Of a stretch of DNA of 35,920 nucleotides, positions 1 to 35,920 are shown one piece after another (position 1 is the first letter of the stretch; every line of letters starts with the position of its first letter). The stretch spans positions 1 through 35,920 of the forward strand of contig DYMB01000003.1 of the NCBI GenBank assembly GCA_020721805.1. Reading direction: 5' to 3'. The position numbers and the translations under genes were made by a program. Under the pieces are notes generated by a model. That model searched no databases. It worked only from the letters and a program-made list of their open reading frames with translations, and was not told the origin of the DNA. This DNA comes from Acetofilamentum sp. Lineage in GTDB: Bacteria; Hydrothermota; 32-111.

Positions 1-608
1 AATATACCACTCCATCCAACGGAGCACTTATTGTTTCAACTATACCAGTTTTTACAATGATTTTTGATAAAATTATATATAAAAAAAATTTTTCTTTAAA
101 ATTATCCACCGGGATAATATTGAGTTTTATAGGTATCTATATTCTTATTTTTGGTTTTTCTGCCATAAAACATATAAATAAAAAGGGTGATCTGATGATG
201 TTTATCCCGGTATTTTCCTGGGTGATCTACACCTATATAACAAAATCGAAAAGTTCAAAATATTCTATATTGTATATAACAAAAGAGATGACCTTTTATG
301 GAACTATATTTTTTATTCCCTTTGTGATTCTTGAAAAAGGAAACATCTGTTTCAATAATTTGAACCTTTACACTTTACTATCGATTCTATACCTTGGAAT
401 AATATGCTCTTTGCTTGCATATATTCTATGGAATAAAGCTTTAAAAGAGTTTGATGAAAGACTTGTTAACTCTTTTATCTACACTATACCCCTCTTTACT
501 ATAACAGGAGAGATGCTTATATTTAAAACTTTTCCTAAAATAAATTTTTATTTAGCACTATTTTTGATAATCACTGGTTTAATTCTAGTAAGCAGTTCAA
601 AAGAATGA
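1..608 (+). CDS. EamA/DMT-family transporter, 3' part only
   Basis: The reading frame is already open at base 3, so the gene starts outside the window and the ATG at 57 is internal. About 201 residues are visible. The first stretch (YTTPSNGALIVSTIPVF) is the typical helix of the first EamA domain. It is followed by a Lys-rich loop and a second EamA domain of about five membrane helices ending near residue 198. Members of the drug/metabolite transporter superfamily are inner-membrane carriers of small metabolites or drugs; the substrate cannot be read from sequence. The next gene begins 126 nt downstream with its own ribosome binding site, so this gene probably ends its own transcription unit. 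Confidence 0.85.
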   Translation, partial: YTTPSNGALIVSTIPVFTMIFDKIIYKKNFSLKLSTGIILSFIGIYILIFGFSAIKHINKKGDLMMFIPVFSWVIYTYITKSKSSKYSILYITKEMTFYGTIFFIPFVILEKGNICFNNLNLYTLLSILYLGIICSLLAYILWNKALKEFDERLVNSFIYTIPLFTITGEMLIFKTFPKINFYLALFLIITGLILVSSSKE

Positions 609-610
609 TT

Positions 611-677
611 CAAAATTGTAAAAATTTTAACAATTTTGTAAATTTTTATTTTTGAATTTTTTTAAGTTCAAAAATAA
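611..677 (+). terminator. Possible AT-rich terminator: two inverted repeats
   Basis: Just after the transporter stop lie two inverted repeats. One has 9-bp arms, CAAAATTGT (611-619) and ACAATTTTG (630-638). The other has 11-bp arms at 646-656 and 667-677. Both are nearly all A/T, so the stems would be weak, and the T-rich tracts are interrupted. They could end transcription of the transporter or simply reflect base composition. Confidence 0.3.
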
Positions 678-734
678 TATCACTTAAAATTTGGTATAGA
701 ATTTGCTCCTTATTTTCTAAAAAAGGAGGTAAAG

Positions 735-1286
735 ATGAAAAAAGTAAGTTTAATCATTTCAATCTTTCTCGTATTATCACTATTCTTTTTTGTTTATGCT
801 GACGAAATTACAAACGAGAACCAAAAGTTAACTCAACAGGAGGAATTAAATCAGGAAAAGGAAATGAATAAAGGTCAAACTGAGAATATGGAGCAAAACC
901 AAAACAAAGAAGATAATCAGAACCAGGATGCATCCCAGGAGGAATTAAATCAGGAAAAGGAAATGAATAAAAGTCAGACAAAGAATATGGAACAAAACAA
1001 TAACAAAGAACAGAATAATGAAAATAGTTCGGTTAAGCAGAATCAGATACAAAATAGAGAAAAGAGTGAAGAAAGAAATGAATATAAAAATCGTGAAAAG
1101 AATTTTGTAGATGAGGATGGTGATGGAATATGTGATGGGGATGGTGAAGGAGAAGAGGAGAGAAATCAGAATCAATCAAGAAACCATCAAAAAGATCAGG
1201 ATGGAGAATATGAAGGAAACTATGAAGAAGGATATCATAACGGTGATAATGATGATAATGAAAAAGATGGAGAGAATAAAAGATAG
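735..1286 (+). CDS. Exported acidic Gln/Asn/Glu-rich repeat protein
   Basis: A strong Shine-Dalgarno sequence (AAAGGAGGT) ends 4 nt before the ATG. Residues 1-22 form a signal peptide (MKKVSLIISIFLVLSLFFFVYA). The mature protein is low-complexity, rich in Gln, Asn, Glu and Lys, and holds a 33-residue tandem duplication. Near residue 130 there is a calcium-loop-like DEDGDGICDGDGEGEE stretch, followed by a very acidic tail with Gly, Tyr, Asp and Asn. I do not recognise the family. It is probably a secreted, disordered, calcium-binding envelope or surface protein. It leads a four-gene set with the TSP3 protein, barrel and lipoprotein downstream, and is followed by a terminator-like hairpin at 1321. 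Confidence 0.75.
   Translation: MKKVSLIISIFLVLSLFFFVYADEITNENQKLTQQEELNQEKEMNKGQTENMEQNQNKEDNQNQDASQEELNQEKEMNKSQTKNMEQNNNKEQNNENSSVKQNQIQNREKSEERNEYKNREKNFVDEDGDGICDGDGEGEEERNQNQSRNHQKDQDGEYEGNYEEGYHNGDNDDNEKDGENKR
837..1034 (+). repeat. Two tandem copies of a 99-bp in-frame repeat
   Basis: Copy one starts at 837 and copy two at 936, exactly 99 nt (33 codons) apart. The first 36 nt are identical (encoding QEELNQEKEMNK) and the rest drifts. Being in frame, it looks like a coding duplication in a disordered segment rather than a mobile element. Confidence 0.85.
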
Positions 1287-1932
1287 ATCCCTTATTACTC
1301 CCTTTTTAAATGATAAAAGAAGACTGGAAAAGTATCTACTTTTCCAGTCTATATTTTTTTTATTGTTTTATTTTGTTTTACCTCTTAACGCTTCTGGACC
1401 TGTTGAAAATTCAGGATTTGTATACGGTTATAAAGATGATGATAAAGATGGAGTAAACGATCTTTATTTTGATAAAAATGGAGATGGAGTTAGCGATCTG
1501 AATGCTGATAAATTAATAGATATTATATTTGAGGATGAGGATGATGATGGAATAAACGATATTTTTACAGATGAAGATGGAGATGGCATCAACGATAAGA
1601 TTGTTTTCTCAAATTATCTTCCAGTTATAGATAGGGATTTAAATTTTGTTAACGATATAACAGGTCATAAATATAAAAAAGGCTTTTATGATGGATTGTC
1701 GTATGGAAAAGTTATAGAAGAGATGGGAATAATAATAGAAGAGTTTAGAGATATTAATAAAGATAATATGGATGATAGGGTTGAGAGAAGTATCAGGGAG
1801 TTTAAAAACGATGAAAGATTCTCTGATGAGGATGGGGATGGAATAAACGATGAAAGGGAATCAAAAAATATTGTTGATATAAAATATCGTAAAATCAATG
1901 TTAAACCATATTCCGAAAGGGGAAAAAGATGA
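1267..1932 (+). CDS. Secreted TSP3-type calcium-repeat protein
   Basis: The frame holds repeated DxDxDGxxD loops: KDDDKDGVND, DKNGDGVSD, DEDDDGIND, DEDGDGIND, DINKDNMDD and a final DEDGDGIND. These are the signature of thrombospondin type-3 / EF-hand-like calcium repeats. A hydrophobic stretch ending FVLPLNASG looks like a signal peptide, preceded by KRRLEK. The ATG at 1267 overlaps the previous gene by 20 nt and gives 221 residues with a long n-region. The frame stays open upstream to 1111, but that part is the shadow of the previous gene. No good Shine-Dalgarno precedes 1267; the TTG at 1363 is an alternative but lacks the basic n-region. A strong hairpin lies inside the first codons. The gene ends in an ATGA overlap with the barrel gene. 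It is probably exported and calcium-stabilised. Confidence 0.7.
   Translation: MERIKDRSLITPFLNDKRRLEKYLLFQSIFFLLFYFVLPLNASGPVENSGFVYGYKDDDKDGVNDLYFDKNGDGVSDLNADKLIDIIFEDEDDDGINDIFTDEDGDGINDKIVFSNYLPVIDRDLNFVNDITGHKYKKGFYDGLSYGKVIEEMGIIIEEFRDINKDNMDDRVERSIREFKNDERFSDEDGDGINDERESKNIVDIKYRKINVKPYSERGKR
1321..1360 (+). terminator. Rho-independent terminator-like hairpin
   Basis: A perfect 14-bp inverted repeat, AGACTGGAAAAGTA (1321-1334) and TACTTTTCCAGTCT (1337-1350), with a 2-nt spacer, is followed by ATATTTTTTTTATTG. It lies 34 nt after the stop of the acidic repeat gene, a normal terminator position. It also lies within the open frame of the next gene, where it would encode RRLEKYLLFQS. It may therefore act as a partial terminator or attenuator between the two. 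Confidence 0.75.
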
Positions 1933-2924
1933 GAGTTTTAATTGTGATTTTAATGGTTACGTTTTCTCTTTTATCTTTTGCTGGTAAGATAAGTTTTGAA
2001 ATGACTGATAATCTTTTTAATTCAAGTGATAAGATTTATGATCTACTTGTATCTTTTGAATACAATTTTAAAAAAAATTTTAACAGATACGATCTTTTTT
2101 TCAATGCCGGGATAAATACCCCTATTGTAAACAATTATTATACTACTTTTCCATCCGATCTTTTGTTTCAGTTTGTTTTAAATGATCGGATAGATGAAAA
2201 AATTTATTCTGGACTCTATTCATATCAATTATTTTATATAAACAGTAACAGTTTTAAAAAGAATGTTATAGTTCCTGGAATCTTTATTGATTTTAAAAAA
2301 AATTTTAATTTTATCTATACTTTTAAAAATTCGTTTGATATTTATTATAAAGATTATCCTTTGACACCAACTTTTTCTTCAACATTTTTTGAATTAGAAA
2401 ACAAAAATATAATATATTTTCCTTTTAACTCTTCGATACATTTGAACTTTAAAACAGGATACAAAAAGTTAAGCGATATTTTTCTTATAAATTTTAAACC
2501 CCTGTTCAGTTTTAATCTTTTCAATTCGATAGGATTTTCCTTCTCATACAATTTTATTAAAACAACCACAAAGAATGTTTATTATTATATCGATGAAACT
2601 TTTAGTGATGAGTATTATTATAATAAACTTGATGGATTGATAGGCAAAATAACTTTCCAGTTCAACAAGAATTCAAAAATGGTTTTTTCATCAAAATTTA
2701 AAAATATATCTTTTAACCCGATAATACATCTTGATTCTGATACGCTCTTTCAAACTGGAGATGTTGAAATAAGAAAGGACAGAGTTTTTGGAATGGCGAT
2801 TATTCTTGTTTACAGTTTATCGAAGAATGTTTATAATTTAAAATATGAATATATCAATAAAAAATCAACCAACTTGTATAATAATTACAGTTCTAATTCT
2901 GTTACTTTTTATTTCCAGTTTTAA
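1929..2924 (+). CDS. Outer-membrane beta-barrel-like protein
   Basis: The protein has 331 residues. Residues 1-18 (MRVLIVILMVTFSLLSFA) are a signal peptide. The rest is rich in Phe, Tyr, Asn and Ser with alternating polar and hydrophobic residues and short Asn/Asp-rich turns, as in transmembrane beta-strands. The last strand is SVTFYFQF, ending in Phe, the usual BAM-recognition end of outer-membrane proteins. No specific family is recognised; it could be a porin, a channel or an anchor for the calcium-repeat proteins upstream. The start forms an ATGA overlap with the TSP3 gene, so the two are translated together. The 3' end overlaps the next gene by 80 nt. Confidence 0.7.
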   Translation: MRVLIVILMVTFSLLSFAGKISFEMTDNLFNSSDKIYDLLVSFEYNFKKNFNRYDLFFNAGINTPIVNNYYTTFPSDLLFQFVLNDRIDEKIYSGLYSYQLFYINSNSFKKNVIVPGIFIDFKKNFNFIYTFKNSFDIYYKDYPLTPTFSSTFFELENKNIIYFPFNSSIHLNFKTGYKKLSDIFLINFKPLFSFNLFNSIGFSFSYNFIKTTTKNVYYYIDETFSDEYYYNKLDGLIGKITFQFNKNSKMVFSSKFKNISFNPIIHLDSDTLFQTGDVEIRKDRVFGMAIILVYSLSKNVYNLKYEYINKKSTNLYNNYSSNSVTFYFQF

Positions 2925-3345
2925 CTCCTGTACCTTCTTTTCAACTGGAAATTATCAATACATAAGAATTGAAACATCACAGGATAGTTTACTTTTGGAA
3001 AATGAATGTAAAGGTGAAATGGATGAAGGCTATTATTACCTTTATGGAGAAAACAAAGAACAAAATATAAATGCCATTATGGTTTTTCCCATAACGAATG
3101 AATATAAAATTATTTATATCCCTCACGATTATCAAACATCTATAACTGTAAATTTCAAAAATGAAAAAAAAGTATACATATGCTCATTTTTCAGTGGAAA
3201 TGGGAAAATTTTTTTAGAAAATGTTCCAGATTCATTTTTTAACCAGTTGAGTGGAAATTTTGAAGGGAAATTTGTCAATGTTGACAACAATCTTGATACT
3301 CTGATAGTGGAAAATGGAGAATTTTTATTCTATTTTAGTCGATAG
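2845..3345 (+). CDS. Putative lipoprotein of the envelope cluster
   Basis: The protein has 166 residues. A basic n-region (MNISIKNQ), a hydrophobic core (IIITVLILLLFI) and SSFNSC at residues 24-29 form a plausible lipoprotein signal with Cys29 as the lipidated residue. The mature part has alternating beta-type sequence and Asp/Asn-rich loops; no known domain is recognised. The only start that keeps the signal peptide lies 80 nt inside the barrel gene; the next in-frame ATG would remove residues 1-58. No Shine-Dalgarno is visible, so translation is probably coupled to the barrel gene. Its 3' end overlaps the opposing kinase gene by 11 nt. Confidence 0.6.
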   Translation: MNISIKNQPTCIIITVLILLLFISSFNSCTFFSTGNYQYIRIETSQDSLLLENECKGEMDEGYYYLYGENKEQNINAIMVFPITNEYKIIYIPHDYQTSITVNFKNEKKVYICSFFSGNGKIFLENVPDSFFNQLSGNFEGKFVNVDNNLDTLIVENGEFLFYFSR

Positions 3346-4717
3346 AAAATGAAATGATAAATGTTGTTCCCTTTTTAGGGATGGAGATGAATTTAATCTT
3401 ACCATTATAATATTCAACCATCTTTTTTACCGAATAAAGTCCAATTCCAGTACCATATCCTTTACTCTTAAAATTTTCAGTATTTTTTGTTGTAAAATAC
3501 AAATCAAAAATTTTATCTTTTACTTCCTCGGATATACCCACCCCACTATCCTCTATTTCTATGGATAAAATTCGATTCTGAAAATATGTTCTTATTGTCA
3601 GATTTTTTATTTCTGAAAACTCCATAGCGTCTATGGCATTATCAACAATATTTTCGAATATCATTTTAAAATCGCCAATCGCTATTTTTAAAGATGGCAA
3701 ATTTTTTCCTTCGAGAAATTTGAAATATATATTTTTTTGTATTAAGGTTTCTTCAAGGAATTTCAATTCCTCTTTTATAAATTGGTTTACATTTATGTTA
3801 ATATTCTCGGATTCATCCTTTTTGTTTAAAAGCATTTTCATCTGATCCGTTACGAAAAGAAGATTCTCTATAACCCTGTTCAGTTTGAACTGTTCAACAA
3901 GTTCGGGTCTTTTCTTTATCAGGATCTGTATATATCCAAGAACACTCGTTAAAGGATTGTTAATGTTATGAACGATGGATTGACTGAATTTTTCGAGAAT
4001 CAATGTTCTGTTTATTTTAAAGAGTTCAAGGTTCTTTTTTGCTTCCTCTTCAATTTTTATAACATTGTAAAAAGCGTTAATATAAAATGCTAGAAAAATA
4101 AAGATGAAGAAAATTATAAAAATATAGATCGAAAGAAAAAGTGAAAATATGTTATTTATATTTTTGAAGACCAAATCTTTTGAATGTATTGATAGCATCG
4201 TAAAGGAAAAATTTTTATCAGAAATATGTTTCATATAACCTACAAGATATTGTCTGGTTTCAAAAAAACCATAATGTGAATTCAACCTGTGGTAATACTC
4301 AAGTTGGTATTTTATTTCATCAAGAATACTATCAGGATGTAAAATAATTAAAAAATTTTGTTCTGAAGATTCTTTAGAAAAAAAATTTTTTATAACAAAA
4401 TTTTTCAAATTTTCAGAAACCAGGTAAAAATTTTCGCCACTTTTAAGATAGAGTTTATCTCCGGAAAGAATTATATCTGAATAAGGATTATTTTCGGTGA
4501 TTTTGAAATTTTCAAGATGATTATTTTCGTTTATAATTGAAGAAAAATTTAAATCGATCAGTTTGATAAAATTATTCAAAAGATCTTGAGTTTCCATATA
4601 AAAATCGTTTCTTATATCATTCTTTACATCGATGTAAAGAATGGTTGAAAAAAAGATAAATATTGTCAACATCAAGAAAGATAAAATGATTATGTAATAT
4701 ATTGAATTTTTTCTCAT
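3335..4717 (-). CDS. Membrane sensor histidine kinase
   Basis: The protein has 460 residues. A membrane helix at about 7-29 and another at about 190-215 flank an extracytoplasmic sensor region with no recognised domain. The H-box is SIVHNINNPLTSVLGY, with phospho-acceptor His250. The ATPase domain shows the N-box NIVDNAIDA (Asn356/Asn360), the G1 box DSGVGI (from Asp390) and the G2 box GYGTGIGL (420-427), so it should be active. No response regulator is encoded in the window, making it an orphan kinase. It is the last gene of a leftward run, 6 nt after a PDZ-plus-membrane protein. Those membrane neighbours resemble the sensor half of ComP-type kinases, so they may pass signals to this kinase. 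That link is inference. Confidence 0.9.
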   Translation of the reverse strand: MRKNSIYYIIILSFLMLTIFIFFSTILYIDVKNDIRNDFYMETQDLLNNFIKLIDLNFSSIINENNHLENFKITENNPYSDIILSGDKLYLKSGENFYLVSENLKNFVIKNFFSKESSEQNFLIILHPDSILDEIKYQLEYYHRLNSHYGFFETRQYLVGYMKHISDKNFSFTMLSIHSKDLVFKNINNIFSLFLSIYIFIIFFIFIFLAFYINAFYNVIKIEEEAKKNLELFKINRTLILEKFSQSIVHNINNPLTSVLGYIQILIKKRPELVEQFKLNRVIENLLFVTDQMKMLLNKKDESENININVNQFIKEELKFLEETLIQKNIYFKFLEGKNLPSLKIAIGDFKMIFENIVDNAIDAMEFSEIKNLTIRTYFQNRILSIEIEDSGVGISEEVKDKIFDLYFTTKNTENFKSKGYGTGIGLYSVKKMVEYYNGKIKFISIPKKGTTFIISFSID

Positions 4718-4723
4718 AATTCT

Positions 4724-5719
4724 TTATAAAAAGACTTTTATTAAGATTTGTTTGAACTTTATCAAGAGAACCAAATTGATCAGGTAAAAAAGAAAGAAAA
4801 AATAAAAAGGTATGAGTTCATGATGTCTTAAAACGAATGGAAAAGTGTAAAAGAGTGGATATAAGAGAAGAAGAAAAACAAATATGAATGAAGTTATAAA
4901 ATATTCTTTTGGAGCGTTTTTTTGATAAAGTTTAAAAATTTTAATTAAAATAAAGAGTATAGAATGGATCATATTTATGGAAGTGGTCACATGGAAGATT
5001 TTAAGAAAAAAGGTGAGAGACCGATGATCTTCAGGATTCAAACTCAAAGTAAATTTTACATATGAAAACAACCATAGTAAAGAGGATGTTGAAAATAGGA
5101 ACAAAACCAGATATGAAAAAAAAGAATACCTGTAGTTTATTAAAAAATTTTTTGTAAATATGAAAAGTAAAAATTGACTTATAAAACATATTATGATAAA
5201 TAAAGAATAAAGGAATAAATTGGAGAATGGAACATTGATGAATACTGACATTAAAGATATGGACAAAAATATCCCAAGAAGAGATTTTACGGTCCTGGTT
5301 AAAGGGAAAGAGAGATAGATCGTTAAAGAGAAAAGAAGGAAAAAAATAGCTATCAATAATGAAAAAAGAATTTCTATAATTTTAAATCTTCTTTCAAGTT
5401 TTATTTGAAAAGTTTTTAACTTTTCTCCACTTTTAATTATGTATTCAACATATGTGTTTGGTTTTACGACATCGAAAACCTTATTGTGAAGAAAATGCTT
5501 ATTTTTTATTTGTATTCTATTTACATATAAGAGTTTATCTTTGATCATTATGCCACTTTTGTAAATGTTACTTTTCGGGGTTATATATTTAAAAAATAAT
5601 GTATCGTTTTTTGTTTCATAGAATGCTTTATCGTTTGAGATAAGAAATACTTTATAGGTCGCGAAAATTTCAAGAATAAAAATTAAAGTTACAAAAATGA
5701 TAAAATTAATTTTTTTCAT
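4724..5719 (-). CDS. PDZ-like plus multispan membrane protein, copy 2
   Basis: The ATG at 5719 (MKKINFIIF) gives 331 residues and a 14-nt overlap with the gene upstream; a GTG at 5749 would add ten residues but has no better ribosome site. One membrane helix (about 3-22) is followed by an extracytoplasmic region containing SGIMIKDKLLYVNRIQI, a diverged PDZ-like carboxylate loop and strand. About seven more hydrophobic helices follow. It parallels the neighbouring gene in layout and motifs (VSFLISNDKAFYE-like start, WLFSYVKFTLSL against WLFPYMNFAFSL), so the two are tandem paralogues. There is no catalytic domain. The layout recalls the N-terminal sensor region of ComP-like kinases. Its role may be signal reception for the kinase downstream. 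Confidence 0.7.
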   Translation of the reverse strand: MKKINFIIFVTLIFILEIFATYKVFLISNDKAFYETKNDTLFFKYITPKSNIYKSGIMIKDKLLYVNRIQIKNKHFLHNKVFDVVKPNTYVEYIIKSGEKLKTFQIKLERRFKIIEILFSLLIAIFFLLFSLTIYLSFPLTRTVKSLLGIFLSISLMSVFINVPFSNLFLYSLFIIICFISQFLLFIFTKNFLINYRYSFFSYLVLFLFSTSSLLWLFSYVKFTLSLNPEDHRSLTFFLKIFHVTTSINMIHSILFILIKIFKLYQKNAPKEYFITSFIFVFLLLLYPLFYTFPFVLRHHELIPFYFFFLFYLINLVLLIKFKQILIKVFL

Positions 5720-6707
5720 TTTTAAAAACCAATTTATAGAATATAGCACCTATGAGTGGAATAGTAGAAAAACTCAAACAAAGGTTTACAGGTAAAATCT
5801 CCTTTTTGCCAAAAATTACAGGAAGAGCGTATATAAAAATGTAAGGAGAAAATCCAAGAAGAAAAAGAATCGACATTGTTGTGAGAATATTAAAATTCAT
5901 ATTTTTTAAATTTTTTGTTATAGTGAACAATAATAAAATAATTCCCCAAAAAAGTTGTAAAACGATAAAAATTTGAGTTATCTTTACTACATTCATCAGT
6001 ATCTTGTAAGATGATGATTTTAAACTGAAGGCAAAATTCATATATGGGAAAAGCCACAGGAGCATAATAAATGATGCTGTGGCATAGATTAGGATAAGGT
6101 ATTTAGTATTATTCGTCTTTCTTAAAAAGAGTACGAAATGGAGCAGGATCGCTGGAAGAAAGGACAATGAGATTATCAAAAAAATATATATTTGAAATGT
6201 GGTGAAAGAGACCAGTGAACATATATGTGATATTGAAAGTAGTGAGTAGAAAATTATAACAAAAGTAACAAGATTTCTGTGCTCTTTGAAAAAATAATAA
6301 AATAGAAACGAAGTGAAGATTATCAACCATAGAGTTATCATTTCAATTAAAACAAAACTTCTCGAATAATAGTAACCAAGTTTTAAAGGAATGTTTAAAA
6401 CCTTTTTTTCTCTTAAAAGAGTATATATCAAAATGTGTCCGGCACCTGCTTTTTCTACCAGATTTCCCTTTAAATCGTATAAGGATTTTGGAACCTTTTC
6501 TTGAATGCTTATTATCCTATCACCTGGCTGGATGTTTGAAAAATATGCTGGTCCAAAAGGTTGCACAAATTCAACATAGTTAAATCCATTTTTTTCCTTA
6601 TATATGATTCCATCGTTTGAAAGAAAAAAAATATTTATTATACCAAAAGTGTTAACAAACAGAGCAATAATAAGAATAGGGAGTGTAATATTATTTTTTA
6701 TTTTCAT
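5706..6707 (-). CDS. PDZ plus multispan membrane protein, copy 1
   Basis: The protein has 333 residues. A membrane helix (about 8-29) is followed by a PDZ domain (about 45-110) with the classic loop and strand GPAYFSNIQPGDRIISI (52-68). About seven or eight membrane helices run from residue 117 to the end. There is no kinase, phosphatase or protease domain. The ATGA overlap with the metallo-hydrolase gene upstream and the 14-nt overlap with its paralogue downstream show a tight operon. ComP-type quorum kinases carry a PDZ domain between helices one and two before a bundle of further helices. This protein looks like such a head without the kinase. The function is unproven. Confidence 0.75.
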   Translation of the reverse strand: MKIKNNITLPILIIALFVNTFGIINIFFLSNDGIIYKEKNGFNYVEFVQPFGPAYFSNIQPGDRIISIQEKVPKSLYDLKGNLVEKAGAGHILIYTLLREKKVLNIPLKLGYYYSRSFVLIEMITLWLIIFTSFLFYYFFKEHRNLVTFVIIFYSLLSISHICSLVSFTTFQIYIFLIISLSFLPAILLHFVLFLRKTNNTKYLILIYATASFIMLLWLFPYMNFAFSLKSSSYKILMNVVKITQIFIVLQLFWGIILLLFTITKNLKNMNFNILTTMSILFLLGFSPYIFIYALPVIFGKKEILPVNLCLSFSTIPLIGAIFYKLVFKNEKN

Positions 6708-7525
6708 CTACCGTTAAATTTTATTTCCATACCTTCTTTTGCTATTTTTAAGTTTAGATGTGGATTTTTTCTTCTTAAATTATTAAGTATCTTTTTTAAG
6801 TCGTTATCCCTTCTCATAGGATCATGATGAGTAAAAATTATATTCTTTGAATCACTCATCTTTGCAAGTCCCAAAACATCATCAAATGTTGAATGACCCC
6901 ATCCCCTCTTTATTTCAATTTCCTTTGAAGTGTATTGGGCATCATGGATAAGAATTTCTGAACCTTTTATAAATTCGGCAAATTCTTTTTTTGTCGTTAT
7001 ACCTTCTTTATCATCCATTATTTCATTATCGGTGATGAAAACGATTTTTTTGTTTTTGAACGTGAACTTTAATCCAACACATCCAGAAGGATGATTATTC
7101 TCGATGGTTTCAACAAAAATATTTTCAATGTAAAAATTTTGAGGAATATTCTTATGCTCTATTTTTGAAGGTAAATTTTTATAATCTGCTGGAAAGTAAG
7201 GTTGTTGCATCTGGAACGAAAGAACTTCGGAAACATTTTTTTTGCCATAGATTTCAATCTTTATATCAGGGTTAAATATGGGGGAAAAAAATGGTAAGCC
7301 CTGAAGATGGTCCCAATGGTAGTGTGTTAAAATAATATAGATTTTTTTTAATCTCTTTTCCTTAAGGTAAAAATTGATGTTCCTTATACCTGTGCCTGCA
7401 TCAACTATTAAAAATGTCCTATTGTCTTCAATGGATATACAGGTTGTATTACCACCATAATAGTTGGTCTCTTTTCCCGGGGATGGAACCGATCCCCTAA
7501 CTCCCCAAAATTTAAATTTTACCAT
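6704..7525 (-). CDS. Metallo-beta-lactamase-fold hydrolase, PhnP/COG1235-like
   Basis: The protein has 273 residues. It opens with KFWGVRGSVPSPG and YYGGNTTC, typical of this cytosolic metal-dependent phosphodiesterase-like group. The metal motif THYHWDHLQG (HxHxDH) is intact. Further ligands are visible in NNHPSG, TDNE, HDAQY, WGHSTF and THHDP, so a two-metal active enzyme is expected. Relatives cleave cyclic phosphodiesters or are found next to, or fused with, signalling domains; the substrate is unknown. It is the first gene of a run with the two PDZ membrane proteins and the histidine kinase, joined by an ATGA overlap, so a signalling role is plausible. Confidence 0.85.
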   Translation of the reverse strand: MVKFKFWGVRGSVPSPGKETNYYGGNTTCISIEDNRTFLIVDAGTGIRNINFYLKEKRLKKIYIILTHYHWDHLQGLPFFSPIFNPDIKIEIYGKKNVSEVLSFQMQQPYFPADYKNLPSKIEHKNIPQNFYIENIFVETIENNHPSGCVGLKFTFKNKKIVFITDNEIMDDKEGITTKKEFAEFIKGSEILIHDAQYTSKEIEIKRGWGHSTFDDVLGLAKMSDSKNIIFTHHDPMRRDNDLKKILNNLRRKNPHLNLKIAKEGMEIKFNGR

Positions 7526-7551
7526 TTATTACCCAAAAACTTTTAACTTTA

Positions 7552-7579
7552 ATTGTAAAGTTTTACAAATTTATGTCAA
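7552..7579 (-). promoter_or_regulatory. Promoter for the metallo-hydrolase/sensor operon
   Basis: Read leftward, TTGACA (7579-7574), a 16-nt spacer and TACAAT (7557-7552) lie about 27 nt before the start codon at 7525. Only a weak GGGT precedes the ATG. A short inverted repeat (AACTTT/AAAGTT) overlaps the -10 region. Confidence 0.55.
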
Positions 7580-7587
7580 TAAGAATT

Positions 7588-8454
7588 TTATTCTTTTTTC
7601 AACTTTAAATTAAGATAATTTTTAAAATCAGTAAATTTTATGGAATCGGTTATCGAATAAACATTCAACAGATCGTTTAAAAGAACAAAAGAGTCTGGAT
7701 ATTTTTTTCTACCAGTCTTTAAAATCTGCTCCGCTTTTTTAAGATTTCCCATAATTGCGTAAATATTTCCTTTCAAAGAATAATAGAAAGTATCATCTTC
7801 AAATTTTTTAAAATAGGAATCAAGAAAAAAACTGGCTCTAGAAAAGTTTGAACAATCCATAAGGGAAAGAATATAAAGTTGATAAAAATCTCTATTTTCA
7901 GGATATTTTCTTTTCAATTTTTCAAAAAGTATCTTTAGAGATTCAAAATCTTTTTTTTCATAAAATTCTTGTATATTAAACAAAATATTCAACATATTTT
8001 TGTCATTGGAATTATGTGAAGAAATCTCATAATCGTTTGTAAATCCATTAAATTGAAAATACCTGCTTATGATAAAGTTTAAAGCTTTCAGATCGTTTAA
8101 AAAAGAGATTCTGGCAAGATTTTTCTCAGTTATTATGGTTTCAGAAGGAAGGTCGAATAATTCATAAAAATATATTTGAGAATCATTTTTTAAATTGAAA
8201 AATATTTTTTTGTGCTGGTAATCGATACTGGAAGGAGAAAAAAAAATTTTTGAATTAAAGGATAGATCGAAAACCACAAAAAAATAAATATTTGAAATGG
8301 AATCAAAATCTAATGAGAATCCGTTATAACTTGAATACAAAATTTTTTCACCTTCTGGGAAAAGATTTGAATTAAAAGGATAGATAAAAAATGTATCGGA
8401 TAAAAGATAGATAAAAAGAAATAATAAAAAAAGATAAAAAATAATTTTTTTCAC
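7588..8454 (-). CDS. Exported TPR protein
   Basis: The protein has 288 residues. Residues 1-19 form a signal peptide or membrane anchor (MKKIIFYLFLLFLFIYLLS). The first half is beta-type sequence without a recognised domain. The second half (about 165-275) holds tetratricopeptide-like helices, for example FESLKILFEKLKRKYPENRD and LKGNIYAIMGNLKKAEQIL, which usually mediate protein contacts. It would act at the outer face of the inner membrane or in the periplasm. Its start overlaps the pseudo-peptidase gene by 4 nt (ATGA), so the two are co-translated. The exact role is unknown. Confidence 0.65.
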   Translation of the reverse strand: MKKIIFYLFLLFLFIYLLSDTFFIYPFNSNLFPEGEKILYSSYNGFSLDFDSISNIYFFVVFDLSFNSKIFFSPSSIDYQHKKIFFNLKNDSQIYFYELFDLPSETIITEKNLARISFLNDLKALNFIISRYFQFNGFTNDYEISSHNSNDKNMLNILFNIQEFYEKKDFESLKILFEKLKRKYPENRDFYQLYILSLMDCSNFSRASFFLDSYFKKFEDDTFYYSLKGNIYAIMGNLKKAEQILKTGRKKYPDSFVLLNDLLNVYSITDSIKFTDFKNYLNLKLKKE

Positions 8455-9941
8455 ATCTTTTCGATAATTTCAAAAAGGTTTTTTACAAAATCTTTCTGTT
8501 TAATATTTTTAAAATCAAGTTTTTCTTCCAATTTTTTGGAAAGTAAAAATCCTTCCATTTCGAATACTGATGAAAAAGGATCTATTATGATCGAATCAAG
8601 TAGTACCCAACCATCCTGATAATAAATATTTTCAGGATTGATGAATTGAAACTTTTTTACACTTTTTGTCCACAGATCGGTTAAAGAATTTTTTTTATAA
8701 CTTTCATCTATATTGATTTCAAAATTTGAAAGAGTCAACAAAAATCTTATTAAAATAAGATTGTTTTTAACTGTATAATTTGAAATATCTATAGGAATAT
8801 TTTCCTCATCCTCATCTTCATACTGCGCTAAAATTTTTGAAATGATACCAGATGTAAAAGCAAAATTTGTGACAAGGATACTGAACGCTTCAATTTTTTC
8901 CCTTTTATATTCACCTTTTAAAAAAAAGTTTTTATTTTTTGAGATTTCTCTTATGTAAATTACTTTTGAAAGAGTTCTTAATGCCCAATATGTTCCACGA
9001 AAATTCGATTTTGTGTTTATTGAGAATCTAATATCGTTTTCATCTATATCAACTATGAAAGGATACTGATACTTACCCGGTCTTATGTATAGATCGGATA
9101 TTTCAAAAATATCATTTAGATCATATCCCATAATTTCAAAGAATTTTTTTGCCGTATAGGCGATATCTTTTCCCTTAAACATCGTATTTACATTCTCATC
9201 AAGGTGAACAGGATATGTTCTAAAAAAGGGATCACCATATATATAGGAAGGAACATTTTGAGCTTGCAATTTTAATTTTTTTGAAACTTCTTCCTCCAGA
9301 TTAGTTTTCAATTTTTTATATTCTTCACATGTAAGAGAATCAAGTTCCTTTATATGTTTTCTTATCATTTCATCCTTTAAGTTGTTTACTTTTAGAAAGA
9401 ATTCATAGTAATTGTTATAATTTTTACTTTTAGCATATTGGTTTCTTAGATATAAAATGTTTTTAATCTTATCTTTGAAATTTTCTATCGGTTTGAAGAA
9501 ATGTGTTTGAATCTTTTTTATGTCATGAAGAGAAACGGCATGTTCGGAAAGATCGGCAAGATGACTTGTGGTTGTTTCCTTATTGTTAAAATTTATTCTG
9601 GTGTTTATAAGTTCCATTATGACAATGATAAGTTCATCATAATAATTTTCCTGTTGGGGAGTAGATTTTATTAAAAAATTGATTCTCTTTATATTTTCAA
9701 ATGTTCTTTTTTGTTCATCGTTAAATTTTTTGGGAAACTTTTTATATAAACCGATAAGTTCAAGATAATTGCTATCGGATAAAAAATAGTTGTTTAAATC
9801 ACTAACACTGCTTAAAATTCTTTTTTTGTTTTCACTGGTTGCATTTGTTAAAAGATTCCATTTTTCCTTTTGATAATTTATAAGGTGATTTTTAAGATTG
9901 TCATAAACATTTTCAAAGAGTTCATTAATGTTATTGTTCAT
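8451..9941 (-). CDS. Degenerate M3-like peptidase lacking HEXXH
   Basis: The protein has 496 residues, mostly helical. Two stretches match the M2/M3 gluzincin fold: RNQYAKSKNYNNYYEFFLKV (166-185), and DLYIRPGKYQYPFIVDID (283-300) followed by YWALRTL (318-324). In active relatives the second block runs into LHELGHAVY; here the zinc site reads SKVIYI (325-330). The motif's His/Glu residues are gone, and the nearby HAF of active relatives is PF here. The glutamate region EAFSILVTN (351-359) is still recognisable. There is no signal peptide, so it is probably cytoplasmic. It is likely a non-catalytic binding protein derived from a peptidase. A good Shine-Dalgarno (AGGAG, 5 nt spacing) precedes the ATG. 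It shares an operon with the TPR gene. Confidence 0.7.
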   Translation of the reverse strand: MNNNINELFENVYDNLKNHLINYQKEKWNLLTNATSENKKRILSSVSDLNNYFLSDSNYLELIGLYKKFPKKFNDEQKRTFENIKRINFLIKSTPQQENYYDELIIVIMELINTRINFNNKETTTSHLADLSEHAVSLHDIKKIQTHFFKPIENFKDKIKNILYLRNQYAKSKNYNNYYEFFLKVNNLKDEMIRKHIKELDSLTCEEYKKLKTNLEEEVSKKLKLQAQNVPSYIYGDPFFRTYPVHLDENVNTMFKGKDIAYTAKKFFEIMGYDLNDIFEISDLYIRPGKYQYPFIVDIDENDIRFSINTKSNFRGTYWALRTLSKVIYIREISKNKNFFLKGEYKREKIEAFSILVTNFAFTSGIISKILAQYEDEDEENIPIDISNYTVKNNLILIRFLLTLSNFEINIDESYKKNSLTDLWTKSVKKFQFINPENIYYQDGWVLLDSIIIDPFSSVFEMEGFLLSKKLEEKLDFKNIKQKDFVKNLFEIIEKM

Positions 9942-9959
9942 AAAAACTCCTTTTTTAAA

Positions 9960-9987
9960 ATTATATGAATAAAATTTAAATATTCAA
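9960..9987 (-). promoter_or_regulatory. Promoter for the pseudo-peptidase/TPR operon
   Basis: Read leftward, TTGAAT (9987-9982), a 16-nt spacer and a perfect TATAAT (9965-9960) should start a transcript near 9953. An AGGAG site follows at 9951-9947, giving a short leader of about 12 nt before the ATG at 9941. Confidence 0.65.
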
Positions 9988-10109
9988 CATTTTTTTTGTA
10001 ACTATTTAAAATAACGATATTTAAAAAAAATCAAAATTTATGAAAAAACTTTTTTACCTTTTAAATGATAAAATAATAATAACTTAGAAAAATATTTTTT
10101 TAACATTTA

Positions 10110-10137
10110 TTGACTTATAATCATTTTATAGTATTAT
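10110..10137 (+). promoter_or_regulatory. Promoter of ybbR operon, probably leaderless
   Basis: TTGACT (10110-10115), a 16-nt spacer and TATTAT (10132-10137) end 6 nt before the ATG at 10144. Normal spacing puts the first transcribed base at the A of the ATG. No Shine-Dalgarno is present. Confidence 0.5.
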
Positions 10138-10143
10138 TCTTTT

Positions 10144-11073
10144 ATGCATATCGACTTTTTTAAAAACAATTTATTTTTAAAGGTTATTGCGCTTATTCTT
10201 GGTATTTTTATATGGTTTTATTCTTTTTTAGAAGAAAATTTAATTTTTGAATTACCTGTTCAGTCCAAGGTGATATTTTTTAATAATGAAAAAAAATCTT
10301 CATATATGGAGTATTCTGATACTATATATGTAGATTTTGAAGGTAAAAGAAAAGATTTTTTATTGTTGAAACTTTTAAAAAAGATCCCACTCTATGAAAT
10401 AAAGGTGGAAGAGGAAAGTAATGGGGAGAAGAATGAAGTTTTGAATTTTGATAATATAATCGTTCCAAAACAGGTTAATCTGAACCCAATAAAATTTAAA
10501 AATAGAAGAGTCTTGAAATATTTTATAGATGATAAAGAATTTAAAAAAGTTATAGTCAAACCTGTATTCAATAATTTTCTTAATGCAAAATTATCATTTT
10601 ATAAAGATATCGAAGTGACTCCTCAAATGCTAGAAATATCTGGTCCCTCTATACTATTGAAAAATATTGATTTTGTTGAGACTGAAGGGGTGGATCTTTT
10701 GAAGGTAAACAAAAGCAAAATTACTACCGTGAAGATAAAAAAGATCAATTTTGTTGATTATGAAACGAATAATGTTACTTTAAAAATATTTGTAGAAAAA
10801 AAAGTGACAAAAATTTTTAAAAATATTCCGGTTCTTTTTGTTAACCGTGATAAAAGATTTCATATCTTACCTGATAGTCTTAACGCAAATATAAAAGTTG
10901 AAGGTCCTGTTTCTATTCTTGAAAAGATTCTACCAGGTGAGTTAACACTAACACTTGATCTTGCAAGTGTAAACAAAAAAGGAGAGTATTCTTTAAGGTT
11001 GAACCCACCGGTAATAGAGTTTTTGAAGGTAATAAGTATTGAACCTTTTGAAGTGAGAATTGTTGTCGAATGA
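10144..11073 (+). CDS. YbbR-domain membrane-anchored protein
   Basis: The protein has 309 residues. It opens with MHIDFFKNNLFLKVIALILG and IFIWFYSF, the typical N-terminal anchor helix (about 9-27) of YbbR/CdaR proteins. The extracytoplasmic part contains several YbbR-like beta repeats, seen as ...NIPVLFVN... and ...VEGPVSILEKI.... In many bacteria YbbR (CdaR) regulates the diadenylate cyclase CdaA encoded just upstream. No cyclase gene is in this window, so its partner is elsewhere or its role differs. The stop overlaps the tsaD start by 4 nt. The start is supported by the anchor helix and by the promoter spacing. Confidence 0.85.
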   Translation: MHIDFFKNNLFLKVIALILGIFIWFYSFLEENLIFELPVQSKVIFFNNEKKSSYMEYSDTIYVDFEGKRKDFLLLKLLKKIPLYEIKVEEESNGEKNEVLNFDNIIVPKQVNLNPIKFKNRRVLKYFIDDKEFKKVIVKPVFNNFLNAKLSFYKDIEVTPQMLEISGPSILLKNIDFVETEGVDLLKVNKSKITTVKIKKINFVDYETNNVTLKIFVEKKVTKIFKNIPVLFVNRDKRFHILPDSLNANIKVEGPVSILEKILPGELTLTLDLASVNKKGEYSLRLNPPVIEFLKVISIEPFEVRIVVE

Positions 11074-12068
11074 CTCTTATTCTTGGAATTGAAACTTCAT
11101 GTGATGAAACATCCGTTGCGATAGTTGAAAATGGAGTAAAAGTCTTATCAAATGTTGTTAAAACACAGGCAATACATTCAAACTATGGTGGAGTTGTTCC
11201 AGATTTATCCTCAAGGGAACATGTTAATTTTATATTTAATGTATTTTCTGATGCTATAAAGATGGCAAAAGTAAAAGTTGATGATATAGATGTAATTTCT
11301 GTTGTAAATGGTCCCGGTCTTGTTGGATCTTTGATGGTTGGGGTATCCTTTGCACAGGCTCTCGGGTTAAGATACTCGAAGAAACTTATAATAACTGATC
11401 ATGTGATCGGGCATATATATGGTAATGTTTTGACTTATGGAAACTTAGAATTTCCAATGATCTCTTTGGTTGTTTCTGGTGGGCATACATCCCTTTTTTT
11501 AGTAAAAGAGGATTTTTCTCTTGAACCTGTTGGTAAGACTCTTGATGATGCAGCCGGAGAGGCGTTTGATAAATGTGCGAAACTTTTAAATCTTGGTTAT
11601 CCAGGTGGACCAATGATAGAAAAATATTCTAAAGAGGGTGATCAAAATTTTTTTAAGTTTCCAGTTGCCAGAGTTAGCGATTATAATTTTTCATTCAGCG
11701 GATTAAAAACTTCTGTCCTTTATTATTTGAGATCAAAAGATAAAGATTTTATTGAAAAAAACATACATAATATAGCAGCTTCAATACAGAAAGCTGTAGT
11801 TGATCAGCTTTTATCTGTTATGAAAAAATATTTTATTGATAACAAAAAGAGAATGATAAGATCTGTTTCCATTGCCGGTGGGGTATCAGCCAATTCATAT
11901 TTAAGGAATAGGTTTATCAATCTTTTTAAAGGAAAGGGATGTGAAATTTATATCCCCAATTTCGAGTATTGCACTGATAATGCAGCTTTAACTGCAGGTT
12001 ATGCGTATTTGAAGTATAAAAAAAATGAATTTTCGGATATAGGTATAAAAGTTTATTCAAGGAATTGA
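11070..12068 (+). CDS. tsaD: tRNA N6-threonylcarbamoyladenosine transferase TsaD
   Basis: The protein has 332 residues, the normal length. It opens with LILGIETSCDETS, the family hallmark (Kae1/YgjD). The metal ligands His111 and His115 are in DHVIGHIYGN, VSGGHTSL forms the nucleotide-binding loop, and CTDNAAL near the C terminus holds the conserved Asp. With TsaB, TsaC and TsaE it makes the t6A37 modification on tRNAs that read ANN codons, from threonylcarbamoyl-AMP. The partners are not encoded here. It sits between ybbR (4-nt overlap) and the isoaspartyl methyltransferase gene (1-nt gap), all one operon. Confidence 0.97.
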   Translation: MTLILGIETSCDETSVAIVENGVKVLSNVVKTQAIHSNYGGVVPDLSSREHVNFIFNVFSDAIKMAKVKVDDIDVISVVNGPGLVGSLMVGVSFAQALGLRYSKKLIITDHVIGHIYGNVLTYGNLEFPMISLVVSGGHTSLFLVKEDFSLEPVGKTLDDAAGEAFDKCAKLLNLGYPGGPMIEKYSKEGDQNFFKFPVARVSDYNFSFSGLKTSVLYYLRSKDKDFIEKNIHNIAASIQKAVVDQLLSVMKKYFIDNKKRMIRSVSIAGGVSANSYLRNRFINLFKGKGCEIYIPNFEYCTDNAALTAGYAYLKYKKNEFSDIGIKVYSRN

Positions 12069-12069
12069 A

Positions 12070-13245
12070 ATGGATAATAAAGATTTTGTTGAATTGAACA
12101 GAATGGTTATAGAAAAAATTGAAAAAATTGTTGGAAAACTTAACCCAAAAGATATTGAAATTTTTCAGAAGTATAACAGGTTGGATTTTATTGACAATGT
12201 TTGTATCGTGGAGGATGGCAAAAGGATCAGATTGGATGTTAATAAAATTCTATCAGATTTTAATCTTTTAAAAAAAATTTATAATGATACCCCAATAAAT
12301 TTTTTTATAGATGAGGAAACGGTTTCATCAATTTCCAGCCCATCTTTGATTTTCTATATGATCAGATTGTTGAACTTAAAAGAAAAAGATAAGGTTCTTG
12401 AAATAGGTCCTGGAACAGGGTATTCAACATCATTGCTTTCATCAATAAACGATAAAGGTTTTATCTTCTCTACCGAACTGAATCAAATTGTTTATGAAAT
12501 TTTAAAAAGGAATGTTGAAAAATTTGATCTGAAAAATGTGCATATAGAGAATGTGGATGGAGGTTTTGGTTTAAATGATTTTGCGCCTTTTGATAACATA
12601 GTTGTTTTTTGTGGAGTGGCTGATATTACAAGGTTCTGGATAGATCAGTTAAAAACTGGAGGGAAAATCGTTGCACCTCTTTCAACAAGAGGATTTCAAG
12701 TTTTGGTTGATTTAAAAAAGGATGAAAAGGGAAGAATGATGGGCAAACCAATTTCCCAGGTTCATTTTTTCCCTCTAAAGGGAAATTTTTCAATCATATC
12801 TCACTATTCTTATTATGAAAAAAGTTTGAAAAGTTTAAAAAATATAATAGATGAAAAATCAAGCATAGATTTTGAATTAACCGATAAACTTGAACATCTG
12901 GATGATGATCAGATAAAAGATTTTCTTTTCTATCTATCCATCAATGATGAAAATTTTATCACCTATTATCCGAATGAAACTTCAAAAACTGATGTTTATT
13001 ATGGTATTTTTATAAGAAACAGGGGAAGTGGAATAGCTGTTGTTCTTAAAAAGAGGGTCTTTTATTGGGGTAATGAAGAAGCCATACTTATTTTAAGAAG
13101 AAGATTTAATGAGTTTATCAAATCTGGAAAACCCAAAATTAAAGATTGGACTTTAAAAGTTTATCCATCGGATAAGGATTATCTAAAAACTGGGAATGAA
13201 CTGCTAATCTATAGGAAAAGTTCTTTAACTATATTTTCACGCTGA
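12070..13245 (+). CDS. pcm: Protein-L-isoaspartate O-methyltransferase, extended
   Basis: The protein has 391 residues; classic Pcm has about 210. An extra N-terminal region (1-75) precedes the PCMT domain. Residues 87-123 show the family pattern: SISSPSLIFYMIRLL, then the S-adenosylmethionine loop VLEIGPGTGYSTSLLS. The later block GGKIVAPLS is also typical. The C-terminal 140 residues are an extension I do not recognise. The enzyme methylates isoaspartyl residues formed by ageing of Asn/Asp in proteins, starting their repair in the cytoplasm. The ATG is one base after the tsaD stop. The 3' end overlaps ftsX on the other strand by 9 nt. Confidence 0.85.
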   Translation: MDNKDFVELNRMVIEKIEKIVGKLNPKDIEIFQKYNRLDFIDNVCIVEDGKRIRLDVNKILSDFNLLKKIYNDTPINFFIDEETVSSISSPSLIFYMIRLLNLKEKDKVLEIGPGTGYSTSLLSSINDKGFIFSTELNQIVYEILKRNVEKFDLKNVHIENVDGGFGLNDFAPFDNIVVFCGVADITRFWIDQLKTGGKIVAPLSTRGFQVLVDLKKDEKGRMMGKPISQVHFFPLKGNFSIISHYSYYEKSLKSLKNIIDEKSSIDFELTDKLEHLDDDQIKDFLFYLSINDENFITYYPNETSKTDVYYGIFIRNRGSGIAVVLKKRVFYWGNEEAILILRRRFNEFIKSGKPKIKDWTLKVYPSDKDYLKTGNELLIYRKSSLTIFSR

Positions 13246-14148
13246 TCTTTTTTTTAATGTTCTTTTTAAATTATCGTCCTTCTTTATCTCCCTTATCTCA
13301 AAGATACATTGTTTTACTGAAAGAATGGATCCGATTAAACCTAAAAGTGTTCCAAAAAAGAGAAAGAAGAATAGAGCATTTTTGTTCATAAAGATTATAT
13401 TGGGAATCTTTTTTGAGATGAACTCAACAAGTATGTAAAGAATTATCGTTGAAAGGAAAGATCCAAAAAATCCATAAATGGTACCTTCTATTATATAAGG
13501 CGTTTCTATATAAGTTTCAGTGGCACCGATTATATCCATTATATCTATCTGCTCCTTTCTTGAAAGAACGGTTAATCTTATCGTATTGAAGACTATAAAG
13601 ATTGATGCAAAAACGATTATTATTCCCAAAATCACATCAATAAGAAAGAGAATCTTTACCATTCTATCCAGTTCATTTATCCATTCGGCACCGTAGTCAA
13701 CATCATCTATACCATCAAAAATTTTTATTTTTTCAGAGATCTCTTTTAAATTTTCAGGTGTTTTAAAAGCCATACTGATATTGATTTTAATGGATGGTGG
13801 TAATGGATTGGTTTCGAATGCTGAAAGTAAATTGGAATTCTCTTTTAAATCTTTTTTAAAATCTTCAAGTGCCTGTTCTTTTGATATATATTCTGTTGTT
13901 TGAACTCCAAGTATGGTTGAAATTTTATTTTCTAAATTCTTTATCTGTTCTTCTGTAATATCCTCTTTCAGGTATGCAACCATTTTGACTCTATCTTCAG
14001 CATTAGTTATTACATTTAAAAGGTTTACCGTCCCTATGATGAAGAGTCCAAAAATAAATATTGAAATTGTGATGATGCCTATGGTTATGAGGTTCATCGA
14101 TTTGTTTTTAAAAAATCCTTTAAAAGTCTCCTGTAAAATATAGATCAT
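13237..14148 (-). CDS. ftsX: Cell-division ABC-transporter-like protein FtsX
   Basis: The protein has 303 residues. One membrane helix (about 20-45) is followed by an extracytoplasmic domain (about 50-165) with VKMVAYLKEDITEEQI and YISKEQALEDFKKDL, typical of FtsX. Three C-terminal helices follow, with the cytoplasmic loop SRKEQIDIMDIIGAT that docks on FtsE. FtsEX controls septal peptidoglycan hydrolases in response to ATP hydrolysis. The start overlaps the ftsE stop by 4 nt. No cognate hydrolase or EnvC-like partner is in the window. Confidence 0.95.
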   Translation of the reverse strand: MIYILQETFKGFFKNKSMNLITIGIITISIFIFGLFIIGTVNLLNVITNAEDRVKMVAYLKEDITEEQIKNLENKISTILGVQTTEYISKEQALEDFKKDLKENSNLLSAFETNPLPPSIKINISMAFKTPENLKEISEKIKIFDGIDDVDYGAEWINELDRMVKILFLIDVILGIIIVFASIFIVFNTIRLTVLSRKEQIDIMDIIGATETYIETPYIIEGTIYGFFGSFLSTIILYILVEFISKKIPNIIFMNKNALFFFLFFGTLLGLIGSILSVKQCIFEIREIKKDDNLKRTLKKRSA

Positions 14149-14843
14149 TCTTTACTCCCCCCTGAAAAATCCAATTTAAAAATATCCTCTGGATTAACTA
14201 TTTTCCCTTCTCTTAAACCGATTATCTTTCCTATAGATTTTTTTATCAAGGAATAATCATGGGTTGCCATAAGGATAGCTGTTCCTTTTGTATTGATATC
14301 AAAAAGGATATCCATTATCTCTCTGGTACCTTCCGGATCAACATTACCTGTTGGTTCATCTGCGATAAGAATGAATGGTTCCTTTACCAGTGCTCTTGCG
14401 ATGGCAACTTTTTGTTGCTCCCCTCCTGAAAGTTGATAGGGAAAAGAATTTCTTTTATGTGATATTTTTACAAGGGATAATGCTTCGAGAGTCTTTTTTC
14501 TGATGTTCTGGTATTTTTCACCTGTTACCTGCAAAGCAAAGGCAACATTATCATAAACATTTCTATCTTTCAAAAGTTTAAAATCTTGAAAGATCACACC
14601 TATTCTTTTTCTTAAAAGTGGAATTTCATTTTGTTTGATTGTTTTACTACTAAAATTTTCAACAATGATTTCTCCTTCGGAAGGGAAAATTTCCATATAG
14701 ATCATTTTTAAAAGTGTTGATTTTCCAGCACCACTTCTACCGATAAGATAATAGAATTGTCCTTTGTCAAACTTCAAATTTATTCTATTTAAAGCGAGCC
14801 AGTCATTTTTATAATATTTTGAAACATTTCTAAATTCTATCAT
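14145..14843 (-). CDS. ftsE: Cell-division ATP-binding protein FtsE
   Basis: The protein has 232 residues. Walker A is GRSGAGKSTLLK, the Q-loop region reads GVIFQDFKLL, the ABC signature is LSGGEQQKVAIARAL and Walker B is LIADEPTGNVDPE, followed by the H-loop ATHDY. All catalytic residues are intact. It powers FtsX in the inner membrane at the division site. It overlaps transketolase upstream by 14 nt and ftsX downstream by 4 nt, so it is co-transcribed with carbon-metabolism genes, an unusual pairing. Confidence 0.96.
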   Translation of the reverse strand: MIEFRNVSKYYKNDWLALNRINLKFDKGQFYYLIGRSGAGKSTLLKMIYMEIFPSEGEIIVENFSSKTIKQNEIPLLRKRIGVIFQDFKLLKDRNVYDNVAFALQVTGEKYQNIRKKTLEALSLVKISHKRNSFPYQLSGGEQQKVAIARALVKEPFILIADEPTGNVDPEGTREIMDILFDINTKGTAILMATHDYSLIKKSIGKIIGLREGKIVNPEDIFKLDFSGGSKE

Positions 14844-15771
14844 AAAGAATTTTCCCCTTTTTCATTATAGATTCTTTACTCAATCCATATTTTTCAAAAA
14901 GTTCTTCAACTTTACCTGATTCACCAAAGGTGTCATTTACTGAAACCGATTCTATAGGGAGTGGATGGTTTCTTACAACATATTCTGCGATGGAACCGAA
15001 GAGTCCACCAATTAAGGAATGTTCCTCGCAAACGAGTATCCCCTTTGAAATATCGATTATACTATCAAGAGTCTTTGTATCAAGTGGCTTTAAAGTGTAC
15101 ATATCAACAACACCTGTATCTATTCCTTCTTTTTCAAGTTCCAGCATAGCCATAAGAGAATATGAAACGAGTTGTCCTGTTGCAACTATCGTTATATCTT
15201 TTCCTATTTTATGTATATAAGAACCACCTATTTCAAAATCCTGATCTTTTTTATAAATTTCATAAACATCATTTCTTGGTAAACGCATATATAGATAGGA
15301 TTCGTAATGGTATATTTTTTCCATAAGGTTTGAAACCATATTTGGATCTGAGGGAGAAAGGATTGTGATTTTTGGGATTACTCTTGTAATTGCTATATCT
15401 TCAAGCATTTGATGACTTGCCCCATCTTCTCCTACTGAGATTCCTGCATGTGTTGAGATCAATTTAACATTCCAGGAAGGATAGGCTATGGAATTTCTTA
15501 TCTGATCGTAAACTCTTCCAGTTAGAAATACTGCAAAAGATGAACAGAAAGGTTTAAATCCTACAGAAGCAAGACCTGCCGCTGTAACGACCATATCAGC
15601 TTCCGATATACCCATATCAAAAAATCTTTCAGGAAATTCCTTTTTGAAAAATTCAGTTTTAGTGGATTTTGCAAGATCGGCATCTAAAACAACAATATCA
15701 TCATACTTTTTCCCAAGATTAACCAGTTCTTTTCCGTAAACGGCTCTCAAAGATGATTTTTTTTTAAACAT
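14830..15771 (-). CDS. Transketolase, C-terminal subunit
   Basis: The protein has 313 residues and covers the pyrimidine-binding and C-terminal domains of a two-subunit transketolase. Visible landmarks are DADLAKSTKTEFF, PERFFDMGISEADMV (with the Glu that activates thiamine diphosphate), HAGISVGEDGASHQ and the C-terminal GILVCEEHSLIGG. Together with the N-terminal subunit it transfers two-carbon units in the non-oxidative pentose phosphate pathway. The start overlaps the partner's stop by 8 nt. Split transketolase is common in archaea, Thermotogota and several anaerobic bacteria. A DXS-like enzyme is less likely because of the short split form. Confidence 0.92.
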   Translation of the reverse strand: MFKKKSSLRAVYGKELVNLGKKYDDIVVLDADLAKSTKTEFFKKEFPERFFDMGISEADMVVTAAGLASVGFKPFCSSFAVFLTGRVYDQIRNSIAYPSWNVKLISTHAGISVGEDGASHQMLEDIAITRVIPKITILSPSDPNMVSNLMEKIYHYESYLYMRLPRNDVYEIYKKDQDFEIGGSYIHKIGKDITIVATGQLVSYSLMAMLELEKEGIDTGVVDMYTLKPLDTKTLDSIIDISKGILVCEEHSLIGGLFGSIAEYVVRNHPLPIESVSVNDTFGESGKVEELFEKYGLSKESIMKKGKILYDRI

Positions 15772-16579
15772 TTGAAAGTTCCATTAAAGCTTTTTCAAAC
15801 TCTTCTTTGTTTGGTGGATTTCCATGAAAATCAACATTATTTTCCATAAAGGAAACACCTTTTCCTTTTATAGTATTGGCAATAATGAATACAGGTTTTT
15901 TCTTTATTTTATCCGCTGAAGTGAAAGTTTTATCTATTTCTTTAAAATCATGCCCATCCATTTCAAATGTAGCAAAACCAAAAGATTCGAATTTTTCTTT
16001 TGTTGGTCTAGGATCCTTTATATCCTCTATTTTCCCATCAATTTGTAAATGGTTGTAATCGAGTATGATACGGAGATTATCAAGTTTATATCTTATGGAA
16101 CTCATCAACGCTTCCCATATCTGACCCTCGTTTATTTCGCCATCACCTATCATAACAAAAACTTTCGATGGAATATTTTTTAACTTTAATCCAATAGCGA
16201 CACCGTTTGCAAAAGATAATCCCTGTCCGAGAGAACCTGTTGATGTTTCAACTCCAGGTGTTAGTTTTCTGGAAGGATGTCCCTGAAGTATGGAATTGAT
16301 TTTTCTAAAACTTAAAAGTTCATTTTCACTTATTATACCTTTATAAGCAAGACAGGTGTATAAGGCTGCTGAGGCATGCCCCTTTGAAAGAATGAATCTA
16401 TCCCTGTCGGGCTTATCATAATTATCTTTAGAATAATTCATTTTTTGAAAATAAAGATAAACCATTATATCTATAGCGGAAAAAGAGCCTCCGATATGAC
16501 CAGATGAAGCGTTGTAAACCATTTTTAAAATATCTATTCTTGCTTTTTTTGATATCTTTTTTAATCTCTCTATATCCAT
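15764..16579 (-). CDS. Transketolase, N-terminal subunit
   Basis: The protein has 271 residues: the thiamine-diphosphate (PP) domain. It shows SGHIGGSFSAIDI, DRFILSKGHASAALY, GHPSRK, STGSLGQGLSFANG and the diphosphate/Mg motif GDGEINEGQIWEA ending in DYNHLQIDG. It works with the C-terminal subunit in the cytoplasm. It is the first gene of an operon that continues with ftsE and ftsX. The start has no Shine-Dalgarno, but a good promoter ends 8 nt upstream, so the message may be leaderless. Confidence 0.93.
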   Translation of the reverse strand: MDIERLKKISKKARIDILKMVYNASSGHIGGSFSAIDIMVYLYFQKMNYSKDNYDKPDRDRFILSKGHASAALYTCLAYKGIISENELLSFRKINSILQGHPSRKLTPGVETSTGSLGQGLSFANGVAIGLKLKNIPSKVFVMIGDGEINEGQIWEALMSSIRYKLDNLRIILDYNHLQIDGKIEDIKDPRPTKEKFESFGFATFEMDGHDFKEIDKTFTSADKIKKKPVFIIANTIKGKGVSFMENNVDFHGNPPNKEEFEKALMELSNV

Positions 16580-16587
16580 AATTTTAA

Positions 16588-16615
16588 ATATTACTCTTTC
16601 TTAAAATTTTGTCAA
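16588..16615 (-). promoter_or_regulatory. Promoter of transketolase-ftsEX operon, near-leaderless
   Basis: Read leftward, TTGACA (16615-16610), a 16-nt spacer and TAATAT (16593-16588) end 8 nt before the ATG at 16579. The expected transcript would have 0 to 2 leader bases, and no Shine-Dalgarno is seen. Confidence 0.6.
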
Positions 16616-16657
16616 CGATTGAAAGTTCCTTTAAATCTTATTATATTTTCGTTGACA
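16610..16657. promoter_or_regulatory. Inverted repeat joining two divergent -35 boxes
   Basis: TGTCAACGA (16610-16618) and TCGTTGACA (16649-16657) form perfect 9-bp arms 30 nt apart. Each arm contains the -35 box of one of the two divergent promoters plus three shared flanking bases. Confidence 0.45.
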
Positions 16658-16679
16658 TTTTTTTTCAATATTCTAAAAT
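16652..16679 (+). promoter_or_regulatory. Promoter of addAB, probably leaderless
   Basis: TTGACA (16652-16657), a 16-nt spacer and TAAAAT (16674-16679) are followed by only 6 nt before the ATG at 16686, so transcription should start at the A of the start codon. No Shine-Dalgarno is present. Confidence 0.6.
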
Positions 16680-16685
16680 CTTACA

Positions 16686-19600
16686 ATGAACGAACTTAAA
16701 AACAAATATATCCTTATAAAAGCATCCGCCGGTTCTGGTAAAACCTATAAGATATCAAGTGAATATGTGAGTTTTATTTTAAAACATCCCGATAAAATAA
16801 AGAATGTTTTAGCGATAACCTTTACCAATAAAGCAGCATCAGAAATGAAAAATAGAATACTCAATCTTTTAAAATCTCTTACAGGGGACGAAAATAAAAA
16901 TTTCAAAAAACAGATATCTTCAATTCTTGATATAGATGAGGATAAAATAACCGATCTTAGTAGAAGTGTTTTGGAGAGAATTCTTTATGCGAAAGAGGGA
17001 AACGGTTTTTCTGATTTTTCAGTTATGACGATAGATTCTTTCTCCAATAGACTGGTAAAGATATTTTCAGATGAATTGAATATTTCCCCATCTTATCGGA
17101 TAGGTTTTAATGTTAAAAATGTTATGGAACTTTATATCGAAGATTTGATATCAAAGATTTCCAACGAAGATGAGGATGGGGAAAAACTTAAAAATATTTT
17201 TCTAAACTATCTTTTGTATAGAGTGGAAGAAGGGAAATCTTTATATGTGGAAGATGAGGTTTTAAGCACAGTCTTTTCGATAAGGGATAAGGAAAAAAAT
17301 TTTGATCTTAAAATAGATGTGCGGGAAAATGATTGGCTTAAGAATGTTAAAGAGGCGATCGGAAAGGTAAAAAGTTTTAAAGAAGATTTTCCCAGTTACT
17401 GTAAAAGGATAAAAGAAATTTCAAATAGAATAGAACCGGGAAACGAATTTTATAAAAATAAAAGCAAAAATCTTATCTCATTTATAAAAAATTTTGTGGA
17501 CAGGAAAAATAATGATGAAATCGATTATATACTTGAAAAAGAGAGTTTTATAGATTTTTATAACAACAGTTTTGATTGGGATAATTTTCTGAAACAATAT
17601 ATTAACTATGAAAGATTAGAAGAATTGAAACAAGACAATTTTGAAATTAAACTTAAAGAACTTTTCGAGGAATTAAACAATTTTAAAAAATTTTTACATT
17701 TGAATTTATCTGAGTATTTAGAGAAAAAAATCTATTTGAAAAATATTTATTCCAACATACTTTATGAAAGAGTTGATAAACTTTTAAATGATTATCAGAA
17801 GAGAAAAGATATAATCTTTATCGATGAGTTAAACTCAAAAGTTAAATCACTTTTTAAAGATGAAACCGATATTCCCTTTGTGTATTTTTTGATGGGAGAA
17901 AAATATAAAAAATTTTTGATAGATGAATTTCAGGATACATCGATAAAACAATGGAACAATTTAAAACCACTTATAGAGAATGGAGTATCCGAAGGGTTTA
18001 ATTGCATAATGGTTGGTGATGATAAACAGGCTATATATAGATTCAGAGGAGGCTCAACCAAAATAATAAGAGAATTTGAAAAAAAAAATGATGTTGAAGT
18101 AAAAAATCTTGAATATAACTGGAGAAGTTCTAAGACACTGGTTGAATTTTACAACGAATTTTTTAAGGAGATAAAATTTATAAACGGAAACTATGAAGAA
18201 CAAAAAGCTGAGAATATAGAGGAAGGCTATGTAGAGATCAATATCATAGATGGAAGTTTAAAGGATGAAATGCTTAAAGAGGATGAGGAAAACAAGATAC
18301 TGGGAATAATCCAAGATCTTCTAAAAAGAGGATATAAACAAAAATCTATAGCGATTCTTGTAAGAACCGGTGATGAGGGAAATAGAATCGCTCAGATTTT
18401 AACAGGTAAAAAATTGGGAGAGGAAAATTTAAAAATAATCTCTTCCGATACATTGTTCATAAAGGATAATCCTTATGTTTTTTTTATTATCTCCTTAATA
18501 AAATTTATCCTGTCAGGTTCGTTAAAAGATTTTACCGATACGATCTATGCTTTTAAGGATATGAATCTACAGAGTTCCAACTTTAAAGAAGCCGAAAAAT
18601 TATTTCTTGGAAAAATTCAAAAAAAAGAGATGGACTATGAAGAGATATTAAAAAAATTATGGGGGGAAGAGGTTTACGAAAACTATGAAAAAAGGATAAA
18701 AAAATCTATAAATTTTATTACACCTTACGAAATTGTGACAAGGGTTATTGAATATATTATGAATCCTCTCTCTATAGATTATTCAACTTCCATATCCCAT
18801 ATATTAAAGCTCTTAGATGAGGCTTTTTTGATGGGTAAAGAGGGAGGGATCAAAGATTTTCTGGATTATTATGATGAATATAAAGATCAGATGAAGATAG
18901 CCTCTCCATCAAACCAGAACGCGATAACAATATCAACCATACATAAATCAAAAGGCCTTGGATATGATATAGTTATTATACCCTTTGCTAACTGGAATGA
19001 TAAAAAAAAATTGAAAGATTCCTTTTTTATAGATGAAATTTACAATCAAAAGATGGCGATATCATACTCCGATATCAAAAAAAATTTTGAATTTATCTAT
19101 AATCGAAACGATCTTTTCAATAAAAAGAAGGATGAAAAGAAAAGAATTTTTTATGATGATTTGAATCTTTTATATGTTGCTTTCACAAGAGCAAAAAAAG
19201 AATTGTATGTTTTTTGTGAGAGTCCCCCAAAAAATAAAAATGATGAAACGGTTTCGAAACTCATATCTTCTAGGTTGAAAAAAATGACTGGGATAAACGA
19301 TCTCTTCAATTATAAAAAAGGAAAAAAAACCGAATGGAAAGAAACTGAAGGAGATAAAAAAGAAACAAAAGTTGTTTACTCTACATTAGGTAAATTGGAA
19401 CTCTGTTCACATGAAAAGGATCTTTTTATAGATAGATCTTTTAAAAGTATATTGAACAGAGAAAATATGAGTATAAGAAATGGGGAAGTTGTACATAAGA
19501 TCCTTTCAAGGATATATACAAAGGATGATGTGGATAACTCTTTAGATCTTGCATTGGTTGAAGGACTTTTAGACATAGAGGAAAGAGAGTATTATAAAAA

Positions 19601-19895
19601 TATACTGGAAGAATTTTTTAATGACAAAAAAATTGCAAAATTCTTTCAGCCTGGATTGAAAGTTTACAATGAAAGGGAAATCTGTTTCAATGGAAAAATT
19701 TTAAGGCCCGATAGGGTTATATTTGAAAAAGATTTTTGTTATATAGTTGACTATAAATCTGGATTAAAGAAAAAAAATGATGTTTCACAGGTAAGAGAAT
19801 ATATGATCTTTTTTAGCCAGAATGTTAATGTTAAAGGATATATAATATATCTTCAGAATTTTGATATCCTAGAGGTTAAAGATGAAATTTCTTGA
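16686..19895 (+). CDS. addA: AddA-type helicase-nuclease (UvrD superfamily)
   Basis: The protein has 1069 residues. Superfamily 1 helicase motifs appear in order: Walker A KASAGSGKT (12-20), AITFTNKAASEMKNR, TIDSFSNRL, Walker B FLIDEFQDTS, VGDDKQAIYRFRGG, LEYNWRSS, STIHKSKGLGYD and LLYVAFTRAKKEL. A PD-(D/E)XK nuclease domain ends the protein: His937 in GEVVHKI, Asp1009 in RPDRVIF, and Asp1022/Lys1024 in DYKSG. This is the layout of AddA/RecB, which resects double-strand breaks for RecA loading. The stop overlaps the partner gene by 14 nt. The start is the first ATG after a clear promoter. Confidence 0.92.
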   Translation: MNELKNKYILIKASAGSGKTYKISSEYVSFILKHPDKIKNVLAITFTNKAASEMKNRILNLLKSLTGDENKNFKKQISSILDIDEDKITDLSRSVLERILYAKEGNGFSDFSVMTIDSFSNRLVKIFSDELNISPSYRIGFNVKNVMELYIEDLISKISNEDEDGEKLKNIFLNYLLYRVEEGKSLYVEDEVLSTVFSIRDKEKNFDLKIDVRENDWLKNVKEAIGKVKSFKEDFPSYCKRIKEISNRIEPGNEFYKNKSKNLISFIKNFVDRKNNDEIDYILEKESFIDFYNNSFDWDNFLKQYINYERLEELKQDNFEIKLKELFEELNNFKKFLHLNLSEYLEKKIYLKNIYSNILYERVDKLLNDYQKRKDIIFIDELNSKVKSLFKDETDIPFVYFLMGEKYKKFLIDEFQDTSIKQWNNLKPLIENGVSEGFNCIMVGDDKQAIYRFRGGSTKIIREFEKKNDVEVKNLEYNWRSSKTLVEFYNEFFKEIKFINGNYEEQKAENIEEGYVEINIIDGSLKDEMLKEDEENKILGIIQDLLKRGYKQKSIAILVRTGDEGNRIAQILTGKKLGEENLKIISSDTLFIKDNPYVFFIISLIKFILSGSLKDFTDTIYAFKDMNLQSSNFKEAEKLFLGKIQKKEMDYEEILKKLWGEEVYENYEKRIKKSINFITPYEIVTRVIEYIMNPLSIDYSTSISHILKLLDEAFLMGKEGGIKDFLDYYDEYKDQMKIASPSNQNAITISTIHKSKGLGYDIVIIPFANWNDKKKLKDSFFIDEIYNQKMAISYSDIKKNFEFIYNRNDLFNKKKDEKKRIFYDDLNLLYVAFTRAKKELYVFCESPPKNKNDETVSKLISSRLKKMTGINDLFNYKKGKKTEWKETEGDKKETKVVYSTLGKLELCSHEKDLFIDRSFKSILNRENMSIRNGEVVHKILSRIYTKDDVDNSLDLALVEGLLDIEEREYYKNILEEFFNDKKIAKFFQPGLKVYNEREICFNGKILRPDRVIFEKDFCYIVDYKSGLKKKNDVSQVREYMIFFSQNVNVKGYIIYLQNFDILEVKDEIS

Positions 19896-22551
19896 ATCCA
19901 TTATAGAACATATTCTTAAGGAAGATGATATAGAGGATTCTTTAATAATTCTTCCTTCCAAAAGAAGTGTTATCTTTTTAAAGGAAGAATTTAAAAAAAA
20001 GAAAATAAACATCATATTACCTGAAATCCAGACAATGGAAGAATTCGTTATCTCTATTTCAGGTTTAAGACCCGAAGATCCACTTATTTTAACGGGAATA
20101 GGTTATAAGATATATAGAATTGAAGAAAAAAATAATATAAGACCGTTTAAAGATTTTTATGAAATCTTTGATATCATTATAAAAGATTTTAACGATATAG
20201 ATCTTTATCTGATAGATCAAAAAAAGTTGAAGGATATTGAACTGATATTTAAGTATGAAAATCCTGATAGGCAATATATTGAGATGATGAAAATTTTTGA
20301 AAAGATCTATACTGGATTGAACGATGAACTCGATAAAAGAAAGACCGGTTACAGGGGAAGAATATACAGGAGAGCGAGTGAAAGATCAAAAGAATTTAAA
20401 AAATATAAGAATGTTTTTATTGCAGGTTTTGGTATCTTTACTCCATCTGAAGAGGTTATCATATCCAATCTTATAAATAACACGAATGTGAAAATATTTT
20501 TTGATATTCAAAAAAAACTTTTGTATAAAGATTTTGAATCAACAAACTTTATAAAAGGGTATCTTAAAAAATGGCCCGATAACTCTCAAATTATTGATGT
20601 TTCTTTAAACAAAAAAATTTTCATATCAGAATTCTCACTTCCGGTTTCTCAGATAAATATTTTTAAGGATATTTTTGATAAAAATGACTATTTTTCTACT
20701 CTTGTTCTGGGTGATGAAGATCTTTTGATTCCTGCAATTTCAGGAGTCCCAGCTGCAATAGATAGAATAAATATAACGATGGGCTTTCCACTTGATCAGA
20801 CACCTGATGTAAAATTTCTTTATGATATTTTTAAATTACATTCACAAAAGACTGATAAGGGTTTTTACTATAAGGATTTTTTGGATATTCTTGATTCAAA
20901 ATATATAAGATATTTTTTAAAGGATGATGAGAAAGAGCGTCTTAAAGATTCTGTTAAAAAAGGGAGAATATTTTTTGATCCCAAAGAAGATGTTGAGAAC
21001 AATTTTCTTGAAAAACTTTTAAACTGGTATGATGATGGAAAACTCTTACCCTGTGAAGAGATTATTGAAAATCTTATTTTTCTTTTTACTAAAATTTTAA
21101 GAGAGGGTAAGGGGGAAAAAACTCCAGTCGATGAAGTTAACGGAATAAGAATAATACAAATTTTTAAAAGGTTGAAAACTTTTTTTGAAACCTACAGGGA
21201 TATTGAATTAAACACCATAGGTGAACTCGAAATACTGTTAAGAAGAATAATAAAAACTGAAAATATCCCCTACTCTGGAGATCCACTTGAAAATTTTCAG
21301 ATAATGGGATTACTTGAGACGAGATGTTTAGATTTCAAAAAGACTGTAATTCTTTCTGTAAACGAAGGGATAATACCAAAAGGTAAAAATGAAAAAAGTT
21401 TTATTCCATACGATCTTAGAAAATACTGGAATCTATCAACATATAGGGAAAATGATATTTTATTCTCCTACTATTTTTACTCTCTACTATTTAAGAGTGA
21501 AGAATTTTATATATGTTATTCTATCGGAGAGGATAAAAATAATATTGAAAGAAGTAGATTTATAGAGCAGATAATGTATGAAAATAGAACTGGTGGTATT
21601 TTTGAAAATATAGATGTCGAATTTATCAATAAGGAGTACAATGTTGAAACTCATATGGTATTGAAAGAGATTGAAAAAACACCCGAAATGATTGAAATTT
21701 TGAAAAATAAAAGATTTACTCCGACAGGTATTTTAAAATATTTTATGGATCCGGTTGCTTTTTACTATGATTTTGTTCTTGAAATAGAGGATGAAAGCAG
21801 GATCGGGAATGTTGGACTTGATATCATTGGAACTATAATACACAAAATTCTTGAACTATTTTATAGAGTAAACCATGATCAAATATATTTTAAAGAAAAC
21901 AAAGAACTGATAAAAAATATAGATGTTAACAAAATAATAGATGATGTTTTTGTTGAGAATCATATTTACGATACACATTCTGGAAAACCTTTATTGATTA
22001 GGGAAGTTATAAAAAAAATTATAGATGAATATTTAAAGAGTGATCTCTTTAGAATCAGAGAAAACAGGATAAAAATTCTGGAACTTGAAAAAAAAATTTA
22101 TAAAGTATTTCCATTTAAAAATTATAGTTTAAATCTAAAAGGGATATATGACAGGATGGAGGAGGAGAATGGTGTTGTGAGGATATGTGATTATAAATCG
22201 GGCTATGTTGAAGAAAGGAAACTTGTTATCAAAAAAGAGATTCTGTACGATCCTGAAAATTTCTTTTATTCTTTAAAAAATGATCCAGATGGGTTTTCGA
22301 AAATTTTTCAACTACTTTTTTATGGATATTTAAAATATAGTGAAAATGATAAATTTTATAATGGTAAACTTGGAATGCGTATATATTCTTTAAGATATCC
22401 ACAAAAATATTTTGATGTTATTATAAATGAGAACAAAGAAAAAAGACCACTCTTTTTTGAAGATGGGATTAAAAAAGTCTTTGAAGATCTACTTGATAGA
22501 ATTTTTCAAGAAATATTTGATGAGAATATAGGTTTTAAAAAGAGGTTATAG
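19882..22551 (+). CDS. addB: AddB-like nuclease subunit
   Basis: The protein has 889 residues. The N-terminal region is a degenerate helicase fold: LIILPSKRSVIFLKEEF and EIQTMEEFV occur where relatives begin, but no GxGKT Walker A is visible. LSVNEGIIPKG matches the AddB/RexB block. The C-terminal PD-(D/E)XK nuclease is intact: His654 in GTIIHKI, Asp757 in GIYDRM, Asp770/Lys772 in CDYKSG. The Cys-rich iron-sulfur staple known from Bacillus AddB is missing; no Cys follow the nuclease motif. It pairs with AddA for break resection. The ATG follows GAGG by 7 nt and lies within the addA 3' end. It converges with the Mbx operon, 6 nt between stops. Confidence 0.8.
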   Translation: MKFLESIIEHILKEDDIEDSLIILPSKRSVIFLKEEFKKKKINIILPEIQTMEEFVISISGLRPEDPLILTGIGYKIYRIEEKNNIRPFKDFYEIFDIIIKDFNDIDLYLIDQKKLKDIELIFKYENPDRQYIEMMKIFEKIYTGLNDELDKRKTGYRGRIYRRASERSKEFKKYKNVFIAGFGIFTPSEEVIISNLINNTNVKIFFDIQKKLLYKDFESTNFIKGYLKKWPDNSQIIDVSLNKKIFISEFSLPVSQINIFKDIFDKNDYFSTLVLGDEDLLIPAISGVPAAIDRINITMGFPLDQTPDVKFLYDIFKLHSQKTDKGFYYKDFLDILDSKYIRYFLKDDEKERLKDSVKKGRIFFDPKEDVENNFLEKLLNWYDDGKLLPCEEIIENLIFLFTKILREGKGEKTPVDEVNGIRIIQIFKRLKTFFETYRDIELNTIGELEILLRRIIKTENIPYSGDPLENFQIMGLLETRCLDFKKTVILSVNEGIIPKGKNEKSFIPYDLRKYWNLSTYRENDILFSYYFYSLLFKSEEFYICYSIGEDKNNIERSRFIEQIMYENRTGGIFENIDVEFINKEYNVETHMVLKEIEKTPEMIEILKNKRFTPTGILKYFMDPVAFYYDFVLEIEDESRIGNVGLDIIGTIIHKILELFYRVNHDQIYFKENKELIKNIDVNKIIDDVFVENHIYDTHSGKPLLIREVIKKIIDEYLKSDLFRIRENRIKILELEKKIYKVFPFKNYSLNLKGIYDRMEEENGVVRICDYKSGYVEERKLVIKKEILYDPENFFYSLKNDPDGFSKIFQLLFYGYLKYSENDKFYNGKLGMRIYSLRYPQKYFDVIINENKEKRPLFFEDGIKKVFEDLLDRIFQEIFDENIGFKKRL

Positions 22552-22557
22552 TTTGTT

Positions 22558-24411
22558 TTAATTAAAAAGTTTGTCTACCCCTTTTGCTGCATTCAAACCT
22601 GTTGCTATACCGTTAACTATATCGGGTCCTTTTACTATATCTCCAGCAGCAAAAATCTTTTCAATTCCTGTTGAATAGTTTTCATCGAGTACTATTTTAC
22701 CTCTTTCGAATTTCATCTTTGACCTGTATTCTTCTGGAATAAATGAATAATCTGGTGCTTGACCTATCGCTTCTATTATCATAGTTGCTTCACATATGAG
22801 TCTTTCATTCTCGTTAAACTTAGGGTTGAATCTCATATTTTCATCAAAAACTGACTCACATTTCATAAAATCAAGTCCCTTTATGTTACCCTTATCATCA
22901 AGTATAATCTCTTTTGGACCCATTCCATATATTAAGGTAACCCCTTCTTCCGCGCTCTCCTCGATCTCCTCTTTATCTGCTGGAATTATATCTGGAGTCT
23001 CAAGACAGACCTGTGTAACCTTTACTTTCCCAAATTTCATCTTCTGTAATCTTGCAACACTTCTCGAACAATCAAAAGCAACATTTCCACCGCCTATCAC
23101 AAGAACATTATCCGTGATTTTTACATCGCTGATTTTATTTGAAAGGAATTCTCTTACATCGTGTAAAAATGGTAATGCACCAACAACATTTTCCATACCA
23201 TTTCTTGAGAGGTTTGTAGATCTTGGGAGATCGAAACCTGTTGAGATTATTATAGCATCATACTCTTTGTATATTTTTTCAAACATATTTTTATCAATAT
23301 TTGTATTGGTTTTTATCTCAACGCCTAAAGATTTTATAAAATCTATATCCTTATTTAGAGCATCTTCCGGTAGTCTGTATGCTGGTATTCCATATCGCGC
23401 GATACCACCCGCTTTTGCTTCTTTTTCAAATATTGTGATCCTGTATCCCATAAAAGATAAAAAGTATGCAGCCGATAATCCTGCAGGTCCGCCTCCTATA
23501 ATCGCTACACTTTTTCCTGCTTGTTTTATAGGTTTATTTGCAATCACATTTTTATACTCTTCAAGTGGTAAAGAGTCGACAGCGTATCTTTTTAACCATC
23601 TTATCGCGACAGGTTCGCCTCTATGACCCAGAGAACATACGGATTCACACTTGTGCGTGCAAACCCTTCCGCAGACTTCAGGTAAAGGATTCGTTTTATA
23701 TATCTCTTTTACCGATTCTTTAACATCATCGTTAAATATTGCCATAATGTATTCTGGTATATCCATATGGATTGGACATGCATCCTTACAAAGACCACAG
23801 GCAACGCATCTTCTGGCTTCAAGAATAGCTTCCTCTTTTGTATATCCTTTTACAATTTCAAGAAATGAATTACTCCTTTCTTCAGGGTTAAAAATACCCA
23901 TCACAACCCTCTTCAATTCAAGCCAGGAATAATTGTTATCTGTTATCCACCCCTGATTCTTGGAAAAGTTCAAATCGGGTCTTATTATAAAATATTTTGA
24001 AATAATTTCTCCCTGAGTATCCTCTGTCGCTTCAGGTGGAGTGGGAAAGTTGTTTACATATTCCCTTGACATACCAAGAGAAGATGTTGTGCAAACATCA
24101 ACGCAAAACCCACAGAAACAGCATCTTCCATAATCTATAACGGGTCTTTTTTTAGTTGCTCCATTCTTTTCTTTAACATCATCAAACTCTACCATCTGTA
24201 TTGCACCTGTTGGACATATATCTTCACATGTTCCACAACCTATACATTTTTCAAGATCGTTAAAATGCCTTCCACGATATTGAGGTGATACTCCCTCAAC
24301 TTCTGGATAGGTTTTTTTATTTTCTTTTGGGTATCTAATAGTTACCGGATCTTTCAAAAGATATTTCAATGAATTGAAAGGTGCAAAAAAAGATTTCTTT
24401 TTATAATCCAT
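22558..24411 (-). CDS. Fusion: NuoI/MbxN-like ferredoxin + GltD/NfnL-like flavoprotein
   Basis: The protein has 617 residues. Residues 1-120 are the NuoI/MbhN-type subunit with two 4Fe-4S motifs (Cys56/59/62/66 and Cys97/100/103/107; the second lacks the usual final Pro). After a linker of about 80 residues comes a full GltD-like module: a 4Fe-4S motif (Cys202/205/208/212), the Cys247/251/255/259 set, the FAD loop AIIGGGPAG (303-311), the NAD(P) loop VIGGGNVAF (438-446) and the C-terminal FAD block FAAGDIVKGPDIVNG. NfnL, SudA and GltD use this module to exchange electrons between NAD(P)H and Fe-S clusters. Here it is attached to the electron-input arm of the membrane complex. An AGGAG site precedes the ATG. 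It is the last gene of the operon, 8 nt after the NuoD-like gene. Confidence 0.9.
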   Translation of the reverse strand: MDYKKKSFFAPFNSLKYLLKDPVTIRYPKENKKTYPEVEGVSPQYRGRHFNDLEKCIGCGTCEDICPTGAIQMVEFDDVKEKNGATKKRPVIDYGRCCFCGFCVDVCTTSSLGMSREYVNNFPTPPEATEDTQGEIISKYFIIRPDLNFSKNQGWITDNNYSWLELKRVVMGIFNPEERSNSFLEIVKGYTKEEAILEARRCVACGLCKDACPIHMDIPEYIMAIFNDDVKESVKEIYKTNPLPEVCGRVCTHKCESVCSLGHRGEPVAIRWLKRYAVDSLPLEEYKNVIANKPIKQAGKSVAIIGGGPAGLSAAYFLSFMGYRITIFEKEAKAGGIARYGIPAYRLPEDALNKDIDFIKSLGVEIKTNTNIDKNMFEKIYKEYDAIIISTGFDLPRSTNLSRNGMENVVGALPFLHDVREFLSNKISDVKITDNVLVIGGGNVAFDCSRSVARLQKMKFGKVKVTQVCLETPDIIPADKEEIEESAEEGVTLIYGMGPKEIILDDKGNIKGLDFMKCESVFDENMRFNPKFNENERLICEATMIIEAIGQAPDYSFIPEEYRSKMKFERGKIVLDENYSTGIEKIFAAGDIVKGPDIVNGIATGLNAAKGVDKLFN

Positions 24412-24419
24412 TTTTTCTC

Positions 24420-25556
24420 CTATCTATCAAAATCTGGTGGACATATATCCATTGTAGCCATCCACAAGGCAACATCCTCTATCCTGCAACCAACCAAAAC
24501 CTTTTGTGCAAGAATAAGACCTGCTGTATAAGATCCACCTCTAACTGCCATCCTGTATGGTTTATCACCACCATCGGAGACTATATAGTAAGCATGTTCT
24601 CCTCTTGCCGATTCAATCTTAACATATACTTCTCCTTTTGGGACTTTGAATTTTAAAGGATTTGGCATATTTGCTCTTACAGGTCCATCAGGAATATCCT
24701 TTAAAGCTTTTCTTATTATATCAAGACTTAGTTGAAATTCTTCTCTTCTCTGGATTGCTCTTGCCAGTCCATCACCTTCATTCTGAGATGGAATATCAAA
24801 ATCTATTTTATCGTATGCTGCATAAGGCACCATCTTTCTTATATCATATTTTACACCTGTTGCTTTTAAATTTGGACCTGTTATTCCATATTCTATAGCA
24901 AGTTCCTTTTCTATCTTTCCAAGACCTTTTAATCTTTTTATCACAAGTGGGTTATTATATATCAATCTATCATATTCGTTTAATCTTTTTTGTAAATAAT
25001 CTATGGTTTCTTTTAATTTTTCTGTCCATCCGTTTGGAAGATCCCTTCTAACTCCTCCTGGAAGTATATACATATGGTAAACTCTTGCACCGGTTAACCA
25101 TTCGAAAAGGTCAAGAAGGTAATCTCTATCACTTATAGACCAGTATGATGCGGTGTATAAACCGGTTGTACCACCAATACCACCAAAACCAAAAAGAAAG
25201 GCACTAAGTCTTGCCATCTCTAAAACTATGGTTCTTATATAACTTGCTCTTAAAGGAACATCTATATGGCAAAGTTTTTCAATGGCTGTTGAATAGACCA
25301 TTTCGTTTATATCAGGTTCAGGAACACATATTCTTGGAATAAGGGCTATATTCTGCAACCACAATCTTCTTTCTACGAGTTTTTCAAAACCCCTGTGCAA
25401 CAATCCAGGATCTGGAGAGACCTTTTTTATAGTATGACCATCAACTGTTAGAATATAGGAAAAATTTCCACTCATTCCTGGATGATTTGGTCCAAAAAAT
25501 AGTTCGTAAACTTCATACTCTTCATCTTTCCCAAGGTATGTTAATATTTCACTCAT
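24420..25556 (-). CDS. NuoD/MbxL-like large subunit
   Basis: The protein has 378 residues, homologous to the large subunit of group 4 NiFe hydrogenases and to NuoD. The start region has FGPNHPGMSG and DPGLLHRGFEKL. At the two NiFe-binding sites only the first Cys of each CxxC pair remains: RICVPE (Cys77, Glu80) and DICPPDFDR at the C terminus (Cys372, Asp375). Hydrogenases have RxCGxC and DPCxxC. This half-lost pattern fits the Mbx/Mbs branch between hydrogenases and complex I. The subunit should sit on the cytoplasmic side next to the NuoB-like cluster and not bind Ni-Fe. The ATGA overlap joins it to the NuoC-like gene. Confidence 0.9.
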   Translation of the reverse strand: MSEILTYLGKDEEYEVYELFFGPNHPGMSGNFSYILTVDGHTIKKVSPDPGLLHRGFEKLVERRLWLQNIALIPRICVPEPDINEMVYSTAIEKLCHIDVPLRASYIRTIVLEMARLSAFLFGFGGIGGTTGLYTASYWSISDRDYLLDLFEWLTGARVYHMYILPGGVRRDLPNGWTEKLKETIDYLQKRLNEYDRLIYNNPLVIKRLKGLGKIEKELAIEYGITGPNLKATGVKYDIRKMVPYAAYDKIDFDIPSQNEGDGLARAIQRREEFQLSLDIIRKALKDIPDGPVRANMPNPLKFKVPKGEVYVKIESARGEHAYYIVSDGGDKPYRMAVRGGSYTAGLILAQKVLVGCRIEDVALWMATMDICPPDFDR

Positions 25557-26038
25557 TCTTTATCCTTTTTGAATTTTCCAAAAATAGTGTTTGAATATTT
25601 CAAAGAATCGAAATCTTTTCTTAAAGGTGGGATATCCTTCCAGTTATGCAATATGAGCGGTCTTTTATCATCATTTCCAATAAAATCTATTCCAAAAAAC
25701 TCATGAACATCCCTTTCATACATAGTAGCGATCTCCCATAAATTTTTTATCGATTCTATGCTGGGTTCCTGTCTATCTATATAAGTTTTTACAATCAACT
25801 GTTGTTCATATTCATATGAAAAAAGAATATATACAACTTCAATTTTTTCTTCCTTTATCCAATCCACAGCGGTTATCAAAGCAAGTTCTTTGAAATTGGA
25901 AAGTTTCAAAAACGAAAGAATATTAATTATACGTTCCTTTTGAACTGTTATTGAAAACTGTTTTTCATCTATACTCTTTATATTTTCTATTCCTTTAAAA
26001 TTATTTTTAATATATTCGATCAATTCTTTCTGATTCAC
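25553..26038 (-). CDS. NuoC/MbxK-like 30-kDa subunit
   Basis: The protein has 161 residues. It ends with the family signature: YERDVHEFFGIDFIGNDDKR, then PLILHNW and PPLRKDF. In complex I and related enzymes this soluble subunit packs against the NuoD-like subunit. It carries no cofactor. It is linked to its neighbours by 4-nt overlaps on both sides, which matches the J-K-L order of Mbh/Mbx operons. Confidence 0.92.
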   Translation of the reverse strand: MNQKELIEYIKNNFKGIENIKSIDEKQFSITVQKERIINILSFLKLSNFKELALITAVDWIKEEKIEVVYILFSYEYEQQLIVKTYIDRQEPSIESIKNLWEIATMYERDVHEFFGIDFIGNDDKRPLILHNWKDIPPLRKDFDSLKYSNTIFGKFKKDKE

Positions 26039-26601
26039 TTTTCCTCCCCGGACAGTACAGGAAATTCCCTTTTAAGAACACTATCCTGGTTCTGTTTATA
26101 CCATTTGTAGTTTTCTTGATATTTTTTATAACCAACAGCCTCACCATTTTCAATCTGTTTCATCAATTTTATAAATCCTTCTATTATGGCTTCAGGCCTT
26201 GGCATGCAACCTTCAATTGATAGATCAACTGGAATATAGAGAGCAAGCCTATTTATCACAGAATAGGAATCATAATAGATTCCACCATTAATCGGACAAG
26301 AACCAAGTGCTATAACCCATTTTGGATTCTGCATCTGTTCATAAGTGTATATAACTCTTTTTAAAGATTTTAATGATAAATAACCTGTTATAAGAAGAAG
26401 ATCCGCCTGCCTTGGGGTAGCCATTGGACCCATTCCAAATCTTTCCATGTCCCATCTTGAAGTCATTGTTGGAGGTAATTCAACAGCTCCACATCCTGTA
26501 CAATAATGTAACATCCATAAAGATTTTTTTCTAAAAAAATTTAAGATCTGTTCGAATCCTTCATCTTTTAATTTTTTTGTTGAATAAAGTTCCATTTTCA
26601 C
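26035..26601 (-). CDS. NuoB/MbxJ-like Fe-S subunit
   Basis: The protein has 188 residues. All four ligands of the proximal 4Fe-4S (N2-type) cluster are present: Cys34 and Cys37 in YCTGCGAVELP, Cys102 in GSCPINGG and Cys132 in GCMPRPE. This subunit passes electrons from the ferredoxin-like arm to the site at the large subunit. In the Mbs sulfur-reducing complex this cluster is thought to serve as the reduction site. It is co-translated with the membrane subunit upstream and NuoC downstream by 4-nt overlaps. Confidence 0.94.
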   Translation of the reverse strand: MKMELYSTKKLKDEGFEQILNFFRKKSLWMLHYCTGCGAVELPPTMTSRWDMERFGMGPMATPRQADLLLITGYLSLKSLKRVIYTYEQMQNPKWVIALGSCPINGGIYYDSYSVINRLALYIPVDLSIEGCMPRPEAIIEGFIKLMKQIENGEAVGYKKYQENYKWYKQNQDSVLKREFPVLSGEEK

Positions 26602-27494
26602 CTCTTGATTAAAAACAATATCAATTGGAAAAGCACAAAAGATGTTGGTATAGTCCAGAAAAATTTCACGCCATCTTCAAACCTAAATCTTGGAAAAACT
26701 GAAGCGATGGAAAGGGTTAAAAGATAAAGAAAAAGTTGTTTTGTAAAAAATCCTATTATTGTCCCACCGCCCAAAAACATTGCAGTTATAATTCCAGTTT
26801 CAAGAAATATCTGTGATGCATGTTGAAGAAAACCAAAACCAAGGAATTTACCTGAAAGTTCAACCATTGGACCTGAAGCGATCTCAGCAGGCGCAATCAT
26901 CGCATCAAATGGTTGTTCTCCAAGCATTCCCTGCAATGCTATTATGGTTCCTATGAAAGCAAAAGGATATTTTAAAAGGTTCCAATTGTATATCGAGCCT
27001 TGTTGTGTTTGAATGATGTTGTAAAGCAAAGATGATCCATTTGCAAAAATTAAGAGTATAACGGCTAAAGCGAATGGGATCTCATATCCTATCATCAAAG
27101 CAAGTGCTCTTCCTATACCTATAGGGGAATTTGGATTACCAGATGCTGATACTCCCATCGCCATTCCGAGATATCCTATAGTCATAAAATACATAATTAT
27201 TATAAGATTTCCCTTCATATCTGGGAAAACATAAAAATTTCCTATGGGTAAAAATATAACTGTTGCTATTATTCCAGAAAATCCCATCATTATTCCAAAA
27301 TCCATTATCCAGTGATGGGAAATGGAGTGTTTTGAAAAAAGTTTAATAACATCTATAAAGGATTGATAAAATGGACCAGCATAACATCTTCTAATCCTCG
27401 CAATAAATTTTCTTCCAATACCCATATAAAGAAGACCAAGTATTATGGAAGTTAACGATCCTATCAAAAATCTAACAATATAGTTGTTCATCAT
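26598..27494 (-). CDS. NuoH/MbxM-like membrane subunit
   Basis: The ATG at 27494 gives 298 residues and an ATGA overlap with the upstream gene, the pattern used throughout this operon; a GTG at 27503 would add three residues. There are about eight membrane helices. Landmarks are YAGPFYQSFIDVIKLFSKH, GNPNSPIGIGRALALMIGYE and GEQPFDAMIAPAEIASGP, with acidic residues conserved in NuoH. It links the soluble Fe-S arm to the antiporter-like channels. Quinone binding is not implied by sequence alone. Confidence 0.92.
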   Translation of the reverse strand: MMNNYIVRFLIGSLTSIILGLLYMGIGRKFIARIRRCYAGPFYQSFIDVIKLFSKHSISHHWIMDFGIMMGFSGIIATVIFLPIGNFYVFPDMKGNLIIIMYFMTIGYLGMAMGVSASGNPNSPIGIGRALALMIGYEIPFALAVILLIFANGSSLLYNIIQTQQGSIYNWNLLKYPFAFIGTIIALQGMLGEQPFDAMIAPAEIASGPMVELSGKFLGFGFLQHASQIFLETGIITAMFLGGGTIIGFFTKQLFLYLLTLSIASVFPRFRFEDGVKFFWTIPTSFVLFQLILFLIKR

Positions 27495-29380
27495 AATAAC
27501 CACCAGTAGATAATTATCAAAACAAAACTTAACATAAAGGTATATATCGTTCCTCTTATACTTCCAGACTGAAAATCTCTAAAATAACCACCTATTTCGT
27601 TAATCTTTCTTTCTATAGAGTCATAAAACTCTTTTGTATCGGTTCTGAAAGAATCAAACATATGTTCAAAAGGTCCATAGAATTTGTAAGCAAAATGATA
27701 TAGTTCCCTTGTTAAATTAAAATCGGCAGGATCCTGCCCGGCTGTATAAGTATCGAGAGGTTGAACATGTTTTCTTGGTTTTCCAATAAGATAGAGTATA
27801 AAAGCAAGGATGAAGGAACCTGTAAAGGCAAGAAAAACCTTTACTGAATCTATTCCAGAGAGAGGGGAAAATATCATACTATTTTTTATGTTAATATTAG
27901 AGATATTGTATGAAGTTAAAACTGAGTTTATAAGGTTTATAACAAATTGTGGGAATATTCCAATGCTTACCATCAAAAACATTAAAATATACATTGGAAT
28001 CTGCATAAGAAATGGTACCTCTTTTACATTATCAAATTTTTCAGGAAGTTGGCCAAGAAATATTGAATGTAAAGCCCTGAAAAGGTACATAAATGCTCCA
28101 GTTGAGGAAAGAAAAATCGCCAGAGTTAAAAATGGAAACTTTGAAGATAAAAGACCCTGATAGATCATCCATTTTGAAACATAACCGTTAAGTGGTGGTA
28201 TACCCGCCGCAGATATTATTGCAAGAAGGAAAGTTAAAAAGGTGACCGGCATTTTGTATGCCATTCCACCAAGTTTATGCATCTGTGTTTCATGTGTTCT
28301 ATATTTTACAGCAGCAATCGATAAAAATATTGCTGTCTTAAATATCGCATGGTTTATTGTATGAAAGATAGCGCCTGCAATTCCAAATGATGATAAAGAA
28401 AAGAGTGCTGTTGTTATATAACCCATATTTGCAACCGTTGAATATGCTGCGAGTTTTTTCATATCATTCGATTCTATAGCAAGAAAAGTTGCTATTATAG
28501 AGGTTATGGCACCAGACCAGGCAAGAATATGTGAGAACAAAGGAATATTATTTACCATAATATGGTTTACAGGATATTCTTTTATGAAAAGAAAGAGTGG
28601 GATGAAGAATAGTATCGTCCTGTATAACCCATATTTAATTATTATACCTGATAGAACCGACGAAAAATCATCGGGTGCTTTAGCATGTGCCTGTGCAGGC
28701 CATATGTGAAATGGAAAGAGTGCTGATTTTACAAAGAAACCTATTATTAAACTTATCGCTACGAAAATTGCATTTAAAGGAGAGTTTTCAAAAAGTGATA
28801 TAAAATATAAAACATTTTTCTGAATTGAAAATGTACCCGTTCCTTCATAAAGGATCATTATTCCAGAAAACATGAAAAAACTGCATATTATGGAAAAAAT
28901 AAAATAATAGTTTACAGCCCTGAAAGAACTTACCCACCCCGGAGAGATAACAAAATAAGAGGAAATTCCAATCAACTCCCAGAAGATAAATAATGTGAAA
29001 AGATCATCTGCCAAAAATAACCCTGTATTTGATATGATAAGAATAAACCAGAAAAAATTTATCAATCTCTCAGCATCCTCATTTTTATTTTTCACGATCG
29101 AAAAGATGGAAGTTAAGAATAAGAGTAATGTTGTAAAGAGTGTAAATAACCATCCTAAGGGTGTTATTCTAAAATTTAAAGACAGATCAAAGTTAAGGAT
29201 AGAGATCAGGTTAAATGTCTCAAAATATGTTGAATCTTTACCTATTGTTATTGTCAAAAATAAAGTTAAAAAAATGTAAAATGAAAAAATTATCCACCTT
29301 AAAAAATTATATTTTTTCCTTACAAAAAGTGCCAGAAAGGAAAGAATAATACCATAAAAAAGTAAACCGATAATCATCAT
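27491..29380 (-). CDS. NuoL/MbxH'-like ion channel subunit, intact
   Basis: The protein has 629 residues with about 14 to 15 membrane helices. Key charged residues are in place: Glu135 in IFWELIGISSY, Lys218 in GFFVKSALFPFHIW, Lys249 in SGIIIKYGLYR and Lys348 in NHAIFKTAIF. These form the proton or sodium path of antiporter-like subunits. The C-terminal part extends beyond MrpD length, with a charged segment before a last helix; that resembles the lateral helix of NuoL but should be modelled. AGGAGAG lies 4 nt before the ATG. This is the second MrpD-family subunit, which Mbh lacks but Mbx has. Confidence 0.92.
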   Translation of the reverse strand: MMIIGLLFYGIILSFLALFVRKKYNFLRWIIFSFYIFLTLFLTITIGKDSTYFETFNLISILNFDLSLNFRITPLGWLFTLFTTLLLFLTSIFSIVKNKNEDAERLINFFWFILIISNTGLFLADDLFTLFIFWELIGISSYFVISPGWVSSFRAVNYYFIFSIICSFFMFSGIMILYEGTGTFSIQKNVLYFISLFENSPLNAIFVAISLIIGFFVKSALFPFHIWPAQAHAKAPDDFSSVLSGIIIKYGLYRTILFFIPLFLFIKEYPVNHIMVNNIPLFSHILAWSGAITSIIATFLAIESNDMKKLAAYSTVANMGYITTALFSLSSFGIAGAIFHTINHAIFKTAIFLSIAAVKYRTHETQMHKLGGMAYKMPVTFLTFLLAIISAAGIPPLNGYVSKWMIYQGLLSSKFPFLTLAIFLSSTGAFMYLFRALHSIFLGQLPEKFDNVKEVPFLMQIPMYILMFLMVSIGIFPQFVINLINSVLTSYNISNINIKNSMIFSPLSGIDSVKVFLAFTGSFILAFILYLIGKPRKHVQPLDTYTAGQDPADFNLTRELYHFAYKFYGPFEHMFDSFRTDTKEFYDSIERKINEIGGYFRDFQSGSIRGTIYTFMLSFVLIIIYWWLL

Positions 29381-30909
29381 TTCTCTCCTAATTTTAATAT
29401 TGTTTGAATATACTCTTTTTGATTAAAAATCTCTTCGCTCATTTTTGTTATCACCTTTTCATATATGTTAGGGAAAATAAAAAATATGATCAAAATGGAT
29501 ATCATCGTTAAACCTGAAACAAAATATGAAATTGAAAGATTATTTTTTATATTTTTATTTTCCCGTTCGGTCTCATCTTTTATAAAAAGTTTATGAATCA
29601 TTCTGAAATAGTAGAAAAATTCAACCGTAATGGAAAAGATTATAACTATAATAAAATATGTATAATAATTGAGTTTCGAAGCATAAGTGTAAAATAGCAT
29701 AAGTTTCCCAAAAAAAGCGGGTGTTAGAGGGAAACCTGTAAAAAATATAGCGGAAACTATAAAGAGAATTGAAAAATATCTCTTTCTGTTTATGCCATTT
29801 TTAAATGAATCTAAATTTTTTTCCATCTTTCCCTTTGTTATCTGATGTGATGATAAAAATAGTAAAGGCTTTGATATTATCGTACTTATAATGAGAAGGA
29901 TCGCTGATGAAAATCCACTCTTTGTTCCAGAAGTTAAAGCGAAAAGTATAGTTGAAATGGTTGCTGCTGAAGAGAATGCAAGTATCCTTTTAATATTTTT
30001 GGAAGTTAAAGCGACAAGTTGGTTAACGATGATGGATAGGGAAAAGAATGTTAAAAGTAAAAGTTTTATATCCAAGGGAAAATTATAAGAATATAAAGAT
30101 ATTGATGGATAGTTGAAAATTGTAAAAAACATTCTGATAAATATGTATAAAGATACAACACAACTTATTCCACTCAAAAGTATATTCACAAAATTTTTTG
30201 CACCAGCATAGGAATCGGAAATCCACAAATTGAAAGGAAAGACTTCCAGTTCAGAGAGAATTGAGCCCATAAGAAAGAATATTATGAAACATTTCGAAAA
30301 GAAGGATATTTTTTCAAAATTCAAAGCAATTTCAGCAAGATTCAAGGTTCCAAGAATCGCATATATATAACCTATAGCGAAAAGTAAAAGAGCGGAACCT
30401 ATGGATGAAATTAACAGATATTTTATACTACCCTTTAAAGAAAATTTTTCATTTTTCAGGGATATTATGATTATGTTGGATATTGAAAAGATTTCAAAAA
30501 ATACAAAAAGGTTGAAAAGATCTCCGGTAAGTATTATTTCAGAAAAAGAGGCAAGATACAAAAGTAAAACAGAAGATATCTTTTGCTGGTTATTTTTTGT
30601 ATCATTTTTAAAGATGAAAATTATTGCAGAAATTAGAAATACTATATATAACGCTATTAAAAAAAGAATCGAGAAGAAACTTGAAACAAGATTTATTCCA
30701 AAAGGAGGATGATAATTGCCTATTATTGTAATAAGATTTCCATATTTTAAAACTACGGAAAAGATTTTTAACGAAAATAATAGATTAAATAGAATAGTGG
30801 CAAGAAAAATGATTTTGAAAGATTTTTTTATTAAACCAACAGGCATATATACAAGGAAGGATGATAAAATAGGTATTATTATAAGCAGTACCGTGGTATT
30901 ATAATTCAT
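29377..30909 (-). CDS. MrpD/MbxH-like subunit with altered channel residues
   Basis: The protein has 510 residues with about 14 membrane helices. Glu139 in LFVFFEIFSISN is kept, and the late SKPLLFL lysine is kept. The helix-7 lysine (normally GFxxKA) is Ser219 in LMGSILSELEVFPFNLW. The lysine after the SG motif (SGxxxKxG) is Val251 in LSGISCVVSLY, and HAGAP is YAGAK. These changes would disturb the usual ion path. GGGAGAC precedes the ATG by about 5 nt, and the start overlaps the MrpC-like gene by 11 nt. It remains structurally placed between MrpC-like and NuoL-like subunits. Confidence 0.9.
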   Translation of the reverse strand: MNYNTTVLLIIIPILSSFLVYMPVGLIKKSFKIIFLATILFNLLFSLKIFSVVLKYGNLITIIGNYHPPFGINLVSSFFSILFLIALYIVFLISAIIFIFKNDTKNNQQKISSVLLLYLASFSEIILTGDLFNLFVFFEIFSISNIIIISLKNEKFSLKGSIKYLLISSIGSALLLFAIGYIYAILGTLNLAEIALNFEKISFFSKCFIIFFLMGSILSELEVFPFNLWISDSYAGAKNFVNILLSGISCVVSLYIFIRMFFTIFNYPSISLYSYNFPLDIKLLLLTFFSLSIIVNQLVALTSKNIKRILAFSSAATISTILFALTSGTKSGFSSAILLIISTIISKPLLFLSSHQITKGKMEKNLDSFKNGINRKRYFSILFIVSAIFFTGFPLTPAFFGKLMLFYTYASKLNYYTYFIIVIIFSITVEFFYYFRMIHKLFIKDETERENKNIKNNLSISYFVSGLTMISILIIFFIFPNIYEKVITKMSEEIFNQKEYIQTILKLGEK

Positions 30910-31267
30910 CTTTGTCTCCCATCCTATTTATGTTTAAAGTTCTATAATATTGAAACAATCTTATACATAATCCAATTCCAACTGCTGTTGTTCCAACTCC
31001 TATAACTATTGCTGTTAGAACAAGTGCGTGTGGTAATGGATCCGATATGTTTAAATTGGATACTGAAATTTTTCCCATATTGGCATCGAGTATTGGAGGT
31101 TTTGAATTTTTTATATAACCTATTGAAACCAAAAAAATGTTGGAAGCGGTCTCAACTACACTGATAGAGACGAGTATCTTTATAAGATTTTTATTGGTTA
31201 TCGCACCAAAGATACCAATAAGAAAAAGTATGGTTGAAAAAATGTATAAAATTCTATTATCTATCAT
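30899..31267 (-). CDS. MrpC/MbxG (NuoK-like) subunit
   Basis: The ATG at 31267 (MIDNRILYIFS) is preceded by GGAG at 7 nt and gives 122 residues; an ATG at 31279 is also in frame but has no ribosome site. There are three membrane helices. SISVVETASNIFLVSIGY contains the conserved membrane Glu, and DPLPHALVLTAIVIGVGTTA is the MrpC/NuoK signature. It forms part of the small-subunit channel bundle. It overlaps the MrpB-like gene by 11 nt. Confidence 0.93.
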   Translation of the reverse strand: MIDNRILYIFSTILFLIGIFGAITNKNLIKILVSISVVETASNIFLVSIGYIKNSKPPILDANMGKISVSNLNISDPLPHALVLTAIVIGVGTTAVGIGLCIRLFQYYRTLNINRMGDKDEL

Positions 31268-32084
31268 TATTTTCTCCATCGTAAAGAGTTTTAATCGCTA
31301 CCGAAAGTTCAGCACCAACTTTTATCGATACCAGAGAGTAAAGAATTAAGATCAGATATGAACTGAAGAGTTTTCCAACTATTCCTGTTGGTAAATAGTT
31401 TCCAAGGAAAGAACCAGTGATGAACAATCCTAAAAGGGCTAAAAAAAAGACTAAAAATCCAGAAGTAGATTCGATAAAATTTAAAAATTTTAATTTGTAT
31501 GAGAATTTGTATCCTATCATTAAAAATAAAGATAAAGTAGCGATAATTGAACCAGCAGGGAATCCTCCGCCAGGGGTTAAGTGTCCATGTAGAGAAATAT
31601 AGATTGAAGTGAGCATGATAAAAGGTGTTAAAAACAAAACACCTGTTTTTTGTAAAAAGGTGGGAGGATTAAAGGGAACAAAATTTAAATTTGAAAGAAT
31701 TATCGTTAAACCGATTATCGATATAAAAAGGACTATAAGTTCACCAAGAGTGTCAAACCCTCTATAATCAAGAACTATTGATGTGACGATGTTTGCACTT
31801 CCATTTTCCAGATTAGCACTTTCTTTAAATCTTATATCATTCCTTTCTTGATTGTAAATTTCCCTATATTTTGAATAATCACCAGATTCTTTTAAAGTCT
31901 TTGTAATATCTGTAACAGATTTTGTTGAATATGCGAAGGAGACTCTATTTCTTAAATCTTTAATTTCTTTCTCAATTTTAAGACCATTTCCTTGTTCGAA
32001 GAGAGGAAAGAGCATAAAAATAAAAATTATAAATAGAAAAAGAAAAGCAAAGAATTTCCCAACATTGAAATCTGTTTCTTTCAT
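31257..32084 (-). CDS. MbhE-MbhF (MrpB-like) fused membrane subunit
   Basis: The protein has 275 residues. The first half has a membrane helix (about 10-28), a polar segment (about 30-95) and a helix after the signature DYRGFDTLGELIVL (MbhE / MrpA C-terminal part). The second half is a MrpB domain with GVLFLTPFIMLTS and HGHLTPGGGFPAGSI. In Pyrococcus-type operons these two parts are separate genes, so this is a fusion or a retained ancestral form. The polar insert is longer than needed to join helices and should face the extracytoplasmic side; its role is unknown. Confidence 0.85.
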   Translation of the reverse strand: MKETDFNVGKFFAFLFLFIIFIFMLFPLFEQGNGLKIEKEIKDLRNRVSFAYSTKSVTDITKTLKESGDYSKYREIYNQERNDIRFKESANLENGSANIVTSIVLDYRGFDTLGELIVLFISIIGLTIILSNLNFVPFNPPTFLQKTGVLFLTPFIMLTSIYISLHGHLTPGGGFPAGSIIATLSLFLMIGYKFSYKLKFLNFIESTSGFLVFFLALLGLFITGSFLGNYLPTGIVGKLFSSYLILILYSLVSIKVGAELSVAIKTLYDGENNDR

Positions 32085-32323
32085 TTATCCTCCCTTTCGG
32101 TTCTCCTGATTCCGAAGAGATATATTACCGTTGTTAACGCTGCACCTACTGCTGCTTCTGTTATGGCAACATCGGGTGCATTCATTAGAAGGAAAAGAAT
32201 CGATGCTAACAAACTGAGGAAGCCAAGTGAAAGGACACTGAAAAGTATATCTTTCACAGTTATTGAAATGATAGCACTCAAAATGGATAGAATAAAAATG
32301 ATCAAAAATATATAAAATATCAT
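32081..32323 (-). CDS. MbhD-like (MrpA C-terminal part) subunit
   Basis: The protein has 80 residues and three membrane helices. The signature APDVAITEAAVGAALTTVIY (50-69) with a membrane Glu marks the domain found at the C-terminal side of MrpA and as MbhD/MbxD. Four-nt overlaps with both neighbours place it between MrpG and MbhE-F, exactly as in Mbh/Mbx operons. Confidence 0.9.
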   Translation of the reverse strand: MIFYIFLIIFILSILSAIISITVKDILFSVLSLGFLSLLASILFLLMNAPDVAITEAAVGAALTTVIYLFGIRRTEREDK

Positions 32324-32646
32324 TTTTTCTCCCTTTCTGTTAATGAAAGAGCATCAAATTCGTCTTCCTTTAATCCGATACCTGTTTTATGTGTAGCGTT
32401 TGCCAGAGAGTGCGAAGCGATCGGAGCGGTAAAGAGTATAAAAAATGCAATAATTACTGCTTTGTATATGCATGAAGGGTTCAAAATTCCAATACCTATT
32501 ATCGTAGAGAATGAACCAAGTGTTGTTGCCTTTGTTGATGTTTGTAATCTGTTATATATATCTTTCATTCTTATCAGTCCTAAAGATCCCAGAAAAGAAA
32601 AAATTGTTCCAACAAACACTAAAAATATTCCAACGATTTTCATCAT
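32320..32646 (-). CDS. MrpG/MbxC-like subunit
   Basis: The protein has 108 residues and three membrane helices. GLIRMKDIYNRLQTSTKA is the family hallmark. It is a small Mrp-module subunit that stabilises the antiporter part. Four-nt overlaps link it to MrpF and to the MbhD-like gene. The C-terminal 25 residues are charged and cytoplasmic. Confidence 0.93.
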   Translation of the reverse strand: MMKIVGIFLVFVGTIFSFLGSLGLIRMKDIYNRLQTSTKATTLGSFSTIIGIGILNPSCIYKAVIIAFFILFTAPIASHSLANATHKTGIGLKEDEFDALSLTEREKK

Positions 32647-32903
32647 TTTACCTTCCCTTCTAAATATTTTGAAATTGCGATGACAGAGATGAAGGATATA
32701 ATAGAATATACAAGTGAAACATCCAGAAAATAAGAATTTTCTAAAAATAAAGATAACATAACAAGAAAAGATGTGGAGACCGTTGTAAACATATCAAGAG
32801 CTATCACTCTATCCTGTAATGTTGGTCCTTTTAAAAAACGTATAAATATCAATAGAACGGAGAATCCAAGTATAAAAAACCATAAAATATAAAATGTTTT
32901 CAT
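32643..32903 (-). CDS. MrpF/MbxB-like subunit
   Basis: The protein has 86 residues and three membrane helices. FLKGPTLQDRVIALDMF is the MrpF signature, with Asp and Arg in the loop/helix. It is part of the E-F-G trio that heads Mrp and Mbh/Mbx operons. Four-nt overlaps link it to both neighbours. Confidence 0.93.
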   Translation of the reverse strand: MKTFYILWFFILGFSVLLIFIRFLKGPTLQDRVIALDMFTTVSTSFLVMLSLFLENSYFLDVSLVYSIISFISVIAISKYLEGKVK

Positions 32904-33400
32904 AAAGCGAACCTTTTTATCCTTTGTTCAAATGGTTTTATGATCTGCTGATATGCTTCATCTTCGGATTTAATTTTTGTATCCATACAATGAATAAATA
33001 GATCATCACCCTTTACATCAACGGAAAGGGTACCGGGAGTGAGTGTTATCGAATTTGCGAGAATAGATTTTCCAAAATCAGATTTTAAGTTTGTTTTACA
33101 TTTTAGTATGGCGGAGTTGATATTAATTTTAGGTGAAAGAACTATCTTTGCAACATTAAGATTGGCTTTGATTATCTCAAGTAGTAGAAAAAAAAGGTAA
33201 GATAAAAGATAAAATATAAATTTGAAAATAGAAGTTGTAGATGAAAAAAAACTGGAAAAATTGTAAAATAGTATCATTATCAAAAAGAATATTAATATAC
33301 CTGTTAAAATTTCCTGTAAATCCAACGGGAAGGTTAAGGCGATATAAATTAAAAAGAGTAGAAAAAAAGATTTTAAATAATTGGAAAAATTAAGTTTCAT
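32900..33400 (-). CDS. MrpE/MbxA-like subunit, first gene of the Mbx operon
   Basis: The protein has 166 residues. Membrane helices in the first half are followed by a cytoplasmic domain with the hallmark ANSITLTPGTLSVDV and LFIHCMD. An AGGAG site 4 nt before the ATG and a clear promoter mark it as the first gene. All thirteen genes from here to 22558 lie on the same strand, the largest gap being 8 nt, so the whole complex is made from one message. Confidence 0.94.
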   Translation of the reverse strand: MKLNFSNYLKSFFLLFLIYIALTFPLDLQEILTGILIFFLIMILFYNFSSFFSSTTSIFKFIFYLLSYLFFLLLEIIKANLNVAKIVLSPKININSAILKCKTNLKSDFGKSILANSITLTPGTLSVDVKGDDLFIHCMDTKIKSEDEAYQQIIKPFEQRIKRFAL

Positions 33401-33414
33401 AAAACTCCTATTTT

Positions 33415-33432
33415 TTTTTACTATAGTAAAAA
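33415..33432. promoter_or_regulatory. 18-bp palindrome over the Mbx -10 box
   Basis: TTTTTACTATAGTAAAAA is a perfect palindrome centred in the Mbx operon's -10 box. It is a good position for a repressor to block polymerase. It shares ATAGT followed by an A-rich half with the larger palindrome near the MarR-type gene, but the two are not identical. AT-richness makes chance possible. Confidence 0.45.
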
Positions 33433-33447
33433 TTTTTTTTTTGTCAA
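33420..33447 (-). promoter_or_regulatory. Promoter of the Mbx-like operon
   Basis: Read leftward, TTGACA (33447-33442), a 16-nt spacer and TATAGT (33425-33420) predict a start near 33413. AGGAG follows (33409-33405) before the ATG at 33400. This is the best-formed promoter in the window. Confidence 0.75.
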
Positions 33448-33541
33448 TAAAAAAATAAAGATTTTAATACTCCATAACAATGAAAAAAATCTACAAAAAC
33501 TATTATAAATAGATAAGAAGTTTACATTGCAAAAATGTAGT

Positions 33542-33562
33542 ATAGTTAACATTGTTAACTAT
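33542..33562. promoter_or_regulatory. 21-bp palindrome upstream of the MarR-type gene
   Basis: The arms ATAGTTAACA (33542-33551) and TGTTAACTAT (33553-33562) are perfect 10-bp inverted repeats around one central T. It ends 12 nt before the regulator's ATG. Dimeric MarR proteins typically bind such palindromes and repress their own gene, so it is a strong operator candidate. Confidence 0.65.
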
Positions 33563-33574
33563 TTTTAAAATTTT

Positions 33575-33949
33575 ATGAAAAGAATATGTGATCTGAAAAA
33601 AATTTTTAGAGAGATTTTTGTTTTTAACGATAACCTAAAGAAAAGAACAGGTTTAACTCTTAATGAGGTTATGATAATATGTTTTTTGAGTGAAAAACCA
33701 TATACGATCAATCAACTTACAAAAGAGATCCTTGTTTCAAAATCGAGAACTACAATAATTCTTAGATCACTTGAAAAAAAAGAATTGTTGAAAAAAGAGA
33801 GATCATCAATGGATGGTAGAAAGAAATATCTTATCTTAACAAAAAAAGGAAAGAAATTGTTGAGTAAATTAAAGAGTGAGGATATATTCTTCCCCCAGAT
33901 AAAACTAGTAAGAAAAAGGAAAAAATCTTATCCTATTCTGGGAAAATAA
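33575..33949 (+). CDS. MarR-family-like winged-helix regulator
   Basis: The protein has 124 residues. A helix-turn-helix runs from YTINQLTKEILVSKSRTTII, followed by the wing KKERSSMDGRKKYLILTKKGKKLL, all typical of MarR. The N-terminal dimer helix is short and the C-terminal dimer helix is replaced by a basic tail, so it is smaller than most MarR proteins. No ligand site can be read. The start has no Shine-Dalgarno. A 21-bp palindrome just upstream suggests autoregulation. It faces away from the Mbx operon across a 174-nt gap and may control it; that is inference. Confidence 0.75.
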   Translation: MKRICDLKKIFREIFVFNDNLKKRTGLTLNEVMIICFLSEKPYTINQLTKEILVSKSRTTIILRSLEKKELLKKERSSMDGRKKYLILTKKGKKLLSKLKSEDIFFPQIKLVRKRKKSYPILGK

Positions 33950-33961
33950 CCTTTACCAGTA

Positions 33962-33989
33962 TTGAAAATAAGTTGTTTTGATCTATAAT
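33962..33989 (+). promoter_or_regulatory. Promoter of the glycosyltransferase gene, near-leaderless
   Basis: TTGAAA (33962-33967), a 16-nt spacer and a perfect TATAAT (33984-33989) lie 8 nt before the ATG at 33998. The predicted transcript has about 0 to 2 leader bases and no Shine-Dalgarno is visible. Confidence 0.6.
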
Positions 33990-33997
33990 CAAAAACG

Positions 33998-35233
33998 ATG
34001 ATAAAAGATGAAAAGCTAAGCGTTGGATGGATAAGTCCCTTTCCTCCAATAAAAAACGGAATTTCAGTTTATTCGGATCTTTTAGTAGATTATCTTAACA
34101 AAACTGAAATGGTCGATGTTAAAAAGATTTCTCCAAATAAACAAAAGAACTTTTTATCCTTTAAAAAAAACATAAAAGATTTTGATGTCCTTGTTTACTC
34201 TATAGGGAATCATCCTGTGCATTTGAACTCTTACAATCTTGCTTTAAAAGAGAGTGGGATCATTTTTCTGCACGATCTTAATCTTCACGATCTGGTTTAT
34301 TATAAAAGTATTGTTGAAAAGGATCAGTTTTACTATATAAGAGCTCTTTTGAATGATAGGTATTCGTTGGATGATGTGAAAAAAGTTTTTTATTCTTTTG
34401 GTAAAGATAGGGATATGTTTGTGGATTTCCCGCTTCTAAAACATATAGTCTTGTCCAACAGATATTTTATAGTTCATTCCAATTATGGGAAAAAAATTGT
34501 TGAAAGTATAAACGGTAAGGCAAAAGTTTTAAAGATATTCCATATTTGTCCATGGGCTGAAAGAGTGGAAAGAAAAAAAGATAAGGATAAATTTATTATA
34601 GGAATTTTTGGTTTTATGTCAAAGGATAAACTTTTGGATAGAACCGTTTCTGTTTTCAAAGATTTTATAAAAGTCTCGAAAAATAAAATAATTTTAAGGT
34701 TTGTCGGAGAGGATGTTGATATAAATCTTGAAGAGATAGTTAAAAATAATCTTCCACCCAACAGTTATGAGATTTTTAGAAATGTCGATGACAACGATTT
34801 TTTGAAACTTATGAAGGGTTGTGATTATGCGATAAATATAAGATATCCTGTTAAAGGTGAAATGTCGGGTAATCTTATAAAGTTTCTTGGTTTTGGTATC
34901 CCTGTTTCCATATTCCGTGAGAAATCTTTTGAAGATATTCCTTCCGATTCAGTATATCCTTTAAACATAAACGATTTTGAAACCTCTCTTTTAAATTTTT
35001 TCAAATTGATAGATGAGAAAAATCAAATTTTTGATCAAATTTCAGTTAAGGCTTACAATTTTGTAAAAAATTATTGCTCAATAGAAAAAAATTCAAGTAA
35101 GATAATAGAATTTTTATATGAATATAATCCTGATTATGAAAAAGAAGATTTAAAAAGATTTAGAAAAAAAGATTTTTTAAATATACTCGGATACAAACGG
35201 TTTATTAAATATGAACTTAAAAAATTGATTTGA
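33998..35233 (+). CDS. GT-B glycosyltransferase (GT4-like)
   Basis: The protein has 411 residues. It begins with VGWISPFPPIKNGISVYSDLL, the usual acceptor-side loop of GT4 enzymes. HDLNLHDL lies in the first domain, and the linker region IIGIFGFMSKDKLLDRTV starts the nucleotide-sugar domain. GEMSGNLIKFLGFGIPVSI, the C-terminal donor-site helix, is somewhat diverged from the EGF.LP.lEAma pattern. It probably adds a sugar to a lipid-linked or surface glycan in the cytoplasm. Donor and acceptor are unknown, and no other polysaccharide genes are in the window. It has its own promoter inside the gap after the regulator gene. Confidence 0.8.
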   Translation: MIKDEKLSVGWISPFPPIKNGISVYSDLLVDYLNKTEMVDVKKISPNKQKNFLSFKKNIKDFDVLVYSIGNHPVHLNSYNLALKESGIIFLHDLNLHDLVYYKSIVEKDQFYYIRALLNDRYSLDDVKKVFYSFGKDRDMFVDFPLLKHIVLSNRYFIVHSNYGKKIVESINGKAKVLKIFHICPWAERVERKKDKDKFIIGIFGFMSKDKLLDRTVSVFKDFIKVSKNKIILRFVGEDVDINLEEIVKNNLPPNSYEIFRNVDDNDFLKLMKGCDYAINIRYPVKGEMSGNLIKFLGFGIPVSIFREKSFEDIPSDSVYPLNINDFETSLLNFFKLIDEKNQIFDQISVKAYNFVKNYCSIEKNSSKIIEFLYEYNPDYEKEDLKRFRKKDFLNILGYKRFIKYELKKLI

Positions 35234-35249
35234 AAAATTTTTCAATTTT
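35221..35249 (+). terminator. Weak AT-rich hairpin after glycosyltransferase
   Basis: AAAATTGA (35221-35228) and TCAATTTT (35242-35249) can pair across the stop codon, with an inner TTGAAAAATTTTTCAA palindrome as an alternative. It is nearly all A/T, so a terminator role is uncertain. Confidence 0.25.
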
Positions 35250-35253
35250 AAGG

Positions 35254-35282
35254 TTGACTTAAATATTTTAGAAAAATATAAT
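35254..35282 (+). promoter_or_regulatory. Promoter of the Fe-S/PHP gene cluster
   Basis: TTGACT (35254-35259), a 17-nt spacer and a perfect TATAAT (35277-35282) predict a start near 35289, 19 nt before the ATG of a 15-codon open frame at 35308. Confidence 0.7.
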
Positions 35283-35307
35283 ATTTAATATTAAAAAAAG
35301 AAATAAA

Positions 35308-35355
35308 ATGTTGAAGAAAATCGATTATCTAAAACAACAAAGAGTTTTTGTTTAA
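35308..35355 (+). other. 15-codon leader frame or frameshifted gene start
   Basis: ATG at 35308 encodes MLKKIDYLKQQRVFV and stops at 35353-35355. Its end overlaps the TTG that opens the next frame at 35348. It is well placed after the promoter. It could be a small leader peptide, or the true N terminus of the Fe-S protein separated by a one-base shift in the T-rich run at 35345-35352. Confidence 0.4.
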
Positions 35356-35758
35356 ACAGGATTATATCTTAGTGCAAGGAGAGGGAAAAATAGATAAGAA
35401 TAAATCTTTTCATTATAAAAAATTAAGTGAGAAAAAATGTGAGGAATGCGGTCCTTGCATGATGAGATGTCCTCCCGAGAATATAAGTAATAGCAATAAA
35501 AAATCTTTTAGAAATGAAGAAACATTCATAGATATTGGAATATTTAAAAGGTTTTCTATAAACTGTTTAAATTGTACACTTTCAAAGATTATTTATATCT
35601 TAGAAAATTCTTATTATAGAGTTTTAATCCCCTTTGTTACAATAAAAAAAATGAAAGTAACCATATATGATCCTTTTTTATCAAAAAATGAAAAGTATTT
35701 TAACAAAAAGATGTTTTTTGAACCTGAAAAAATATTTTATGAGTTGAGATTAAGATGA
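35348..35758 (+). CDS. Small 4Fe-4S protein next to a PHP gene
   Basis: From a TTG at 35348 the frame gives 136 residues. KCEECGPCMMRCPPENI is a CxxCxxCxxxCP motif binding one 4Fe-4S cluster; a second pair, NCLNC, follows about 45 residues later. The rest has no recognised domain. The start is uncertain: no ATG exists in frame near the promoter, the TTG has no clear Shine-Dalgarno, and a 15-codon ATG frame ends on top of it. The stop overlaps the PHP gene (ATGA). Small Fe-S proteins and PHP proteins occur together beside bifurcating hydrogenase (HydABC) genes in Clostridia and Thermotogota, so a redox or regulatory role there is likely but unproven. Confidence 0.6.
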   Translation: MFKQDYILVQGEGKIDKNKSFHYKKLSEKKCEECGPCMMRCPPENISNSNKKSFRNEETFIDIGIFKRFSINCLNCTLSKIIYILENSYYRVLIPFVTIKKMKVTIYDPFLSKNEKYFNKKMFFEPEKIFYELRLR

Positions 35759-35920
35759 AACACAGATGTGATCTTAATATACATACATGTTTTTCTCCAT
35801 TCGCAGATTTGTATATGACACCTATAAAAATTTCGAACATATCAAAACTGATGAGACTCGATATTATATCTATAACCGATCACAATGCGATACATAATAT
35901 AAAGAGTGTTATGGAGGTAG
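35755..35920 (+). CDS. PHP-domain metal-dependent phosphoesterase, 5' part
   Basis: The first 55 residues are in the window; the gene runs off the right end. DLNIHTCFSPFADLYMTP is the first PHP metal motif (HxH is NIHT here, with one His kept) and DIISITDHNAIHN is the second. PHP proteins are metal phosphoesterases of the TrpH group or relatives. The position after an Fe-S protein with a 4-nt overlap is like the hydrogenase-associated PHP proteins of anaerobes. The substrate is unknown. Confidence 0.85.
   Translation, partial: MKHRCDLNIHTCFSPFADLYMTPIKISNISKLMRLDIISITDHNAIHNIKSVMEV

Follow-up and report, generated by a model that had tools for sequence, protein, structure and literature searches.

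A NuoI-GltD fusion protein as the predicted NADH-input subunit of a bacterial MBS-type complex

Overview

The window analyzed here, a stretch of 35,920 nucleotides from Acetofilamentum sp. (phylum Hydrothermota), carries a 13-gene minus-strand operon whose last gene encodes, in a single chain, a NuoI-like ferredoxin-type subunit and a GltD-type flavoprotein module. We propose that this fusion is the electron-input subunit of a bacterial ion-pumping complex of the MBS type (formerly Mbx), and that electrons from NADH would pass through FAD and a series of iron-sulfur clusters to sulfane sulfur or a similar acceptor, this transfer being coupled to ion pumping (probability of about 0.6 for the whole reading).

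The fusion protein

The coordinates 22558-24411 were verified, and the gene lies on the minus strand, not on the plus strand, where the same segment reads with 24 stops. The features of the gene are listed below.

22558..24411, minus: NuoI-GltD fusion protein, 617 aa, last operon gene (open frame without internal stop, Pfam, NCBIfam, 80-row alignment, AlphaFold2 model)
24055..24411, minus: NuoI/MbsN-like domain, residues 1-119, two [4Fe-4S] motifs (NCBIfam NuoI models over 4-119; PDB 6u8y_N)
23890..24054, minus: linker joining both halves, residues 120-174 (no family match confined to the linker in Pfam or NCBIfam)
23542..23889, minus: Fer4_20 domain, residues 175-290, with 8 cysteines (two [4Fe-4S]) and the invariant Lys274 (Pfam Fer4_20 at 180-280; cysteine conservation)
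23590..23592, minus: Lys274, aligned to StnC K170 and NfnB Glu117 (alignments)
22561..23541, minus: FAD domain with embedded NAD(P) Rossmann domain, residues 291-617 (Pfam Pyr_redox_2 at 301-597; Foldseek)
22999..23007, minus: C-L-E, residues 469-471, at the position of the NADP-phosphate-binding YRR (alignment of 80 fusions)

Pfam analysis of the fusion protein reports Fer4 (residues 52-72), Fer4_7 (55-109), Fer4_20 (180-280), and Pyr_redox_2 (301-597), while NCBIfam returns NuoI models over residues 4-119, GltD models over residues ~165-615, and PRK13984 over residues 3-615, the latter with 826-827 bits, below its curated cut-off of 946. Only NuoI-like and GltD-like domains were returned by these two libraries, a NuoG domain being absent from the chain. 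Residues 4-119 score 90 bits with chain 6u8y_N of the PDB, 51 bits with Nqo9, and 41 bits with the N subunit of MBH. The chain contains 16 cluster cysteines, arranged in four groups (56/59/62/66, 97/100/103/107, 202/205/208/212, and 247/251/255/259). AlphaFold2 models the whole chain confidently (pLDDT 90.8, pTM 0.87), the pLDDT dropping to 58-70 in the linker near residues 121-140 and then returning to about 90. Foldseek analysis of this model places NfnL first (5jca_L, with a target-length TM score of 0.87) and NfnABC, GltD, StnC, and DPD next. The first-pass annotation, which had read this gene as a NuoI-like subunit with two 4Fe-4S motifs fused to a complete GltD-type FAD-NAD(P) module, is thus borne out by the single 617-residue frame, the family matches, and the 16 cysteines. 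An assembly error, a mis-join, or chance, the first of which had been raised there as a possible objection, is ruled out, as many assemblies made independently contain full-length fused homologues (39-76% identity).

Operon and partner subunits

Upstream of the fusion gene, 12 partner genes follow one another with overlaps or short gaps.

32900..33400, minus: MnhE-like subunit, first operon gene (NCBIfam TIGR00942 and related models)
32643..32903, minus: MnhF-like subunit (NCBIfam PRK12604 and related models)
32320..32646, minus: MnhG-like subunit (NCBIfam TIGR01300, above its cut-off)
32081..32323, minus: MbhD-like subunit (Pfam MbhD)
31257..32084, minus: MbhE and MnhB domains in a single chain (Pfam MnhB, MbhE)
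30899..31279, minus: MnhC/NuoK-like subunit (Pfam Oxidored_q2)
29377..30909, minus: antiporter-like subunit, MbsH type (Pfam Proton_antipo_M; PRK08377)
27491..29380, minus: antiporter-like subunit, MbsH' type (Pfam Proton_antipo_M; PRK08668)
26598..27503, minus: NuoH/MbsM-like membrane subunit (Pfam NADHdh)
26035..26601, minus: NuoB/MbsJ-like subunit with a CTGCG motif (top PDB match 6u8y_J)
25553..26038, minus: NuoC/MbsK-like subunit (Pfam Complex1_30kDa)
24420..25556, minus: NuoD/MbsL-like catalytic subunit (top PDB match 6u8y_L)

The membrane arm is of the Mrp type, with two Proton_antipo_M genes together with MnhB/C/E/F/G-, MbhD-, and MbhE-type parts. Against the PDB, NuoD scores 392 bits with MBS (6u8y_L), 265 with complex I, and 140 with MBH, and NuoB scores 238 bits with MBS (6u8y_J) and 108 with MBH J. 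Both remnants of the [NiFe] site found in MBS are present in NuoD, Cys77 corresponding to MbsL C85 and Cys372 to MbsL C385, whereas the other two [NiFe] cysteines are missing and Pro74 occupies the CxxC position. The complex I quinone residues Nqo4 His38 and Tyr87 are replaced by Ser29 and Val78 (roles of the MBS and complex I residues from PMC7684303). NuoB aligns gaplessly to 6u8y_J and exhibits the identical CTGCG motif, which is predicted to leave three cysteines for the proximal cluster. Since the NuoD and NuoB scores favour MBS, Cys77 and Cys372 are kept, and the quinone residues are replaced, the complex is assigned by sequence to the MBS type, in line with the Mbx-like operon recognized at first reading.

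Among the 13 operon genes, Pfam and NCBIfam analyses detected neither NuoE, NuoF, or NuoG nor an NfnA-like gene. An ordinary complex I is excluded, NuoEFG being missing and the quinone residues replaced, and so is a [NiFe] hydrogenase (MBH, group 4), as NuoD retains just Cys77 and Cys372 of the four ligands and the genome (1.70 Mb, 99.8% complete) returned no PF00374 match for the hydrogenase large subunit. The same genome encodes an RnfD-type subunit and a separate standalone NfnAB pair, so the fusion does not serve as a substitute for Nfn. Neither of the menaquinone markers MqnA and MenB was found in this 99.8% complete genome, which makes menaquinone an unlikely acceptor; UbiA matches occur, but they are uninformative on quinones because all 14 control genomes match as well.

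Distribution and conservation

Scanning 84,980 species genomes yielded 309 relatives. The best 80 of these 309, a biased sample since they are those most similar to the window, span WOR-3/TA06, Thermotogae, Spirochaetes, Izimaplasma and other Tenericutes, and Clostridia, as well as Myxococcota/Deltaproteobacteria, Desulfurellales, Bacteroidetes, and others. Within the window's phylum the fusion is found in 26 of 147 genomes, which are nearly the same genomes as those with close NuoD matches, the exceptions being truncated contigs. We examined 101 fusions, six of which lie at contig ends; the other 95 leave room upstream, and every one of these has an MBS-type NuoD gene immediately before the fusion (median spacing 26 bases), while 51 loci possess all 12 partner genes. 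The objection raised in the first-pass annotation, that such fusions might be common outside Mbx operons, is rejected (0/95 loci with room upstream). Far from being unusual, as had been supposed, the single-chain fusion is the standard last gene of the MBS-type operon in Thermotogae, WOR-3, Spirochaetes, Izimaplasma, Clostridia, Myxococcota, and others. One control genome, probably T. maritima, has a PRK13984 match above the cut-off.

None of the 16 cluster cysteines varies in the alignment of 80 sequences (39-76% identity to the window protein), and Lys274 and R346 are each present in 101/101 fusions. In a quick tree, a branch with support 99 sets all sampled fusions apart from six other GltD-type domains, a topology that, with this small outgroup, is consistent with a single fusion event. 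Two local variations were observed. At L026, from a Spirochaetales genome, the antiporter block is located downstream of the fusion gene and not at the operon start; and in loci of Izimaplasma and other Firmicutes (e.g. L046, L066, L074), the NuoB motif is CTGCC, its extra adjacent cysteine recalling the CC of complex I.

Nucleotide specificity and flavin behaviour

In T. maritima NfnB the NADP phosphate is held by Y310-R311-R312, and, among DsrL proteins, YRR marks users of NADP(H) and, e.g., S/T-L-E users of NAD(H), an assignment in which the kinetics of model proteins are extended by sequence motif (PMC7596348). At this position xLE is found in 69 of the 80 aligned fusions and YRR in the remaining 11, and the two types form one group each on a tree built with the motif columns kept in. 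Because C-L-E stands in place of YRR, the window protein is predicted to use NAD(H), as does the characterised DsrL-1, whereas the separate, minority YRR clade is predicted to use NADP(H). What had been annotated as an NAD(P)-linked module hence keeps its nicotinamide linkage, refined to NAD(H) rather than NADP(H). The fusions of the YRR clade (L006, L007, L103-L117) comprise about 590 residues, and the aligned ones are devoid of an insertion before the second Rossmann strand. A short distance downstream of the YRR-type fusion at L110, positions 3713-4731 hold an NfnA-like gene together with the beginning of an NfnB-like one.

The cluster next to the FAD has a glutamate ligand, Glu117, in NfnB and a lysine, K170, in StnC, which is non-bifurcating (PMC10482914, PMC7596348). 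In the alignments, Lys274 of the window protein occupies this position, and, as it is the lysine of StnC and not the glutamate of NfnB, it favours a simple, non-bifurcating electron transfer by the GltD half and disfavours bifurcation of the NfnL type. R346 is the counterpart of NfnL R201 and of StnC R239 and does not discriminate, since the non-bifurcating StnC keeps the same arginine. The initial label of a GltD/NfnL-type module is thus retained for the GltD type, with a fold nearest to NfnL, but not for NfnL-like function, Lys274 making the module Stn-like.

Two other views of the GltD half can be weighed on this basis. The flavin could bifurcate, sending NADH electrons both to ferredoxin and to the membrane complex, or confurcate, with ferredoxin and NADH as joint donors to that complex. 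NfnL as the closest fold and the match of R346 to NfnL R201 in every fusion point this way, but StnC does not bifurcate with the same arginine, Lys274 resembles StnC and not NfnB, and no NfnA-like gene is found in the window's operon; we regard bifurcation as very unlikely. Likewise, the physiological nucleotide could be NADPH instead of NADH, given that same-phylum relatives with YRR (e.g. G019, G053) appear built for NADP(H). However, the window protein belongs with the xLE majority, and the two types group separately on the tree, which leaves NADPH highly improbable here.

Proposed electron path

In the reading we prefer, the NuoI half would take the place of MbsN and bear the distal and medial clusters, and the GltD half would act as a built-in NADH dehydrogenase. 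Its FAD would be reduced by hydride transfer from NADH, and single electrons would travel from it through the two GltD clusters and the two NuoI clusters to the proximal MbsJ-like cluster. From there they would reach a chamber formed between NuoB, NuoD, and NuoH, the most likely acceptor being sulfane sulfur (polysulfide) or something similar. The antiporter-like membrane arm would be driven by this electron transfer to translocate ions. As suggested at first reading, the arrangement is most naturally interpreted as an input linked to nicotinamide that takes over from NuoEFG, with NADH as the probable donor. The path is supported by the operon linkage in 95/95 loci, the invariant cysteines, the MBS-like NuoD and NuoB, C-L-E, and Lys274, as well as by the 4.36-fold upregulation of T. 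maritima mbxA on sulfur (PMC9431562), although in the same study the T. maritima complex is modelled as ferredoxin-driven.

The main difficulty of the proposed path is energetic. The potential of polysulfide is roughly -260 mV. As NADH lies at about -280 mV physiologically (PMC9304861), only a small potential difference separates NADH from sulfane sulfur, and little pumping would be possible unless sulfide is kept low. Moreover, 16 relatives without the NuoD cysteine pair retain the same fusion, and one acceptor may therefore not serve the whole family. They are listed below.

NuoD subgroup with Asn for Cys77 and no Cys372: L031, L041, L050, L054, L061, L069, L072, L073
The same NuoD subgroup, continued: L079, L082, L083, L085, L088, L099, L100, L102

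Judged by sequence, the catalytic chamber of this subgroup differs, while the fusion is of the same NAD(H) type.

This subgroup makes another acceptor a real possibility for the fusion family as a whole, and a quinone or an organic disulfide of unknown identity might replace sulfane sulfur: the chamber is family-wide, and a His occupies the Nqo4 His38 position in 49 of 91 aligned NuoD. Yet Val stands at the Nqo4 Tyr87 position in 90 of the 91, the window NuoD has Ser at the His38 position, and MenB and MqnA were not found in the genome, so that such an acceptor seems rather unlikely. The direction of flow may also be questioned, with reduced ferredoxin as the donor and the GltD half as the exit, the complex then standing in for Rnf as an ion-coupled ferredoxin:NAD+ oxidoreductase. 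NfnB-type modules do exchange electrons with ferredoxin, more energy is available from ferredoxin to NAD+ than from NADH to sulfur, and MBS itself accepts ferredoxin electrons (PMC7684303). On the other hand, the genome also encodes an RnfD-type subunit, and a route contained in one peripheral subunit would bypass the NuoB/NuoD chamber, which, by analogy with complex I, should be needed for coupling; we consider this role unlikely.

If electrons do run from NADH to the membrane complex, nicotinamide would enter a complex-I-like machine by a second route, unrelated to NuoEFG, and would do so in organisms of many phyla, both fermenters and sulfur users, among them Thermotogales. Bioenergetic models in which ferredoxin drives the Thermotoga complex (PMC9431562) would then have to be revised, because the energy available per electron is far lower with NADH. 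The NAD(H) and NADP(H) clades on the same kind of complex would provide a ready comparative test. More tentatively, and with somewhat less than even odds, the fusions might define a widespread, undescribed complex-I-like class, namely a quinone-free NADH:sulfane-sulfur oxidoreductase and ion pump whose NADH input, by a GltD-ferredoxin-subunit fusion, evolved independently of NuoEFG, with an NADP(H)-using sister clade.

Relation to known systems

One close counterpart is the P. furiosus membrane-bound sulfane reductase MBS (6u8y), with which the window complex shares the subunit set, the two antiporter-like subunits, the counterparts of C85/C385, and the NuoB CTGCG motif. In P. furiosus, however, MbsN is a flavin-free, ferredoxin-accepting protein of 208 residues. 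The window complex is thus a variant of MBS and not a plain member, its N subunit being fused to Fer4_20 and Pyr_redox_2 domains, and the archaeal standalone MbsN would make the fusion a clear example of the modular growth of respiratory complexes. The NCBIfam entry NF010590/PRK13984, "putative oxidoreductase", has the same full-length architecture over residues 3-615, but the window protein falls below its cut-off and the model gives neither function nor partner.

Regarding the GltD half, StnC of the Stn transhydrogenase (8oh5) is likewise a non-bifurcating GltD-type module that feeds a complex-I-like cluster chain, with a lysine at the same position; it differs in using NADPH, in being joined to a NuoG domain, and in belonging to a soluble complex. 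NfnB/NfnL of NfnAB offers the closest fold (5jca_L), the FAD, and two [4Fe-4S] clusters, but has YRR for NADP(H), the Glu cluster ligand, NfnA as partner, and ferredoxin as acceptor. DsrL, an NAD(P)H:acceptor oxidoreductase, combines a GltD-type body with a two-[4Fe-4S] ferredoxin domain, and its NAD(H) and NADP(H) types are split by YRR; in contrast, this ferredoxin domain is C-terminal, and the partner is the sulfite reductase DsrAB, in a soluble system.

Our literature search, which missed some MBS papers, returned no published description of the fused NAD(H) module, and an earlier mention is possible. T. maritima possesses a 13-subunit, sulfur-induced MBX, modelled with reduced ferredoxin as the donor (PMC9431562). 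A twelve-gene mbx operon has been described in this species, TM1217 being listed next to TM1204 in T. petrophila (PMC2246101); this neighbourhood is compatible with the GltD-like gene near Thermotoga Mbx mentioned in the first-pass annotation and does not by itself settle the architecture.

Genomic surroundings

A MarR-like regulator gene (33575-33949, plus strand) diverges from the MnhE-like gene at the head of the operon (33400, minus strand). Between the two lies a good promoter-like site (33447-33420, minus strand) from a scan that was overall no better than shuffles, promoter-like and terminator-like sites across the operon not being clearly commoner than in shuffled sequences. Approximately 1.4 to 5.2 kb past the end of the window (L148:4276-8102, G000 contig C54), NuoE-like, NuoF-like, and [FeFe]-hydrogenase genes stand in a row resembling HydABC, and these NuoE/F-like genes belong to the [FeFe]-hydrogenase cluster and not to the MBS-type operon. 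Within the window, the adjacent minus-strand genes at 14830-15771 and 15764-16579 resemble, by sequence, a split transketolase, the former its C-terminal and the latter its N-terminal half.
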